Notes under the pieces: generated by a model | Database searches by the model: none | What the model saw: the letters and a program-made list of their open reading frames with translations, nothing else | What the model was told of the DNA's origin: nothing | Assembly (NCBI RefSeq): GCF_004798705.1 | Contig: NZ_CP039290.1 | Span: 434,001-498,000 of the forward strand | Direction: 5' to 3' | Length of the DNA stretch: 64,000 bases | From: Arthrobacter sp. PAMC25564 | GTDB taxonomy: Bacteria > Actinomycetota > Actinomycetes > Actinomycetales > Micrococcaceae | Made by a program: the position numbers and the translations under genes | In this document: positions 1-64,000 of the stretch, piece after piece | Layout: every line of letters starts with the position of its first letter | How positions within the stretch are numbered: the stretch's first letter is position 1

Positions 1-591
1 GAAGTTCTGGGTGGTTCCGGAGTCATCCGAGCGGTTGACCGGGGTCACCTTGAGGTCCGGAAGCTTGACGTCCGGGTTCAGGGCTGCAATGGCCGGGTCG
101 TTCCAGTTGGCGATGGAGCCACGGAAGATCTTGGCAACGGTGTCGGCGTCGAGCTTCAGTTCCTTGACGTCCGGGAGGTTGAAGGCCACGGCGATCGGGG
201 AAATGTAGACCGGGATGTTGATGGCGCCGTCAGGGCCGCACTTGTCCTTGGAGCTGGCGAACTCGTCATCCTTGAGGTAAGCATCGGAGCCGGCGAACTG
301 GGCGGAACCGTCGAGGATCGCCTTGCGTCCGGCGCCGGAGCCGTCCGGGGAGTACTGCACGGTGGCACCCTGGTTTGCCGAGGCAAAGTTGGTCTTCCAC
401 ACGTCCATGGCTGCACCCTGCGCGGAGGAGCCGATGCCCGTCAGCGTGCCGGTGACCTTCACGGCGGCCGCGGACGGCGTTGCGGACTGGGTGGCGTTCG
501 TGGCGTTGTCTGAACCACAAGCGGTGAGCGCGAGTGCGCCGGCTGCGATAACAGCGACAGCCGCGTGGCGGCCGATGCGAAGTGCCTTCAC
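1..591 (-). CDS. pstS: Phosphate ABC transporter substrate-binding protein PstS (N-terminal part)
   Basis: Extracytoplasmic phosphate-binding lipoprotein that delivers phosphate to the PstCAB permease. The window holds the first 197 codons and the left edge cuts the rest. The GTG start at 591 follows a GGAAGGGG ribosome site. A signal peptide ends in the lipobox LTAC, with Cys25 as the lipidated residue. The mature part shows PstS-type segments: GIGSSAQGAA, YSPDGSGAGRKAI and, at the cut end, NRSDDSGTTQNF, which resembles the phosphate-contacting loop of the family. A PHO box lies about 125 bp upstream. The remaining pst genes should lie to the left, outside the window. Confidence 0.93.
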   Translation of the reverse strand, partial: MKALRIGRHAAVAVIAAGALALTACGSDNATNATQSATPSAAAVKVTGTLTGIGSSAQGAAMDVWKTNFASANQGATVQYSPDGSGAGRKAILDGSAQFAGSDAYLKDDEFASSKDKCGPDGAINIPVYISPIAVAFNLPDVKELKLDADTVAKIFRGSIANWNDPAIAALNPDVKLPDLKVTPVNRSDDSGTTQNF

Positions 592-846
592 TAGATGTAC
601 CCCTTCCAGGGATTTTCTGATGCGTGCCGGACCGGAGGCGTCCGGACAAAAGACTGTGAGTACTTTTTGTACCTTTATCGAAGGTAGGTGCCCCAGATGA
701 AGAGAATTGGGGTCCAAAGTTAACGGAAGGTGAACGGCGCCGGGACAGTGGCTTACAACTGCCGGGTTCCCATTGCGTTATGTGGGTCACAGTCGTAGTG
801 GCGGGGGCGCGTGCCGTGCGGGTGCCCGGCGGGTGTTGCCAGCAAA
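592..846. other. Divergent intergenic region between pstS and the FUSC gene
   Basis: No gene is supported here. Apart from the PHO box it holds an AT-richer stretch at about 645-685 (around GTACTTTTTGTACC), probably part of the pstS promoter, and the start-proximal -10 box of the next gene just to its right. Confidence 0.6.
714..735 (-). promoter_or_regulatory. PHO box (PhoP-type direct repeat) upstream of pstS
   Basis: On the minus strand two 11-bp units follow each other: GTTCACC+TTCC, then GTTAACT+TTGG. The first heptamer matches the actinobacterial PhoP direct-repeat unit GTTCACC exactly and the second differs at two positions. Position and orientation upstream of pstS support phosphate-starvation control; PhoP binding is inferred. 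Confidence 0.75.
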
Positions 847-852
847 TAGACT
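847..852 (+). promoter_or_regulatory. -10 box TAGACT, likely leaderless start
   Basis: TAGACT lies 7 nt before the ATG at 860, so transcription would begin at or next to the start codon. It supports ATG 860 over upstream in-frame starts. Confidence 0.5.
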
Positions 853-859
853 GGTGGGC

Positions 860-1987
860 ATGGCCTCCGGTACTGGACTCTCCGCAAGCGCACGATTCCT
901 GCGGGGCCGGGTCCGCACCGGTATTGTCAGGAGCCGCAACTCCCTGCTGCCGGCCGTCCAGATGACCGTCTGCGCCGTGGGGGCCTATGCCTTCGCGGAA
1001 TACGTCCTGGGCCATACGGGTCCGCTCTTTGCCGCCACTTCCTCCCTTATTGCGCTCGGTTTCTCCCGCGAGCCCCGGCTGCGCAGGGTGGTGGAGGTGG
1101 GCCTGGGCTGCACCCTGGGCATCGTGGTGGGTGATTTGCTGCTGCACTGGCTGGGGGCCGGAATCTGGCAGGCCGCCGTCGTCCTCTTCTTCTCCATCCT
1201 GCTGGCGCGCTTCCTGGACCGCGGCGTGATCTTCACTACCCAGCTGGGGCTGCAGTCCCTCCTGGTGGTGCTGCTACCCGCGCCGGCCGGTGGCCCGTTC
1301 ACCCGCAGCATCGACGCGCTCGTCGGCGGGACCTTCGCCCTGCTGGTGACCTTCCTCGTCCCGAAAGACCCGCGCCGGGAACCGCGCAACGACGTGAAGA
1401 AACTCCTGCACGAGCTGGCCGAGGTACTGCGGGAATGTTCCTCCGCCCTGCGGTACAGCGATTCCACCCAGGCCTGGCACGCCCTGATCCGCGGACGCAA
1501 CGTCCAGCCGCTCGTCGATTCCATGCGCCAGACCCTGCGCACCTCCGGCGAGGTGGCCACCCTGGCCCCGGCCTACCGGCGGCACCGGGACGAGCTGGAC
1601 CGGCTGGAGCAATCGGTGGACTTCATCGATCTTGCCCTGCGCAACAGCCGTGTCTTTGCCCGCCGGCTGACCAGCGCCATCAACCATGCCGCCCTCACGG
1701 ACGAGGCAACGGAGAACATCGCCGAGGTGCTGGACGAAACAGCCGCCGCCATCGACGAACTCTCCCTGGGCCTGGCGGAGCTGCACGACGGCGTCCGGCG
1801 GGCGCACCTGCGGACGGCCCGGACGGACCTGCGGGAGATCGCCGGCCGGCTGCATCCCCGGCTCCTGGACGTCCAGCTGCTCGAGGGCGAAACGGTGGTC
1901 ATGCTGTTCCGTCCGCTCATGGTGGACCTGCTCGAGGCCGCCGGGGTGGACTCCAAGGAAGCCCGGGACATCCTGCCGCCGCTGTAG
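860..1987 (+). CDS. FUSC / aromatic-acid-exporter-like membrane protein
   Basis: Integral membrane protein of 375 aa in the FUSC/ArAE style. The first ~165 residues form several hydrophobic helices (for example around LLPAVQMTVCAVGAYAFAEYV, GCTLGIVVGDLLL and LLVVLLPAPAGGPF). The rest is a charged, helical cytoplasmic domain rich in Leu, Glu and Arg. Relatives are implicated in exporting aromatic acids or similar compounds, but the substrate cannot be read from sequence. ATG 860 is chosen because a TAGACT box sits 7 nt before it; the reading frame is open further upstream. The gene stands alone between pstS and radA. Confidence 0.75.
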   Translation: MASGTGLSASARFLRGRVRTGIVRSRNSLLPAVQMTVCAVGAYAFAEYVLGHTGPLFAATSSLIALGFSREPRLRRVVEVGLGCTLGIVVGDLLLHWLGAGIWQAAVVLFFSILLARFLDRGVIFTTQLGLQSLLVVLLPAPAGGPFTRSIDALVGGTFALLVTFLVPKDPRREPRNDVKKLLHELAEVLRECSSALRYSDSTQAWHALIRGRNVQPLVDSMRQTLRTSGEVATLAPAYRRHRDELDRLEQSVDFIDLALRNSRVFARRLTSAINHAALTDEATENIAEVLDETAAAIDELSLGLAELHDGVRRAHLRTARTDLREIAGRLHPRLLDVQLLEGETVVMLFRPLMVDLLEAAGVDSKEARDILPPL

Positions 1988-2053
1988 GCCGCCGCTGTCC
2001 GGGGCGGACCGGGGCCGGCCCTGTCACCGGCCATGGATGTCGCTGCCCCCGGA

Positions 2054-2059
2054 TAGTGT
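2054..2059 (+). promoter_or_regulatory. -10 box TAGTGT before radA
   Basis: TAGTGT ends 6 nt before the radA ATG. The spacer GGAGCA could also act as a weak ribosome site, so a leaderless or very short leader transcript is likely. Confidence 0.45.
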
Positions 2060-2065
2060 GGAGCA

Positions 2066-3439
2066 ATGGCTACGAAGACTTCCCGCGCATCCAAGGCACC
2101 GGGCTACAAATGCGCCGAATGCGGCTGGACCACGGCAAAGTGGGTGGGCCGCTGCGGCGAGTGCCAGGCCTGGGGCAGCGTCGAGGAGACCGGCGGCGCC
2201 GTCGCCCGGACGACGGCGGCAACCACCGTGCTGGAGCCGGCCCGCCGGATCGCCGACATCGATGCCACGACGGCGGCGTTCCTGCCCACCGGTGTGGACG
2301 AACTGGACCGGGTCCTCGGCGGCGGGCTGGTCCCCGGCGCCGTCATCCTGCTCGCCGGCGAACCCGGCGTGGGCAAGTCCACGCTGCTCCTGGATGTTGC
2401 GGCCAAGTTCGCCCGCACCGCGCAGGATGTCCTGTACATCACCGGGGAGGAATCCGCAGCGCAGGTGAAGCTCCGCGCGGACCGGATCGACGCCGTCGCC
2501 GAATCCCTGTATCTCTCCGCGGAAACCGACCTTGGCCAGGCCTTGGGGCAGGTGGAGAAGCTTGAGCCGCGGCTGCTGGTGGTGGACTCGGTCCAGACCC
2601 TGAGCAGCGCCGATGTTGAAGGCAGCGCTGGCGGCGTCTCGCAGGTGCGCGAGGTCGCGGCCTCCCTCATCGCCGCGGCCAAGCGCCGCAACATGACCAC
2701 ACTCCTGGTGGGGCACGTGACCAAGGACGGCTCCATCGCCGGGCCGCGGCTGCTGGAGCACCTCGTGGACGTGGTGTGCCAGTTCGAGGGCGAGCGCCAC
2801 TCCAGGCTCAGGCTGCTCCGCGCCGTCAAGAACCGTTACGGGCCCACGGATGACGTCGGCTGCTTCGACCTGAATGAGGACGGCATCGTGGGCCTCGCCG
2901 ATCCGAGCGGGCTGTTCGTCTCGCGGACCAAGGAGCCTGTCTCCGGCACCTGCATCACGGTGACTTTGGAAGGGCGCCGGCCGCTGCTGGCCGAGGTGCA
3001 GTCCCTGCTGGCCGAAAGCTCAAGCTCGCAGCCGCGCCGGGCCACCAGCGGGCTGGACAGCTCAAGGGTTGCGATGCTGCTCGCCGTGCTGCAGCAGCGC
3101 GCCGGCTGCCTGCTGCACAAGGATGATTCCTACGTGGCCACCGTGGGCGGTGTGAAGCTCAGCGAACCGGCCACGGACCTGGCGGTGGCACTGGCCGTCG
3201 CGTCCGCCAAAGCCAAAAAGCCGCTGCCTCAGCGGCTCATCGCCTTCGGCGAGGTGGGCCTGGCCGGCGAAGTCCGGCCGGTGCCCGGGATCAACCAGCG
3301 CATCCAGGAAGCCCACCGGCTGGGGTTCACGCACGCCGTCGTCCCGGCCAGCCCCAACGGCCCCGGCCCGGTCCCCGCCGGGTTCTCCGTGCGGGAGGTC
3401 GGGCACCTGGCCGAGGCGCTGGGCCTGCTGATCAGCTAG
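2066..3439 (+). CDS. radA: DNA repair protein RadA
   Basis: Cytoplasmic ATPase of 457 aa that promotes branch migration during recombinational repair. An N-terminal zinc finger (YKCAECGWTTAKWVGRCGEC, Cys-x2-Cys...Cys-x2-Cys) comes first. It is followed by a RecA-like core with Walker A GEPGVGKST near residue 100 and the RadA-specific KNRYGPTDDVG motif, and then a Lon-protease-like C-terminal domain (IAFGEVGLAGEVRPVPGINQRI). Length and architecture are normal. In many bacteria radA adjoins disA; here disA lies 5.6 kb downstream behind an inserted lipid-desaturation block. The gene ends convergently with the desaturase, and a small 6-bp hairpin (3441-3456) lies between them. Confidence 0.97.
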   Translation: MATKTSRASKAPGYKCAECGWTTAKWVGRCGECQAWGSVEETGGAVARTTAATTVLEPARRIADIDATTAAFLPTGVDELDRVLGGGLVPGAVILLAGEPGVGKSTLLLDVAAKFARTAQDVLYITGEESAAQVKLRADRIDAVAESLYLSAETDLGQALGQVEKLEPRLLVVDSVQTLSSADVEGSAGGVSQVREVAASLIAAAKRRNMTTLLVGHVTKDGSIAGPRLLEHLVDVVCQFEGERHSRLRLLRAVKNRYGPTDDVGCFDLNEDGIVGLADPSGLFVSRTKEPVSGTCITVTLEGRRPLLAEVQSLLAESSSSQPRRATSGLDSSRVAMLLAVLQQRAGCLLHKDDSYVATVGGVKLSEPATDLAVALAVASAKAKKPLPQRLIAFGEVGLAGEVRPVPGINQRIQEAHRLGFTHAVVPASPNGPGPVPAGFSVREVGHLAEALGLLIS

Positions 3440-3466
3440 GTCCGGCAGCGGCCGGAGACGCGGTGC

Positions 3467-4672
3467 TTAGGCCTTCTTCCTGGGCGGCAGCGCAAGCTTG
3501 AAGACCTTGGCCCAGGTGGAGCCGACCTGCTTCAGGAGCGGACCCGAAATGTACGTCAGTCCGTAGCGCTGGCAGATTTCCTGGACCTTTGGCGCCACCT
3601 CGGCGTAGCGGTTGGACGGAATGTCCGGGAAGAGGTGGTGCTCGATCTGGTGCGAAAGGTTGCCGGTCATGAAGTGCATGAACTTGGAGCCGGAGATGTT
3701 GGCGGATCCGATCATCTGCCGGACGTACCAGTCGCCGCGGGTCTCGCCTTCGACCATGTCCTCGGTGAAGGTGTCCGTCCCCTCCGGGAAGTGCCCACAG
3801 AAGATCACCGCGTGGGCCCAGACGTTGCGGACCGCGTTCGCCGTCAGGGTGCCGTAGAGCGCCTGCTTGCCGGAGCCGGTGAGCATGGCGACGGCGGGGG
3901 TGGCGGCGTAGTCCTTGGTGAACTGCTTGAGGGCCTTGCGCCCCAGGGCCTTGAGGTCCTTGACCAGGGCGGCCTTGGTCTTCTTGCCCTCCTTGTAGTC
4001 CTGCAGCTCGAGGTCGTAGATCGCAATGCCCCACTCGAAGACCGGCGCCAGCAGGGCGTTATAGAGCGGGTTGCCCAGGTTGAAGGGCTTCCATTCCTGG
4101 TCAGGGTCCATCCGGAGCAGGTTGTATCCGACGTCGTTGTCCTTGCCCACCACGTTGGTCCAGCGGTGGTGCAGGTCGTTGTGGGTGTGCTGCCAGGCGC
4201 GGGCCGGCGTCACGAAGTCCCATTCCCACGTGGTGGAGTGGATATCAGGGTCCCGCATCCAGTCCCACTGGCCGTGCAGCACGTTGTGCCCGATCTCCAT
4301 GTTTTCCAGGATCTTGGCGAGGCTCAGCAGGGTGGTGCCGGCAATCCAGGCGCCCTTGTTCTTGCTCACCAGCAGCGCCGCGCGGCCGGAAATCTCCAGC
4401 CCGCGCTGGATCTTGATGACGCGGCGGATGTAGGCGGCGTCGGATGCCCCGCGCTTGGCCAGGACCTCGTCGCGGATGGCGTCGAGTTCGCGGCCCAGCT
4501 CGGCGACCTGCTCGTCGGAGAGGTGCGCGGCGGCCGGGGGGCGGACCAGCGGGCTGCCGGACTCGGCGAGGGCGCCGGGCCGCGTCTTCACGGCGGGCAC
4601 CTTCTTCGGGGAAGCGCCGCCGTCGGAGGCACCGCCCTCGGAAACGTCCGGTTTGTTGGTAACGATCGTCAT
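3467..4672 (-). CDS. Membrane fatty-acid desaturase (DesA3-like)
   Basis: Di-iron membrane desaturase of 401 aa that would introduce a double bond into an acyl chain. All three histidine boxes are present: HNVLH (129-133), HTHNDLHH (162-169) and HQIEHH near the C-terminus. Hydrophobic helices lie between them. The ATG at 4672 has a GAGGAG ribosome site, and the reductase gene ends only 13 nt upstream. The pairing with a flavin/[2Fe-2S] reductase resembles M. tuberculosis DesA3 (Rv3229c) and its electron donor Rv3230c, a stearoyl-CoA delta-9 desaturase system. Regioselectivity cannot be decided from sequence. Confidence 0.9.
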   Translation of the reverse strand: MTIVTNKPDVSEGGASDGGASPKKVPAVKTRPGALAESGSPLVRPPAAAHLSDEQVAELGRELDAIRDEVLAKRGASDAAYIRRVIKIQRGLEISGRAALLVSKNKGAWIAGTTLLSLAKILENMEIGHNVLHGQWDWMRDPDIHSTTWEWDFVTPARAWQHTHNDLHHRWTNVVGKDNDVGYNLLRMDPDQEWKPFNLGNPLYNALLAPVFEWGIAIYDLELQDYKEGKKTKAALVKDLKALGRKALKQFTKDYAATPAVAMLTGSGKQALYGTLTANAVRNVWAHAVIFCGHFPEGTDTFTEDMVEGETRGDWYVRQMIGSANISGSKFMHFMTGNLSHQIEHHLFPDIPSNRYAEVAPKVQEICQRYGLTYISGPLLKQVGSTWAKVFKLALPPRKKA

Positions 4673-4685
4673 GCGGTGGTACTCC

Positions 4686-5762
4686 TCAGAGGTCGAGGTT
4701 AACGGGTCCGGCGGCTGCCGAAACGCACGTCTGGATTAGTTGGCCAGGCTCGCCGTGGATTTCGCCTGTACGCAGGTCACGGATCTGGCCGGCCCGGAGC
4801 GGAATCAGGCAGCTGTGGCAGATTCCCATGCGGCAGCCGCTGGGCATCAGCACCCCGGCGTCTTCGCCGACGTCGAGCAGGGGCGTGTCGCCATCCGCTT
4901 CGACTTCGCGGTCCGAGGCCTCAAAGGTGACCAGTCCGCCGTCGTGTCCGTCGCCGCCGGCAAGCTTGGTGCTGAAACGTTCGATGGTCAGGGTGGCACC
5001 CTCCGCATCGCCGGCAGCGCCAGCGGTTTCGGCCGCCCAGAGCGCCTCGGCGTCGTCAAGGAAGCCTTCGGGGCCGCAGGCATAGGCGGCGCGCCGGCGC
5101 CAGTCGGGGCAGAGCGCTTCCAGCTCGTCGGCGGAACTGAAGTCCTGCCGGCCGCGTTCCCCGGTGAACCAGTGGGTGACGCGGAAGTTGGGGAACTGGT
5201 CGGCGAGTTCGGCGAGTTCCTCACGGAAGATGGCGTCCGCGGCGGTCCGGGCGGTGTGGATGAGCACGACGTCGGAGTCGGGGCGGTGCGGCACGAGCGT
5301 GCGGATCATCGACATCACCGGCGTGATTCCGCTGCCGGCGGTCAGCATGAGCAGCGGACGGGGGTGTTCCGGCAGGACGAAGTCGCCCTGCGGGGGTGCC
5401 AGGAAGAGGACATCGCCGGGTTTGGTGGAATGCACGAGGGTCCCGGAGACGGCGCCCATGTCGGTGACCGTGATGGCCGGGTCCATGCCGGCCGGGGCGC
5501 TGAGCGAGTAGGAACGCCAATGGCGGACGCCGTCGAGTTCGACGCCGATGCGGGCCCACTGGCCGGCAAGGTGCGCTTGCCAGCCGCGGCCGGGACGGAA
5601 GAAAATGGTGGCGGAATCGGCCGTTTCGGGGACCACCCGGGTGACTACGCCGCGCAGTTGGCGGGCAGAAAACACAGGGTTGAACAGCGACAGAATGTCT
5701 TCTGGAGCCAGGGGGGTGGTCAGTATCGATGCGGCGCGCGCCAGCTTACGGAGCCGGATCAT
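4686..5762 (-). CDS. Flavin/[2Fe-2S] oxidoreductase, electron donor of the desaturase
   Basis: Reductase of 358 aa that passes electrons from NAD(P)H through FAD and a plant-type [2Fe-2S] centre. The order is a FAD domain with the RSYSLSA motif, a nucleotide domain with MLTAGSGITPVMSMIRTL, and a C-terminal ferredoxin domain with CRMGICHSC followed by a distal Cys in LIQTC. It starts at ATG 5762 and is the first gene of a two-gene operon with the desaturase. The context and its likeness to Rv3230c point to the desaturase as partner. The divergent PucR gene begins about 100 bp away and may control the pair. Confidence 0.9.
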   Translation of the reverse strand: MIRLRKLARAASILTTPLAPEDILSLFNPVFSARQLRGVVTRVVPETADSATIFFRPGRGWQAHLAGQWARIGVELDGVRHWRSYSLSAPAGMDPAITVTDMGAVSGTLVHSTKPGDVLFLAPPQGDFVLPEHPRPLLMLTAGSGITPVMSMIRTLVPHRPDSDVVLIHTARTAADAIFREELAELADQFPNFRVTHWFTGERGRQDFSSADELEALCPDWRRRAAYACGPEGFLDDAEALWAAETAGAAGDAEGATLTIERFSTKLAGGDGHDGGLVTFEASDREVEADGDTPLLDVGEDAGVLMPSGCRMGICHSCLIPLRAGQIRDLRTGEIHGEPGQLIQTCVSAAAGPVNLDL

Positions 5763-5859
5763 GCTTCCAGCTTATGTCAGTCCGGGTCATAACTCTTCAC
5801 CCAAGGCATACGATCATTTCCTGGAAACTATCGCCGAGAAACAAATTTTGGATCTGCCC

Positions 5860-7062
5860 ATGAATTCACCAGCCGAAAGCCGCCCCGCACCCCCCGCGTA
5901 TGACCCCCCTTGGCTGGCGCTGCCGCGGGAGGTCAGCGACATGCTCCGGCCCATGATGCCCGGCATTGTGGAGGCGATCATCGATGCCGTGCCGCAACTG
6001 GTTCCCGCCTATGCGAGGCCCATTGAAGGCCGGTTCGGCCGCGGCCTCCGGCGGGGCGTGGCCGCAGCCTTGGACCGGTTCCTGCAGCTGCCCGGGACCC
6101 GGCTTCCGGCCCTGTCCGAGGAGAGCAGGCAACTGGTGGCCGGTCTTGGCAGCGGCGAGTTCCGGCAGGGCCGGAGCATGGACGCCCTGCTGAGCGCCTA
6201 CCGGATGGGCGCCCGGGTGGTCTTCCGGGAGATGTCCCGGATGTCCGTCGAACGCCAGCTCGGCCAGAGCGTGGTCGTGGACCTGGGCGAATCGATCCTG
6301 GCGTACATTGACGAGCTGTCGGCGGTGAGCGCCGAGGCCTACGCCGTCGAACAGTCCGAGCGCGCCGGGGCGGTGGACCGGCGCCGCACCGAGCTGCTGG
6401 ATCTGTTGTTGCTCGGGCAGGCGGATGAAGCCGCCCTGCGCCAGACGGCCGCCATGGCCGACTGGTCCCTGCCGCAGCGGATGGTGGTGGTGACCCTGCC
6501 GGTGGAACGCTCGGCCGGCTTGCGGGTGCGGCTGGGAGCCCGCACGCTCGTCGTCGAACGCGAAACCGACGCCGTCGCCCTCGTCCCGGCGCAGCAGTCC
6601 AGGTCCGCGCGCGCGGACCTGGACAAGGCCCTGCTGGGGCGTGGCGCATCCGTGGGGCCGGCCGGCAGCTGGGAAAAAGTCCCGGATTCGCTGCGCCTTG
6701 CCGTGCTGGCGGCCTCCGTCCTGCCTCCGCGGGACGGGCCGGAAGACCCGCCTATCTGGGCGGACGAGCATCTGGCGGAGGTAATTCTGGGCGCGGAGCC
6801 CTCCGCGATCGCCGAGCTGGCCAACCGCCGGCTGGCGCCCCTGGAGGGCCTGCGCCCCGCCCAGCGCGAGCGGCTGGCGGAAACCCTGCTCTCCTGGCTC
6901 CGGCACTGGGGCCAACGTGGTCCGGTCGCGGCCGAACTCGGAATCCATCCGCAGACCGTGGGCTACCGGGCGGCGCAGCTGCGCGAGCTCTTCGGCGACG
7001 CCCTGGAGGATCCGGAGGCACGGTTCGAGCTGGAGCTGGCCCTCCTCGCCGGCAGGCGTTGA
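5860..7062 (+). CDS. PucR-family transcriptional regulator
   Basis: Putative DNA-binding regulator of 400 aa. The last ~60 residues form a PucR-type helix-turn-helix (HTH_30): LLSWLRHWGQRGPVAAELGI, then HPQTVGYRAAQLRELFG. The N-terminal half is helical and lacks a recognisable ligand domain; it resembles regulators adjacent to desaturase genes in actinobacteria. The start is uncertain: ATG 5860 (MNSPAES) leaves a normal divergent promoter region, whereas an in-frame ATG at 5761 would overlap the reductase start. Divergence from the reductase-desaturase pair suggests it controls membrane fatty-acid unsaturation. This is inference from position only. Confidence 0.8.
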   Translation: MNSPAESRPAPPAYDPPWLALPREVSDMLRPMMPGIVEAIIDAVPQLVPAYARPIEGRFGRGLRRGVAAALDRFLQLPGTRLPALSEESRQLVAGLGSGEFRQGRSMDALLSAYRMGARVVFREMSRMSVERQLGQSVVVDLGESILAYIDELSAVSAEAYAVEQSERAGAVDRRRTELLDLLLLGQADEAALRQTAAMADWSLPQRMVVVTLPVERSAGLRVRLGARTLVVERETDAVALVPAQQSRSARADLDKALLGRGASVGPAGSWEKVPDSLRLAVLAASVLPPRDGPEDPPIWADEHLAEVILGAEPSAIAELANRRLAPLEGLRPAQRERLAETLLSWLRHWGQRGPVAAELGIHPQTVGYRAAQLRELFGDALEDPEARFELELALLAGRR

Positions 7063-7113
7063 GCAGGGCAGGAGTTAAGCAGGGCGGGCGCTAAGCCGCC
7101 GGGCTCCTTGCCG

Positions 7114-8727
7114 CTATTTCGCCGGGTTGTGCGTGCCGATCGGCAGCAGGGTCAGGTCCGGGTGGTTCTTTTCGATCCGGCGCAGCGCCCAGACGTCGTT
7201 GAACAGCGCCAGGTACTCGCCGTCGGAACGCAGCAGCACCTCCGCGCCGGGCACGTTGGCCAGCGCCGGCATGGCATCCGCCGTCGAGATCCGGGCGATC
7301 GAATACGGCAGCCGCTCCAGCCGCATCGGCGCGCTGAAATCGTGCGCCATACGGTCTTCGACCACCTCGAACTGCATCGGGCCGACGGCGGCCAGCACGG
7401 GGGCCTGGTCGCCACGGATGTCGGAGCGGAGCACCTGGATGACGCCCTCGTGCTCGAGCTGTTCGATGCCGCGGCGGAACTGCTTGAAGCGGCTGGGGTC
7501 CTTGGACCGGGCCACTTGGAAGTGCTCCGGGGCGAACAGCGGGATCGCGGGGAATTCCACCGGCTCGTCCAGGAACAGGCTGTCTCCGACCCGCAGTGAG
7601 GAGGCGTTCACAAGCCCGACGACATCGCCGGGGAAGGCCTCGTCGATGACCTCGCGTTCGCGGCCGAAGACCTGCTGCGCGTACTTCGTGGCGAAAGACT
7701 TTCCCGTCCGGCCCTGCGTGACCACCATGCCGCGCTCGAAGATGCCGGAGCAGACCCGAATGAAGGCGACGTGGTCGCGGTGGGCCTTGTTCATGCCCGC
7801 CTGGACCTTGAAGACGAAGCCGGCGAAGGGTGCGTCGACGGGGCGCGGGGCGCCGTCGACGTCGGGCCGCGGAGCGGCGGGCGGCGCGAAGTCCACGAGG
7901 GCGTCGAGGATTTCCTTCACGCCGAAGTTCAGGGCGGCCGAGCTGAACAGGATCGGCGTGGCCTGGCCGGAGTGGAAGGCCTCGACGTCGAACCCGAGGT
8001 TGGATTCGATGACGAGCCCGGCCTCGTCCACGGCGTTGGACCAGTCATTGCCCTGGCTGGCAGCGGCCTGCTCCGGGGTGAAGTACTCGGTGATGGCGAT
8101 GTTGGCGCCGGCGTTGTTGCGCTGGAACTTCGCGAAGCGGTCGTTGCGCAGGTCCCACACGCCGCGGAAGTCGCCGGAAATGCCGACGGCCCAGGTCAGC
8201 GGCATGGGCTGGAGCCCGGTGCGCTCGGTGATCTCGTCCATCAGCGCCAGGGCGTCCAGGCCGGGCCGGTCCCATTTGTTGATCACGGTGATGATGGGCA
8301 GGTTGCGCTGCTTGCAGACCTCGAAGAGCTTCATGGTCTGCGTTTCCAGGCCCTTGGCGGCGTCCACGAGCATCACGGCGCAGTCCACGGCGGCCAGCAC
8401 CCGGTAGGTGTCCTCGGAGAAGTCGGCGTGGCCCGGGGTGTCCAGGAGGTTGATCACGGTGTCCCGGTAGGCGAACTGCAGGGCGGCCGAACTGATGGAG
8501 ATGCCGCGGTCCTTTTCCATCTGCATCCAGTCCGAGACCGTTTCCTTGCGGTTGGCCTTGCCGCTGGACGCACCGGCCGTGCCGATCACCTTGGCGTGCA
8601 GCGCGAGCGCCTCGGTCAGCGTGGACTTGCCGGCGTCGGGATGGGAAATGACCGCGAAAGTCCGACGCCGGGCCGCCTGCTTGTGAATCTCCTGGACTCG
8701 TGCGGGGCTAACGACTTCTTGAGACAC
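7114..8727 (-). CDS. prfC: Peptide chain release factor 3
   Basis: Translational GTPase of 537 aa that removes RF1/RF2 from the ribosome after termination. G-domain motifs are intact: G1 SHPDAGKSTLTE, G3 DTPGHADF and G4 NKWD. The C-terminal region contains the RF3-specific segment QFEVVEDRM. The GTG at 8727 (SQEVVSPARVQEIHKQ) is chosen because it gives the family's usual length (~530 aa); the upstream in-frame extension is rich in Arg, Pro and Ser and unlike coding sequence. It lies between the PucR gene and the divergent disA. Confidence 0.95.
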   Translation of the reverse strand: MSQEVVSPARVQEIHKQAARRRTFAVISHPDAGKSTLTEALALHAKVIGTAGASSGKANRKETVSDWMQMEKDRGISISSAALQFAYRDTVINLLDTPGHADFSEDTYRVLAAVDCAVMLVDAAKGLETQTMKLFEVCKQRNLPIITVINKWDRPGLDALALMDEITERTGLQPMPLTWAVGISGDFRGVWDLRNDRFAKFQRNNAGANIAITEYFTPEQAAASQGNDWSNAVDEAGLVIESNLGFDVEAFHSGQATPILFSSAALNFGVKEILDALVDFAPPAAPRPDVDGAPRPVDAPFAGFVFKVQAGMNKAHRDHVAFIRVCSGIFERGMVVTQGRTGKSFATKYAQQVFGREREVIDEAFPGDVVGLVNASSLRVGDSLFLDEPVEFPAIPLFAPEHFQVARSKDPSRFKQFRRGIEQLEHEGVIQVLRSDIRGDQAPVLAAVGPMQFEVVEDRMAHDFSAPMRLERLPYSIARISTADAMPALANVPGAEVLLRSDGEYLALFNDVWALRRIEKNHPDLTLLPIGTHNPAK

Positions 8728-9046
8728 GGTGCTACTTTCGCTGTGGCTGTGGGGAGGGGATCGGCGGAGAGCCCGCGGTACACCCGAGACTCCAAGTTTA
8801 TCGCAGGCCGCGGACCCGCCGTGCTGCCTGCTGAAAGTGCCGCCCCGGAAAGGGGCCGCCAAGGCCATCCGGGAAGCGCCCCGGGGAGCGTCCCGATGGA
8901 GCACTTTGAGGCTTGCCTGTGCGGTTAAGGCGGCACCGTACCCGTACTATGGTGAGAGCGGAAAACCGAGTACTTTTGATCCTGCCGGCCAACACTGGAA
9001 ACCGGCGCACTTGCGGGCGGCAGCCCGCACCTTTGAAGGGAAAACC
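8728..9046. other. Divergent intergenic region prfC/disA
   Basis: About 320 bp without a supported gene. Short open frames here do not look like real proteins. The region should hold the prfC and disA promoters. TACTAT at 8946-8951 is a possible disA -10 element, but I see no convincing -35 partner. Confidence 0.5.
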
Positions 9047-10123
9047 ATGGCTCGGAGCCCTGAAGATTCACTCAAGGCGACTCTGGGCAGGGTGGCGCCG
9101 GGCACGGCCCTCCGGGACGGCCTCGAGCGCATCCTCCGGGGACGCACCGGCGCCCTGATCGTCCTGGGCATTGACAAGACCATTGAATCCATCTGTTCCG
9201 GCGGCTTTGACATCGGGATCGACTTCTCCCCCACCCGCCTGCGCGAACTGGCCAAAATGGACGGCGCCATCATCTGCGACAAGGATGCCAGCAACATCCT
9301 GCGGGCGGCCGTCCAGCTGGTCCCAGACTCCAGCATCGCAACCCAGGAATCGGGCACCCGGCACCGGACCGCGGAGCGGGTCGCCATCCAGACCGGAGTC
9401 CCGGTCATCTCGGTCAGCCAGTCGATGCAGATCATCGCCCTCTACGTGAACGGGCTCCGCCACGTCCTGGAGGGCTCCGAAAAAGTCCTGGCCCGCGCCA
9501 ACCAGGCGCTGGCCACTCTGGAGCGCTACCGGTCGCGCCTGGACCAGGTGACCAGCTCGCTCTCGGCCCTGGAAATCGAAGCCATGGTGACGGTGCGCGA
9601 CGTCGCCGTGACGCTGCAGCGCCAGGAAATGGTGCGCCGGATTTCCGAGGAGATTTCGCAGTATGTGCTCGAACTCGGCGAAGACGGCCGGCTGCTCTCC
9701 TTGCAACTGGACGAACTGACCGTGGGCCGCGGCCCGGGCAGCGACGTGATCATCCGCGACTACTCCGGCCCGGACGCCTCTGCCGCGGACATTGAGAACG
9801 CGGTCAAGTCGCTCGTGGGCCTGGGCCCCACCGAACTGATCGATCTGGGCAGGATTGCCGGGATCGTCGGCTTCGCCGGCGGCGAGGCGAACCTCGACGC
9901 CGTCGTCCAGCCGCGCGGCTACCGCCTGCTTTCCGGGCTGAAGGCAGTGCCGAAGGCCGTTGCCGACCGCCTCGTGGACCACTTCGGCGGACTGCAGTTC
10001 CTCATGGCCGCCACCATCGATGACCTTATGACCGTTGACGGGATCGGCGACCAGCGCGCCCGGACGGTCCGCGAGGGCCTGAGCCGGATGGCCGAGGCGA
10101 GCCTCCTGGACCGGTTCCTCTGA
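9047..10123 (+). CDS. disA: DNA integrity scanning protein DisA (diadenylate cyclase)
   Basis: Makes cyclic di-AMP from two ATP and monitors branched DNA. Length 358 aa, as expected for DisA. The N-terminal DAC domain has the signature motifs MDGAIICD and GTRHRTAERV. A helical linker follows, and the C-terminus has helix-hairpin-helix DNA-binding motifs (VDGIGDQRARTVREGLSRM). The ATG at 9047 has the ribosome site GAAGGGAAAACC. The frame extends far upstream, but that sequence is not DisA-like. It ends convergently with the next gene, with only 1 nt between the stop codons. Confidence 0.97.
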   Translation: MARSPEDSLKATLGRVAPGTALRDGLERILRGRTGALIVLGIDKTIESICSGGFDIGIDFSPTRLRELAKMDGAIICDKDASNILRAAVQLVPDSSIATQESGTRHRTAERVAIQTGVPVISVSQSMQIIALYVNGLRHVLEGSEKVLARANQALATLERYRSRLDQVTSSLSALEIEAMVTVRDVAVTLQRQEMVRRISEEISQYVLELGEDGRLLSLQLDELTVGRGPGSDVIIRDYSGPDASAADIENAVKSLVGLGPTELIDLGRIAGIVGFAGGEANLDAVVQPRGYRLLSGLKAVPKAVADRLVDHFGGLQFLMAATIDDLMTVDGIGDQRARTVREGLSRMAEASLLDRFL

Positions 10124-10124
10124 C

Positions 10125-10799
10125 TCAGTGGAGCTGGAACACAGCCTTGGGGCTCGTCTTGTTCGCCAGTCGCGCCGTGAAGACGTAATAGGCGCCGCCG
10201 GCGCCGGGCTTCGCCTGGATGGGGGCGCAGCCCTGCACCGTGCGGTTCCGTTCCCAGGGGAAATTCGCGGTTTCACTCTGTCCCGGCGCGATGGTCTTCA
10301 CCAGATCGGTGCTGTCCGCCTGGCAGTCCTGGGAGGAGAAGATCCGGTCCGAACCGCTGGTGATCAGGAACTCCATCTGTGATGTTCCGATGTTCACCTC
10401 GCACGGGACCCTGTTGCCGTTCGTGACCTTCAGGGTCAGCAGCGGGTTCTCGCCGTCGGCATAGGCGGCCTTGTCCGTCGCGGCCGTCACCGTCACCAGA
10501 TTCTGCTCGCAGCTGGGAGGCGTGGGGGTCGCCGAGGCGGCGGGCGCCGTGGCCGCAGGCGAGGCCGCATCCGAGGGAGCGGCCTGCGTGCCCACCGTGG
10601 CGGATCCGCCCGCGTCCGTGGAGGCCTGGCCGCCGGCGAGGGCGCTGGAGATTGCGGCGAAGCCGCCGATGGCGATGGCGATCACCAGCAGCAGGGCGGC
10701 GCCCACGAACAGACGGCGGCGGCGGAAAACGGGACTGGCCGGCTTCCGCGAGGGTTTCCGCCGTGGACCGTTCGTTCCTGAGTTGCCTTGCCTGACCAT
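10125..10799 (-). CDS. Membrane-anchored secreted protein of unknown function
   Basis: A 224-aa protein I cannot assign to a family. It has a basic cytoplasmic N-terminus (RRKPSRKP...FRRRR), one transmembrane helix (residues ~30-55, LFVGAALLLVIAIAIGGFAA) and an Ala/Thr/Pro/Ser-rich linker. The exported domain of ~130 residues contains three spaced cysteines (CEQNL, PCEVN, DCQAD) and a later Cys (GCAPI), probably disulfide-bonded. The beta-rich domain with LTLKVTNGNRVPCEV recalls Ig-like extracellular modules. A TAGCCT box lies 6 nt before the ATG, suggesting a leaderless transcript. Conserved placement next to disA would be worth testing. Confidence 0.7.
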   Translation of the reverse strand: MVRQGNSGTNGPRRKPSRKPASPVFRRRRLFVGAALLLVIAIAIGGFAAISSALAGGQASTDAGGSATVGTQAAPSDAASPAATAPAASATPTPPSCEQNLVTVTAATDKAAYADGENPLLTLKVTNGNRVPCEVNIGTSQMEFLITSGSDRIFSSQDCQADSTDLVKTIAPGQSETANFPWERNRTVQGCAPIQAKPGAGGAYYVFTARLANKTSPKAVFQLH

Positions 10800-10805
10800 T
10801 CTTCT

Positions 10806-10811
10806 AGGCTA
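10806..10811 (-). promoter_or_regulatory. -10 box TAGCCT, likely leaderless start
   Basis: TAGCCT on the minus strand sits 6 nt before the ATG at 10799. A weak -35 (TTCCCC) lies 18 nt further upstream. Confidence 0.5.
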
Positions 10812-10893
10812 GAGAGTGGCCGGCGTTCCGGGGAACCACCACGCCGGTTGCAGGCGGAGCGGCACGGTGAGACCCCTGTCTCCCCACCGCCGG

Positions 10894-11217
10894 CTAGTCT
10901 TCCGGGGCCAGCGTGACGGTCAGGCCGTCCAAATGGCTTTCGAACCCGACCTGGCAGGAGAGCCTGGAGGCATCCTCGCGGTACCCTTCGGCGTCCACGA
11001 GCAGTTCGATTTCGTCCTCGCTGCGCTCCCCGAGGGCGTCGAAGACCTCTTTCTCGAGGAACACATGGCAGGTGGCGCAGGAGGCCGTGCCGCCGCAGGA
11101 CGCCAGGACCGGCAGGTCGGCGTCGCGGAGCGCTTCCATCAGGGACTGTTCCGGCTCCCACTCGATGGGACGTGCTGCACCTTCGCGGTCGATGACATTC
11201 ACTTCGTTGTTGCTCAT
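10894..11217 (-). CDS. [2Fe-2S] ferredoxin of the P450 operon
   Basis: Putidaredoxin/adrenodoxin-type ferredoxin of 107 aa that should shuttle electrons from the adjacent reductase to the P450. The four ligands are Cys41, Cys47, Cys50 (CGGTASCATC) and Cys88 (LSCQV), in the C-x5-C-x2-C...C pattern. ATG 11217 is preferred over an in-frame TTG at 11232 that would overlap the end of the reductase gene. It is the last gene of the P450-reductase-ferredoxin operon, 11 nt after the reductase stop. Confidence 0.92.
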   Translation of the reverse strand: MSNNEVNVIDREGAARPIEWEPEQSLMEALRDADLPVLASCGGTASCATCHVFLEKEVFDALGERSEDEIELLVDAEGYREDASRLSCQVGFESHLDGLTVTLAPED

Positions 11218-11228
11218 CGCGGTTGCTC

Positions 11229-12479
11229 TCAATTCTTCGGATCGGTTGCTGCGGCGGCCTCGGCGAGGCTGACGGCGGGATTGGCGGCGAGTGCGGGATC
11301 GATGCGGGCTCCCTCGGCTATGAGCTTCTTGGCCGGACGGAAGTCCGTGAGCCCGCCGATTGTGTCCACGGCGGACAGCCTGCCGTTCCGGAGATAAACC
11401 ACGGAAAACTTCCCTTCGGCGGGGGTGCCGCGCACAACCGTCTCGTCATCGGGGTGCCGGACGCCGGCTGTCTGCAGCCGAACTCCGTGCTGGACCGTCC
11501 AGAACCAGGGAATTTCGGTGGTTTTAGGGGCGCCTCCGGCGATGGCTTCGGCCACGCCGTCGGCCTGCGCCAATGCGCTCTGGATACATTCGAGGCGTTG
11601 GCTGGCCCCGTCCCAGGGGCTCGTGAAGCGGGTCACGTCACCCGCTGCGTAGACGTAGGGGTCCGAGGTGAGGCCGTGTCCATCGACCAGGATCCCGTCC
11701 CGGGAATCGATGCCAGCCTGCTCGGCCAGTTCCTGGTTGGGAACCACGCCGATGCCGGCAATCACGACGTCGGCGCCGTAAGAGGACCCATCGGCCGTGA
11801 TGACGCGCTCGGCCCGATCGGTTCCCTCGACCGCGGTCACCGCCGCTCCAAAGACGAAGCGGACGCCGTTGGCCTGATGCAGGCTTTCGAAGAATCGTGA
11901 CACCGGTTCTGAGGTCACCCGGCTCATCACGCGGTCCTGGAATTCCAGCACGGTGACCTCGCAGCCGGACTTCGCGGCAGCTGCGGCCACTTCGAGGCCG
12001 ATGTAGCCGGCTCCGATAATGACCACACGGGCCCCGGCGACCAGGGCGCGCTTGAGTTCGAGGGCATCGTCCCGGGTGCGCAGCGCCTGGACGCCCGGGA
12101 GATCGGCGCCGGGGACCGGCAACGCCCGTGCCCGGGAACCCGTGGCGATGACGAGGCGGTGGTAGCCGCGGCGGCTGCCGTCGGAAAGCAGCACCGTGCG
12201 GCCGGCACGGTCGAGGGATTCCACGGTGAGGCCGCCGATCCGTTCAATTGCCTTGTCCTCGTAATACTTTTCCCTGCGCAGCAGGGTGGGCTCCTCCGGC
12301 GCCCCCGGCTTGAGCAGTTCCTTGGACAGCGGGGGGCGCTCGTAGGGCACTTCCTTCTCGGCGTCGACGAGCAGGATGCCTCCTTGCCAGCCCCGGGTGC
12401 GCAGTCCGGCGGCGACTGCGACTCCGGCATGGCCTGCTCCGACGATGATGATGGGCTCGGTGGCGTGGTTCTCAACCAT
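11229..12479 (-). CDS. FAD-dependent ferredoxin reductase of the P450 operon
   Basis: NAD(P)H:ferredoxin reductase of 416 aa, putidaredoxin-reductase type. It has two dinucleotide-binding motifs (IIVGAGHAGVAVAAGL at the N-terminus for FAD, VVIIGAGYIGLEVAA near residue 155 for NAD(P)H) and the FAD-contacting VYAAGDVTRF near residue 277. Its ATG lies 8 bp inside the end of the P450 gene, implying translational coupling. With P450 and ferredoxin this makes a complete three-component (class I) monooxygenase system, which suggests a dedicated catabolic role. Confidence 0.93.
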   Translation of the reverse strand: MVENHATEPIIIVGAGHAGVAVAAGLRTRGWQGGILLVDAEKEVPYERPPLSKELLKPGAPEEPTLLRREKYYEDKAIERIGGLTVESLDRAGRTVLLSDGSRRGYHRLVIATGSRARALPVPGADLPGVQALRTRDDALELKRALVAGARVVIIGAGYIGLEVAAAAAKSGCEVTVLEFQDRVMSRVTSEPVSRFFESLHQANGVRFVFGAAVTAVEGTDRAERVITADGSSYGADVVIAGIGVVPNQELAEQAGIDSRDGILVDGHGLTSDPYVYAAGDVTRFTSPWDGASQRLECIQSALAQADGVAEAIAGGAPKTTEIPWFWTVQHGVRLQTAGVRHPDDETVVRGTPAEGKFSVVYLRNGRLSAVDTIGGLTDFRPAKKLIAEGARIDPALAANPAVSLAEAAAATDPKN

Positions 12480-13740
12480 TGGACGTCTCCAGTTCCACGT
12501 GCAGGGTTTCGGGTCCGGAGTTGGTCAGGTTGTTACCCCGGACGTAGGTGATGGGCTTGTTCGGATCCAGTTTGATGGAGCCCAGTTTTTCCGCCAGGAG
12601 TTCAACCGTGACGCGGGTTTCCAGCCGGGCCAGCGGGGACCCGAGGCAGCTGTGGACGCCGTGGCCGAAGCCGAGGTGGCCGCTGGCATCGCGGTCGATG
12701 TCGAATCTTCCGCCGTCGGGATACTTGGCGTCGTCATGGTTGGCAGCCGCGGGCAGCAGCCGCACGATGGCACCCTTGGGGATGGTGACGCCGGCAACCT
12801 CCACCTCTTCGGTGGTGATGCGGCTGGCCCGCTGTACGGTTCCGCGGAAGCGGGCAAGTTCTTCAACGAAGGCGTCCGCGTCGGCGGGAGTCTCGCGGAT
12901 CCGGGCCAGCAGGCCGGGCTGTTCGCTGTAGATGCGGAAGGCGTTGGCGAGCAGGATGGTCGTGGTGTCATGGCCGGCGACGAAGACGAAGGCGCAAAGC
13001 TCCTTGGCTTCCTTTTCCGAGAGCAGCCCGTCCTTCCACATCCGGGCGATGTGGCCGCCCACGGAGTCGTTCTCCTCCCGGTAGAGACGCTCCATGGTCT
13101 CCTTCAGGTAGGCGAAGAACTCGAAGGTGCTCTGCTCGTCGGTGCCGGTGCCGGGGGCGTTGCGCGCCAGCCGGCCGAAGTAGCTGAAGGTCTCATCGGA
13201 CCAGAACTTCATCTTCTCGAAGTCTGCGGCCGGGACGTCCAGGAGGGCGCTGATGGTGGACATGCTCAGCGGAATCGCGAAGTCCTCCACGGCGTCGCCG
13301 CCGCCCTTGGCGATCATCGCGTCAAGGTACTTGTGGGCGTTTTCCCGCACCCGGCCCTCAAACCGGGCGATGGCTTTCGGTGTGAAGGCCTGGGCCACCA
13401 CCTGGCGCAGCCGCGTGTGGTTCGGCGCATCGAAGAGGGTGAGGAAGGTCAGCGGGACCGGGTCCACCACCTGTGAGGAGAAGATCTTCGGTGCCCGCAT
13501 GGCCTTTCGGACGTCGTCGAACCGGGAGATGAACCAGACGTCGGAGGCGGGCGAGTGGGCGCGCAGTACCGGGGCGTTCTCCCGCATCCAGGCGTAGTGC
13601 TCGTAGGGGTCGCCCTGGGTTCCGTCGTCGACCACCTTGAAAGGTGCGAGGTGCCCAGGCCAGGCCAGTTCATGGGAATACGGGGGAAGCTCTCCGGCGG
13701 CCTGGGCCTCGGGAATCGCGGTGTGCGTGATTGCGGACAT
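12472..13740 (-). CDS. Cytochrome P450 monooxygenase
   Basis: Soluble bacterial P450 of 422 aa. The heme-binding loop FGHGVHSCLG places the thiolate at Cys365. The I-helix motif is AGHDTT (255-260) and the K-helix ExxR is E294-R297. ATG 13740 has a good site (AAGGACA); an in-frame extension upstream is Arg/Pro-rich and not P450-like. As first gene of the operon it would hydroxylate a small lipophilic molecule using the downstream reductase and ferredoxin. The nearby KstD-like dehydrogenase and SDR suggest an alicyclic or terpenoid substrate, but the actual substrate is unknown. The leader carries a perfect hairpin and, further up, a 10-bp tandem repeat. Confidence 0.95.
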   Translation of the reverse strand: MSAITHTAIPEAQAAGELPPYSHELAWPGHLAPFKVVDDGTQGDPYEHYAWMRENAPVLRAHSPASDVWFISRFDDVRKAMRAPKIFSSQVVDPVPLTFLTLFDAPNHTRLRQVVAQAFTPKAIARFEGRVRENAHKYLDAMIAKGGGDAVEDFAIPLSMSTISALLDVPAADFEKMKFWSDETFSYFGRLARNAPGTGTDEQSTFEFFAYLKETMERLYREENDSVGGHIARMWKDGLLSEKEAKELCAFVFVAGHDTTTILLANAFRIYSEQPGLLARIRETPADADAFVEELARFRGTVQRASRITTEEVEVAGVTIPKGAIVRLLPAAANHDDAKYPDGGRFDIDRDASGHLGFGHGVHSCLGSPLARLETRVTVELLAEKLGSIKLDPNKPITYVRGNNLTNSGPETLHVELETSNG

Positions 13741-13768
13741 CGTTGTCCTTCTTTCGAAGTTGTTTCCG

Positions 13769-13790
13769 GCCGTCCTGAAGCCAGGACGGC
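13769..13790 (-). promoter_or_regulatory. Perfect inverted repeat in the P450 leader
   Basis: Arms GCCGTCCTG and CAGGACGGC (9 bp) around a 4-nt loop, 29 nt before the P450 start codon. It could be an IclR-type operator or an mRNA hairpin near the ribosome site. No experimental basis. Confidence 0.5.
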
Positions 13791-14000
13791 TGACGGATTC
13801 TGATGGCAATGGGATTGTTTGGCGACCGCCGGGGATCATTCCGCCGGGCCGATGGATCCCGTTTCCCGCTGGACGTCGAGTTGGGCTCCGACTGGGCCGG
13901 GATGGTGATCTGCGTCTCCACCCAGAATGGCAACCGGGCAGGAAGAGACCTACCCCGCTTCCGATGATCGGAAAAAGTGGACCGGGCCGCCCGGTCGCTG
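13791..14000. other. Upstream region of the P450 operon
   Basis: The whole gap between the P450 start and the IclR stop is 322 bp (13741-14062). This central stretch shows no gene. It probably contains the P450 promoter, but no -35/-10 pair was convincing. Confidence 0.4.
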
Positions 14001-14050
14001 CGGCCAGGGGCCGCCAGGGGCCGCCAGGGACCGCCAGGGACCGCCAGGGA
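14001..14050. repeat. 10-bp tandem repeat (5 units)
   Basis: Five consecutive 10-bp units follow each other without gaps: CGGCCAGGGG, CCGCCAGGGG, then three identical CCGCCAGGGA. The array starts to decay in the next unit. It lies between the IclR stop codon and the P450 promoter region. Confidence 0.9.
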
Positions 14051-14062
14051 CGGCGGGGGTGG

Positions 14063-14842
14063 CTAGAGGCGGCGGGATCCCCGCGGACGGTTTTCCGCTC
14101 CAAGCCCGCGCGAGATTCCGTGCGCAGCGGTGAGCAACGCCGGAACGGTGATGGGCACATCGGCCTCACCCCGCGGAACAATCGCGTTCAGTGCGGCGAC
14201 TATCTTGTTCTCGGGGCCGAAGACGGGGACTGCGATTCCCAGCCAGTCGGTGACGCCGATGCCCGGCAGCGCGACGAATCCGCGCTGCCGGATCTCGGCA
14301 AGGTGTTTCCGGATAATCAGGGGATCCGTGATGGTCTCCGGGGTCACCTGCTCCAACCGCCCGGCGAGGACTTCGTCCTGGCGGGAGGGCGGGGAATAGG
14401 CCAGCAGGACGAGCCCGGATGAGGCGGCATGGACGGGCATCCGCTGGGCAATGTGGGCCGAGTCCAGAGCGGAGTCGGCGGCGGAGAGCCGCTCCACATA
14501 GAGCACCGTGCCGCGGTCCAGCACGGCCAGGGTGGTGTGCTGGTGCACCGCCGCCTGGACATCCTCCATGAAGGGCAAAGCAACTTCATGCAGGTTCAGC
14601 GCCTGCGAGCCGCGTGCCGCGAGCTCCCACATACGCATCCCGACCCGCAGTTCGCCGTCGTCGGAGCGCTCGATCAGCCCGTGCCTGGCCAGCTCTTCCA
14701 CCAGGCGGTGGGCGGTGGTCAGCGGCAGGCCGGCCCGCCGGGCAAGTCCGGAGAGCGACATTGAGGGCATCTGGCGGTCAAAAGCGCTCATCAGCCGGAC
14801 GACGCGGCCGATGACCGAATCACCGGAGGGAGAGTTAGCCAC
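14063..14842 (-). CDS. IclR-family transcriptional regulator
   Basis: Regulator of 259 aa (GTG 14842). The N-terminal winged helix-turn-helix contains SLSGLARRAGLPLTTAHRLVEELARHGLIER. The C-terminal IclR effector domain includes HQHTTLAVLDRGTVLYVERLS and RGFVALPGIGVTDWLGIAVPV. The start is uncertain: GTG 14848 and two upstream ATGs are also in frame, but GTG 14842 has GGGAG at suitable distance and gives a typical IclR length. It lies between the P450 operon (same strand, downstream) and the divergent SDR operon, so it probably controls one or both. Family members usually sense an aromatic or other carbon-source metabolite. Confidence 0.9.
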   Translation of the reverse strand: MANSPSGDSVIGRVVRLMSAFDRQMPSMSLSGLARRAGLPLTTAHRLVEELARHGLIERSDDGELRVGMRMWELAARGSQALNLHEVALPFMEDVQAAVHQHTTLAVLDRGTVLYVERLSAADSALDSAHIAQRMPVHAASSGLVLLAYSPPSRQDEVLAGRLEQVTPETITDPLIIRKHLAEIRQRGFVALPGIGVTDWLGIAVPVFGPENKIVAALNAIVPRGEADVPITVPALLTAAHGISRGLGAENRPRGSRRL

Positions 14843-14987
14843 CCTCACAGTCTCCCACCCAAGGAACATTCTTCCGTTCATCGGTAAGGCCCATATTGCG
14901 GCCGATGTGCTCTGTGTCACCGTTGCTCAGGACACAGGCCAGAAGCACCGGACCAGCCGCAGCGTAGCGGCCGAGGAGAGCGACAAC
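14843..14987. promoter_or_regulatory. Divergent promoter region IclR/SDR
   Basis: 145 bp between divergent starts. It contains a small dyad GGAA-CATTC-TTCC at 14863-14875, a possible IclR-type half-site pair. No confident -35/-10 pair was identified. Confidence 0.35.
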
Positions 14988-15749
14988 ATGGAAATTTCAG
15001 CCGGACGCGTGGCAGGAAAAATCGCAATCGTGACAGGCGGACGCGGGGACCTTGGCGGCGCCACTGTCCGCCTGCTGGCCGAGCACGGAGCGAAGGTCGC
15101 CAGCCTGGACGTCGCCGGTATCCCCGCCGGTGAACCGCACCCCGGAGTGACCCAGTACGACGTCGACGTCACCAGCGAGGACAGCGTCGCCGACGCCGTG
15201 GCGCGGATCCGGGACGAGCTCGGAGCACCGGGCGTCCTGGTCAATGCCGCCGGAATCATCGGCCGCGCCGGGGCCTCCCACACCGCATCGGTCGATGACT
15301 TCAACCTGATCTTCGACGTCAACGTCAAAGGCGTCTGGCTGATGACCAAGTACGTGGTCCCGGCCATGATCGAGCAGGGCGCCGGGAGCATCATCAACTT
15401 CTCCTCCATCCACGGGATAACCGGCGGCAGGAACGTCCCGCTCTACCACGCCACAAAGGGCGCCGTCCGGCTGCTGTCCAAGTCCGATGCCGCCACCTAC
15501 GGCGAGCACGGCGTCAGGGTGAACTCGATCCACCCGGGCTCGATGGACACCCGGATGAGCCGGCGTTCCGCCGAACAGTCCTCGATCGGCGCCGAGGCTT
15601 ACTACAAGCAGCTGGTCGGCTCGAACCCGCTCCCCCGCCAGGGCGAACCCGATGAAATCGCCTACGGCGTGCTCTACCTGGCCTCGGACGAGTCCCGCTT
15701 CACCACCGGCTCCGAGCTCGTCATCGACGGCGGCTACACCGCCGTCTGA
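14988..15749 (+). CDS. Short-chain dehydrogenase/reductase
   Basis: Classical SDR of 253 aa that interconverts an alcohol and a ketone with NAD(H) or NADP(H). It has the nucleotide motif TGGRGDLGG near residue 16, NAAG (86-89), the catalytic Ser in NFSS (139/140) and Tyr153-x3-Lys157. Asp41 after the second beta strand favours NAD. The ATG is preceded by GAGGAGAG. It leads an operon with the FAD dehydrogenase and Dabb protein, divergent from the IclR gene, and would suit oxidation of the alcohol made by the nearby P450. Confidence 0.9.
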   Translation: MEISAGRVAGKIAIVTGGRGDLGGATVRLLAEHGAKVASLDVAGIPAGEPHPGVTQYDVDVTSEDSVADAVARIRDELGAPGVLVNAAGIIGRAGASHTASVDDFNLIFDVNVKGVWLMTKYVVPAMIEQGAGSIINFSSIHGITGGRNVPLYHATKGAVRLLSKSDAATYGEHGVRVNSIHPGSMDTRMSRRSAEQSSIGAEAYYKQLVGSNPLPRQGEPDEIAYGVLYLASDESRFTTGSELVIDGGYTAV

Positions 15750-15851
15750 GGCCGCACCCCGCCAGAACCACAACTGTCAGAGGGCTCCCCATCAGGGGTT
15801 CCCCGCACCAGCCAGCCTCCCCAGCACCTGATCCACCCGAAAGGTCCCACC

Positions 15852-17516
15852 ATGAAATTCCTGAACGGAACCGAAACCAACCGCTACGACGTCGTCGTCG
15901 TTGGCTCGGGCGCCGGCGCCCTGACCGCCGCCGCGACCGCGGCCCGCGCCGGCAAGTCCGTCGTCGTACTGGAAAAAACCGAGCTCCTCGGCGGCACCTC
16001 GGCCGTCTCCGGCGGCATGCTCTGGATTGCCGACAACCACTACGCCAGGGCCGCGGGCATCGCGGATTCCAAGGAAGCGGCCGCCGAGTACGTCCGCGCC
16101 GTTGCCCGCGGGCGCGGCCGGGACGAACTGCTCGACGCCGCCCTGGACTATGGGGACACCATGCTGCGGTTCACGGAAGATGAGTGCGGGGTGAAGTTCA
16201 TCTTCCTCGATAACTTCCCGGACTACCGCCAGGATCTGCCCGGCGCTGTCGACGGCGGCCGCACCGTGGAGCCCCAACTGGCCAATATCCGCGAGACCCT
16301 CGGGGAGCTGGCCGCACATGTCCGCTCTGACGGCCGCGCGCCCTTCACCATGCAGGAATACGAGAACTGGGGTGCGTTCACCAAGTTTCCCTGGGATGAC
16401 CTGAACCGGCGCCAGGCTGACGGGCTGGTGGCCAAGGGCCATGCGCTGGTCACCATGCTCCTGGGCAGCCTGGTCCGCGACGGCGCCTCACTGGTGGTCG
16501 GCGCCCGCGGCCACCGCCTGCTCACCGACGGGGTCCGCGTCACCGGCGTCGAGCTGGAAAGCGGTGAGATCTTCGAAGCCAACGACGGCGTCGTGCTCGC
16601 CACCGGCGGGTTCGAATGGGACAGGAAGCTCGCTGATTCCCTGCTGGCCTCGCGCCTTTACATCATGTGCTCGCCTCCCGGAAACACCGGTGACGGCCTG
16701 AAGATGGCCCAGCGGCTCGGCAGCCAGACCCGCGGCACCCGCGAAGCCTGGTGGGCCCCGATGGCCATCACCGGTGACACCCGCGACGGCCAGCCGATCG
16801 GCACCCTGCTGCGCTTCGAGCGCCAGGGTCCCGGCTCGATCATGGTCAACCGCCACGGCGAGCGCTTCGCCAACGAATCCCAGAACTACAACGACCTGGC
16901 CCGCTGCCTTCAGTCCTGGGACTCTCCGAACAACCAGACCCTTAACACCCCGGCGCACGTCGTGTTCGACGAGAGCTACCTCGAGCGCTACGGCATCCTG
17001 GCCCACCGGGCCGGCCAGCCCACGCCGGACTACCTGATCGAGGCCCCGACCCTGGCCGGGCTGGCCGAGAAGATCGGTGTTCCCGCAGCCGCCCTGGAAG
17101 CCACCGTGGAGCGGTTCAACGAACACGCGGTGCTGGGCGAGGATCCGGACTTCGGCCGTGGGGAGAGCGCCTACGACAAGTACTGGGGCGATGAGGAATG
17201 CCCGTGGCCGAACCCTTCGCTGGGGCCGCTGCAGTCCGGGCCGTTCTACGCCCTGGAGGTAGTCAACGGAGCCTTCGGCTCCAACGGCGGAGTCGCCACC
17301 GATGGCCTCGGCCGGGTGCTGGATGTCGACGACCAGCCGATCGGTGGGCTCTTCGCGGCCGGCAACACCACCGAAAACGCCTATGCCGCGGGCTACCCCG
17401 GCGCGGGCGCCACCCTGGGCCCGATCATGACCATGGGCTACCTCGCGGGCCGCACCATCGCCGGGCAGCCGGCGGAGTACACCGCGGCCACCGAGCTTGC
17501 CGGGACGCACGCATGA
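15852..17516 (+). CDS. FAD-dependent dehydrogenase, 3-ketosteroid dehydrogenase/fumarate reductase family
   Basis: Flavoprotein of 554 aa. The N-terminal Rossmann motif is VVVVGSGAGALTAAATAARAG with VVVLEK at the end of the second strand; the FAD-binding C-terminus reads NTTENAYAAGYPGAGATLGP. The YPGAG segment corresponds to the Tyr...Gly pair that KstD enzymes use for 1,2-desaturation of a cyclic ketone. The family also includes fumarate reductase-like enzymes. With the SDR before it, desaturation of a cyclic ketone is a reasonable reading, but the substrate need not be a steroid. Its stop overlaps the next start (ATGA). Confidence 0.88.
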   Translation: MKFLNGTETNRYDVVVVGSGAGALTAAATAARAGKSVVVLEKTELLGGTSAVSGGMLWIADNHYARAAGIADSKEAAAEYVRAVARGRGRDELLDAALDYGDTMLRFTEDECGVKFIFLDNFPDYRQDLPGAVDGGRTVEPQLANIRETLGELAAHVRSDGRAPFTMQEYENWGAFTKFPWDDLNRRQADGLVAKGHALVTMLLGSLVRDGASLVVGARGHRLLTDGVRVTGVELESGEIFEANDGVVLATGGFEWDRKLADSLLASRLYIMCSPPGNTGDGLKMAQRLGSQTRGTREAWWAPMAITGDTRDGQPIGTLLRFERQGPGSIMVNRHGERFANESQNYNDLARCLQSWDSPNNQTLNTPAHVVFDESYLERYGILAHRAGQPTPDYLIEAPTLAGLAEKIGVPAAALEATVERFNEHAVLGEDPDFGRGESAYDKYWGDEECPWPNPSLGPLQSGPFYALEVVNGAFGSNGGVATDGLGRVLDVDDQPIGGLFAAGNTTENAYAAGYPGAGATLGPIMTMGYLAGRTIAGQPAEYTAATELAGTHA

Positions 17517-17803
17517 TCCGCCATACAGTCCTGTTCAAGTTCAAGCCCGGTTTCCCGCCCGCGGACCGGCAGGCCTGGATTGACGGACTGGACCGGATGG
17601 ACGGCAACATTCCGGGGCTGCTGAAACTCACGCACGGCCCGGATGTCGTGAACCAGCAGCGGTCCTTCGATTACGCCATCGTGGCGGACTTCGACCGGCT
17701 CGAGGACATCGCGGTCTACAACACCCACCCGCTGCACGAGCCGCTCAAGCAGTACTCGTTCCCCAACAGCGAGCAGATCCTCTCGGTCGACTTCGAACTC
17801 TGA
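17513..17803 (+). CDS. Dabb (stress-responsive A/B barrel) domain protein
   Basis: Small 96-aa ferredoxin-like barrel protein with the opening strand MIRHTVLFKFKPG and the closing segment LHEPLKQYSFPNSEQILSVDFEL typical of Dabb proteins, which usually act as dimers. Some relatives are small catabolic enzymes or cyclases, but function cannot be assigned here. The ATGA overlap with the FAD dehydrogenase gene indicates tight coupling, so it likely handles an intermediate of the same pathway. Confidence 0.85.
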   Translation: MIRHTVLFKFKPGFPPADRQAWIDGLDRMDGNIPGLLKLTHGPDVVNQQRSFDYAIVADFDRLEDIAVYNTHPLHEPLKQYSFPNSEQILSVDFEL

Positions 17804-17888
17804 CCCCGCATCCGGGATCCCGGCGGCGTCCGGCGTGCCGATCTACTAGAGTATTTGGATCAAAGCCCTCGCCGATCCCACCACAGCG

Positions 17889-17912
17889 CCCGCCGGCACT
17901 CCTGCCGGCGGG
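17889..17912. terminator. Strong GC hairpin between the Dabb gene and mutY
   Basis: Perfect 10-bp stem CCCGCCGGCA / TGCCGGCGGG with loop CTCC, ending 12 nt before the mutY GTG. No U-tract follows, so it may be a weak terminator of the SDR operon or a translational element for mutY. Confidence 0.45.
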
Positions 17913-17924
17913 CCGCCCCTGGCC

Positions 17925-18845
17925 GTGCTCCATGAAGCACTGGCTGACTGGTTCCGGGCCCATGCCCGGGAACTTCCGTGGCGGGCCGCGGACCGCACCC
18001 CCTGGGGCGTGCTCGTCAGCGAGATCATGCTCCAGCAGACACCGGTGGTCCGTGTCCTGCCCGTGTGGGAGGAGTGGCTGCGGCGCTGGCCGGAACCGGC
18101 CGGCCTGGCCCGGGAACCCGCCGGGGAGGCGGTCCGGTCCTGGGGGCGGCTGGGTTATCCCCGCCGGGCCCTGCGGCTGCACGCGGCCGCCGCCGCCATC
18201 GTCAACAACCATGGCGGCGACGTGCCGGCCAGCCATGCGGAGCTGCTCGAGCTGCCCGGCGTGGGCAACTACACCGCCGCGGCCGTTGCCGCCTTCGCAT
18301 TCGGCCGCCGGGAAACGGTGGTGGACACCAATATCCGCCGGGTCCACGCCCGCCTGCTCTCCGGCACAGCCTTGCCGGCGCAGGCCCTGACCGCCGCTGA
18401 AATGCGGCTCGCGGCACAGGTTCTCCCGGACGACGTCGGCGCTTCGGTGCGCTGGAACGCCGCCGTCATGGAGCTGGGGGCGCTCGTGTGCACGGCGCGG
18501 GCGCCGAAGTGCGGGGAATGCCCGGTGCGCAGCTCCTGCGCCTGGCTCGCAGCCGGCGAGCCGCCGCCGACGTATACGCCCAAGGGGCAGTCCTGGCACG
18601 GAACGGACCGGCAGGTCCGCGGCGCCGTGATGGCGGTCCTCCGGATGGCCGAGGCGCCGGTGGAGCCGGAACTATTCCAGCGCGCCCCGGCGGACCTTGG
18701 CTTCGCGCCGGAGGGGATCGGCATTCCGCTCGCCGCTTTGCACCGGCTCAACTCGGCTCCCGAGCAGCTTGAACGCGCCCTGGCCGGCCTCTTGAGCGAC
18801 GGGCTGGCGGAACTCCATCTGGGCGGCTTCCGGCTCCCGGCGTGA
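17925..18845 (+). CDS. mutY: A/G-specific adenine DNA glycosylase
   Basis: Base-excision repair enzyme of 306 aa that removes adenine paired with 8-oxoguanine. It shows catalytic Glu33 in SEIMLQQT, helix-hairpin-helix LPGVGNYTA, catalytic Asp134 in VVDTNIRRVHAR, and the [4Fe-4S] ligands Cys189, Cys196, Cys199 and Cys205 (C-x6-C-x2-C-x5-C). The C-terminal 8-oxoG recognition domain is short, as in mycobacterial MutY. The only conventional start in range is GTG 17925; a hairpin precedes it and no clear ribosome site is visible. Confidence 0.93.
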   Translation: MLHEALADWFRAHARELPWRAADRTPWGVLVSEIMLQQTPVVRVLPVWEEWLRRWPEPAGLAREPAGEAVRSWGRLGYPRRALRLHAAAAAIVNNHGGDVPASHAELLELPGVGNYTAAAVAAFAFGRRETVVDTNIRRVHARLLSGTALPAQALTAAEMRLAAQVLPDDVGASVRWNAAVMELGALVCTARAPKCGECPVRSSCAWLAAGEPPPTYTPKGQSWHGTDRQVRGAVMAVLRMAEAPVEPELFQRAPADLGFAPEGIGIPLAALHRLNSAPEQLERALAGLLSDGLAELHLGGFRLPA

Positions 18846-18857
18846 CTCCCGGGACTC

Positions 18858-18907
18858 TTGGCCCCCGGGATCTGGCCCCCGGGACCTGGCCCCCGGGACC
18901 TGGCCGG
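18858..18907. repeat. 14-bp tandem repeat after mutY
   Basis: Three near-identical units built on CTGGCCCCCGGGAC, with a partial fourth, lie between the mutY stop and the lipoprotein gene. Each unit contains the palindrome CCCGGG. Confidence 0.8.
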
Positions 18908-18934
18908 GCACGCCCCACCGCACTACGCTGAAGC

Positions 18935-19477
18935 ATGCGCAAGTCCGCGGCGGCCGTAGCCCTGACCGGCATTTCGCTCACCGGCGCGCTCCTGATGAGC
19001 GGATGCCGGGCCGGGACGGTCTGCCCCGCGATCGGCCAGGCGCCCCTGGTCGCCCTGACCGTTGCCAAGGACTACGCCGCTTCGGTGCGGACCGTCCACC
19101 TTAGGGCATGCCAGGCCGGCCGCTGCGCGGAGGCTGACCTTCAGCTCGTACCGGGGTACACGACCGTGGACCAGGGCTGTGGACCCGGTCCGGAGGACGG
19201 CGAGCGGCCCTGTTCGGCAAGCTCTTCCCCTGACGGCACGCTCCGGGGAATGCTGATGTTTGATGGCCTGACCGGAGACAGTATCGAGGCGACGTCCACC
19301 GGAACGGATCCCGGCGGCCTCCCGCTGCCGGTCCGGACGCTCACGTTCACGCCGCGCGTGGCCTACCCCTTCGGCGAGAAGTGCGGCCGGTTCATCACAG
19401 CCGGCCTCGTGCTGGATGCCGGCGGCCTTCGGCAGGGTCCCGAGGCGCCGGCCCCGGTCCGGCCCGCTCCGGGGTAA
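18935..19477 (+). CDS. Putative lipoprotein of unknown function
   Basis: A 180-aa predicted lipoprotein. The signal peptide ends in the lipobox LMSGC, so Cys24 would be acylated. The mature region is rich in Cys (pairs in RACQAGRC, DQGC, RPCSAS, EKCGRF), suggesting disulfides, with no family I recognise. The Pro/Ala-rich tail (APAPVRPAPG) is low complexity. A TACGCT box sits 5 nt before the ATG. It ends convergently with dhaM. Confidence 0.7.
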   Translation: MRKSAAAVALTGISLTGALLMSGCRAGTVCPAIGQAPLVALTVAKDYAASVRTVHLRACQAGRCAEADLQLVPGYTTVDQGCGPGPEDGERPCSASSSPDGTLRGMLMFDGLTGDSIEATSTGTDPGGLPLPVRTLTFTPRVAYPFGEKCGRFITAGLVLDAGGLRQGPEAPAPVRPAPG

Positions 19478-19508
19478 CCCTTGGGCCCTACGGAATAGCG
19501 GCAGGGCC

Positions 19509-20195
19509 CTATGGTTCCCCGAAGCCCGACTCGACCAGGCCGCCGACATAGCGCATCGCCTTGGCGGCGTCCGGCCCGCTCGCCTCCACATGGAGCACGG
19601 TTCCCTTGGGCGCCCCGAGCATCATGAGCTCCGTCATCGAGGTGCCGTCAACGCCGTTGACCGTCACCTCGACGTCCATGCCGGACAGCCCGCCCGCAAT
19701 CTTCGCCGCCGGCCGTGCGTGCATTCCGGCCTGGTTCACGAGCTCGAAGTCGCCCGTCGCGTCCGGCGGCTGCTGATGCTCGCGTGCCGGCATTTCGGGG
19801 ACCGGCGGGGGCCGGTAGACCGCCTCGGCGGCTTCCTTCACGGCTTGCGCGTCGGCCCCGGCCTGCGCCGCGACGGCGGCCGCGACGAGCCCCTCCACTA
19901 GCGGGGCATCGGCGAGCAGCACCGACTCCGGATCCGCCGCGAATTCCACTGCCGACTCCGCGGTCATCACCGCCGAGCCCAGATCCGTCAGTATGACGAC
20001 TCCGTCGCCGGCATCCGCGCCGCCGGCGGCCTGTTCCAGTGCTGCCATGATCTTTTCCAGGCTCGTGCCGATCCTGCCATCGTCGGTGCCTCCGGCCGGG
20101 AGAATCATGACGTCGGGCGCCATCTGGGCGGCAAGTTCGACGGCGCCGTCGGCGATCTTCCCGCTGTGTGAAACGACGACGAGCCGGACCGTCAT
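19509..20195 (-). CDS. dhaM: PTS-dependent dihydroxyacetone kinase, phosphotransferase subunit DhaM (EIIA-HPr)
   Basis: Relays phosphate from the PTS to the ADP bound on DhaL. At 228 aa it has two domains. The EIIA-mannose-like domain (1-~130) carries the acceptor His10 in VVVSHSG. The HPr domain (~148-228) carries His159 in NQAGMHARPAAKI. The EI-like third domain of E. coli DhaM (~470 aa) is absent. The two are joined by a Pro-rich linker. Its ATG overlaps the dhaL stop (ATGA). Confidence 0.92.
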   Translation of the reverse strand: MTVRLVVVSHSGKIADGAVELAAQMAPDVMILPAGGTDDGRIGTSLEKIMAALEQAAGGADAGDGVVILTDLGSAVMTAESAVEFAADPESVLLADAPLVEGLVAAAVAAQAGADAQAVKEAAEAVYRPPPVPEMPAREHQQPPDATGDFELVNQAGMHARPAAKIAGGLSGMDVEVTVNGVDGTSMTELMMLGAPKGTVLHVEASGPDAAKAMRYVGGLVESGFGEP

Positions 20196-20818
20196 TCGGC
20201 GGCTCCGGCCGCGGCGCGCAGGATCAGGGCGCTGGAGACGGCGCCGGGGTCACGGTGGCCGATGCTGCGCTCCCCCAGGTAGCTGGCGCGTCCCTTTCGG
20301 GCGAGCATGGGATCCGTGGACACGGCCCCGGCCTCGGCCGCCTCCGCCGCGGCCAGCAGCACCTTGTGGACATCGCCGCCTCGGGCGGCAGCCGCGGCCG
20401 CTTCTATTGCCGGCGTCCACGCGTCCACCATCGTCTTGTCCCCGGACTCTGCCTTTCCTCGGGCGACAATACCGTCGCGGGCGGCCTGCAGGGCCGTCGC
20501 CAGCGTGGCGGCGTCGACGTCGGCGAGGTCCCCGAGCGCTGTGGACGCCCGCAGGAAGGCCGTCCCGTACAGTGGGCCGGCCGCACCGCCCACCTTGGAC
20601 ATCAGGGTCATCGCCGTCAGCTTCAGCGCCGCCGCGGGGGTTTCCGGGGGCAACTCTGCCAGTTTTTCCATCACGGCCCTGAAGCCGCGGTCCATGTTCT
20701 CGCCGTGGTCGGAATCCCCGATCGGCCGGTCCAGCTCAATCAGTTCCACCCGGTGGTCCGACATTGCCTGGGCCGACAGGGTGAGCCACCGCACCGCCCA
20801 GTTGACGTCCAGCCCCAC
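20192..20818 (-). CDS. dhaL: Dihydroxyacetone kinase subunit DhaL
   Basis: ADP-binding subunit of 208 aa that transfers phosphate to dihydroxyacetone held by DhaK. The Mg-ADP ligands Asp30, Asp35 and Asp37 stand in ELDRPIGDSDHGENM, at the same positions as in E. coli DhaL. Other signatures are SKVGGAAGPLYGTAF and GDKTMVDAW. GTG 20818, 2 nt after the dhaK stop, is chosen because it gives that numbering; a longer frame would reach into dhaK. Confidence 0.95.
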   Translation of the reverse strand: MGLDVNWAVRWLTLSAQAMSDHRVELIELDRPIGDSDHGENMDRGFRAVMEKLAELPPETPAAALKLTAMTLMSKVGGAAGPLYGTAFLRASTALGDLADVDAATLATALQAARDGIVARGKAESGDKTMVDAWTPAIEAAAAAARGGDVHKVLLAAAEAAEAGAVSTDPMLARKGRASYLGERSIGHRDPGAVSSALILRAAAGAAE

Positions 20819-20820
20819 GG

Positions 20821-21822
20821 TCAGACGCCCCAACGGAGGGCGGGGGTGTGGACGGGAGCGTCCCACAGTGCCGTCATCTCGTCGTCAAGGCGCAGGACCG
20901 TGATGGAGCAGCCCTGCATTTCGAGGGAGGTGATGTAGTTCCCCACCAGCGAGCGGGCCACGGTGACGCCCTTCCCGGCGAGCACCTGCGCGGCCCGGCG
21001 GTAGACGATATACAGCTCGCTCAGCGGCGTCCCGCCCATGCCGTTGACGAACAGGAGCACCTTGTCGCCGGAGGCCACACCGAGGTCGCTGATGACCGGG
21101 TCCAGCAGCCGGTCCGTGATGCCGTCGGCGTTTTCCATCGGGATGCGGTGCCGGCCGGGCTCACCGTGGATGCCGATGCCGATCTCGATCTCGTTTTCCT
21201 CCAGCTCGAAGCTGGGCACGCCCGCATGCGGGACGGTGCAGGCGGTCAAGGCGACGCCCATGCTGCGGACGTTCTGGTTCACGCGGTCACCGATGGCGGC
21301 GACGGCGTCGAGGTTGTCCCCGCGCTCGGCGGCCGCCCCGGCGATCTTCTCCACGAGCACGGTGCCGCCCACGCCGCGGCGCCCCGCGGTGTACAGCGAG
21401 TCCTGCACCGCGACGTCGTCGTTGACCAGGACCGTGCGGATCTCCACGCCTTCGGCCTGCGCCAGTTCCGCTGCGGTCTCGAAGTTGAGCACGTCGCCGG
21501 TGTAGTTCTTCACGATATGCACGACGCCGGCGCCGGAGTTCACGGCGAGCGTGGCCGGCAGGATCTGGTCCGGGGTGGGCGAGGTGAACACGGCGCCGGG
21601 CACGGCGGCGTCGAGCATGCCCATCCCCACATAGCCGCCATGCAACGGCTCGTGGCCGCTGCCTCCGCCGGAAACGAGCCCCACCTTGCCTGCCACCGGC
21701 GCATCCTTGCGGACGATGTACTTCGGGTCCGCGAAGACGGTCACGAGGTCGGCATGGGCAAGCCCGAACCCCTCCACTGACTCGTCGACCACGGCGCGGG
21801 GATCATTGATGAGCTTCTTCAT
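20821..21822 (-). CDS. dhaK: Dihydroxyacetone kinase subunit DhaK
   Basis: Binds dihydroxyacetone covalently as a hemiaminal and presents it for phosphorylation, feeding glycerol/DHA carbon into glycolysis as DHAP. Length 333 aa. It shows GGGSGHEP (52-59) and the substrate-binding His219 in GIGIHGEPG. It is the first gene of dhaKLM and has a AGGGAG site upstream of ATG 21822. No dha regulator gene is next to it. Confidence 0.96.
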
Positions 21823-22226
21823 GGCGGTGCTCCCTGGATGGTGTCCTGGCTGCTTGTCTAGACCCTACTACCGGGACCCTGCCAGTGGTAGGCACCGGTT
21901 CCAAACGGCTGAAGCGGAGCCTGGAGACTGCGGAAATCCCAGGATCTGCTGGTGTCCGGGGGACGTCGTCAGTCAGGGCCGCCTGTCCGCCCATGCCGGA
22001 AGTCCGGCCCCGCGGGCGCTCCGGCGGCAGTCATTTGAAATGCCGAGAAACCTGGAAAAATTAGGTCTTTGTGCAATTTCTTTGCCTCCGGAAGATGACG
22101 GCCCGCCCCCTGGGCCGGGATCAGTTTATCCACCAAGTTTATTGAGCGGAAGTCCCGGAGCCGGGCCGCGGGGCAATGCATCTTCGGGGCTTGTCGCCGG
22201 CCGCATTTAATGCGGTTTTGGAGCCG
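21823..22226. other. 404-bp region without a recognised gene
   Basis: This stretch separates dhaK from the acetyltransferase end; both genes are on the minus strand. The right end would hold 3' signals of argA and the left end the dhaK promoter. A patch at about 22030-22085 is clearly AT-richer than its surroundings (around GAAAAATTAGGTC). Short open frames here have no protein-like features. Confidence 0.5.
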
Positions 22227-22736
22227 TTAGAGGGCCTTGATCATCCTGGTATTGCCAAGGGTGTTGGGCTTCACCCTGGCCAAATCCAGAAACTCGGCGA
22301 CGCCCTCGTCATGCGAGCGCAGCAGTTCCGAATAAACCTCCGGGTCCACGGCCGTCTGGTCCGCCATGACTTCAAAACCGTGCTTCTTGAAGAACCCCAC
22401 TTCGAAGGTCAGGCAGAAAACACGGGAGACTCCCAGGTCCTTGGCATCCTCCAGCAGCCGTTCGACAAGCCGGTGCCCTACTCCCGTGCCCCGCCAGGAC
22501 GACGCTGCCGCGAGCGTCCGCACCTCGGCCAGGTCCTCCCACATGACGTGAAGAGCGCCGCAGCCGATCACTTCACCGTCAGGGGATTCGGCTATCCGGA
22601 ATTCCTGCAGGCTTTCGTAATACGCCACAGTCTCCTTCGCCATGAGGATCCGCTGATCGGCCAGCGGCGCCACCAGCGACTTGATGGCCGCTACATCACT
22701 GGTGCGGGCAGGGCGGATGCGGATCGTCTCAGTCAC
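22227..22736 (-). CDS. argA: Amino-acid (glutamate) N-acetyltransferase, short GNAT type
   Basis: GNAT enzyme of 169 aa that should acetylate glutamate with acetyl-CoA as the first step of arginine synthesis. The acetyl-CoA loop is SSWRGTGVGHRLVERLLEDA, preceded by LAEVRTLAA; FKKHGFEVM is the usual C-terminal GNAT segment. It resembles M. tuberculosis Rv2747, an ArgA of similar short length without the kinase-like domain. The GTG start has a TAGGAT box 6 nt before it. Specificity is inferred from family likeness. Confidence 0.8.
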   Translation of the reverse strand: MTETIRIRPARTSDVAAIKSLVAPLADQRILMAKETVAYYESLQEFRIAESPDGEVIGCGALHVMWEDLAEVRTLAAASSWRGTGVGHRLVERLLEDAKDLGVSRVFCLTFEVGFFKKHGFEVMADQTAVDPEVYSELLRSHDEGVAEFLDLARVKPNTLGNTRMIKAL

Positions 22737-22742
22737 AGCCCA

Positions 22743-22748
22743 ATCCTA
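22743..22748 (-). promoter_or_regulatory. -10 box TAGGAT, likely leaderless start
   Basis: TAGGAT on the minus strand is followed by 6 nt and the GTG at 22736; no ribosome site is visible between them. Confidence 0.5.
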
Positions 22749-22801
22749 CGGCGCCGCCGTCTTTCCGGCGCCCCGCCCGTGCACAGCGGCGACACGGCAA
22801 A

Positions 22802-22835
22802 GGCCCCGCCAACTCCTTTCGGAGCTGGCGGGGCC
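22802..22835 (-). terminator. Intrinsic terminator of clpC
   Basis: A 15-bp stem starting GGCCCCGCCA around a GAAA tetraloop (minus-strand reading), with one G-U wobble, followed by TTTGCC. It lies 14 nt after the clpC stop. Confidence 0.85.
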
Positions 22836-22849
22836 CTCGCATTTGGTAC

Positions 22850-25342
22850 CTAGACGCTCGGAGCGATCTCCGGGATCCGCGGCTTGGAGGTGCCGGCGAA
22901 GGTGAACTTGGCCTCGTCGCCTTGGCCGTCCACATCCACCACCACGATGTCACCGGCGTTGAGCTCGCCGAAGAGGATCCTCTCGGAGAGCTGGTCCTCG
23001 ATCTCGCGCTGGATGGTGCGGCGCAACGGCCGGGCACCCATGGCGGGATCGTAGCCGCGGGTTGCCAGCAGCACCTTGGCCGCCGGCGTGAGCTCGATGC
23101 CCATGTCCTTGTCCTTGAGGCGCTTCTCCAGCCGTCCGATCATCATGTCCACGATCTCGATGATCTCGTCCTGGGTCAGCTGCGGGAAGACCACAACGTC
23201 ATCAACACGGTTCAGGAACTCCGGACGGAAGTGCTGCTTGAGCTCCTCCGTGACCCGGGCCCGCATCCGGTTGTAGCCGGTCTGGGTGTCCGTGCCGGAC
23301 TGGAAGCCGGTGGCCACGCTCTTGGAGATGTCCCGGGTGCCGAGGTTGGTGGTCATGATGATCACCGTGTTCTTGAAGTCCACCACGCGGCCCTGGGAAT
23401 CGGTCAGGCGGCCGTCTTCCAGGATCTGCAACAGTGAGTTGAAGAGATCGGCGTGGGCCTTCTCCACTTCGTCGAAGAGCACCACGGAGAACGGACGACG
23501 GCGGACCTTCTCGGTCAGCTGCCCGCCTTCCTCGTAGCCCACATAGCCCGGAGGGGCACCGAAGAGCCGTGACACCGTGTGCTTCTCCGAGTACTCGGAC
23601 ATGTCCAGGGTGATCAGGGCATCTTCGTCACCGAACAGGAATTCGGCAAGGGCCTTGGCGAGTTCGGTCTTGCCGACGCCGGTGGGGCCGGCGAAGATGA
23701 ACGAGCCGCCCGGACGCTTCGGGTCCTTTAGGCCTGCACGGGTGCGGCGGATGGCCTGCGACAGCGACTTGATGGCCGCGTCCTGGCCGACGACGCGCTT
23801 GTGCAGTTCGTCTTCCATCTTCAGCAGGCGCGAGGACTCCTCCTCGGTGAGCTTGAAGACCGGGATGCCGGTGGAGTTCGCCAGCACCTCGGCGATGAGT
23901 TCCTCATCCACCTCGGAGATGTCGTCCATGCCGCCGGACTTCCACTGGCGTTCCTTCTCGGCGCGTTCGGCAATGAGCTTCTGCTCCTTGTCGCGCAGCG
24001 ATGCGGCGCCTTCGAAGTCTTGGGCATCGATCGCGGATTCCTTCTCCAGCTTCATGGCGGAGATCTTCTCGTCCATGATCTTCAGCTCCGGCGGGGCCGT
24101 CATCCGGCGGATGCGCAGCCGGGCGCCGGCCTCATCGATCAGGTCGATCGCCTTGTCCGGAAGGAAACGGTCTGAGATGTAGCGTTCGGACAGGCTCGCG
24201 GCCGCCGCGAGGGCGCCGTCGGTGATGGTGACGCGGTGGTGTGCCTCATACCGGTCGCGGAGGCCCTTGAGGATCTCGATCGTATGTGCGACAGAGGGTT
24301 CCTTGACCTGGATCGGCTGGAAGCGGCGTTCCAGGGCAGCATCCTTCTCGATGTGCTTGCGGTATTCATCCAATGTGGTCGCACCGATGGTCTGGAGCTC
24401 GCCGCGGGCCAGCATGGGCTTCAGGATCGACGCCGCGTCGATGGCGCCTTCGGCCGCACCGGCACCGACGAGGGTATGGATCTCATCGATGAACAGGATG
24501 ATGTCGCCGCGGGTGCGGATCTCCTTGAGGACCTTCTTGAGGCGCTCTTCGAAGTCACCGCGGTAGCGGGAGCCGGCCACGAGGGACCCGAGGTCCAGGG
24601 TGTACAGCTGCTTGTCCTTGATGGTCTCGGGCACGTCGCCGCGGACAATCGCCTGGGCCAGGCCCTCGACGACGGCGGTCTTGCCGACGCCGGGCTCGCC
24701 GATCAGCACCGGGTTGTTCTTGGTACGGCGGGACAGGACCTGCATGACGCGTTCCATTTCGGATTCGCGCCCGATCACCGGGTCCAGCTTGTTCTCGCGC
24801 GCAGCCTGGGTGAGGTTGCGGCCGAACTGGTCCAGGACCACGGAACCGGCAGGGGTGCCTTCGGCCTGGCCCGGGCCGACGCCGGCGCCGGTGGTTTCCT
24901 TGCCCTGGTAGCCCGAGAGCAGCTGGATGACCTGCTGGCGGACACGGTTCAGGTCCGCGCCGAGCTTGACCAGCACCTGGGCGGCAACGCCTTCACCCTC
25001 GCGGATGAGGCCGAGCAGGATGTGCTCGGTTCCGATGTAGTTATGCCCCAGCTGCAGGGCCTCGCGCAGCGAGAGCTCCAGCACCTTCTTGGCGCGCGGC
25101 GTGAAGGGAATGTGGCCGGACGGGGCCTGCTGGCCCTGTCCGATGATCTCCTGCACCTGCTCGCGGACGCCGTCGAGCGAAATGCCCAAGGACTCAAGGG
25201 CTTTGGCGGCCACACCTTCACCCTCATGGATCAGACCCAAGAGGATGTGTTCGGTACCAATGTAATTGTGGTTCAGCATGCGTGCCTCTTCTTGGGCAAG
25301 CACAACTACTCGACGGGCACGGTCCGTAAATCGCTCAAACAT
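22850..25342 (-). CDS. clpC: ATP-dependent Clp protease ATPase subunit ClpC
   Basis: Hexameric AAA+ unfoldase of 830 aa that feeds substrates to ClpP and refolds proteins. Order: two Clp-N repeats (1-~145), first AAA module with Walker A GEPGVGKT (215-222) and Walker [14 protein letters not shown], a middle domain with the UVR-like [18 protein letters not shown], a second AAA module with GPTGVGKT, and the C-terminal ClpB-D2 domain. Length is normal for actinobacterial ClpC. The ATG follows AGGAGTGTGGCGAA. It is monocistronic, with terminators on both sides. Confidence 0.98.
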
Positions 25343-25499
25343 TTCGCCACACTCCTAGCTACGACTTACTCTGATGCTACGTGGCTGGCTACAAGATTTG
25401 GGGTTTGTTCGCCACAGGGGAAACCCGGAGGCATCCGCGCCGACACACAACCCCCGGCAAGGCTGCCCCGGAGGGGCGTCGACAGGCCGCAACCGGGGC

Positions 25500-25549
25500 C
25501 CACACACGCCAGTGCCCCCACCGGGTGGCGGGGGCACTGGCGTGTGTGG
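25500..25549 (-). terminator. Long hairpin downstream of lsr2
   Basis: A perfect 20-bp stem (25500-25519 with 25530-25549) and a 10-nt loop, 19 nt after the lsr2 stop. The arms contain CACACGCCAGTGCCCCC. No U-tract follows, but size and position suit a rho-independent-like terminator of lsr2 or an insulator for clpC. Confidence 0.75.
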
Positions 25550-25568
25550 CGGTCAGACCCGGGAAAAT

Positions 25569-25895
25569 CTAGGAATTGGCCTTCTGGTAGGCTTCCTGAA
25601 TTTCAGCCTGGATACGGCCGCGGCTGTTTACCGCATAGCCGTTGTCCCGGGCCCACTGACGGATCTGAGCGGAATCCTGATTCCGTCCGCTTGAAATCTT
25701 GGTCCGCGTGGCGCGGCCGGTTGATGTTTTGCGTGCATGGTTTATAAACCGCTCAACGGCCGAGCGGAGTTCTGAAGCATTGCCTGCCGACAGGTCGATC
25801 TCATAGCTGACGCCATCTAGGCCAAACCGGACAGTTTCGTCCGCGGATCCCCCATCCAGATCATCCACGAGGATGATTTTTACTTTCTGTGCCAT
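25569..25895 (-). CDS. lsr2: Lsr2 nucleoid-associated protein
   Basis: Actinobacterial H-NS-like protein of 108 aa that bridges DNA and silences AT-rich, often foreign, genes. The N-terminal dimerisation domain runs MAQKVKIILVDDLDGG... The C-terminal DNA-binding domain holds the AT-hook-like core NSRGRIQAEI and the segment IRQWARDNGYAV. The site GGAAAGAGAG precedes the ATG. Placement between clpC and lysS is conserved in actinobacteria. Confidence 0.97.
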   Translation of the reverse strand: MAQKVKIILVDDLDGGSADETVRFGLDGVSYEIDLSAGNASELRSAVERFINHARKTSTGRATRTKISSGRNQDSAQIRQWARDNGYAVNSRGRIQAEIQEAYQKANS

Positions 25896-26027
25896 AAAGA
25901 CTCTCTTTCCAAAAGGACGAGCTTTTTAACAAAGCAGGATGTGTATATGAAAAGTATCCTCTGCTTTATGGCAAGGCGTCAAAGTGGAAAACTCCGGCCA
26001 AAGGAAAACCAAAGGCCGGATTAGCCG
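25896..26027 (-). promoter_or_regulatory. AT-rich lsr2 promoter region
   Basis: This 132-bp gap is markedly AT-richer than the window average, with TATACA and GATACT as candidate -10 elements and no certain -35. An imperfect dyad (AGCAGGAT ... ATCCTCTGCT on the plus strand, 25943-25976) surrounds them. Lsr2 autoregulation at such DNA is plausible. Confidence 0.4.
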
Positions 26028-26213
26028 CTATTTGCTATTCCCTGCGGAATGCCCTTCTGCCGGACCGGCATCCTGGCCACGCGCTTCGGCTTCAGCCTGG
26101 GCGCGGGCCTCAGCCTGGCGCTCCGATTTGTCCGCGTTGAAGATCGATTTCATGGCGAACCAGAAAATAAGGCCGACGACGACGGACGGCAGCAATACGG
26201 CAATGTAGTCCAC
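26028..26213 (-). CDS. Small single-pass membrane protein downstream of lysS
   Basis: A 61-aa protein with one N-terminal transmembrane helix (YIAVLLPSVVVGLIFWFAM) and a charged Ala/Glu/Arg-rich tail. GTG 26213 begins 2 nt after the lysS stop with GAAGGA at suitable spacing, which supports expression as the second gene of a lysS operon. I recognise no family; such short proteins are often missed. Confidence 0.6.
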   Translation of the reverse strand: MDYIAVLLPSVVVGLIFWFAMKSIFNADKSERQAEARAQAEAEARGQDAGPAEGHSAGNSK

Positions 26214-26215
26214 GC

Positions 26216-27748
26216 TCAGTGTCCTTCGGGCTTCAGCAGGGGGAACAGGATGGTCTCGCGGATTCCGGCGCCGGTGAACAGCATCACCAGCCTGTCGATG
26301 CCAAGGCCGATGCCGCCCATCGGCGGGGCGCCGTATTCCAGGGCACGGAGAAAGTCCTCGTCCAGCTGCATGGCCTCGACATCGCCCGCGGCGGAGCGTC
26401 GGGACTGCTCGGTGAGGCGTTCGCGCTGGATCACAGGATCAATCAGTTCGGAGAAGGCCGTGCCGCGTTCCATGCCGCCGATGATCAGGTCCCAGGCTTC
26501 GATCAGCCGGTCATCCTCGCGGTGCTGGCGGGCCAGCGGCTGCGCGGACGGCGGGTAGTCGTAGACGAAGGTGGGGTTCAGCAGCGTCGGCTCCACGAGT
26601 TCACCGAAGAGCTCGACGACGAGCTTCTCGGCATCCCAGTTGGCATCGACCTTGACTTCGTGCGTGGCGGCCAGTTCCAACAACTCCGCGGCGGGGGTGT
26701 CCGGAGTGATCTCCCGGCCCACGGTTTCGGACAAGCCGGGGTAGACCGCCATCCAGGCCCAGTCGCCGTCGAGGTTGATCTCCCCGGCCTCGGTCTGCAG
26801 GACGCGGCCCACGCCGGCTGCGTCGGCGGCATCAAGGATGATCTCCTTGATCCGGTCCGCCATAACGAACTGGTCGGCCCAGGCCTCGTAGCTTTCCAGG
26901 GTGGTGAACTCGGGGCTGTGGGTGGAGTCGACGCCCTCGTTGCGGAACACGCGGCCCATGTCATAGACCCGGTCGATCCCGCCGACCACGGTGCGCTTGA
27001 GATACAGCTCCGTGGCGATGCGCAGCGTCATCTTCTGGTCGAACGCGTTCATGTGGGTCTCGAACGGGCGGGCCGTGGCGCCGCCGTGGACCAGCTGCAG
27101 CATCGGCGTTTCCACCTCGACGTAGCCCTGGCGGTGCAGGGTCTCGCGGATGGAGCGGGTGATCGCCGCCCGGGTGTAGACCATTTCGCGGGCCTCATCG
27201 CGGACCATGAGGTCAACGTAGCGCTGGCGGACGCGGGTTTCCTCATTAAGTTCGGCGTACAGCACGGGCATGGGGCGCAGTGCCTTCGACGCCATGGCCC
27301 AGGATTCGGCCATCACGGAAAGTTCGCCGCGCCGGGAGGAGATGACCTCGCCCTTGATGAAGACGTGGTCGCCCAGGTCCACGAGGGACTTCCAGTCCGC
27401 GAGGGCTTCCTCGCCGATGTTGGCCAGGCTCAGCATGGCCTGCAACCGGACCGCCTTGCCCTCCGCGCCGCCCTCCTGGAGGGTGACGAAGCACAGCTTT
27501 CCGGTGTTCCGGATGAACACGATGCGGCCGGTCACGCCGACGATCTCGCCGGTGGTCTCGTCGGCCTGAAGGTGGGCGTACTTTTCGCGGATTTCACCCA
27601 GCGAATGGGTGCGCTCGACACCCACCGGATACGCCTCGATGCCGCGCTCGATCAGCTTGGCACGCTTCTCCATCCGGATGCGCATCTGTTCGCTGGCGTC
27701 GGCTGGTTCGGCGGCGGTGATCGGGGCGGGGGTGTTTTGGGAAGTCAC
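26216..27748 (-). CDS. lysS: Lysyl-tRNA synthetase, class II
   Basis: Charges tRNA-Lys. Length 510 aa. The N-terminal OB-fold anticodon domain holds EIVGVTGRIVFIRNTGKL. Class II motif 2 is FRNEGVDSTHSPEFTTLE and motif 3 is GIGLGIDRLVML. GTG 27748 is preferred to an upstream in-frame start: a TAAACT box precedes it by 8 nt, implying a near-leaderless mRNA. It is divergent from the first alpha/beta hydrolase. Confidence 0.97.
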   Translation of the reverse strand: MTSQNTPAPITAAEPADASEQMRIRMEKRAKLIERGIEAYPVGVERTHSLGEIREKYAHLQADETTGEIVGVTGRIVFIRNTGKLCFVTLQEGGAEGKAVRLQAMLSLANIGEEALADWKSLVDLGDHVFIKGEVISSRRGELSVMAESWAMASKALRPMPVLYAELNEETRVRQRYVDLMVRDEAREMVYTRAAITRSIRETLHRQGYVEVETPMLQLVHGGATARPFETHMNAFDQKMTLRIATELYLKRTVVGGIDRVYDMGRVFRNEGVDSTHSPEFTTLESYEAWADQFVMADRIKEIILDAADAAGVGRVLQTEAGEINLDGDWAWMAVYPGLSETVGREITPDTPAAELLELAATHEVKVDANWDAEKLVVELFGELVEPTLLNPTFVYDYPPSAQPLARQHREDDRLIEAWDLIIGGMERGTAFSELIDPVIQRERLTEQSRRSAAGDVEAMQLDEDFLRALEYGAPPMGGIGLGIDRLVMLFTGAGIRETILFPLLKPEGH

Positions 27749-27756
27749 AATCCCCA

Positions 27757-27762
27757 AGTTTA
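27757..27762 (-). promoter_or_regulatory. -10 box TAAACT before lysS
   Basis: Minus-strand TAAACT, 8 nt before the GTG at 27748. The intervening GGGG is not a usual ribosome site. Confidence 0.45.
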
Positions 27763-27812
27763 CCGGGAGTTCCGCCCGCACCGGTTCCCGCAGCCGGGAA
27801 GGCGTTCGGGAA

Positions 27813-27818
27813 TAGACT
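27813..27818 (+). promoter_or_regulatory. -10 box TAGACT, likely leaderless start
   Basis: TAGACT precedes the GTG at 27826 by 7 nt. No clear -35 element. Confidence 0.5.
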
Positions 27819-27825
27819 CAGGGCT

Positions 27826-28755
27826 GTGGAGACCTGGACGGTGGGCACTGACGACGGCGGCGGGCACCTGGAGGTGCACACGTTCCGCCCGGCCGCCGCG
27901 GGCATGGCGCCGGCAGCGCCCGGCGGCGCGGGGGCCCCGGAGGGTGCCGGCGTCGTCGTGGTTCACGGGACGCTGGTCACCGACGCGCTCTACCGGCCCT
28001 TCGCCCGGAAGCTCGGCCGCCTGCTGGGGCGGCCGGTGCACTGCTACAACCGGCGCGGGCGCGCCGGATCCTCGCCCCAGCCGCCGGGCTACTCCGCCGC
28101 GACGGAAACCGCCGACCTGGCCACTGTGCTGCGCGAGACCGGTTCGACCGACGTCGTGGCGCACAGCTACGGCGGCTTCGTGGCCATGCAGACGGCGCTG
28201 GCCGTCCCCATCCGCCGGATGGTGACCTATGACGCGGCGGTGTCCCTGTCCGGAAACCTCAACCGGCGCTGGCGCCCCGAGCTGGAGCGTTCGGTGGCGG
28301 CCGGGCAGCTCGATGACGCCTGGGCGCATCTGGTCCAAGGGCTGGAAACAGCGGGGCCGGTATCCAAACTGCCGCTCGGCGCGCTGCGCATGCTCAGCAT
28401 CCTCTCCGCCCGGACCAGCCTGGGTGCCGAAATGCGCGAACTGCTGCCCACCGCCGTCGCGGAGATGCGTGCCGTGCTCGACGCCGACGCGGAGCTGGCA
28501 GACTTCAGCGCCGTCACCACTCCCACGCTGATGCTCAGCGGCGGCTGGAGTCCCGCGTACTTCGCCGAGACCGCGCGGCAGCTCGCGGCGGCGGTCCCGG
28601 CCATCGAATTCGCGTTGGTTCCGGGGCAGCTGCACGAGGGCCCCATCCGTCCCGGCAACCGGCTCGCCCTGACCACGGCGAGGTTCCTCCTTGGCGCACC
28701 CGGCAGCGCCGGCCCGCTCCCCGGACGCCGGCGGCGCTTCCGCCCGGGCCCATAA
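27826..28755 (+). CDS. Alpha/beta hydrolase (first of a paralogous pair)
   Basis: Cytoplasmic hydrolase of 309 aa without a signal peptide. The nucleophile elbow is AHSYGG and the late catalytic His is in GQLHEGP. Shared with the next gene are NRRGR-x-SSPQP, LVxGLET and the overall layout, so the two arose by duplication. This copy has an Ala/Gly/Pro-rich insertion near residues 23-40 and a basic tail. The substrate is unknown. Confidence 0.8.
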   Translation: METWTVGTDDGGGHLEVHTFRPAAAGMAPAAPGGAGAPEGAGVVVVHGTLVTDALYRPFARKLGRLLGRPVHCYNRRGRAGSSPQPPGYSAATETADLATVLRETGSTDVVAHSYGGFVAMQTALAVPIRRMVTYDAAVSLSGNLNRRWRPELERSVAAGQLDDAWAHLVQGLETAGPVSKLPLGALRMLSILSARTSLGAEMRELLPTAVAEMRAVLDADAELADFSAVTTPTLMLSGGWSPAYFAETARQLAAAVPAIEFALVPGQLHEGPIRPGNRLALTTARFLLGAPGSAGPLPGRRRRFRPGP

Positions 28756-28792
28756 GGAGGCCGGCGGGCTGCGCGCTTACGGATGCCTCGGC

Positions 28793-28798
28793 TAGGCT
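28793..28798 (+). promoter_or_regulatory. -10 box TAGGCT, likely leaderless start
   Basis: TAGGCT lies 6 nt before the ATG at 28805, so this second hydrolase seems to have its own promoter despite the 49-bp gap to the first. Confidence 0.5.
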
Positions 28799-28804
28799 CG
28801 GACC

Positions 28805-29638
28805 ATGACCCGCGAGAACATCAGAACCCCCGACGGCGGAACGATTGAGCTTTTCAGCACGGGTGCCGAGCTGGCCTCGGCAGGCTCGGGCGTCGTCGTC
28901 GTTCCGGCCTCCATGGTGACAGCCGCCGATTACACGCGCTTCGCGCAGAAGCTGAGCGCCTCGCTCGGCAGGCCCGTGCACACCTTCAACCGGCGCGGAC
29001 GCGGCTCCTCCTCCCCGCAGCCGGAGGACTACACCCTGGACGTGGACATCCGCGACCTCCACGCGGTGATGAAACACACCTCCAGCACCGATGTCTTCGG
29101 ACACAGTTTCGGCGGCGCGGTGGCCCTGCACGCGGCCCGCACCCTGCCGGTGGAACGGCTGGCCGTCTACGACCCGGCCGTCTCGGTGAACCACAGCGTC
29201 ACCGCCGACTGGACCGCGGAATATGAGCGCGCGACGGCGGCCGGCGACGACGACCGCGCCCTCGCGGTGCTGGTCAAGGGCCTCGAAACCGGCAGCGCCC
29301 TGTCCCGAATGCCGCTGTCCATGCTGACCCTGGCCAACAAGCTGGCGTCCGGCACGCCGCTCGGCAAGCAGTTGCGCGAGCTCATGCAGACCGGCGTCCG
29401 CGAGATCAAGGCCATCATCGCCGCCGACATGCCGGCCGAGCCGTTCCTGGAACTGCCCCTGGAAACGCTCATCATTGTGGGCGAGAAGAGCCCCGCGTAC
29501 TTTGGCGTGGCCTGCGCCCAGATCCACGATGTGCTTTCCGGCTCGAGCTACACGATCCTGCCGGGCATGGGGCACGACGGCGTCAACAAGGCCCCGGACC
29601 GGCTGATCTCCGAGCTGAGCGCCTTCTTCGCCGGCTAA
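28805..29638 (+). CDS. Alpha/beta hydrolase (second of a paralogous pair)
   Basis: 277-aa hydrolase related to the preceding gene. Nucleophile elbow GHSFGG; the acid/base end is likely PGMGHDGVN with its His. The shared motif NRRGRGSSSPQP suggests the same subfamily. It lacks the insertion found in its neighbour. Substrate unknown. It ends just before a palindromic intergenic element shared with the convergent exporter gene. Confidence 0.8.
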   Translation: MTRENIRTPDGGTIELFSTGAELASAGSGVVVVPASMVTAADYTRFAQKLSASLGRPVHTFNRRGRGSSSPQPEDYTLDVDIRDLHAVMKHTSSTDVFGHSFGGAVALHAARTLPVERLAVYDPAVSVNHSVTADWTAEYERATAAGDDDRALAVLVKGLETGSALSRMPLSMLTLANKLASGTPLGKQLRELMQTGVREIKAIIAADMPAEPFLELPLETLIIVGEKSPAYFGVACAQIHDVLSGSSYTILPGMGHDGVNKAPDRLISELSAFFAG

Positions 29639-29639
29639 G

Positions 29640-29704
29640 GCAACGCGGGGTCAGATGCGGCCCATGTTGCCCGGCGGCACCGGCGCTACGTGACCCCGCG
29701 TTGC
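29640..29704. repeat. Palindromic intergenic element, copy 1
   Basis: Ends in perfect 14-bp inverted arms (GCAACGCGGGGTCA ... TGACCCCGCGTTGC) around a 37-bp centre that contains CGGCCCAT. It sits between convergent stop codons, so it could act as a bidirectional terminator. Two related copies occur at 31.26 and 45.66 kb. Confidence 0.9.
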
Positions 29705-29705
29705 G

Positions 29706-31130
29706 TTATTTGGCGGCCGGCTGTTCGGCCCCGGCGGTCTTGCGCATCATGACGGACAGCACGACGGCGGCGAGGGCAATGACTGCCGCCGTCAGGAACG
29801 CGGCGTGCATGCCGGCGACGATTCCCGCGGCGGCGGATACAACGGCGTAGATCGAAACCAGGAGCGCCGTACCGGCGGCGCCGGCCACCTGCTGCAGTGT
29901 GCTCATGATCGCCGAACCGTGGGAGTAGAGGTGCGGCGGCAGCGGGTTCAGCCCGGTGGTGAAGGCCGGCGTGAACAGGAGTGCCAGGCCCAGGCTCAGG
30001 GCCACATGCAACGCAATGATCCACCAGACAGGCGTGCCCGCATCGAGCATGGAGAACTGCCACAGGGCCAGCACCATCAGGACCGAGCCGGTGACCGTCA
30101 GGGGCAGCGGCCCGACCTTGTCGAAGAGCCGGCCGATGAACGGACCCAGCAGGCCCATCGCGAGGCCCCCGGGCAACAGGGCAAGGCCCGTCTCCAGCGA
30201 CTTCAGCCCGCGGATTTCCTGCAGGTACAGCGGCAGCAGGATCACCACGCCGAACAGGGCGATCATGGCCACCACCAGCAGCAGCACGGACACGGTGAAC
30301 ATCCGGAAGTTGAACGCACGCAGGTCCAGCAGCGGCGCGTCGGACCTCTGCAGCCTCAGCTGGCGAAGCACGAAAGCCAGCATTGCCACGACGCCGACGG
30401 CGAGCGCAATGACGGCAGGGCTGCCGGATCCTGCGCTGCCGCCGCCGATCTGGCTCAGCCCGTACACGAGCCCACCAAAGGCAGGCACCGTCAGCACGAC
30501 GGACAGGGCATCCAGCCGGGTCTTCTCCGTTTCGCCGACGTTCCTCAGGAACCTGGCGCCGATGGCAAACGCGGCGAGGGCGATCGGCAGGACAAAGACG
30601 AACATAAAGCGCCAGGAAAAGTGCTCCAGGATCAGGCCGGAAACCGTGGGGCCCATCGCCGGCGCGACCGAGATGGCGATGCTCACGTTGCCCATCACGG
30701 CGCCGCGGCGCTCCACCGGCACGAGCGTGAGGATGGTGGTCATCAGGAGTGGAAGCATGATCGCCGTGCCGCAGGCCTGGACGATGCGGGCCAGCAGCAG
30801 GACTTCGAAGCCCGGCGCCAGGGCAGCCAGCAGCGTGCCGCCGGAGAACAGGCCCATCGCGAGCATGAACACGGCACGGGTGGAGAGACGCTGCAGGATG
30901 AACCCGGTGGTGGGAATCACGACGGCCATCGTCAGCATGAAGCCCGTGGACAGCCACTGCACGGTGGGCGCATCGATGTCCAGGTCCACCATCAGCCGCT
31001 GCAGGGCCACGTTCATGATGGTCTCGTTGAGGATCACGACGAACGTGGCCACCAACAACGTGACGATGATCGTGACGGATTCCCGGGAGATCTTCGCCGG
31101 GGCGGCGTTGGTGGTGACGTCTGTCGACAT
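29706..31130 (-). CDS. MFS multidrug exporter, DHA2 family
   Basis: Membrane transporter of 474 aa with about 14 hydrophobic helices. Helix 1 contains the DHA2-typical LNETIMNVALQRLMVDL; the following FMLTMAVVIPTTGFI, RIVQACGTAIMLP and MGPTVSGLI are also characteristic of EmrB/QacA exporters that use the proton gradient. The substrate is unknown. The gene lies between two copies of the palindromic element and has no obvious regulator neighbour. Confidence 0.9.
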   Translation of the reverse strand: MSTDVTTNAAPAKISRESVTIIVTLLVATFVVILNETIMNVALQRLMVDLDIDAPTVQWLSTGFMLTMAVVIPTTGFILQRLSTRAVFMLAMGLFSGGTLLAALAPGFEVLLLARIVQACGTAIMLPLLMTTILTLVPVERRGAVMGNVSIAISVAPAMGPTVSGLILEHFSWRFMFVFVLPIALAAFAIGARFLRNVGETEKTRLDALSVVLTVPAFGGLVYGLSQIGGGSAGSGSPAVIALAVGVVAMLAFVLRQLRLQRSDAPLLDLRAFNFRMFTVSVLLLVVAMIALFGVVILLPLYLQEIRGLKSLETGLALLPGGLAMGLLGPFIGRLFDKVGPLPLTVTGSVLMVLALWQFSMLDAGTPVWWIIALHVALSLGLALLFTPAFTTGLNPLPPHLYSHGSAIMSTLQQVAGAAGTALLVSIYAVVSAAAGIVAGMHAAFLTAAVIALAAVVLSVMMRKTAGAEQPAAK

Positions 31131-31222
31131 GGGTATTCCCTCAGGGAGTTGGGTGTGGGTCCGGCGAGCGTCGGCGCTGCTGCAGGTTCAAACAGCCTAA
31201 GCCCCGGCCGCATTCCCGTCTG

Positions 31223-31293
31223 AAGGCAACGCGGGGTCAGACACGGCCCATGGAGAGCCACCGGATGGGCGCCAGGTGACCCCGCGTTGCCTT
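31223..31293. repeat. Palindromic intergenic element, copy 2
   Basis: Perfect 17-bp inverted arms (AAGGCAACGCGGGGTCA ... TGACCCCGCGTTGCCTT) around a centre with ACGGCCCATGG. It lies between the panC stop and the exporter start, both minus-strand genes, where it would suit termination of the panC operon. Confidence 0.9.
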
Positions 31294-31297
31294 TAGT

Positions 31298-32185
31298 TCA
31301 GGAGTCCAGCGGCACGTTGTCGATCAGCCGCACCGGGCCGACCTTGGCTGCGATGATGGCCAGTCCCTCGCCGCGGAACGGGGTGTCCTTGCAGTTCTCG
31401 GCGAGCGGTTCGAGGGTGCGCGGATCCACGACCTCGAAATAGTCCAGCCCCACGAGCGGCTGCGATTCCACCAGCGCCCGCGCAGATTCCAGGTCCAGCG
31501 GCTCATGGGCCTTGGCCCGTTCCTCGATCAGCCGCAGGGCCCGGGACAGCACGAGCGCCGCCTCACGCTCCGTCCCGGACAGGAATCGGTTGCGGCTGGA
31601 CAGCGCGAGGCCGTCCGCGGAGCGCACGATCGGCACGGCCACGATCTCCACCGGGAAGTTCAGGTCTTCGACCATGCGCCTGACCAGGGCCAGCTGCTGC
31701 GCATCCTTCTGGCCGAAATAGGCCCGGTACGCGGAGAGGCCCGCCCCGGGCATCCCATAGTGCAGCAGCTTTGCCACAACGGTCAGGGCGCCGTCGAAGT
31801 GTCCGGGACGGGAGGTGCCCTCCCACTTCTCCCCCATCGGCCCCGCGGTGATCCGCACCAGCGGCTCTCCGCCGGGGTAGACCTCATCCACCGAAGGTGC
31901 GAACGCCAGGTCCACGCCCTCGGCCTCCAGCAGGGCCAGGTCCGCATCCAGGGTGCGGGGGTAACGGTCCAGGTCCGCGGCCTCGCCGAACTGCAGCGGG
32001 TTGACGAAGATGCTCGCCACCACGACGTCGTTCTGGCCGACGGCGGTGCGCGCCAGCTGGGCATGCCCCTCGTGCAGGGCGCCCATGGTGGGGACCAGGC
32101 CCTGGGACGCGCCGCGCTTCCGCGAGAGCAGCCGGGTGCTTTGGGCGCGCAATTCGGCCGCCGTCGTCACGAGTTGGATTGCCAT
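31298..32185 (-). CDS. panC: Pantothenate synthetase
   Basis: Joins pantoate and beta-alanine with ATP in pantothenate (CoA) synthesis. Length 295 aa. It has the nucleotidyl-transferase HIGH-type motif [19 protein letters not shown] and the KMSKS-like [11 protein letters not shown] 32185 follows the DUF2520 gene stop by 14 nt. It is the last gene of the long leftward cluster. Confidence 0.97.
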
Positions 32186-32199
32186 GTCAGGGTCCTTCC

Positions 32200-33147
32200 T
32201 TAGGGTTGCGCCGCTTCAGCGTCGGGGTCGCCGCCGTCGACGTCACCGCCCGGCTCTTGGCCTGCGGTGTCAAGCGCCTGCCTGATGCCGTCAAGTTGTT
32301 CCGGCCGCAGCAGTCCCCGGCTTCCTGCCCGGCGGGCCGTCGCACGGGCCATGGCCAGGTACGCCTCCAGAATATCCCCGCCGGAACCGCCGTCGTGCTC
32401 GCGGAGGGCCTCCGCGTGCGCCGCCACGGTGCCCGCGTCCCCGCGTGCCACCGGCCCGGTCAGTGCCGATTCCCCCGAGGCGAGGGCGTTTTCCAGGGTG
32501 GCCCGCAGCAGCGGCCCCAGCATCCGCTCCGGGGCGTCGACGCCGACCTCCCGGAGGAGCTGCGAGGCCTGCGCCACGAGGGTGACCAGGTGGTTCGAGC
32601 CGTGCGCGAGGGCCGCGTGGTAGAGCACGCGATCGCCCTCGGCGATCGCCACAGGCTCGGCGCCCATTTCCACCACAAGCGCCTGGGCGATCGGCAGCAT
32701 CGCAGGGTCCGCCGTGACACCGAAGGTACAGTCCAGCAGCCGGGTGAGGTCCAGGCTCATGCCGGTGAAGGTCATCGCCGGGTGCAGTGCCAGCGGCACC
32801 GCACCGGCGGCGCGGACCGGATGCAGGATGCCGACCCCGAAACGGCCGGAGGTGTGCGCCACGAGCTGGCCGGGCTGCCAGGCGCCGAGCTTGGCAAGGC
32901 CTTCCACGAGCGGGCCAAGGGCGTCATCCGGGACCGCCAGCAGTACCAGTTCGGCGCGTTCCACGATGTCCTGCACCGCGAGGACGGGCACCCCGGGGAG
33001 CAGGGTTGCGGCGCGTTCGAGGCTGGCCTCGGAGACGGCGGACACCCCGATGATGGCGTGCTCGGCGCCGCGCAGGGCCGCACCGAGCACGGCGCCGACC
33101 TTGCCGGCACCGATGATTCCGACGCCGAGGCGTCCTGGCTTAGCCAT
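32200..33147 (-). CDS. Rossmann-like / DUF2520 domain protein
   Basis: 315-aa protein with an N-terminal NAD(P)-binding motif ([17 protein letters not shown]) and a helical DUF2520 C-terminal domain ([19 protein letters not shown]). Its counterpart in M. tuberculosis (Rv3603c) also lies next to panC, so a link to pantothenate/ketopantoate metabolism has been suggested by context; the reaction is not established. The start overlaps the preceding gene by 8 bp. Confidence 0.85.
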
Positions 33148-34669
33148 GTTGCGGGCCTTCCTGTTGCTTGGGAGCCGGCCGCGCCTGCGCCAGCCAGTGT
33201 TCACTCCTCTGGAGTTTCCGGGCGGCGCGGGCGCGGACGGACTGCGCCTCGAACAGTGCCCGGCCTTCGTCCAGGCCGGCCTGGACGAGCCTCGGGGACA
33301 CCGGCCCGGCCGTGGTGTGCAGGACCAGGTCAACCACCCTGAAGCGCCGGGCCAGCGGACCCTGTTCGAGCGCGATCGACTGCGTACGCTGATGCGGCAC
33401 CACCACCAGGTGCCGCCACCAGCGTCCCGAGCGGATCAGCAGGGCGGTGTCCGTGGCGGTGAAGCCGTTGCGGCGCCAGCCCAGCGGCGCGAGCAGGCGG
33501 GCGCGGCGCGGCGTCGTAATGAACCCGGCGTCGGCGTCCCGCCTAGCCGCGCGTGTCCGGTCCGCCAACCCGGTGAGGCCCGCGGTGAAGACCCGCACCG
33601 GGTCCGGGGTCCCGGGATCGGGCAGGACCAGGGAGAGCATCGACAGCACGTCGGCCACGGTCCCGACGGGCAGGAGCGTTGTCCGGGCCGAGCCCTCCCC
33701 GCTGTTTCCCGCGGCCCCGTAGCCGGCCACGTTGACCTGCATCCGGTACCAGCCGAAGATCCGCCACAGCGGCGGCTGGCTGACCCGCAGCGCCTGGATC
33801 CTGCCCGGCGGCAGCGTCTGCGCCCGGGTGTCCAGCAGCCCGTAACGCAGCCTGATGCCGTCCGGGGACACGGCGGCGGTGAAGTTGTAGCCCTTGCTGA
33901 ACATCGACCAGTAGGCGGCCACCAGGCCCAGCGCCGCCGGGATCAGGTAGAGGTAGAAACCGCGGTTCTCGGTGACGGCGGACAGCACCACGGAGGCAAC
34001 GGCGCCCAGCACCACACCGACGCTCTGCTCGCTCAGGACCAGCGATCCGGCAAGGCGCGACGGCGGTACGGTCAGCACCGCCTGTTCGGGGGCCTCGGCG
34101 GCGGCTGCCCCGGGGCGCTCCGGATCCGGCGCGACGCCGGCCGCGCGGGCCAGGATCGTCGCACGCAACTGCCGCGCCTCCTCCATCCGGAGGTATGCGA
34201 GCCGCACGGCCGACTCCCCGGCGTCGGCTACCTCAAACCTGAGCTCGGCCAGTCCGAAGATCCGGGCCAGCAGCGGCTGCACGACGTCGATCGCCTGCAC
34301 CCGGTCCAGCCGGGCCTGCCGCTGCTGCTTGAAGAGGAAACCGGTGTTGACGCGGACGTAGCCCTGCGCCACCTGATAGCGGGTGAAGTACCAGCTCAGG
34401 ATGTAGCCGAGCACGGTCAGCAGCAGCACCGCCCCGCCGCCGAGCAGCAGCCACGGCGCCCGGCCCGCGAGCCGCTCGTCCACCAGCGGAGCCCCCTGCA
34501 GGAGCCGCTCGAAGGTGTCGCGGCCGAAGAAGAATCCCATCGCGGCCAGCGCCACCCAGCCCCGGACGAAGGGCGACGCCGGGTGCACCCGCCGCCAGCC
34601 GCCGTCGGGCGTTTGATCCGTCCCGGCCCCGTCGGACAGCTGCGGGGCAACCCCGTTGCCGCCGGGCAT
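33140..34669 (-). CDS. Bacterial PH-domain membrane protein (YdbT-like)
   Basis: 509-aa membrane protein with three bPH_2 (DUF304) repeats, each following a hydrophobic pair of helices: around LGYILSWYFTRYQVAQGYVRV, AAYWSMFSKGYNFTAAVSPDG and the C-terminal ATDTALLIRSGRWWRHLVVVP. This matches YdbT of Bacillus. The role is membrane-associated but not established. The start is ATG 34669 or GTG 34672 (GAGGG lies upstream of both). Its end overlaps the DUF2520 gene. Confidence 0.82.
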   Translation of the reverse strand: MPGGNGVAPQLSDGAGTDQTPDGGWRRVHPASPFVRGWVALAAMGFFFGRDTFERLLQGAPLVDERLAGRAPWLLLGGGAVLLLTVLGYILSWYFTRYQVAQGYVRVNTGFLFKQQRQARLDRVQAIDVVQPLLARIFGLAELRFEVADAGESAVRLAYLRMEEARQLRATILARAAGVAPDPERPGAAAAEAPEQAVLTVPPSRLAGSLVLSEQSVGVVLGAVASVVLSAVTENRGFYLYLIPAALGLVAAYWSMFSKGYNFTAAVSPDGIRLRYGLLDTRAQTLPPGRIQALRVSQPPLWRIFGWYRMQVNVAGYGAAGNSGEGSARTTLLPVGTVADVLSMLSLVLPDPGTPDPVRVFTAGLTGLADRTRAARRDADAGFITTPRRARLLAPLGWRRNGFTATDTALLIRSGRWWRHLVVVPHQRTQSIALEQGPLARRFRVVDLVLHTTAGPVSPRLVQAGLDEGRALFEAQSVRARAARKLQRSEHWLAQARPAPKQQEGPQHG

Positions 34670-34710
34670 CACAACAGGTCCCTCATGGCCAGGCCGTCAC
34701 TGCGGATCCG

Positions 34711-35223
34711 TCACAGCCCGGCCAGGCGGGCTTCGCCGCGGACGGACAGCTGCTCGCGGAGCCGCGCGCCCTCGGCGGCCGGCAGGCCAGGAATCCCGGC
34801 CGTGGTCCCGGCGGAGGCGGTGTGCAGTTTCACGGTGCACAGGCCCAGGCCGCGCTCCACCGGCCCCGCACCGATATCCACGTACTGCATGCGGCCATAG
34901 GGGACCACAAGCGTGCGCTGGAAAAAGATGCCGCGGCGGATGAGCAGGTCGTCCTCGCGCTCGGCGTAACCGATGGAACGCACCTGGCGCGGGATGAGCA
35001 CCAGCCGCCAGAGGGCCAGGAGCAGCATCGCAACGGGCACGGCAACCGCCAGCCACAGCGGGGGCCACGTCCACGATCCGGCCAGGACAAACACGAGCGG
35101 CAGCGACAGCACGGCGACAGCGATGAGGTTTCCGAGGGCCCAGCCCGCGAGGCGCACCGTGATGTATCTGGGCGAGACCCGCAGCCAGGTGATTCCCGGC
35201 GGGTCAATCGCCTCGGTATGCAT
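34711..35223 (-). CDS. Bacterial PH-domain membrane protein (YdbS-like)
   Basis: 170-aa protein with two transmembrane helices (about 27-80) followed by one bPH_2 domain (REDDLLIRRGIFFQRTLVVP and YGRMQYVDIGAGPVERGLGL). It pairs with the three-domain protein downstream as YdbS pairs with YdbT. Its start overlaps the end of the DUF3180 gene by 20 bp. Confidence 0.85.
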   Translation of the reverse strand: MHTEAIDPPGITWLRVSPRYITVRLAGWALGNLIAVAVLSLPLVFVLAGSWTWPPLWLAVAVPVAMLLLALWRLVLIPRQVRSIGYAEREDDLLIRRGIFFQRTLVVPYGRMQYVDIGAGPVERGLGLCTVKLHTASAGTTAGIPGLPAAEGARLREQLSVRGEARLAGL

Positions 35224-35725
35224 ATTCGCCTTCCGCGGTCGGCTTGCGTTTTCCTTGCAGCCCGGGGGCCGAGTCGGCGTCGCCGTCTTCGGGCGGAATC
35301 CGGCAGAACCGTTCCACGACGAGGCCGACGACGATCATGGCCAGCCCGCCGCCGGCCATGGCGAGTGCCTGCCAGGTGATGGCCTGGTTGCTGCGCAGGT
35401 TCCAGAGCCGCAGCTGCTCCGCGAAGATCCCGGCGTGCCAGCCCAGCAACACGGTTCCCGTGTACGCGCAGGCCTGGGCCAGGACGAGGGTCCAGACGGC
35501 CAGGATGGGGTTGAGCATCTTCTTTTTCTTGCCGTTGCGCCAGCGGAGCACCCGGATGCCCAGCACCAGGGTCAGGACCAGGATCACGCCCATGGTGATG
35601 AGCGCCGTAAGCGGCAGCACCGGCGTCGCCAGGCCGTAGCGGGTGGTCATTATGGTTGCGGCCCAGCCTGCCCCGACCAGGGCCACGCAGATGACCACGA
35701 GGAGCCAGGGATTGGTCAGCTTCAC
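35204..35725 (-). CDS. DUF3180 membrane protein
   Basis: 173-aa protein with four predicted transmembrane helices (for example PWLLVVICVALVGAGWA and ALAMAGGGLAMIVVGLVV) and a charged C-terminal tail. DUF3180 proteins are found in actinobacteria next to folK; the function is unknown. The GTG at 35725 overlaps the folK stop (GTGA), which fixes the start well. Confidence 0.85.
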   Translation of the reverse strand: MKLTNPWLLVVICVALVGAGWAATIMTTRYGLATPVLPLTALITMGVILVLTLVLGIRVLRWRNGKKKKMLNPILAVWTLVLAQACAYTGTVLLGWHAGIFAEQLRLWNLRSNQAITWQALAMAGGGLAMIVVGLVVERFCRIPPEDGDADSAPGLQGKRKPTAEGEYAYRGD

Positions 35726-36258
35726 GGCTGCTCCGCTCCTGCCACGCCGCTGGCGTGCTGGAAGCCGTCGAACGGCGTCAGGTCGGCGAAATCCGCGGCT
35801 TTGGCGGCGAGATCGCCGACCGGCTCGCCGTTCAGCTCGGCCGCGGGATCGATCAGCGACCACGGATAGAGCACGAAGGCCCGCTCGGCGGCACGTGGAT
35901 GTGGCAGCGTAAGCGCGGGGTCCGAACTTACGAGGTCCCCGTACGTGATGATGTCCACGTCCAGGGTCCGCGGGCCCCACCGGACGCCACGCACCCTCAG
36001 GTGCTGCTGCTCCACGGCGTGGCAGTGGCTGAGCAGCTCCGCCGCGGTGAGGCTGGTCTCGACGGCGATGACCATGTTCAGGAAGTCCGGCTGGTCCGGC
36101 GGGCCGCCCACCGCCTTCGTCTGGACGATCGGCGAGATGGCCAGCAGCCGGACCTCGGGCGGATCAACGAGATCGGCGACGGCGGCGGTCAGGGTGTCGT
36201 TACGCTCCCCCAGGTTGCTGCCGAGCGCTATCACGGCGCGGGTGTAGGCGGGGCTCAT
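35722..36258 (-). CDS. folK: 6-hydroxymethyl-7,8-dihydropterin pyrophosphokinase
   Basis: Activates the pterin alcohol with ATP for folate synthesis. 178 aa with ALGSNLG at the start, the substrate loop GGPPDQPDFLNMV and the signature RWGPRTLDVDIITYG followed by LPHPRAAERAFVL. It overlaps folB (ATGA) upstream and DUF3180 downstream. Confidence 0.97.
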   Translation of the reverse strand: MSPAYTRAVIALGSNLGERNDTLTAAVADLVDPPEVRLLAISPIVQTKAVGGPPDQPDFLNMVIAVETSLTAAELLSHCHAVEQQHLRVRGVRWGPRTLDVDIITYGDLVSSDPALTLPHPRAAERAFVLYPWSLIDPAAELNGEPVGDLAAKAADFADLTPFDGFQHASGVAGAEQP

Positions 36259-36623
36259 GACGGGGACTGCTGCACGCGGTGCACGCTGACGGCGACGTCG
36301 GCGAATTCGACCTCGATGGGCGCCTTGGGTTTGTGCACGGTGATGTCCACGGCGGTGACGGGGAACTTCGCGAGCACGTCGTCGGCGATCCGCACGGCCA
36401 GTGCCTCGATCAGGTTCAGCGGCTCCCCCGTGATCCAGCTCCGGATGCAGTCGGCCACTTCACCGTAGTGCGCGGTGTCCAGGACGTCGTCAGAGACGGC
36501 GGCCTTGCCGAAATCGAGGTGCAGCACGGCGTCAACAACGAAAGGCTGTCCGTTGCGGCGTTCGAAGTCGAACACCCCGTGATGGCCGACGGCGGTGACA
36601 CCGCTCAGCGTGATCTGGTCCAT
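36255..36623 (-). CDS. folB: Dihydroneopterin aldolase
   Basis: Cleaves 7,8-dihydroneopterin to the pterin alcohol used by FolK. 122 aa, typical size. It contains GHHGVFDFERRNGQPFVVD, HYGEVAD and the catalytic-region HKPKAPI. ATG 36623 lies 13 nt after the folP stop. Confidence 0.96.
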   Translation of the reverse strand: MDQITLSGVTAVGHHGVFDFERRNGQPFVVDAVLHLDFGKAAVSDDVLDTAHYGEVADCIRSWITGEPLNLIEALAVRIADDVLAKFPVTAVDITVHKPKAPIEVEFADVAVSVHRVQQSPS

Positions 36624-36636
36624 GGCGGCGGCCGGA

Positions 36637-37584
36637 TCAGTTATGGCCGGGGGCGGCCGGCTTAGTCGCCGCGGGGGCTGAAGGTGCCATGTGTGCGGCG
36701 ACCTTGACAGCGTCAAGGCTGGGGCCGACGTCGTGCACGCGGACTGCCCAGGCGCCGCGGAAGGCGCTGATCGCGGTGATGGCGGCGGTGGCGGCATCGC
36801 GTTCCGGTGGCAGGGCGGCCTTGCCGGCCACCGTCAGGAGGGTGCCAAGGAAGCGCTTGCGCGAGGCGGCCACGAGGACCTTGTGGCCCAGGGCCTGAAG
36901 GACGTCCAGGTGCTTCAGGAGTTCCCAGTTCTGCACATCGGTCTTGGCGAAGCCCAGGCCCGGATCCACGATGATCTGCTCCGGGGCGACGCCGGCGGCA
37001 TAGAGCTTGTCCCGGACGCCGGCGATTTCCGCGGCGACGTCTTCCGCCACGTTCCGGTAGTCCGTCAGCGAGTCCATGGTGCTCGCATTTCCGCGGCGGT
37101 GCGTCAGGATGTAGGGGACCTTGGTGCGGGCAGCCAGTTCGGCCATCTCCGGCTCCATGGTCAGCCCGGAGACGTCGTTGATGACCGCAGCGCCGGCTTC
37201 GAGCGCGGCGGCCGCGGTGGCCGCGTGGGTCGTGTCGATGCTGACCAGGGCGCCGGCCTTCACGAGCGCCTCGATGACCGGCAGGACGCGCCGCTTCTCC
37301 TCTTCGACGCTGACCTCGGCCGCGCCGGGGCGCGTTGACTCCCCGCCGACGTCGATGATGTCGGCCCCCGCGTAGAACATCCGCAGCCCGGCGGCGATGG
37401 CGGTATCCGCCGTCGGGTGCTTGCCGCCGTCGCTGAAGGAGTCCGGGGTGACGTTCAGGATGCCCATCACGAGGGTCCGGTCCGTGGGCAGGTCCTTGAA
37501 GCGCGCCACCGGGCGGGGCTTGCGCAGGATGGGCAGGGGCGAGGTTGCCGGCCCGGTTCCAGGGGCTGCAGCGAGGGAGTCCAT
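36637..37584 (-). CDS. folP: Dihydropteroate synthase
   Basis: Condenses p-aminobenzoate with the activated pterin; the sulfonamide target. 315 aa. It has MGILNVTPDSFSDGG, DVGGESTRPGA and RKRFLG signatures. An N-terminal extension of about 35 residues precedes the barrel and a Pro/Ala-rich tail follows. It comes 11 nt after folE. Confidence 0.97.
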   Translation of the reverse strand: MDSLAAAPGTGPATSPLPILRKPRPVARFKDLPTDRTLVMGILNVTPDSFSDGGKHPTADTAIAAGLRMFYAGADIIDVGGESTRPGAAEVSVEEEKRRVLPVIEALVKAGALVSIDTTHAATAAAALEAGAAVINDVSGLTMEPEMAELAARTKVPYILTHRRGNASTMDSLTDYRNVAEDVAAEIAGVRDKLYAAGVAPEQIIVDPGLGFAKTDVQNWELLKHLDVLQALGHKVLVAASRKRFLGTLLTVAGKAALPPERDAATAAITAISAFRGAWAVRVHDVGPSLDAVKVAAHMAPSAPAATKPAAPGHN

Positions 37585-37595
37585 TGTCTGTTGTA

Positions 37596-38237
37596 TTACC
37601 TTCCGATGATGAGGCTCATGGCTTCGGCACGGGTGGCCGGGTCATGCAGTTGCCCGCGTACCGCGCTGGTGACGGTCTTGGCACCGGGCTTGCGGATGCC
37701 GCGCATGGACATGCAGAGGTGTTCGCATTCGATGACGACGATCGCGCCGCGCGGTTTGAGGTGGGCGACGAGGGCTTCGACGATCTGGGTGGTCAGCCGT
37801 TCCTGGACCTGCGGGCGGCGGGCGAACATGTCCACCAGCCGCGCCAGCTTGCTCAGGCCGGTGACCTTGCCGTCGTGCGAGGGGATGTAGCCGACGTGCG
37901 CCACCCCGTGGAACGGCACGAGGTGGTGCTCGCAGGTGGAGTAGAAGGGAATGTCCTTGACCAGCACCAGTTCCTCATGGTCGAGGTCGAAGGTGGTGGC
38001 CAGGATTTCAGCCGGATCATGGTGCAGGCCGGCGAACATCTCGGTGTAGGCCTTGGCCACCCGCTTCGGGGTGTCCACGAGTCCGGAGCGGTCCGGGTCC
38101 TCGCCGATGGCCAGCAGGATTTCCCGCACCGCCGCCTCGATCCGGGGGCGGTCCACGGCCGAAACGGGCGTGGACGCATCCCCCGTCATCGGGGCGGCGG
38201 TGGCAGGAATATTGTCGTCGTCAAAGATGAAAGTCAC
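37596..38237 (-). CDS. folE: GTP cyclohydrolase I
   Basis: Opens the GTP ring to start folate synthesis. 213 aa, with the zinc-binding and catalytic segments [12 protein letters not shown] and CEHLCM, and [12 protein letters not shown] 38237 lies 9 nt after the ftsH stop; an in-frame ATG 48 nt downstream is the alternative start. It begins the fol block behind ftsH, an order common in actinobacteria. Confidence 0.97.
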
Positions 38238-38246
38238 GGAAACAGC

Positions 38247-40313
38247 CTAGCCGGGATGGCCGTCGGGCCCCAGATCCGTGACACCGCCCTGGAAGGGCTC
38301 CTGGCTGGCGACGCCCTGGGCGTGCGGCGGGAACGTGTCCAGCGGTTCCTCGAGCCGGGCGTGCGTGGCTTCCTCCTGGGCTTCCCGCTCGGCCTTCTCC
38401 ATCCGGGATTCCACCGGACCGGCACCCTGGATCGGGCGGGTCTCCTTGGAGAGCCAGATCTCACGGAAATCGCGCTTGCGGATGTTGGTGAAGACCTGGG
38501 CAATCTCGGCCTGGTTCAGGGTTTCGCGTTCCAGCAGCTCAAGGGCCAGCGAGTCCAGGACGTCGCGGTTTTCGGTCAGGATGGCGTAAGCCTCGTCGTG
38601 GGCGCCTTCGATCAGGCGGCGGACTTCCTCATCGACGATGTAGGCGATCTGGTCCGAATAGTTGCGCTCGTGGCCGGCGTCGCGGCCCAGGAAGGGCTCG
38701 CCGCCGCCCTGGCCGAGGCGCACGGCCCCGACGCGCTCACTCATGCCGAACTCGGTGACCATCTTCCGGGCGATCCCGGTGGCCTTTTCGATGTCGTTGG
38801 ACGCGCCCGTGGACGGATCGTGGAAGACGAGCTCTTCCGCGACGCGGCCGCCCATGGCGTACGCCATCTGGTCGAGCAGCTCGTTGCGGGTGACCGAGTA
38901 CTTGTCGTTTTCCGGGACCACCATGGTGTAACCCAGGGCGCGGCCACGCGGCAGGATGGTGATCTTGGTGACCGGCGCCGAGTTCCGCAGGGCCGCCGCC
39001 ACGAGGGCGTGTCCGCCTTCGTGGTAGGCGGTGACCTTGCGCTCGTGTTCCTTCATGACCCGGCTGCGCTTCTGCGGGCCGGCCATGACCCGGTCGATGG
39101 CCTCGTCGAGGGCGCGGTCGTCGATCAGGTTGGCGTTGGAGCGTGCGGTCAGCAGGGCGGCCTCGTTGAGCACGTTGGCCAGGTCCGCGCCGGTGTAGCC
39201 GGGGGTCTTCTTTGCCACGGCCCGCAGGTCCACGCCCGGAGCCATCGGCTTTCCCTTCGCGTGGACCTTCAGGATCTGGTCGCGGCCGATCAGGTCGGGG
39301 GCCTCGACGGAGATCTGGCGGTCGAAGCGGCCCGGGCGCAGCAGGGCCGGGTCGAGCACGTCGGGGCGGTTGGTGGCCGCGATCAGGATGACGTTGGTCT
39401 TGACGTCGAAGCCGTCCATTTCAACCAGCAGCTGGTTGAGGGTCTGCTCGCGTTCGTCGTTGCCGCCGCCGATGCCGGCACCGCGGTGGCGGCCGACGGC
39501 GTCGATCTCGTCCACGAAGATGATGGCCGGCGCGTTCGCCTTGGCCTGTTCGAACAGGTCGCGGACGCGGGAGGCGCCGACGCCGACGAACATTTCCACG
39601 AAGTCGGAACCGGAGATGGAGAAGAAGGGCACCCCGGCCTCACCCGCAACGGCGCGGGCCAGGAGGGTCTTTCCGGTGCCCGGAGGGCCGTAGAGCAGCA
39701 CGCCCTTGGGGATCTTGGCGCCAACGGCCTGGAACTTGGCCGGCTCCTGGAGGAATTCCTTGATTTCTTCGAGTTCTTCGACGGCCTCGTCGGCGCCGGC
39801 GACGTCACTGAAGGTGACCTGTGGCATGTCCTTGTTGACCAGCTTGGCCTTGGACTTACCGAATTGCATGACCTTGGAGCCGCCGCCCTGCATGCGGGAG
39901 AGCAGGAACCAGAAGAGGACGCCCAGCAGAAGCACGGGGATCAGGAGCGAGAACAGCCCGGAGAACCAGTTGTTCTCGACCGGCTGGTCGGTGAAGCCGC
40001 TCGGCGGCTTGGAATCCGTGACGGCCTTGACGACGTCCTGGGCACGGGCGTTGACGTAATAGAACTGGACGTTCTTGCCCTTGTCCTGGCCGTCGACCGA
40101 AAGGTTGTCCTTGAGCACCAGGTCCACACGGTTCTCGGCGTCGAAAATCTTGGCCTGTTCAACCTTGCCGCCTGCGGTCAGCAGTCCAAGGCCCTTGTCC
40201 GTATCGATCCGGTTTGAGCCGCCCGGTGCCAGGGTGGCAAAGGCCAGAAGCAGCATACCGACAACGACGACAATCCAGATGCCCGGGCCCTTGAAGAAAC
40301 TCTTAGCTTTCAT
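38247..40313 (-). CDS. ftsH: ATP-dependent zinc metalloprotease FtsH
   Basis: Membrane-bound AAA+ protease of 688 aa. It has an N-terminal transmembrane helix, a periplasmic domain, a second helix ([20 protein letters not shown]), Walker [10 protein letters not shown], Walker [12 protein letters not shown], the second region of homology (LRPGRFDR) and the zinc site HEGGH. HEGGH replaces the more usual HEAGH but keeps HExxH. The C-terminal tail is charged. It leads the long operon running to panC. Confidence 0.98.
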
Positions 40314-40535
40314 CTGTTCGGGGCTGGCCCCGTCCCTCCTGGTAGTGCTGCACGGCGACCGTTCTGCGCGCGTGTGGTGCTGCGTCAGTGTCTAGCTATA
40401 CACCGTCGCAATAACTCACGCACGGTGAAGTCCAAAAGTTCCCTCTGGGCGTAGCGGACCGGGACGGTTTTGACTCAGGACAGACCCAGCCGGGTCACAG
40501 GAATGGCGCATCACCGGGCCGGGGCAGGCGCGCCG
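40314..40535 (-). other. ftsH upstream region
   Basis: 222 bp between ftsH and the end of hpt, both leftward. TATAGC and TAGACA (around 40395-40410 on the minus strand) are candidate -10 elements of the ftsH operon; no terminator with U-tract is evident. Confidence 0.4.
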
Positions 40536-41087
40536 CTACTCGTAGACGTGCGGTGCGAGGGTGCCGACGAAGTCCAGGTTGCGGTACTTCTCTGCGTAGT
40601 CCAGGCCGTAACCCACGACGAACTCGTTGGGGATGTCGTAGCCGACGTACTTGACGTCGATCTTGACCTTGGCGGCCGTGGGCTTGCGGAAGGCGGTGCA
40701 GATTTCGACCGAGGCCGTGCCGCGTGATTCCAGGTTGGTCTTGAGCCAGGACAGCGTCAGGCCGGAGTCGATGATGTCCTCGACGATCAGGACGTCCTTG
40801 CCCATCAGGTCCGTGTCGAGGTCCTTGAGGATGCGGACGACGCCGGAGGACTGCGTGCCGGAGCCGTAGGAGGAGACGGCCATCCAGTCCATCGAGACGT
40901 GGCTGTGCAGGGCCCGGGCCAGGTCTGCCATGACCATGACGGCGCCCTTGAGCACGCCGACGATCAACAGATCACGGCCTTCATAGTCCTTGTCGATCTC
41001 GGCAGCGAGTTCGGTGATCCGGGTCTGGATCTGTTCCTTGGAGTACAGAACGTGCTTGAGGTCTGCCTGGACGTCGTTTGAATCCAC
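40536..41087 (-). CDS. hpt: Hypoxanthine-guanine phosphoribosyltransferase
   Basis: Purine salvage enzyme of 183 aa. It has GVLKGAVMVMADL, the PRPP-binding loop VLIVEDIIDSGLTL and the base-pocket segment VKYVGYDIPNEFVVGYGLD. GTG 41087 is preferred because AGGAG lies 6 nt upstream; a TTG at 41090 is adjacent. It follows tilS by 29 nt in the same direction, as in most Gram-positives. Confidence 0.96.
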   Translation of the reverse strand: MDSNDVQADLKHVLYSKEQIQTRITELAAEIDKDYEGRDLLIVGVLKGAVMVMADLARALHSHVSMDWMAVSSYGSGTQSSGVVRILKDLDTDLMGKDVLIVEDIIDSGLTLSWLKTNLESRGTASVEICTAFRKPTAAKVKIDVKYVGYDIPNEFVVGYGLDYAEKYRNLDFVGTLAPHVYE

Positions 41088-41116
41088 CAATGGCTCCTGT
41101 GTAGATGCGGGGTCGA

Positions 41117-42277
41117 CTAGATAAGGGGCGGTTTGTGAGGCCGGAATACAAGCTTCCCACAGCGCGCGCCCTGCCGGGGCACGCCGGCGGCGTCGGACTG
41201 CCCCGCCGTGAGCAGTCGCGCGAGCGAGAGCCGGTAGACGCTGACCCCGCCGGGGAGCTCCACCGGGCCGGCCGATCCCTGCCGGCGCAGCAGCGCTTCC
41301 GCGGCGAGCAGGCGCTGGTAACTGGGCTGTTGACCGCCGACGGCGGCGGCCGCCTTGGCGATGACCCGGAACCTCACGGCCGGGGCCAGTTCGCGCAGGG
41401 CGTCCTCGGGGAGGCTGATCTCAGCCCCGGACTGCTCCCGCAGCCGGGCAAAGGTGTCGTTCGCCACGTCCTCAAGGAAATCGGCGTCGAGCTGCAGGAT
41501 GGCGGCGGTCCTGGCCAGCGACTCGGCGACTCCCGGTCCGAGCTTTTTCTCGAGCAGCGGCAACACCTCGACGCGTGTCCGGGACCTGGCAAAGGCCGGA
41601 TCGGCGTTGCTGGGATCATGCCAGGGATCCAGGCCCTCCACGGCGCAGATCTCCAGGGTCTGGTCCCGGCGCAGGCCGAGGAAGGGCCGGAGCAGTCGGC
41701 CGCGGGCCGGACGCATCCCGGCAAGGGACCGGGTCCCGGAACCCCGCGCCAGCCCCAAGAGGACCTGTTCGGCCTGGTCATCGAGGGTGTGCCCGAGCAG
41801 GATCGCCCCTGCGCCGGTTTCGTCGGCGATGCCTTCGAGCGCCGCATGGCGGGCGTCCCGGGCAGCTGCTTCCGGGCCCATGCCGGTGGCGGCGACCTCG
41901 ACGGCCCGGACCGCGACGGGTGCGAGTCCCAGTTCCCGGAGCACCCGGGCCGTGGTGGCGGCCACCGCGGCGGAGCCCGGCTGCAGCTGGTGGTCAACGA
42001 CGACGGCGCCAACGGACACCGGGCGGCCGTCCACGTGCCCGCGGCGGGCGAAGTAGGCGGCGACGGCCGCGAGGGCCAGCGAATCGGGGCCGCCGCTGCA
42101 GGCGACGAGCACACGCTCCGGGTAGCCGGCGGCGGCCAGTGCGTCCTGCAGCATTTTCCGCGCCGTGCCGACGACGGGCGCGAGCCGGCCGGGCCTGCGT
42201 CGTCCGGTGGGAACGGCGGGGCCGCCGGCGGCGGGAGGTGGGCCTGGAGGTGCGGCGGGGGGTTTGCTGGCAGGCAC
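41117..42277 (-). CDS. tilS: tRNA(Ile)-lysidine synthase
   Basis: Converts the wobble C34 of tRNA-Ile(CAU) to lysidine. 386 aa, starting GTG 42277. The PP-loop is SGGPDS (61-66), and LLGHTLDDQAEQVLLGLARG and RLLRPFLG follow in the usual order. The Pro/Ala/Arg-rich first ~35 residues are unusual, so a shorter form may exist. It starts 5 nt after the metalloprotease stop. Confidence 0.94.
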   Translation of the reverse strand: MPASKPPAAPPGPPPAAGGPAVPTGRRRPGRLAPVVGTARKMLQDALAAAGYPERVLVACSGGPDSLALAAVAAYFARRGHVDGRPVSVGAVVVDHQLQPGSAAVAATTARVLRELGLAPVAVRAVEVAATGMGPEAAARDARHAALEGIADETGAGAILLGHTLDDQAEQVLLGLARGSGTRSLAGMRPARGRLLRPFLGLRRDQTLEICAVEGLDPWHDPSNADPAFARSRTRVEVLPLLEKKLGPGVAESLARTAAILQLDADFLEDVANDTFARLREQSGAEISLPEDALRELAPAVRFRVIAKAAAAVGGQQPSYQRLLAAEALLRRQGSAGPVELPGGVSVYRLSLARLLTAGQSDAAGVPRQGARCGKLVFRPHKPPLI

Positions 42278-42282
42278 CGGGA

Positions 42283-43410
42283 CTAGAGCCCCATCCGTTC
42301 GAGCCAGAGCTTCGAATCGTGGATCTCGGTTTCGGTTGGCAGCTGGGCCGCGGAGTCCCAGACCCTGTTGAAGCCTTCCATCCCCGCCACGGCGACGACC
42401 TCTCGGACGAACTTTGCGCCGTCGCTGTACTGGCGCATCTTGGCATCGAGGCCCAGGAGGTTGCGGATGAACTTCTCGATCACGCCGTGGTTCTTGCCGC
42501 GCGAGTTGAAGCGCTGCCGGATGGTCTTCACCGAGGGGACGATGCCGGCGTCGACGGCGTCCATCACCACGTTGGCGTGACCTTCGAGCAGGCTCATGAG
42601 GGCCGTGAGGCGGGAGAGCGCGGCTTTTTCCTCCGGATTCTGCAGCAGGTCAAGGATGGCGCCGCGGCCGGGGACGGCACCGGGCGCGGCCCGGTCCTTG
42701 AGCGACTTTGCCGCAGCCGAGGCCCGCTCCATGAGGGAATCGACGTTGCCCAGCAGCTGGCCGCTGAGGTTCTCAATCTCGTCCAGCATGTGGTGCCGCA
42801 GCCACGGGGCGGCCGCGAACTGCACCCGGTGGGTTTGTTCATGCAGGCAGACCCAGAGCCGGAAATCAGCGGGTTCTACGTTGAGGTCGCGTTCCACGGA
42901 GATGATGTTCGGGGCCACGAGCAGCAGGCGTCCGGCGGCGGGGGCCGTGGAGTTTTCGGCCAGCGCGGAGAAGGGATCGTACTGGCCCAGGACCTTGCTG
43001 GAGAGGAAGGCCAGGACCGCGCCGAGCTGCCCGCCGGTGATGGCGCCGCTGACGCTGGCCGCGCCTGTACTGACGGTGCCGCGGCGGCCCTCGAGCATCC
43101 TTTCCATCGCGGGCTGGAGCATGACGGCGAAGCTCTGGGTGTTCGCCCTGGCCCAGGATGCCCGGTCCACCACTAGGACCGAGGAGTCCCGCAGGTCCCG
43201 AGCGGCCTCGAGTCCGGTGATGTCGTGGACGTGGGGCACGGAGATCTCGGCCATGAGCCGCAGATTGTCCACCGCGGCACCGATTTCGGCGGATCCCAGG
43301 GTGGGCCCGGCAGGCGCCAGGCGGGCGGCCGTCGCAGCGGCAAGTTCCCAGTTGACGAGGTTTTGGGCTTGGGCTGATGTCTCGCGTGCAGAGGACTCCA
43401 TAGGATCCAT
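42283..43410 (-). CDS. DUF2342 zinc-dependent metalloprotease-like protein
   Basis: 375-aa actinobacterial protein with the zinc motif HEQTH in LWVCLHEQTHRVQF and a downstream SLLEGHANVVMD that could supply a third ligand. Family members (Rv3626c in M. tuberculosis) lie next to tilS; a role in coenzyme F420 metabolism has been suggested for relatives but is not established here. A second in-frame ATG at 43401 is an alternative start. Confidence 0.85.
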   Translation of the reverse strand: MDPMESSARETSAQAQNLVNWELAAATAARLAPAGPTLGSAEIGAAVDNLRLMAEISVPHVHDITGLEAARDLRDSSVLVVDRASWARANTQSFAVMLQPAMERMLEGRRGTVSTGAASVSGAITGGQLGAVLAFLSSKVLGQYDPFSALAENSTAPAAGRLLLVAPNIISVERDLNVEPADFRLWVCLHEQTHRVQFAAAPWLRHHMLDEIENLSGQLLGNVDSLMERASAAAKSLKDRAAPGAVPGRGAILDLLQNPEEKAALSRLTALMSLLEGHANVVMDAVDAGIVPSVKTIRQRFNSRGKNHGVIEKFIRNLLGLDAKMRQYSDGAKFVREVVAVAGMEGFNRVWDSAAQLPTETEIHDSKLWLERMGL

Positions 43411-43444
43411 CAGATCACAGCGGGCTGGCGTTCCGCCTTAAGTT

Positions 43445-43478
43445 CGCTGACCGGCGAACGAGTCCGCTGACCGGCGAA
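43445..43478. repeat. 14-bp direct repeat between dacB and the DUF2342 gene
   Basis: CGCTGACCGGCGAA occurs at 43445-43458 and 43465-43478, a 20-bp period. It falls between the two minus-strand genes, near the DUF2342 promoter. Confidence 0.7.
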
Positions 43479-43485
43479 GGCCGCG

Positions 43486-44976
43486 TCAGCGGCAGCCGCA
43501 GCCGGCCAGGAGTGACGCGGCCCGGTCCAGGGCGGGCTTGTTGGCGGCGCCCGGAGTCAGCCCGTTGCCGATGAAGGAGAACACGAGCAGCCGGCCGTCG
43601 GCGTCGACGACATAGCCGCTGAGCGCGATCACGGTGTTCAGCGTGCCCGTCTTGGCGCGGACCAGGCCCGCGCCGCGTGCCGTGGACGCATCGGTGTAGC
43701 GGTCCCCCAGCGTTCCCGTGAGGGCGGCCACCGGGAACCCGGCAAGGGCGGCGCGGAGCCGCGGGTCCGGGCCGGAGGTTATGGCGCGGACCACTTCGGT
43801 GAGCTGGCGGGCGGAGACCTGGTTGGCCAGGGCGAGGCCGGAGACGTCGGCCGCATGGAGGGTTTCCGTGGGGATGCCCAGCTCCCCCAGTTGCTGCAGG
43901 ACGGTTGCGATGGCGCCGTCGTTGCTCCCGGGCCGGCCGCTGGCGAGGGCGGACATCCGGCCCATCACCTCGGCGAGGAAGTTGTCCGAGGTCCGCAGCA
44001 GCAGGTCCACCTGCTGGCCTACCGTCGCGGACTGGACCTCCGCCAGGATCCGCGCGTTGCCGGACGGTACCGGCGCCGGTACCCGTTCGACGCCGGGCGC
44101 CACCGTCAGTCCCGCCGCCGCGGCGGCGGTTGCGAGCTGGGCGGAGAACGCCTCGGCCGCGCCCATCGCGGCGTCCTGGGGTCGGGGGCCGGTGGTGCTG
44201 GCCGGGTCGAAGCGTGCCGAGTTCAAGGCCAGAGGGAACAGCGGGGCCGTCTCCCCGGCCGCGACGTCATCGGGGCTCCAGGCCGGGTTGAGGGAAGGCC
44301 CGGTGAAGAGGGAGTCATCCAGCTGCACCGATACGGTGCCGGCCGCGCCGTCGTGCCGGAGGGCCTGGACGGTCGCCTTTGCGAGCGTGGCGAGCCCGGC
44401 ATGGCCGAGGACTGCGTCCGGGGCTGACTCGCCGGCGCCCAGGAGGACGTCTCCTCCGCCGGTGAGGACCACGGAGCCGGGAGCGGACCCCGCCACCACC
44501 TTGGTACTGAAGCGCCGGTCCGGGCCCAGGACGCGCAGCGCCGAAACCGCGGTCAGGAGCTTCATGTTGGACGCCGGTACGCGGGTCTCGTCCCCTGCGC
44601 GGTCAAAGAGCAGCGCTCCGGTGGCGGCGTCCTGCACCACACCGGTGAAGGCTCCGGCGCCGTCGGTTTTCAGGGCGTCGTTAAGCTGGGCGGCGAGGGC
44701 ACCGGGGCCAGGGACGGGCGCGGAACTGCTGAGCGGCTGGACCGCCCCGGCGCCGGTGCCGCCGGGTGGACTCAGGCGGGTGGGGACCTGCTGCCAGGGA
44801 GCGGGCGTGTCTGCGGCGGCCGCGGAGCTGTCCGGACGGTGGAAGGCAGGCGCGATTGCCAGGCCGGCAGGGATCGCGAGCGCCACCACCAGGAGGGTCA
44901 GGAACAGCATCGGGAGGATGCCCCGCAGCAGGCCCGCCACCGGGTCCGTGCCTGCGCGGCTGGCTCTGCGTTTCAT
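43486..44976 (-). CDS. dacB: D-alanyl-D-alanine carboxypeptidase/endopeptidase (PBP4 type)
   Basis: Peptidoglycan hydrolase of 496 aa, anchored by an N-terminal hydrophobic helix (21-43). The three serine-PBP motifs are SNMK (Ser136-Lys139), SDN and KTG (RAKTGTLN). A Pro/Ser-rich linker follows the membrane anchor. It is divergent from ppa. The equivalent position in M. tuberculosis is Rv3627c. Confidence 0.93.
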   Translation of the reverse strand: MKRRASRAGTDPVAGLLRGILPMLFLTLLVVALAIPAGLAIAPAFHRPDSSAAAADTPAPWQQVPTRLSPPGGTGAGAVQPLSSSAPVPGPGALAAQLNDALKTDGAGAFTGVVQDAATGALLFDRAGDETRVPASNMKLLTAVSALRVLGPDRRFSTKVVAGSAPGSVVLTGGGDVLLGAGESAPDAVLGHAGLATLAKATVQALRHDGAAGTVSVQLDDSLFTGPSLNPAWSPDDVAAGETAPLFPLALNSARFDPASTTGPRPQDAAMGAAEAFSAQLATAAAAAGLTVAPGVERVPAPVPSGNARILAEVQSATVGQQVDLLLRTSDNFLAEVMGRMSALASGRPGSNDGAIATVLQQLGELGIPTETLHAADVSGLALANQVSARQLTEVVRAITSGPDPRLRAALAGFPVAALTGTLGDRYTDASTARGAGLVRAKTGTLNTVIALSGYVVDADGRLLVFSFIGNGLTPGAANKPALDRAASLLAGCGCR

Positions 44977-45117
44977 GCTGCTGCTGGTCCTTTAGTCCTG
45001 AAATGTCCCCACTAGTTCCTGAAACCTGGGCCTCTCGCTATATCCTCAATAGTAGTCGGCGGCACCGGCAGTCCTTTTTGTGTGCCGCGCACCCCCGAAA
45101 TCGTCAAGGAGCATTCC

Positions 45118-45606
45118 ATGAAGCATGACGTGACCATCGAGATCCCCAAGGGATCACGCGTCAAGTACGAAGTCGACCACGAGACCGGCCGCATCCGTCT
45201 GGACCGCGTCCTGTTCACCTCGATGCAGTACCCCACACACTACGGTTTCTTCGAGAACACCCTTGGTGAGGACGGCGACCCGTTGGATGCGCTGGTGCTC
45301 CTGCAGGACTTCGATCTGCACCCCGGCGTGATCGTTGAGGCCCGCCCCATCGGCGTGTTCAACATGACCGACGACGGCGGCGGAGACGCCAAGGTCCTGT
45401 GCGTCCCGGCCGATGCCCGCTTCGACCACATCAACGAGATCAGCGATGTCAGCGAGTTCCTGATCAGGGAAATCGAGCACTTCTTCACCCGCTACAAGGA
45501 CCTGGAGCCGGGCAAGTGGGTCAAGGCCGAGGGCTGGGGCGACCGCGCCGCCGCCGAAGCCGAGCTTGAGGCTTCCATCAAACGCTACGTGCCGGCCGCG
45601 CACTGA
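45118..45606 (+). CDS. ppa: Inorganic pyrophosphatase
   Basis: Hydrolyses PPi to drive biosynthetic reactions. 162 aa, family I. It shows [37 protein letters not shown] (the DxDPxD metal site) and the later [13 protein letters not shown] 45118 is preceded by AAGGAG; an in-frame upstream extension is not PPase-like. A palindromic element follows 21 nt after the stop. Confidence 0.97.
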
Positions 45607-45627
45607 CGCTTCCCCTCCTGCACCCCA

Positions 45628-45686
45628 ACGCGGGGTCACTTACGGCCCATCCGGACACCCGGAATGGGCCGTAAGTGACCCCGCGT
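45628..45686. repeat. Palindromic intergenic element, copy 3
   Basis: A perfect 23-bp inverted repeat (arms begin ACGCGGGGTCACTTACGG) with a 13-nt centre that contains a CCGG-ACAC-CCGG hairpin. It is the most symmetrical of the three copies and lies between ppa and the HTH gene. Confidence 0.9.
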
Positions 45687-45763
45687 GGCTGGTTTAAGGG
45701 AGGGTCCGGCTGCGGATCCTTGCCCTGGCAACCACCCGGACAGCAGGTAGTGTTTGAGGCAGT

Positions 45764-46363
45764 ATGTTCACGCTGACCATCAACCAAATCGACAGCCGGC
45801 GCGACGGCGATCGTGTGCCCCAGCTCCTCAAGGACCTGCGGCATATTCCGGCGCGCCTCGATTTCGACCGCTCCGTGGAGGACGAGGTCCAGGGCATCCT
45901 GGACTGCCCCCGCCAGGCCGTGGAAGCGGCGATGATCGGCCTGCGCAGCGGCAGCTGGTACGTCGGAATCGGCGTCGGGCCGGTCAATGAGCCCCTGCCG
46001 AACCAGATCAAGGACGCCTCCGGCCACGGGCTGGTCTATGCCCGGCGCGCCGTGGACCGGCTGCGCCACGGCAAGGACCGTGTCCCGGTGGCAGTGGAGG
46101 GCCCGCTGGCCGAACTGGCCGCCGAAGCGGAGGCCGTCCTGCGCCTGCTGGGCCATATTGTGCTGGACCGGAGTCCCGCGGAATGGCGGGTGCTGGATCT
46201 GCTGACCCCTGGCGTGCGTGGACAGCAGAAGGCCGTCGCGGCAGAACTCGGCATTACCACCCAGGCTGTCAGCAAGGCCGTTGCGCGGGCCCAGTGGAAC
46301 GAGGAACACGCCGCGCGGCCCGCGGCGGCCCGGCTGCTGGGTCTTATTCTCGAGGCCCGCTAG
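45764..46363 (+). CDS. Helix-turn-helix protein (MarR/SatD-like)
   Basis: 199-aa protein. The C-terminus holds a helix-turn-helix (QKAVAAELGITTQAVSKAVARAQW). The N-terminal ~130 residues contain a segment (NQIDSRRDGDRVPQLLKDL) that recalls SatD-like proteins. I cannot assign a ligand or target. A TAGTGT box lies 10 nt before the ATG. Its stop overlaps the convergent HAD gene stop (CTAG). Confidence 0.6.
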   Translation: MFTLTINQIDSRRDGDRVPQLLKDLRHIPARLDFDRSVEDEVQGILDCPRQAVEAAMIGLRSGSWYVGIGVGPVNEPLPNQIKDASGHGLVYARRAVDRLRHGKDRVPVAVEGPLAELAAEAEAVLRLLGHIVLDRSPAEWRVLDLLTPGVRGQQKAVAAELGITTQAVSKAVARAQWNEEHAARPAAARLLGLILEAR

Positions 46364-47265
46364 CTGTTTTCCCTGAGCGCGGACTCCGGGCGGAGGATAC
46401 TGCGCAGGACGTGGGCGGCGCCGTCGTCGTAAACCGAGTGGGTGACCTCGTCCGCGGCGGCGATGACTTCCTCGGGTGCCTGGCCCATGGCCACGCCACG
46501 GGCAGCCCAGGTGAGCATCTCGATGTCATTGCGGCCGTCGCCGACGGCGACCGTGCGGTGGGCCTCGATGCTCAGCCTGCCGCGGAGATGCTCCAGGGCA
46601 CTGGCCTTGGTGACGCCCGCGGCGGCGATATCGAGCCATGCCGTCCAGCCCACCGAGTAGGTCACGCCGGCCAGCCCGATGTGGCGGATGGCCTTCGTGA
46701 ATTCCTCGGGGGTGTTTTCGGAACTGAACACCACAACGCGCACGGCGGTGGCCTCCAGCATCGTCTGGAAGTCGACGCCGATTGCCTCGACGCCGAAGCT
46801 CGCGTCCTGGAAGCGCTCCGTGGAGAGGAAGTTGCCGTCCTCGTCCTCCAGGGCGTACTTGGCCGAGGGCAGCCGCTTGCGCAGGGCGCGGAGGGCCGGC
46901 CCCGGATCAAACGTGGCCTTGTGCAGCACCTCGTAGCCCTCGGAAAGGCTGGAATCGAGGCGCAGGGTAACGCCGCCGTTGGAGCACACGGCATAGCCGT
47001 TCTCAATGCCGATGTGCTCGATGATGGGCAGCGTGGCCTTGAGCGAGCGGCCCGTCGCGATCATGACGTGATGGCCCGCGGCCACAACGTCCTGGGCGGC
47101 TTCGCGGACGGGGACCGACATGTGGCCGTCGTGGTCCACGAGGGTGCCGTCGACGTCGAGGGCGATCATCAGTTTCCCGCCGTCGGTGTTCTGCTTGTTG
47201 TTTCGCTGGTCATCGTTGCGCTGGTCATCGTTGCCGGCGACTGAGGTTTCAGTCAATGTAGTCAT
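46360..47265 (-). CDS. HAD-superfamily (Cof-type) phosphatase
   Basis: 301-aa HAD hydrolase, subfamily IIB. Motif I is ALDVDGTLVDHDG, motif II ATGRS, and motif III/IV region ends in VAVGDGRNDIEML. Such enzymes dephosphorylate sugar phosphates or flavin precursors; the substrate is unknown. The N-terminal ~30 residues are a hydrophilic extension with a short duplicated motif (NDDQRNDDQRN, encoded by a 16-bp direct repeat), so translation may begin further in. Confidence 0.85.
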   Translation of the reverse strand: MTTLTETSVAGNDDQRNDDQRNNKQNTDGGKLMIALDVDGTLVDHDGHMSVPVREAAQDVVAAGHHVMIATGRSLKATLPIIEHIGIENGYAVCSNGGVTLRLDSSLSEGYEVLHKATFDPGPALRALRKRLPSAKYALEDEDGNFLSTERFQDASFGVEAIGVDFQTMLEATAVRVVVFSSENTPEEFTKAIRHIGLAGVTYSVGWTAWLDIAAAGVTKASALEHLRGRLSIEAHRTVAVGDGRNDIEMLTWAARGVAMGQAPEEVIAAADEVTHSVYDDGAAHVLRSILRPESALRENS

Positions 47266-47363
47266 TCAACAAGTAGAACAGAGACCCCCGGGAGCCGCTA
47301 GGATGCACGCCACAGCAGGGCGTGAACGTGGGGTGAAACTTCCGTGTCCTGGGGCCCGCGGGA

Positions 47364-48644
47364 TCAGAGGACGGGGAAGACGGTCATCCCGCCGAGGTAT
47401 TTCTGCAGCGCGGCGGGGATGTTGACGGAGCCGTCCGGGTTCTGGTGGTGTTCCAGGATCGCGACGATCCAGCGCGTGGTGGCCAGGGTGCCGTTCAGCG
47501 TGGCCACGGCCCGGGTGCCCTTGGGCGCGCCGTCCTCGTTGAACACGCGTTCGCGGATATTCAGGCGGCGCGCCTGGAAGGTCGTGCAGTTGGACGTCGA
47601 GGTCAGCTCCCGGTAGGCGCCCTGGGTCGGGACCCAGGCCTCGCAGTCGAACTTGCGGGCCGCGGAATTGCCCAGATCGCCGGCGGCGGTGTCGATCACC
47701 CGGTACGGCAGTTCGCACTTGGCCAGCATCTCCTCTTCCCACGCCAGCAGCCGGGCATGCTCGGCGGCCGCCTCCTGCACCGTGGTGTAGACGAACATCT
47801 CGATCTTGTTGAACTGGTGCACCCGGATGATGCCGCGGGTGTCCTTGCCGTGCGAACCGGCCTCGCGGCGGTAGCAGGAACTCTGCCCGGCGAAGCGGAT
47901 AGGCCCGGCGGTGAGGTCCAGGATCTCGTCCGAGTGGTAGCCGGCCAGGGCCACTTCCGAGGTGCCCACGAGGTAAAGGTCGTCCTCGGCGAGACGGTAG
48001 ATCTCGGCGTCGTGCTTGACGTCGAACCCGGTCCCCTGCATGATTTCGGGGCGGACCAGCGTGGGTGTGATCATGGGCACGAAGCCCACGTCGATGGCCT
48101 GCTCCATCGCCATCTGCATCAGCGCCATCTCCAGCCGGGCCCCGACGCCGCGGAGGAAGTAGAAGCGCGAGCCGGAGACCTTGGCGCCGCGTTCCATGTC
48201 GATCGCGCCGATCAGCTCACCGATTTCCAGATGGTCCCTGGGCTCGAAGTCGGTGAACCCGCGCGGCGTGCCGACCGTTTTGACCACGATGTAGTCATCC
48301 TCGCCGCCGGCCGGGACGCCGTCCTCAATCAGGTTGGGGACCACCCGGAGCAGCTCCTCATGGGTGGCCTGTGCGACGTCGGCTTCCGCGGAGGCAGCCT
48401 TGACAGAGGCGGCCAGGACCTTGACATCGGCGAGCAGGGCCTGCTTCTCCTCGCCCTTGGCCTTCGCGACCTTCTTGCCGAAGGCGTTCTGCTCGGCCCT
48501 CAGGTTCTCGAAGCGGATCAGTGCCGCGCGCCGGGCCGAGTCCGCGGCGATGATCGCGTCCACGACGGATTCATCTGCGCCGCGGGCGCGCTGGCTGGCC
48601 CGGAACTTGTCCGGATTTTCGCTGAGGTCTTTTACGTCGATCAC
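47364..48644 (-). CDS. serS: Seryl-tRNA synthetase
   Basis: Charges tRNA-Ser and tRNA-Sec. 426 aa. The N-terminal long coiled-coil arm (about 25-100) binds the tRNA. The catalytic core has [10 protein letters not shown], motif 2 [21 protein letters not shown] and motif 3 around [23 protein letters not shown] 48644 has a TAGTCT box 6 nt before it, so its mRNA is probably leaderless. Confidence 0.97.
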
Positions 48645-48650
48645 CGGATA

Positions 48651-48656
48651 AGACTA
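48651..48656 (-). promoter_or_regulatory. -10 box TAGTCT, likely leaderless start
   Basis: Minus-strand TAGTCT followed by TATCCG and the GTG at 48644 (6 nt). Confidence 0.55.
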
Positions 48657-48721
48657 TCCAATCCGGTGCCGCAGGTGGGCAACCCTGCCACGGGGCAACG
48701 GCGGGATAGTGTTGGAGCACC

Positions 48722-49786
48722 ATGCGCGATTGGCTGCTCTACCTCATCATTGCTGGAGTCCTGGCCTTCGCCGCCTCCAGCTGGTGGGGCGTGCGCCGGT
48801 TGAAGGCGAAGCACACCCGCAGCGCGGTCTGGGAAGAAACACACCGTCCCGGCCTGGGGCGGCAGAAGGTCGCCGTCGTCATGAACCCGATCAAAGCCAA
48901 GTCGGCAGAGGCCCGGGTGCTGATCAGCAATGCCTGCCGTGCTGCCGGTTGGGACCCGCCCCGCTTCTTTGACACCACCGCCGCGGATCCAGGCTTCTCG
49001 CAGGCCCGGCAGGCCGTGGACTACGGGGCCGACGTCGTCCTGGTGGGCGGCGGCGACGGCACCGTGCGCGTCGTGGCAGCGGTCCTGGCCGGCACCGACA
49101 TTGCCATGGGACTGATCCCGCTCGGTACCGGCAATCTGCTTGCCCGCAATGTGCATCTGGACGTCTCCGATCTCCAAGGCAGCGTGCAGACAGCCTTGTT
49201 CGGGCATCAGCGCTTCATCGATACGGCGCGCATGAGGGTGGAGAACTCACGGACCGCGGAGTCCGCGGAACACCTCTTCCTGGTAATCGCCGGCATCGGT
49301 ATGGACGCCGAGGTCATCGGCGACACCCATGACGGGCTGAAGAAGGCCGTTGGCTGGCTGGCCTACACCGAGGCGGGAGTCCGGCACCTGCCCGGCCGCC
49401 GCAAAAAAGTTTCCATTTCGCTGGATGGCCAGGCCGAGCAGACCCGGAAGATCCGCAGCGTGCTGTTCGCGAACTGCGGGCTCATCCCCGGAGGAATCGA
49501 CTTCATCCCGCAGGCGATGATCGATGACGGCATGCTGGACGTGGTGGTGATGAGCCCGCGCAGCGCGATCGGCTGGCTGGCGATGTACTGGAAGATCGTC
49601 CTGAAACACAAGCGGACCCTGCCGGTGATGACGTACTACCGCTCCGGCAAGATCACGATCCGGTGCGCGGAGCCGATGCCGACGCAGATCGACGGCGACC
49701 CCTCGGGCGAGGCCACCAAGGTCACCGTCCAGGTGGCGCCGGGCTCGCTGCTGGTCAGGGTGAAGGAAGGCACCGAAGCGGGCTAG
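48722..49786 (+). CDS. Diacylglycerol kinase-like lipid kinase
   Basis: 354-aa DAGK catalytic-domain protein with an N-terminal membrane helix (4-21). The ATP-binding signature is GGGDGT (109-114) and LIPLGTGNLLARN follows. YegS/DgkB-type enzymes phosphorylate diacylglycerol or a related lipid. A TAGTGT box lies 9 nt upstream with GGAG between. Its stop overlaps the convergent small gene by 4 bp. Confidence 0.88.
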   Translation: MRDWLLYLIIAGVLAFAASSWWGVRRLKAKHTRSAVWEETHRPGLGRQKVAVVMNPIKAKSAEARVLISNACRAAGWDPPRFFDTTAADPGFSQARQAVDYGADVVLVGGGDGTVRVVAAVLAGTDIAMGLIPLGTGNLLARNVHLDVSDLQGSVQTALFGHQRFIDTARMRVENSRTAESAEHLFLVIAGIGMDAEVIGDTHDGLKKAVGWLAYTEAGVRHLPGRRKKVSISLDGQAEQTRKIRSVLFANCGLIPGGIDFIPQAMIDDGMLDVVVMSPRSAIGWLAMYWKIVLKHKRTLPVMTYYRSGKITIRCAEPMPTQIDGDPSGEATKVTVQVAPGSLLVRVKEGTEAG

Positions 49787-50019
49787 GCGCTGGCTTGCTT
49801 CTTCGCGGCTTCGTCTTTCGCAGCGGCGGACTTTTTCGCCTCAGCAGCGGCCTTCGCGGCCCGGGCCTCGGACTGCTCACGGATCATTGCCTGCTCCTCT
49901 TCGAAGCGCAGCCGGTCCGCACGGTCGGCGTCGTCGCCGTCCCAGTCCTGGTTTTCAGCAGTCGGCTTGGGATTGACAATCATTCCCTGGCCGTCATTTT
50001 CGGTACTGGTGCCTGACAT
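49783..50019 (-). CDS. Small hypothetical protein with Ala/Lys/Glu-rich tail
   Basis: 78-aa soluble protein I do not recognise. The N-terminal part is acidic and the C-terminal half (about 40-78) is a low-complexity helix rich in Ala, Lys and Glu, probably coiled coil. ATG 50019 with AGGGAG upstream is chosen over an upstream in-frame start. It ends within the diacylglycerol-kinase stop (CTAG). Confidence 0.6.
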   Translation of the reverse strand: MSGTSTENDGQGMIVNPKPTAENQDWDGDDADRADRLRFEEEQAMIREQSEARAAKAAAEAKKSAAAKDEAAKKQASA

Positions 50020-50113
50020 GACCTGCTCCCTCTGGTAGAGGACTTCCCCAATATGGATCAGGCAAGCATACGCACAGTTTTCTAGGGGCGGAAGTGCCCC
50101 ATCTGGCATTTGT

Positions 50114-51094
50114 CTACGCTGTGGGCGAAGCCTCCGGCGCCTGTCCAGGGGCCACTGATGCGCCGGTGAGAATGCTTTTCACCCATGCATGCGCCGCCCG
50201 GAATGCCTGGTCCGAGGTATGCGGTGCCACGTTCGTCCGGTGGCTGTCGGCGCGTCCGTAGGAACCCAGGAACCGGGTTGCCGGGCTGATCCGGTGCAGG
50301 CCCGCGAGGGCATCCGCCATCCTGGCATCGGCAACGTGGCCATCCGCGTCGATACTGAAGAAGTAGTGGCCGAGGTACTGGCCGGTGGGACGGGATTCGA
50401 TCCGGCTCAGGTTCACGCCGCGGGTGGCGAACTGGTCCAGGATCTCCATCAGCGCGCCCGGGCGGTCCTTGGGCAACGGCACCACCACGGTGGTCTTGTC
50501 CGCGCCTGTCCGCTCGGGCAGCACGCCGGGCCGGCCCACCAGGACGAAGCGGGTGACGGCGCCGGGATTGTCGCCGATGTCTTCTGCCAGCACGGCCAGG
50601 CCAGGCTGCTGGGTGGCCACAATCGGAGCGCAGATCGCGGCGTCGTGGCGGGCTCCGTCCGCCAGGAGGCCCAGTGCGGCGGCGGCCGTGGACGACCCGG
50701 GGATATATTCAACATCAGGAATATTCGTGTCAACCCAGAACCTGCACTGTGCCCAGGCGTGGCCGTGGGTCGAGATGCGGCGGATATCCTCGATCCGGGT
50801 GCCGGGCCTGGCCACGAGGACAAAGCTGATCGGCACGAGGGCTTCGCGGAGGATCCGCAGCTCCGGGCCTGTTGCGATGGCGTCGAGGGTCGCCGTGACG
50901 CCGCCCTCGACGGAGTTCTCAATCGGCACCATGGCCGCGTCCGCCGAACCGGCCCGGACCTTGTCCAGCGCCGTGTTCACATTCGAGGACGGGACGCGGA
51001 TGGCGTCCGCCGCGTCCGGGACCTGCATCAGGGCTGCCTCGGTAAAGGTGCCCTCGGGTCCGAGGAATGTGTAGGTGACGGTTGGAGCGGACAT
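50114..51094 (-). CDS. pheA: Prephenate dehydratase
   Basis: Makes phenylpyruvate for phenylalanine. 326 aa. The catalytic domain contains FLGPEGTFTEAAL and the catalytic Thr in GAVTRFVLVGR. The C-terminal ACT domain (ESRPTGQYLGHYFFSIDADGH) binds Phe for feedback inhibition. ATG 51094 has AGAAAGAAG upstream; a GTG 6 nt earlier is possible. It follows the rhodanese gene by 18 nt. Confidence 0.95.
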   Translation of the reverse strand: MSAPTVTYTFLGPEGTFTEAALMQVPDAADAIRVPSSNVNTALDKVRAGSADAAMVPIENSVEGGVTATLDAIATGPELRILREALVPISFVLVARPGTRIEDIRRISTHGHAWAQCRFWVDTNIPDVEYIPGSSTAAAALGLLADGARHDAAICAPIVATQQPGLAVLAEDIGDNPGAVTRFVLVGRPGVLPERTGADKTTVVVPLPKDRPGALMEILDQFATRGVNLSRIESRPTGQYLGHYFFSIDADGHVADARMADALAGLHRISPATRFLGSYGRADSHRTNVAPHTSDQAFRAAHAWVKSILTGASVAPGQAPEASPTA

Positions 51095-51112
51095 CGGCAC
51101 TTCTTTCTGCGG

Positions 51113-51439
51113 TTAAAGGATGACCGGCTTGAGTCCGTTGTCGGACACCAGCGGCATTCCGGTTTCAAGCCACTGGTCCATGCCGCCCGCGACGTTCAGC
51201 GCGGAATAGCCCTGGCCCACGAGCCACTGGGCCGCGCGGAAGGACCGTCCGCCGGTGCGGCAGATGACGTAGAGATCCTCATCCGGGTCGAGCTCGTCGA
51301 TCCGGGACGGAAGCTGGTCCAGGGGAATGTGCAGGGCGCCTTCGGCGTGTCCCGCAACCCATTCGTAGTCTTCACGGACGTCCAGGATCGTGGCCCCGTC
51401 GGGGATCTCGGACACTTTCACGGTATCGAGGTGGCTCAT
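51113..51439 (-). CDS. Rhodanese-domain protein
   Basis: 108-aa single rhodanese domain with catalytic Cys60 in YVICRTGGRS, and DVREDYEWVAGHAEGALHIP. It transfers sulfane sulfur in related proteins; the partner is unknown. ATG 51439 is favoured over an upstream extension. It precedes pheA in the same direction and may be cotranscribed with it. Confidence 0.9.
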   Translation of the reverse strand: MSHLDTVKVSEIPDGATILDVREDYEWVAGHAEGALHIPLDQLPSRIDELDPDEDLYVICRTGGRSFRAAQWLVGQGYSALNVAGGMDQWLETGMPLVSDNGLKPVIL

Positions 51440-51560
51440 GGAAGTCCTTTCCGGAAATCTAAGGGTCCGTCCCAGCGTATCGCCCGCGGCCCGCGCCATG
51501 CCCTAGCAGGCGGCAGGTTACGCTTCAGGGATTCAGGAGTGTGGAGAGGAGACCCCATCC

Positions 51561-52988
51561 GTGGCTGAAATCCACGAGCTCTCGGCCGTGCGGCTGCGTG
51601 ACGCGCTGCGCTCGGGCGAACTCTCGGCCCAACAGGCGGCGGCTCATTTCCTGGACCGGATCGCAGCCGGGAACCCGCACCTGGGCGCTTTCATCACCGT
51701 CACGGCCGAGCAGGCCCTCAAAGATGCGGCTGCGGCGGATGAATCCTATGCCGGCGCCGCAAGGGCAGGGACCGTGCCCATGCTTCACGGCGTGCCGGTC
51801 GCCTTCAAAGACCTGACGGACGTGGCCGGCGTCGTCACCACCCACGGCAGTGCCGCCCTCGAGCGCAGGCCCCCGCTGGCCGACGGGGCCCTGGCCGCCG
51901 GGCTCAAGGGTATAGGTGCCATCTCGCTGGGCAAGACGCAGGTTCCGGAGTTCGGGTTGACGGCGTACAGCGAAAACCGGATCGCACCGCCCTCACGCAA
52001 CCCGTACGCGCTCAGCCGCAGCTCCGGGGGCTCCTCCGGCGGCAGTGCTGCCGCCGTGGCCGCGGAGCTGCTGCCCTTCGCCCCCGGGAGCGACGGCGGC
52101 GGCTCGGTCCGCATTCCCGCGGCGGCCTGCGGCCTCGTCGGGCTGAAACCCGGCCGGGGGCTTGTGCCCGCGGGAGAAAGCAGCGGAGATCCGGCCGGCC
52201 TGGTGGTCGCGGGTCCGCTGGCCCGCTCCGCCGCGGACGCGGCGCTGATGCTCGATGCGCTGGTTCCGGAGACGCCCGGGACCCCCGGGCCCGGCTACCT
52301 TGCGCAGGCCTCCCGGGAACCGCGCAGGCTGCGGATCGGCGTCAGCCTGGACAGCCCGTGGCACGCGCTCTTCCCCTGCGCCCCGGAGGACGAGTCGCTC
52401 GACGCCCTGGCGGAAGGCATCAGATTATTGGAGGCGGCCGGCCACGAAACCACGGAAGCCGCCATCCGCTACGACAACCGCTACCCGGACGCGTTCACGA
52501 CGGCCTGGACCGCCGGCGTCGGAAGCGCCCGGATCGCTCCCCAACGCGAGGCGCTGCTGACCCCGCTCACACGGACGTTCCGGCGGCGCGCCCACCAGCG
52601 CAGTCCAGCCAGGCTCAGCGACGCCCTCGGGTTCCTGCGGCAGTTCCAGCGGGACACGATCGCCCAGTATTCCGCCTGGGACCTCATCCTGACGCCCGCA
52701 CTGGCCCAGACCCCCCGCCCGGTGGGCTGGTTCACCGGTGCCGCCCACGGCGACGGCTACTGGCCCGCGGCCGAGTGGACGGGAGACGCCGACGGCGACT
52801 ACCGCAAGCAGTGCGAATACGCGCCCTGGTCCTCGATGGTGAACGTGTGCGGGCTGCCGGCCGTCAGCATCCCGGTGCACTGGACCGGCGGCGCCAAAGG
52901 TGCCGGCCTGCCGATGGGCATCCAGCTGATCGGGCCGATGGGGTCCGAGGCGCTGCTGCTGCAGGTGGCTGCCCAGCTGGGTTTCTGA
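51561..52988 (+). CDS. Amidase (amidase signature family)
   Basis: 475-aa hydrolase of amide bonds. The Ser-cisSer-Lys triad is Lys83 (AFKD), Ser158 in RSSGGSSGGSAAA and nucleophile Ser182 in GSDGGGSVRIPA, with the 24-residue Ser-Ser spacing of the family. Not a GatA partner: no gatB or gatC is nearby. Substrate unknown. GTG 51561 follows a GGAGAGGAG site. It is divergent from the rhodanese gene. Confidence 0.9.
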   Translation: MAEIHELSAVRLRDALRSGELSAQQAAAHFLDRIAAGNPHLGAFITVTAEQALKDAAAADESYAGAARAGTVPMLHGVPVAFKDLTDVAGVVTTHGSAALERRPPLADGALAAGLKGIGAISLGKTQVPEFGLTAYSENRIAPPSRNPYALSRSSGGSSGGSAAAVAAELLPFAPGSDGGGSVRIPAAACGLVGLKPGRGLVPAGESSGDPAGLVVAGPLARSAADAALMLDALVPETPGTPGPGYLAQASREPRRLRIGVSLDSPWHALFPCAPEDESLDALAEGIRLLEAAGHETTEAAIRYDNRYPDAFTTAWTAGVGSARIAPQREALLTPLTRTFRRRAHQRSPARLSDALGFLRQFQRDTIAQYSAWDLILTPALAQTPRPVGWFTGAAHGDGYWPAAEWTGDADGDYRKQCEYAPWSSMVNVCGLPAVSIPVHWTGGAKGAGLPMGIQLIGPMGSEALLLQVAAQLGF

Positions 52989-53185
52989 CCCGCGCGTGGC
53001 TGTTGGTTGGGAATGGCGGTTTTCTTTCAGCCTCGAATGGCGGTTCCGGACCTCGTGTCGCGGACAGCCTGCAGTGCCGTGCGGGGAAATCTCGGGTCCG
53101 GCGTCAACAGGAACCGCCCTTCCCAACTGTGAAAATGCCCCCAAACGAAGTCAACAGTCACCCAGTTTCATATCAAACTGTGGTT
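52989..53185. other. Intergenic region between the amidase gene and benE
   Basis: Convergent gene ends. GAATGGCGGTT occurs twice as a direct repeat (53012 and 53036). No terminator with a clear stem was identified. Confidence 0.4.
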
Positions 53186-54511
53186 TTACGAGGCGCCGGA
53201 CTGATCGTTTGGTGATGCCAACTGTGGCGAGGCGGAGTGGTCGTGCCGCTCGAGCAGGCGGGAGACAGCGTAGCCGATGAGGATGCCCCAGAACGCGGCG
53301 TGGATGTTGAGCAGATTCAGACCCGAGATCGTGACGACGAAGGTCACCAGTGAGCCGAGGGTGAAGGTCGTGGAGAACGCGGTGACGAAGGCCTGCTGGA
53401 GGGCCTTGAGCATGGCAATGCCGCCCAGGGCCAGGACGAAGGCCTCGGGGGTGGCGAGCATGAACCGGGTCAGGGTCGGGGCCAGCAGCGCACATACCAG
53501 TGACAGCAGGCCATAGACCACCGCACCTGTGTACTGGCGGTGTTTGTCCCCGGAGGAGGTCAGCAGGGCGTTGGTCGGGCCCGTCACACACGCCGAGACG
53601 GCGCCGAATCCGGCGTTGAGCACGGAGAACCCGCCGGAGGCAATGGCGAAGGCGTTGACCGGTGGATGGTGGCCGGCGGCGCGCAGAACGACCACGCCCT
53701 GGCCGTTCTGCACGATCAGGACGGTGATAGCCAGTGGCACCACCAGTTCCAGTTGCGCTGCCCAGGTGAACTCGGGTGGGGTGAACACCGGGGTAGCGAT
53801 GACGGGCCCGGCTCCGGACTCCATCGCGAACTGCCCGCTCACCGCTACGGCGACGATGCCGACCACCAGGGTGCCCAACACCGGCGGGAGGTACTTGCCT
53901 AGGGCTGGCACGGCGGTCAGGACGATGAAAGCCAGCACCATCGGCCCGGCGACCACAGGGTTGGCCTGGGAAGAGGCGACGATGTCGGTGCCGAAGCGCA
54001 GGAACACGGCCGCGACCATGGCCATGACGATGGGCATGGGAATGGCCGCCATGATCCGTCGCACCAGCCCGGTTGCGCCCAGGGCGAGGATGAGCACCCC
54101 GGAGACGAAGAACGCTCCCACCACTTCCGGGAAAGTCAGGTGCTGCAGGGACGGGCCCAGCAGCACCGTGCCGGGGATGGACCACGCGAACCCGAGGGGC
54201 TGGCGGTAGAGCAGGGACATCACCAGGGTTGCGAGGCCGGCGGAGAGGAAGATGCCGAACACCCACGAGGCCAGCTCGGCCTGGCTCAGACCGCCGGCCG
54301 CGCCGACGGCCAGGGTCACCGCGATGGGCCCGGAGGCGGAAAAGATCAGCCCGATCACCCCATTGCTGACATACTGCGGGGCGATGTCGCGCATCAGGTC
54401 GCGCACCCCGGCGGGCCGGAGCGCGGGGCGTTCGAGCAGCGGTGAACGCTTGGGCGCCGCGGCAGGCCCCCCGGGTTCCCGTGTGGGCGGCTCTGAGGCT
54501 GGACTGGGCAT
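53186..54511 (-). CDS. benE: Benzoate/H+ symporter BenE
   Basis: Membrane protein of 441 aa with about 12 hydrophobic helices (for example VIGLIFSASGPIAVTLAVGAA and ITVLIVQNGQGVVVLRA). It belongs to the BenE family of proton-coupled benzoate transporters. Basic N- and C-terminal tails are cytoplasmic. The ATG has AGGAG upstream. Its position beside catA and benABCD matches ben clusters of other actinobacteria such as Corynebacterium. Confidence 0.92.
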   Translation of the reverse strand: MPSPASEPPTREPGGPAAAPKRSPLLERPALRPAGVRDLMRDIAPQYVSNGVIGLIFSASGPIAVTLAVGAAGGLSQAELASWVFGIFLSAGLATLVMSLLYRQPLGFAWSIPGTVLLGPSLQHLTFPEVVGAFFVSGVLILALGATGLVRRIMAAIPMPIVMAMVAAVFLRFGTDIVASSQANPVVAGPMVLAFIVLTAVPALGKYLPPVLGTLVVGIVAVAVSGQFAMESGAGPVIATPVFTPPEFTWAAQLELVVPLAITVLIVQNGQGVVVLRAAGHHPPVNAFAIASGGFSVLNAGFGAVSACVTGPTNALLTSSGDKHRQYTGAVVYGLLSLVCALLAPTLTRFMLATPEAFVLALGGIAMLKALQQAFVTAFSTTFTLGSLVTFVVTISGLNLLNIHAAFWGILIGYAVSRLLERHDHSASPQLASPNDQSGAS

Positions 54512-54883
54512 GGTTGCTCCTGATCGACGATGACAATGCTCCTACCGGTCCGCCACCGCCACCCCGTTACCTTTCTTATAGCCCCTGAACGAGCAAGAAT
54601 CGGGGTTGCTGGCCCGCAACCCCAAGCCCGTATCGGTCCCAGGAGCTCTTAACAAAGTAACGGGGGTTGTCACCAGGGTGCGATAAGCGCCAGGGGTTCG
54701 CTGACGGGGACCAGACCAGCTGCCAAACACCCAGGACGCAAGCTGGCCCTAAGTAAAGCCCCCCGCCGCTCCAACGGCCAGGCTGACCGCTCTCGGGCCC
54801 GAGCCACGGCGGCTCCCACGGGGTGACTGCGGGTGGCTCCTGATGGGATGGCGGCATTCGGGCTCCTGGCAAGGGCGGCAAAA
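54512..54883. other. benE upstream region
   Basis: About 370 bp without a supported gene. A CTATAAG element (near 54575 on the minus strand) may be part of the benE promoter, 60 nt before the start. I see no copy of the CATAAAG repeat found between catA and benA. Confidence 0.4.
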
Positions 54884-54920
54884 AAGTACAGGCGCCCCGG
54901 AGTTTGCACTCCGGGGCGCC
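54884..54920 (-). terminator. Intrinsic terminator of catA
   Basis: A perfect 13-bp stem GGCGCCCCGGAGT / ACTCCGGGGCGCC with loop GCAA (minus strand), followed by TGTACTTTTTTG. It starts 47 nt after the catA stop. Confidence 0.92.
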
Positions 54921-54967
54921 TTCGGTGCCGGGCGGAGGCGCCGGCACCAAGTCCTGAGCGGTGGCCC

Positions 54968-55852
54968 TTACTTGTGCTGGCCCTCTTTGGCGAGGACATA
55001 GTCATAGACCACTTCTTCGCCTGCCCCGCCGTCCGTGCGCGGCTTCGGGTCAAGCATGAGCTCAGGCTTGACTGCCGAGGCGATGTCATCCGCGTTGTGG
55101 GGATCACCGGGGAAGTACAGCTGCTGGGTTACGGGCTGGAAGCCAGGCGCGGAAACCTTGATGTGGATGTGCGCCGGACGCCAGGCGTGCCAGCCTGCTG
55201 CGCTGATCAGCTGCCCGCAGGCCCCGTCCGTGGGAATCTGGTAGGGCGCCGGGCGCATCGTGTTGATTTCGAAGCGGCCGTCGTCGTCTGCCTTGACCGT
55301 GGCGCGGAAGAGCCAGTCGGGGAGGCCCGGCGCGTACTGGGAGTAGAAACCGGCGCTGTCGGCGTGCCAGATCTCCACCTGGGCGTTCTGGATCGGGTTG
55401 CCATCCGTATCGGTGAAGCGGCCGCTGAAGTGCAGCGGGGTGCCTTCCTCGTCCTCACGCATTTCGACAGTGCCCGGGGTCTGGAGCACCGGGGAGCCCG
55501 GCACGTAGTAGGGTCCTTCGATGGTACCCACGGTGCCGGGGCGGTCCTGGGAGTTGACGTCCTCCACAGTGTGCTCCAGCCACACGTCGAGGAACAGCGG
55601 CCATTCACCGTCAGTTCCCACCTTAATGAGCCAGGCTTTGAGTGCGTTGTACTCCTCGTACGTGACCTGGTGTTCGACGACGATGTCATTGGCGGCTTTG
55701 ATGAGTGCCCCCGCCAGCAGGCTCACCCTTTCCTTCGGCACATCCAGCCGCGCAAGCTTGCCCGAGGCGGTGAAACGCTCGGTGGCCTTTGAGCCGGCCT
55801 CGACGGCCGTGCCCTCGTTCTCTTTGCGGCTCTCCGCTTGGGTCTCAGTCAT
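54968..55852 (-). CDS. catA: Catechol 1,2-dioxygenase
   Basis: Intradiol ring-cleaving enzyme of 294 aa that makes cis,cis-muconate from catechol. The Fe(III) ligands are Tyr170 (SAGFYSQY), Tyr204 (APYQIP), His228 and His230 (RPAHIHIKV). The N-terminal helical dimerisation domain precedes them. ATG 55852 has GGAG 8 nt upstream; ATGs at 55864 and 55873 are in frame too. It is divergent from benA with a shared control region, so it should be co-induced with benABCD. Confidence 0.96.
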   Translation of the reverse strand: MTETQAESRKENEGTAVEAGSKATERFTASGKLARLDVPKERVSLLAGALIKAANDIVVEHQVTYEEYNALKAWLIKVGTDGEWPLFLDVWLEHTVEDVNSQDRPGTVGTIEGPYYVPGSPVLQTPGTVEMREDEEGTPLHFSGRFTDTDGNPIQNAQVEIWHADSAGFYSQYAPGLPDWLFRATVKADDDGRFEINTMRPAPYQIPTDGACGQLISAAGWHAWRPAHIHIKVSAPGFQPVTQQLYFPGDPHNADDIASAVKPELMLDPKPRTDGGAGEEVVYDYVLAKEGQHK

Positions 55853-55967
55853 GGTGATCTCCATAGTCCTCATTGAAAAGGGGCCAGGAAGGGCTCCTGC
55901 ACCCGCTGCGAAGCGCTGGGCGCAGGCTTCAACCTGCTGCAACGCCGCTTCGCGTGATGTCTGTCTC

Positions 55968-55996
55968 ATCGTAGGCATGAAATAAGAACGCTACAA
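55968..55996 (-). promoter_or_regulatory. catA promoter (-35 TTGTAG, -10 TACGAT, 17-bp spacer)
   Basis: Minus strand: TTGTAG at 55991-55996 and TACGAT at 55968-55973, spaced by 17 bp. They lie about 115 bp before the catA start. Assignment is by sequence only. Confidence 0.5.
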
Positions 55997-56020
55997 ATAT
56001 CGATTTGGCCGGTTTTTTGT

Positions 56021-56038
56021 CATAAAGCGTACATAAAG
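56021..56038. promoter_or_regulatory. CATAAAG direct repeat, candidate operator of the cat/ben divergon
   Basis: CATAAAG occurs at 56021-56027 and again at 56032-56038, 11 bp apart, one helical turn. The pair sits 24 bp from both the catA -35 and the benA -35. This symmetry suits a single activator site for both promoters. BenR is the best candidate binder (inference). Confidence 0.5.
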
Positions 56039-56062
56039 GCACCCTTGGTCGAACCTAGGTGT

Positions 56063-56091
56063 TTGCCTGATGTGAGTGCGGTCACGATAGG
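56063..56091 (+). promoter_or_regulatory. benA promoter (-35 TTGCCT, -10 GATAGG, 17-bp spacer)
   Basis: TTGCCT at 56063-56068 and GATAGG at 56086-56091, 95 bp before the benA ATG. The -10 is weak, as expected for an activated promoter. Confidence 0.45.
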
Positions 56092-56186
56092 GAAGAATTG
56101 CCTCACAACGTCCCCGGGGCACCCACCGCCGCCTGGCGCGGACCTCCCGACCATCCGTCCAGCACTCTCCAATGAAGGAGCACGCC

Positions 56187-57569
56187 ATGACCGAGAACCT
56201 GACCCATGTCCGCGAGGTCCTTGCAGACGCCGTGATCGACGACCGTGAGAACGGCGTCATCCGGGCCAAGCGCGAAATTTTTACCGATGAAGATATTTTT
56301 GAACTGGAGATGAAACACATCTTCGAGGGCAACTGGGTTTATCTCGCCCACGAGTCCCAGATCCCCAACGTCGGGGACTACTTCACCACCAACATCGGCC
56401 GCACTCCCGTGGTGATCACCCGCGACAAGGACGAAAACCTCAATTGCATCGTCAACGCCTGCTCACACCGCGGCGCCATGCTGTGCCGTCGCAAGACGGA
56501 TAACCGCACCACTTTCACCTGCCCGTTCCACGGCTGGACGTTCAAGAACTCCGGTGAGCTGCTGAAGGTCAAAGACTCCCGCAACGCCGGCTACCCGGAG
56601 ACTTTCAACAAAGAGGGCTCCCACGACCTCACCAAGGTCGCCCGCTTCGACTCCTACCGCGGCTTCCTCTTTGGTTCCTTGAAGGCGGATGTGCTCCCGC
56701 TCGAGGAGCACCTGGGGGACGCTACCAAGGTGATCGACTCCATCGTGGACCAGTCCCCGGAGGGACTTGAGGTGCTGCGCGGGTCGTCCACCTATACCTA
56801 TGACGGCAACTGGAAGGTGCAGGCCGAGAACGGCGCCGACGGCTACCATGTCACGGCCGTGCACTGGAACTACGCCGCCACCACGGCCCGCCGCAGCGCT
56901 GGCGACTCCGCCAACACCACCAAGGCCATGGACGCCGGCAAGTGGGGCAAGGTCAAGGGCGGTTTCTATTCCTACGAACACGGACACCTGCTGCTGTGGC
57001 AGGAATGGACCAACCCGGAGGACCGTCCTCTGTGGGACCGCCGCGAGGAGCTCGTTGCAAAGTACGGCGAGGAGATGGCGAACTTCATGATCAACATCTC
57101 GCGGAACCTCTGCCTGTACCCCAATGTCTACATCATGGACCAATTCTCCTCGCAGATCCGCCACTTCCGTCCCATCTCCGCGGACCAGACCGAGGTGACG
57201 ATTTACTGCATCGCGCCCAAGGGTGAATCGCAGGAGAACCGGTCCAAGCGCATCCGACAGTACGAGGACTTCTTCAACGCCACCGGCATGGCCACACCCG
57301 ACGACCTTGAGGAGTTCCGGTCCTGCAACAAGACCTACTGGGCCACCTCGGCCCCATGGAACGACATGACCCGCGGGTCCACCCATGAGATTGCCGGCCC
57401 CGACGAACAGGCCCAGGCGCTGGGCATGACCAAGGTCATCGCTTCCGGGGTGCGCACCGAGGACGAGGGGCTCTACCCCGTCCAGCACGGGTACTGGAAG
57501 GAAGTCATGGACCGGGCGCTGGCGGAAGAGGAGCACTCCGCACTGCATACCGTTCCCGTCACCGCCTGA
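56187..57569 (+). CDS. benA: Benzoate 1,2-dioxygenase, large (alpha) subunit
   Basis: Ring-hydroxylating oxygenase of 460 aa that adds O2 to benzoate. The Rieske cluster ligands are Cys92-His94 and Cys112-His115 (CSHRG, CPFHGW). The mononuclear iron site is formed by [14 protein letters not shown] (Asp218 bridging, His221, His226) and a later Asp. ATG 56187 has GAAGGAG; an in-frame ATG 15 nt upstream overlaps that site. First gene of benABCD. Confidence 0.95.
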
Positions 57570-57605
57570 CCGCGTCCACGTCGAACCAGAGAGAGTGCAT
57601 AACCC

Positions 57606-58142
57606 ATGACAAACCTGACCAGACCAACTGCGGCACTCAAGACCGTCGAGGAGATCGCCACCCTCGAAACTGTCCGTGCCTTTCTGTACAAGGAAGCCCG
57701 CCTGCTGGACGAGCGCCAGTTCGACGAGTGGCTTCAGTGCTACCACCCGGACTCCGAGTTCTGGATGCCCGCATGGGACGTCGACGACCGTCTGACCGAG
57801 GACCCGCAGAACGAGATCTCGCTCATCTACTACGACAACCGCGGCGGCATTGAAGACCGTGTCTTCCGGATCAAGACGGACCGGTCTTCAGCCACCTCCC
57901 TCCCGGAGCCCCGTACCGGGCACAACATCACAGACATCGAGATCGTGGGGCACGACGGTGACCAAGTGAAGGTGCGCTTCAACTGGTTCACCCTGTACTT
58001 CCGCTACAACACCACAGACACGTACTTCGGGACCAGCTTCTACACGATCGACCTCGCCGGCGCCGAGCCGGTAATCATGAAAAAGAAGGTCGTTCTGAAG
58101 AACGACTACATCCACCACGTGGTGGACGTCTACATGATCTGA
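57606..58142 (+). CDS. benB: Benzoate 1,2-dioxygenase, small (beta) subunit
   Basis: 178-aa structural subunit of the alpha3beta3 oxygenase. It shows the typical RQFDEWLQCYHPDSEFWMPAW and the C-terminal KKVVLKNDYIHHVVDVYMI. It follows benA by 36 nt. No catalytic metal site is expected in this subunit. Confidence 0.95.
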   Translation: MTNLTRPTAALKTVEEIATLETVRAFLYKEARLLDERQFDEWLQCYHPDSEFWMPAWDVDDRLTEDPQNEISLIYYDNRGGIEDRVFRIKTDRSSATSLPEPRTGHNITDIEIVGHDGDQVKVRFNWFTLYFRYNTTDTYFGTSFYTIDLAGAEPVIMKKKVVLKNDYIHHVVDVYMI

Positions 58143-58151
58143 CGGCCACAC

Positions 58152-58181
58152 GCCGGTGCCCGGCACCTCCCGGGCACCGGC
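58152..58181 (+). promoter_or_regulatory. Perfect hairpin between benB and benC
   Basis: A 12-bp perfect stem GCCGGTGCCCGG / CCGGGCACCGGC with a 6-nt loop, 9 nt after the benB stop and 86 nt before benC. No U-tract follows. It may stabilise benAB mRNA or reduce read-through into benC. Confidence 0.6.
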
Positions 58182-58267
58182 CTCGACCGTTCCGAAACCC
58201 GTGCCCGCCGGGCATGTCCGCACTTTCCCGGGTCGCGACGACAACGACCCCCAGCCAGGAGGAAACC

Positions 58268-59839
58268 ATGGGCCACAAAGTAGCCCTCAGCTTCGAGGAT
58301 GGCGTCACCAAAGTCATCAAGGTCGGCGACCACGAGACCGTGATGGACGCCGCGTACAAGGCACGCATCAACATTCCATCAGACTGTCGGGACGGTGCCT
58401 GCGGCACCTGCAAGGCCTTCTGTGATTCCGGCACCTTTGACCCGGGCGACTACATTGACGACGCGATGACGGAGGAAGAGCTCGAAAAGGGCTACCTGCT
58501 CACCTGCCAGGCTGTCCCGGAGTCGGATCTGGCCATCCAGATTCCTGCCACGTCGGAATCCGCGAAAACCTCAGCCTCCACCTTCACATCCACCATGAAG
58601 GAACTCAACAAGCACTCGGAAACCACGGTTTCCTTCGCCCTTGAGGTCGAAAACCGGGACGCCCTGGCCTTCCTCCCGGGCCAGTACGTCAACCTCAAGG
58701 TCCCCGGAACCGACGCGGAGCGCTCCTACTCCTTCAGCAGCGGCCCCGAGGTGCAGGATGCCTCGTTCATGGTGCGGGTCACACCGCAGGGCGCGATGTC
58801 CGAATACCTGCGCGACAGGGCGGCGGTGGGCGACACCATCGAGTTCACCGGTCCGTACGGCTCGTTCTTCCTGCGGGAGCCCAAGCGCCCCCTGCTGCTC
58901 CTGGCAGGCGGCACGGGCCTGGCCCCGCTCCTGTCCATCCTCGAGAAGCTCTCCGAGAACCCGCCGTCGGTACCGGTCCATCTGATTTACGGCGTGTCCC
59001 GCGAGGCGGACATCGCCGGGCTGGACTGGCTGCGGGAATATGAGGCGAAGGTACCCGGATTCACCTGGGACTACATTGCTTCCGAACCCGGCACGTCCGC
59101 TCCCCACACGGGCTATGTCCCACAGATCATCGAACCCTCCCACCTGAACGACGGCGATGTTGACATCTACCTGTGCGGCCCGCCGCCCATGGTCAATGCC
59201 GTTTCGAAGTGGCTGGACTCCGAGGGCATCAAGCCCGCCAACTTCTACTTCGAGCGCTTTGCCCCGAAAGAGGCCACCGGCGGCGACGCCGAAACGGGGG
59301 CACCGGCACCCACGGAGAAGATCCAGGCCGAAGGCGACACGATGACCCGCAGCGAGGCCGTCTCCTCCCTGGAGACCGGCCGGCTGGATTTCCGCAAGGA
59401 GGACAGCTTCGCCCAACTGGACGCCCGCATGGGCCTGGAGCTCGCGGTGAGCGAGCTGATGCTGGGCCGCCTCAGCGAGGAACAGCTGTCCCAGTTCCGG
59501 CGGCTCGCCGAAGCCACCACGCGCTCTGTGGCTGCCGGCACCGTCCGGGAACCGGATGAGTTCGCGCGGACCAACGAGGAGTTCCACGAATACCTCTTCA
59601 TTGTCTGCGACAACCCCATGCTGCTTGAGTCCTACCGCAGGCTCGACGTCCACGCACAGATGGCTGCGGCCTTCGAACCGGGGACCCGAATCTTCGAGCG
59701 GGTCACGCAGGACCACCTTGATATCGTTGATGCCTTCGAGCGCCAGGACAAGGCTCGGGTGCGGGAGGTCATGATGGCCCACGCACGGGACGCCAAGGAA
59801 ACCATGGCCGCGGCGATCGATGCCAAGGCCGGCCGCTGA
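58268..59839 (+). CDS. benC: Benzoate dioxygenase reductase BenC fused to an FCD ligand-binding domain
   Basis: 523 aa, against about 340 for the classical BenC. Residues 1-~95 are a plant-type [2Fe-2S] ferredoxin (Cys40, 45, 48, 80); ~100-200 a FAD domain with RSYSFSS; ~205-345 an NAD domain with LLLLAGGTGLAPLLSIL. An Ala/Thr/Pro/Glu linker follows, and then from ~370 an all-helical domain like the GntR/FadR FCD effector domain: NEEFHEYLFIVCDNPMLLES and QDHLDIVDAFERQDKARVREVMMAH. There is no winged helix. An internal ATG (59342) at the linker could produce the FCD part alone. The stop overlaps benD (TGATG). Such fusions may occur in other actinobacterial BenC proteins. Confidence 0.9.
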   Translation: MGHKVALSFEDGVTKVIKVGDHETVMDAAYKARINIPSDCRDGACGTCKAFCDSGTFDPGDYIDDAMTEEELEKGYLLTCQAVPESDLAIQIPATSESAKTSASTFTSTMKELNKHSETTVSFALEVENRDALAFLPGQYVNLKVPGTDAERSYSFSSGPEVQDASFMVRVTPQGAMSEYLRDRAAVGDTIEFTGPYGSFFLREPKRPLLLLAGGTGLAPLLSILEKLSENPPSVPVHLIYGVSREADIAGLDWLREYEAKVPGFTWDYIASEPGTSAPHTGYVPQIIEPSHLNDGDVDIYLCGPPPMVNAVSKWLDSEGIKPANFYFERFAPKEATGGDAETGAPAPTEKIQAEGDTMTRSEAVSSLETGRLDFRKEDSFAQLDARMGLELAVSELMLGRLSEEQLSQFRRLAEATTRSVAAGTVREPDEFARTNEEFHEYLFIVCDNPMLLESYRRLDVHAQMAAAFEPGTRIFERVTQDHLDIVDAFERQDKARVREVMMAHARDAKETMAAAIDAKAGR

Positions 59840-60666
59840 TGTCGCGCCCTTATGCGGGACAGTTCGTTACTCCGGGCCGGTACGCCGGCAAGGTAGCCGT
59901 CGTGACGGGCTCCGCCCAGGGTATTGGCCAGAAAGTGGCCGAGCGGATCGGTGCCGAGGGCGGCGCGGTGGTCCTGGTGGACCGGTCCGGACTGGTCCAT
60001 GACGTGGCACGGGAGATCCAGGAGGCCGCACAGGGTTCCGGTTCAGGAGGCTCGGCTACCGCTGTGACCGCTGATCTCGAGACCTTCGCAGGGGCGCAGC
60101 AAGCCGTCGAGGCGGCGCTGGCCGCCCACGGCCGGGTCGACGTGCTGGTCAACAATGTAGGCGGCACCATCTGGGCCCGCCCCTACGAAGAGTACGACGA
60201 GGACAAGATCGAGAAGGAGATCCGCCGCTCGCTCTTTCCCACCCTCTGGACCTGCCGGGCTGTGCTGCCGGCCATGCTGCAACAGGGTTCGGGCACCATC
60301 GTCAACGTTTCCTCGGTGGCCACCCGCGGTTTGCACCGCGTGCCTTACGCGGCTGCGAAGGGTGGCGTTAATGCCCTGACGCAGTCGTTGGCGATGGAGG
60401 TGGGCGGACGCGGCATCCGCGTGGTCGCGACCGCCCCGGGCGGCACCGAGGCACCGCCCCGCAAGGTCAAGCGTGGGCCGGAGGCTGAGTCCACCACGGA
60501 AAAGGCTTGGTACCAGGCGATCGTTGACCAAACCGTGGAGTCGTCCTTTTTGAAGCGCTACGGAACCCTGGACGAACAGGCCGCGCCCATCGTATTCCTC
60601 GGATCAGATGAAGCGTCCTACCTGACCGGCAGCATCCTTCCAGTCGCTGGCGGAGACCTGGGCTAA
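59839..60666 (+). CDS. benD: Benzoate diol (1,6-dihydroxycyclohexa-2,4-diene-1-carboxylate) dehydrogenase
   Basis: SDR of 275 aa that oxidises and decarboxylates the benzoate cis-diol to catechol. It has the cofactor motif TGSAQGIGQ, VNNVGG, Ser in NVSSVATRG and the YAAAK catalytic pair, plus the BenD/XylL-like PGGTEAPPRKVKR segment. The ATG overlaps the benC stop, so it should be translationally coupled. Confidence 0.94.
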   Translation: MSRPYAGQFVTPGRYAGKVAVVTGSAQGIGQKVAERIGAEGGAVVLVDRSGLVHDVAREIQEAAQGSGSGGSATAVTADLETFAGAQQAVEAALAAHGRVDVLVNNVGGTIWARPYEEYDEDKIEKEIRRSLFPTLWTCRAVLPAMLQQGSGTIVNVSSVATRGLHRVPYAAAKGGVNALTQSLAMEVGGRGIRVVATAPGGTEAPPRKVKRGPEAESTTEKAWYQAIVDQTVESSFLKRYGTLDEQAAPIVFLGSDEASYLTGSILPVAGGDLG

Positions 60667-60715
60667 GGCCGCCGGTGATGGATGCCCGCCGCCAGGGCCG
60701 GGCGGCCCGCTCCGG

Positions 60716-60721
60716 TAGACT
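60716..60721 (+). promoter_or_regulatory. -10 box TAGACT before benR, likely leaderless start
   Basis: TAGACT lies 7 nt before the ATG at 60729. It suggests the activator has its own leaderless transcript besides any read-through from benD. Confidence 0.5.
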
Positions 60722-60728
60722 TGCCGTC

Positions 60729-63560
60729 ATGACGGCGGGCTCCATATACGGTGAAATGGCGGAGGATTTGCCGCTCCTTGGCCGGTCCGGGGTCTTCGAG
60801 GAGCTGTTGGAAATTCTCCGCACGGTCCGCAAGGGCAATGTGGGCGCAGTGGTGATCACCGGTCCATCCGGGTCCGGGAAGACCGCCGTCCTGGAGTTCT
60901 TCCTTGAGCACTGCCGCACGGTGGCCCGTGGTGTCCGTGTCCTGTCCGCCACGGGCGACGAATGGGAGGCGCAGTTTGCCCTCGCCGGCTACTCCCAGCT
61001 CATGCTCACGTTGCCGCCGCGCTCGGCAAAGGATTACGACGGCGGCCCGGCCTTGCCCGCGGGCCCCGTCGCGGCTCTTACCCCCGCCCAGGTGGTCAAT
61101 TACGCCTCGACCCTCACCACCCATCTCGAAGGACTGCAGTCCCACGGCAGCGTAGTTGTCGCCGTCGACGACGTTCACAAACTCGACGTGGAGAGCCTGC
61201 GCATCCTCACCTTCGTCATGCGCCGGCTGCACGGAAAACGGATCATGTTCGTACTCACGCTCAACCCTGAGGACGCGCCCCGGGTCCCCGCAGGTGCGCT
61301 GGACTTTCTCACGGGCCACCAGGTCACCCGTATCCCGCTGGATCCGCTCACCCCGCAGCAGGTCCAGGATCTCGCCCGGCGGGTGCTCGGCATCGACCTC
61401 AGCGTGACGGCGGCCCACCGCCTGGTCCAGCACACCGGAGGGCTTGCGCAACCGATCGTGGAGCTGCTGCGCGAGTTGCCGCCGGAGACCTGGCAGAGGT
61501 GGTTTCCCTCGCTGCCTCCCACTTCCCGGGTGCGTGCCCGGGTGCGCAGTATCCTCGGCGCAGCGTCCCCGGGGCTGGTCTCTATCGCGGAGGCTGCATC
61601 CTTGCTCGGGCGCAGCGCCGGCCTGGCAGAGGTTTCCCAAGTCAGCGGGGTGGAGTCCGTCATGGAAGTCCTGGACGAAGGACACCGCGCCGGGCTGCTG
61701 GGGTTGTCTGTTGATCAGGCCCGTTCCGCGGTCGTTTTCTTTGAACCTGGCACCGCCGAGGCCATCTACGAACAGATCGTTCCCAGCCGGCGCATTGCGC
61801 TGCACCGGCTGGCCGCTGAGGCCGTGCAGCCCGAGGGCGAACGGTTGGGCCACCGTGTCTCCGCGACGCCCGGTGCAGACGAGGCCCTGGCCGAGGAGTT
61901 GGAGGAGTTCGCCCGCTGCCAAGCCCTGGTGGGAGCGTGGCAGGATGCCTCAACAGCTCTGTTCTCCGCGTCCCGGCTTTCCCGGGACATCCGCTCCCGG
62001 AACGACAGGCTCCTGAGGGCCGTGGATGCCCTGGTGGGTTCCGGCGACATTGCCCAGGCGCAGATGTGGGCCGCAGCCGTGGACGCCCTGCCGTCCTCGT
62101 CGCTCCGCTCCTCCGTGTTGGGCTACCTCTCCACGGCGTCGGGACAGAACGGCAGCGCGCAGACGCAGCTGGAGATGGCGTGGCGGACCTGCAACCCGCA
62201 GCGTGATCCCTCCGCCGCAGCGCAAGTAGCGCAGCGCTTCGTTCTGCACGGGGTAGCGTCCTGGGACGGCCCGCTGATTACCGGTTGGGCAGAGCGGGCC
62301 ATGGAACTTACGCAGCCGGAAACCCCCGCCCACATTGAGTCAGAGGCGATCTACGGCCTGGGCCTGTATGCGCAGGGCCGGCTGGCAGAGGCGGAGGCCT
62401 CCTATAACCGGGCCTTCGAACACGCTGCCGAGAACGCCCAGAAGCAGCGGGTCCAGATGGGTGCCGGCTGGCTGGCACTGCGCCTTGACAACGTTGAGTC
62501 AGCGCTGGTGAACTTCGAGTCCGCTGCTCCCACGGAGTACCGCGGCGGTTCGATGCGGATTTCCCTGTGGGCCGAGGCCTGGCTGGCGCGCACCCACCTG
62601 ATCCTCGGCAACTGGGATGCCGCCGCCGCCACCGTGGCGCGCGCATCCGTGCGCCTCGAGACCTCGCGGATGCCGCTGATCCGCCCCCTGCTCTACTGGA
62701 CCGCGGCCGAGCTCTGGTCCATGCGCGGAGACTGGGAGCGGGCCCGATACTACGTTTCGCAGGCCGCGGTGCAGCCGGGGACGTACTGTGCCATGCAGGT
62801 GCCGGCAAGCCTCGCCCGTGCCCGCTTTCACGAGGCGAGGGCCGACTATGAAAGCGCTTTGGCTGTGCTGCAGCCGCTGACGGAGCTGGACCCGTGGACG
62901 GAGAACCGGGTGTCCTTCTGGCCGTGGCAGGACACATATGTCAACGCGCTTGTCATGACTGACCAGCTCGACGCTGCCGACTCGTTCCTCACGGCGTTCG
63001 AGCGCGTGCCGCGCGAGCGGGAAATACCCTCGGACCTGGCGCGCATGGCCTGGGCCAGGGGCCGGCTCGTGGCCGCGCAGGGGGACCCCGACACGGCCAG
63101 GGAACATTTTGAGGCATCCCTGGGCCACCTCCGGGGGCTCAACCGGCCGTATCTACGGGCCCGGGTAAGTTTTGCCTTTGGCCAGAGCATGCGGCGGGCG
63201 GGCAAACGGCGTCTGGCGTCCACAGTCCTGCGCGCGGCCCGTGACCTGTACGACTCCCTGGGGGCGGCCACCTACGTGGAACGGTGCGACCGGGAGTTGG
63301 CGGCCACAGGCCTCGACGTCGGGAACATGCCCGACCCGGCCGACCCCGTGCTCACTGCCGTCAGCCGCCACCAGGTTCAGCTCACTGCGCAGGAGCAGGC
63401 GGTGGCCAGGCTGGTGGCGACCGGGGCTACCAACAAGGAGGCGGCCCGGGCTCTGTTCGTGGCGGAGAAAACGGTGCAGTACCACCTGACGCGGCTCTAC
63501 AGGAAAATGGGAATCCGCTCCCGCAGTGAACTCGCGGCCGCGTTCCGCGCCAAGGACTGA
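60729..63560 (+). CDS. benR: LuxR-family (STAND/LAL-type) transcriptional activator, BenR-like
   Basis: Large regulator of 943 aa. The N-terminal NTPase has Walker A GPSGSGKT (45-52) and Walker B VVVAVDDVHKL. The middle consists of helical TPR-like repeats (for example GRLAEAEASYNRAFEHA, GDPDTAREHFEASLGHL). The C-terminal LuxR helix-turn-helix reads LTAQEQAVARLVATGATNKE and AEKTVQYHLTRLYRKMGI. The position directly behind benD matches benR of Corynebacterium glutamicum, a LuxR-type regulator of the ben-cat genes. It most likely activates catA and benABCD in response to benzoate or a metabolite. Confidence 0.9.
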   Translation: MTAGSIYGEMAEDLPLLGRSGVFEELLEILRTVRKGNVGAVVITGPSGSGKTAVLEFFLEHCRTVARGVRVLSATGDEWEAQFALAGYSQLMLTLPPRSAKDYDGGPALPAGPVAALTPAQVVNYASTLTTHLEGLQSHGSVVVAVDDVHKLDVESLRILTFVMRRLHGKRIMFVLTLNPEDAPRVPAGALDFLTGHQVTRIPLDPLTPQQVQDLARRVLGIDLSVTAAHRLVQHTGGLAQPIVELLRELPPETWQRWFPSLPPTSRVRARVRSILGAASPGLVSIAEAASLLGRSAGLAEVSQVSGVESVMEVLDEGHRAGLLGLSVDQARSAVVFFEPGTAEAIYEQIVPSRRIALHRLAAEAVQPEGERLGHRVSATPGADEALAEELEEFARCQALVGAWQDASTALFSASRLSRDIRSRNDRLLRAVDALVGSGDIAQAQMWAAAVDALPSSSLRSSVLGYLSTASGQNGSAQTQLEMAWRTCNPQRDPSAAAQVAQRFVLHGVASWDGPLITGWAERAMELTQPETPAHIESEAIYGLGLYAQGRLAEAEASYNRAFEHAAENAQKQRVQMGAGWLALRLDNVESALVNFESAAPTEYRGGSMRISLWAEAWLARTHLILGNWDAAAATVARASVRLETSRMPLIRPLLYWTAAELWSMRGDWERARYYVSQAAVQPGTYCAMQVPASLARARFHEARADYESALAVLQPLTELDPWTENRVSFWPWQDTYVNALVMTDQLDAADSFLTAFERVPREREIPSDLARMAWARGRLVAAQGDPDTAREHFEASLGHLRGLNRPYLRARVSFAFGQSMRRAGKRRLASTVLRAARDLYDSLGAATYVERCDRELAATGLDVGNMPDPADPVLTAVSRHQVQLTAQEQAVARLVATGATNKEAARALFVAEKTVQYHLTRLYRKMGIRSRSELAAAFRAKD

Positions 63561-63598
63561 CCCGAAACACAGCCGGTACTGAGCCCACACGCCGGTGT

Positions 63599-63877
63599 TT
63601 ACTTGACGTCGGAGGGGTGCTTGGCGAGCGGCACCACAGAGATGTCCATGTAGGGGAACAGCGGCAGGTCCTGCAGGATCTCATGGAGTTCGTCGTTCGA
63701 GCCGACGTCGAAGATCGAGTAGTTGGCGTATTCGCCCACCACGCGCCAGATTTCCGGCCACTTGCCCGAGTGCTGCAACTGCTGCGAGTAGGCCTTCTCC
63801 CTGGCCTTGATCTCCGCAGCCTCGTCGGCGGGCAGGTCGACGGGCAGTTTTACGTCCATGTGGACCAGGTACTTCAT
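63599..63877 (-). CDS. catC: Muconolactone delta-isomerase
   Basis: 92-aa enzyme that isomerises muconolactone to beta-ketoadipate enol-lactone. It matches the small decameric CatC family: MKYLVHMDVKLP, REKAYSQQLQHSGKWPEIWR and the C-terminal LPLFPYMDISVVPLAKHPSD. It lies 26 nt downstream of the catB stop and is convergent with benR. It is the penultimate catechol-branch step before CatD/PcaD. Confidence 0.96.
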   Translation of the reverse strand: MKYLVHMDVKLPVDLPADEAAEIKAREKAYSQQLQHSGKWPEIWRVVGEYANYSIFDVGSNDELHEILQDLPLFPYMDISVVPLAKHPSDVK

Positions 63878-63903
63878 GGATGTCCTTTCGGTGGAAGGTG
63901 CGG

Positions 63904-64000
63904 TTATCGGTCTGTGCGGTAGAGGGAGAGCTTGTCCTCGTCAACAGCGGTTCCCGCGCCCGGGCCCTCGGGAACACGGATGCGCCCGCCGGTGATGGCC
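63904..64000 (-). CDS. catB: Muconate cycloisomerase (C-terminal end only)
   Basis: Only the last 32 codons (with stop) are in the window; the right edge cuts the gene. The translated end AITGGRIRVPEGPGAGTAVD followed by EDKLSLYRTDR matches the C-terminus of CatB enolase-superfamily enzymes. It is followed 26 nt later by catC, the usual catBC order. The rest lies to the right. Confidence 0.88.
   Translation of the reverse strand, partial: AITGGRIRVPEGPGAGTAVDEDKLSLYRTDR

Follow-up and report, generated by a model that had tools for sequence, protein, structure and literature searches.

A benzoate dioxygenase reductase from Arthrobacter fused to an FCD domain without a DNA-binding domain

The window analysed here, a stretch of 64,000 nucleotides from Arthrobacter sp. 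PAMC25564, contains a benC gene (58268..59839, + strand) whose 523 aa product joins a complete electron-transfer reductase to an FCD domain and has no DNA-binding domain. FCD domains are the ligand sensors of GntR regulators. We propose, with a probability of roughly 0.4, that the FCD of BenC binds a carboxylic acid of the pathway and thereby tunes electron delivery to the dioxygenase.

The gene lies in a ben operon, all genes of which are on the + strand. Upstream of it are benA (benzoate 1,2-dioxygenase large subunit; 56172..57569; TIGR03229, 818.3 bits, cut-off 780.95) and benB (small subunit; 57606..58142; TIGR03232, 266.1 bits, cut-off 225.55), and downstream follows benD (benzoate diol dehydrogenase; 59839..60666; NF040811 BenD, 426.4 bits, cut-off 380), each scoring above its own NCBIfam cut-off. 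The stop codon of benC and the start codon of benD overlap by one base in a TGATG (59837..59841), as read from the sequence. Since benC stops at 59839 and benD begins there in a different frame, the window contains no BenC-FCD-BenD triple fusion, and BenD, the next gene and the next pathway step, is a separate protein. It is followed by a large AAA/LuxR-type gene (60675..63560; AAA_16 and GerE matches), likely the transcription regulator of the ben operon. A split or frame-shifted benC, in which the tail would be a separate gene, was ruled out; the benC-FCD frame is open and conserved.

Residues 3-333 (58274..59266, +) comprise the 2Fe-2S, FAD and NAD domains of the reductase and match the BenC equivalog NF040810 (1.4e-142; 474.8 bits, cut-off 430). 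The full-length structure model matched the BenC crystal structure 1krh with 48% identity and a TM-score by target of 0.92. The likeness to 1krh and NF040810 extends over the reductase domains to about residue 335; 1krh, with 337 residues, ends after the reductase, whereas the window BenC continues with a linker and the FCD. The linker (residues 334-376; 59267..59395, +) was modelled with low confidence (pLDDT <50 for 331-376), so that contact between FCD and reductase cannot be judged from the model. The FCD domain itself spans seven helices (residues 377-522; 59396..59833, +). A sequence-only reading of this DNA had assigned the tail to the FCD family and had seen no DNA-binding domain. Both assignments held: the tail scored 65.3 bits with PF07729 (gathering score 24.3), and the predicted models and structural fold matches agreed on an all-helical FCD fold. 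A Pfam scan of the protein found no HTH family at E <= 1; a reductase and a linker stand before the FCD where GntR/FadR transcription regulators carry an N-terminal winged HTH.

Conservation within the domain was analysed in an alignment of FCDs from 275 proteins; of the 304 proteins collected, 276 have the domain. The Asp/Asn and three His residues that characterise the metal-binding FCD subgroup, as defined in the available portion of the Atu1419 report (PMC7797058), are all present: Asn436 (59573..59575; 272/275), His440 (59585..59587; 275/275), His483 (59714..59716; 275/275) and His505 (59780..59782; 274/274), all on the + strand. The reports on known FCD proteins are cited below from their available portions as well. 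Atu1419 binds Zn through Asn137, His141, His192 and His214; the citrate found in it contacts Arg86, Tyr133, Asn137, His141, His214, Asn221 and the Zn (PMC7797058). By spacing, these ligands and contacts correspond to N436, H440, H483, H505, R387, F432 and T512 of the window FCD. Arg387 (59426..59428, +; 273/274) thus takes the position of a carboxylate-contacting Arg (Atu1419 Arg86, DgoR R102), and Phe432 (59561..59563, +) that of Tyr133, where Tyr occurs in 156 and Phe in 118 of 275 FCDs. Thr512 (59801..59803, +; 274/274), seven residues after the last His, replaces Asn221 of Atu1419. HMMER and structural ranges place R102 and R224 of DgoR at R387 and T512; galactonate binding was no longer measurable in the R102A and R224A proteins (PMC7674646). 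The mapping onto Atu1419 and DgoR follows spacing and alignment-range ends, not a printed superposition. Among 16 other FCDs of this genome that align at position 512, only one has Thr.

The seven pocket positions had a mean entropy of 0.16 bits, compared with 1.60 for the whole FCD, and none of 100,000 random position sets was as low; the low entropy also held in 25 sequences <70% identical. The suggestion that the domain may have retained ligand binding is thus in keeping with pocket residues that show some of the strongest conservation in the FCD. Positions 390, 391 and 449 are likewise among the most conserved, yet are not among the mapped Atu1419/DgoR contacts; they may serve the fold. 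The earlier reading also took Asn in place of the usual Asp as a sign of a different ligand mode. We dropped this idea: Asn-His-His-His sites bind Ni in Ps5454 (Asn144, His148, His192, His214; PMC7674646) and Zn in Atu1419, and the first metal-site residue in 18 other FCDs of this genome is Asp in eight and Asn in six, which makes Asn436 ordinary. Among known systems, the VanR proteins Atu1419 and Ps5454 of the GntR superfamily are close to the window FCD, with their Asn-His3 metal site; they differ in carrying a winged HTH and binding DNA, whereas the window FCD is part of a redox enzyme.

The fusion is widespread without being universal. Precomputed Pfam lists contained the FCD in 110 of 120 BenC relatives (the best 120 of 5911 passing). 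Eighty named genome loci, an uneven sample formed by the best 80 of 566, comprised 28 with BenC-FCD (Pseudarthrobacter, Kocuria, Rhodococcus, Corynebacterium and others), 27 with BenC-FCD-BenD in one frame (Mycobacterium, Gordonia, Nocardia, Amycolatopsis, Kribbella and others), 11 with BenC-FCD-P450 (Paraburkholderia, Caballeronia, Burkholderia) and 14 with an FCD-less BenC. In a more even sample, 13 of 394 genomes of the host's class exceeded the BenC cut-off, ten with BenC-FCD-BenD (these loci end inside BenD), two with BenC-FCD and one without FCD. Matches in the host's family (59 in 54 of 245 genomes) ran through the FCD in 35 cases and stopped before it in 24; the host's genus gave six with FCD and two without. 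The 14 named loci and 24 family matches lacking it show that the FCD is not needed for the reductase reaction. A tblastn search (E 1e-3), which a weak FCD could escape, found no separate FCD gene near the 14 named FCD-less loci.

The BenD and P450 forms, in which the fused tail is followed by a further enzyme, had escaped the sequence-only reading, as had the one-base overlap with benD. Where BenC-FCD is a protein of its own, benD lies directly next in 28/28 named loci, with gaps that reach about 110 bases when estimated from where the alignments begin. BenD forms the C-terminal part of one chain in the BenC-FCD-BenD relatives, unlike in the window; the single chains of L061 (Amycolatopsis) and L117 (Tsukamurella plasmid) exceed both the BenC and the BenD NCBIfam cut-offs. 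The gene order in L117 is benA, benB, an 860 aa protein (6001-8583) and a regulator. Because public annotation names this protein only BenC, BenD appears to be missing from such operons. One of the 28 BenC-FCD loci, L044 of Kocuria atrinae (4951-6705), has a benC frame of 584 aa that continues into benD, whereas that of its near twin L043 does not; from the sequences, this run-on is read as a frameshift or an assembly error.

In the third architecture, a BenC-type reductase, an FCD and a cytochrome P450 form one chain of about 930 aa, found in Burkholderiaceae and others (L063, L068, L115, P0130-P0205). The Pfam scan covered L063 and L068, and the other nine named loci of this type were assigned by frame length and FCD-region search. 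In Paraburkholderia (L115, 6966-9755) benA and benB are not beside the fused gene. The FCD region of a Paraburkholderia protein as query matched 77 proteins, of which 74 list FCD and P450; a reductase domain is unlisted in seven of the 74, six of them named Kluyvera or Pseudocitrobacter. GcoB of Amycolatopsis (5ogx) is likewise a BenC-type reductase serving a P450, its partner GcoA. It is a separate protein without FCD, whereas in the Burkholderiaceae the FCD lies between reductase and P450 in one chain. In L020 and L021, one long frame holds a BenC-like reductase (34-35% identity) together with an FAD-dependent oxidoreductase, the latter only weakly matched; neither locus gave an FCD match.

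The linkers of BenC-FCD-BenD proteins contain a repeated motif, ARx[I/V]AGQx[V/L/M][F/L][P/A], with 68 copies in 37 linkers and at least one copy in 35 of them (for example at residues 370, 400 and 432 of L084; also in L088, L096 and L113). Outside the linkers no copy occurred in 27,126 residues (shuffled mean 0.04), and the window BenC lacks the motif. Of 33 spacings, 22 measured 28-38 residues and the other 11 measured 60-77. The repeat resembles a docking motif, possibly one for the dioxygenase. Pfam scans of L061, L079 and L117 found no HTH remnant in the long linkers; the repeat is there instead. The FCD-less BenC of L017 (G345) ends, from residue 358 on, in one motif copy (ARCIAGQLVF), with benD directly after. 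The single copy persisting at its end suggests that L017 probably lost its FCD recently.

Comparison of substitution rates, computed for nine of the twelve relatives loaded, gave dN/dS values of 0.10-0.21 for the FCD and 0.05-0.12 for the reductase against six near relatives, and of 0.18-0.43 and 0.14-0.22 against three farther ones. As judged from these ratios, the FCD is under purifying selection, mostly weaker than that on the reductase. A BenC-FCD profile run against 197 genomes gave five strong matches (208 bits or more), all in BenC fusions; the single other match at E 1e-14 (60.8 bits) was a 227 aa frame of ordinary regulator size. The FCD tree (145 columns) had long GntR branches and one GntR row among the BenC FCDs, and was not used for the origin. 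The reductase tree, built by a quick method with SH-aLRT support only, held 96 rows (the window, 79 loci and 16 of 206 collected proteins) and excluded sixteen near-copies, L006 and L009; P0178, P0186 and P0203 were labelled as P450 forms and L012, which is cut by the locus end, as BenC-FCD-BenD. On this tree FCD presence required at least five changes, BenC-FCD-BenD two and BenC-FCD-P450 one, with gain and loss indistinguishable.

At the junction occupied by the FCD, the product of one enzyme is the substrate of the next, and NADH spent by one is returned by the other. In the mechanism we propose, the FCD would bind a divalent metal and an acid would sit on this metal with its carboxylate held by Arg387. 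In ben operons the ligand would be the dioxygenase product, benzoate cis-diol (1,6-dihydroxycyclohexa-2,4-diene-1-carboxylate). This diol is the first candidate because it is an alpha-hydroxy acid like several FCD ligands, namely citrate for CitO (PMC4746285), D-galactonate for DgoR (PMC7674646) and 2-hydroxyglutarate (L2HG in the titles of structure entries matched by fold, taken as L-2-hydroxyglutarate). It also links BenA-C to BenD, and its OH and COOH share one carbon, as would suit an Arg-plus-metal pocket. Atu1419 differs in this respect: its citrate is fortuitous and mostly in an orientation that its authors call non-productive, and its true effector, N5,N10-methylenetetrahydrofolate, is no hydroxy acid (PMC7797058). 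Binding would alter the packing of the FCD on the reductase or on BenD, and the spending of electrons would not outpace the removal of the diol and the return of NADH by BenD. Given the candidacy of the diol and the place of the FCD between pathway steps, a valve or hand-off role appears likely. The most specific form of this proposal is tentative. Here the FCD would act as a flux valve on the enzyme, sensing the alpha-hydroxy acid product on its metal and matching electron supply to BenD; a BenC-FCD-BenD chain would unite the use of NADH, the sensing of the product and the return of NADH, and its repeat linker would dock on the dioxygenase, and the same module would serve another oxygenase in the P450 forms. 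There the ligand is probably not the benzoate diol, since those loci lack benAB, yet the site is the same.

A purely mechanical role is a real possibility, though we would not bet on it. The FCD would then serve only as a folded tether or as a dimerising part and hold BenC close to BenD (or the P450), so that BenC reuses the NADH of BenD and the unstable diol is handed over, while the metal site only holds the fold. The fusion orders BenC-FCD-BenD and BenC-FCD-P450 and the long repeat-bearing linkers of the former would suit such a part, as would the retention of the FCD on the reductase in BenC-FCD forms and on the P450 in proteins listing FCD and P450 only. The title of a matched structure entry calls the FCD of PdhR a dimerization domain, and metal strongly stabilises Atu1419, which keeps a scaffold possible: exchange of its three His for Ala lowered the Tm from 52.6 to 34 °C, with the protein still folded, tetrameric and promoter-binding (PMC7797058). 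By analogy, the metal of the BenC FCD may be mainly structural. However, a pure tether leaves unexplained why Arg387 and Thr512, both at positions of ligand contacts, are near-invariant, and BenD is not covalently tethered in BenC-FCD forms such as the window. Gating by substrate, the idea of the sequence-only reading, appears unlikely: benzoate on the FCD would open electron flow only when substrate is present. The kept carboxylate-binding pocket agrees with it, and the hydrophobic residues prevailing at positions 459, 461, 465, 469 and 479 would favour an aromatic ring, provided that these residues line the pocket; against it, several FCD ligands are hydroxy acids. Moreover, in Rieske oxygenases in general the substrate gates their own reduction, and the dioxygenase would already provide this control.

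The remaining explanations are improbable to different degrees. As FCDs are parts of transcription regulators and a regulator gene lies two genes downstream of benC, BenC might use the FCD to signal flux or ligand to a transcription regulator such as this LuxR-type neighbour. This is very doubtful, and a link between the two was dropped: the regulator occurs with and without the FCD, beside 12 of 14 FCD-less BenC genes and 49 of 55 BenC-FCD and BenC-FCD-BenD genes, and was not found beside any of the 11 P450 forms. It is more improbable still that the domain is a relic without function, a piece of a GntR gene that was picked up by readthrough and then kept; FCD-less BenC proteins are common, but the near-invariant pocket in 275 domains, the near-relative dN/dS and retention in three architectures all speak against it. 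Least probable of all is an FCD made as a separate sensor from the internal ATG at 59342..59344 (+), as the earlier reading had suggested. A GAAGG stretch lies seven bases before this ATG and Met is found in 9/13 nearest genes, yet among 60 wider relatives that have the motif, just 10 carry Met there (Ile 31, Leu 15, Val 4). With Met kept in near relatives only, we rejected an internal start; the codon is probably not a translation start.

Distantly related bacteria retain a non-DNA-binding FCD on a redox enzyme, and all three architectures place it at the same junction. Should the domain sense an acid of the pathway, metabolism would directly control the electron supply of an oxygenase; this would bear on uncoupling and on the waste of NADH during aromatic degradation and would offer a ready-made control part for engineered oxygenases. 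Among the matches listed in the open-access literature we found no study of the BenC FCD, of BenC-FCD-BenD or of BenC-FCD-P450. Databases already name some BenC-FCD proteins FCD domain-containing, and a Rhodococcus toluene study labels benC in this way, with no comment on the domain in the available portion of its text (PMC11858498). Some proteins annotated only as BenC also carry BenD (L117) or P450 (L115; FT54 record). Another FCD of this genome (L133; G000:C1:2669900-2670900) is encoded by a frame of just 158 aa, which is short for HTH plus FCD, and is possibly a second FCD without a DNA-binding part.
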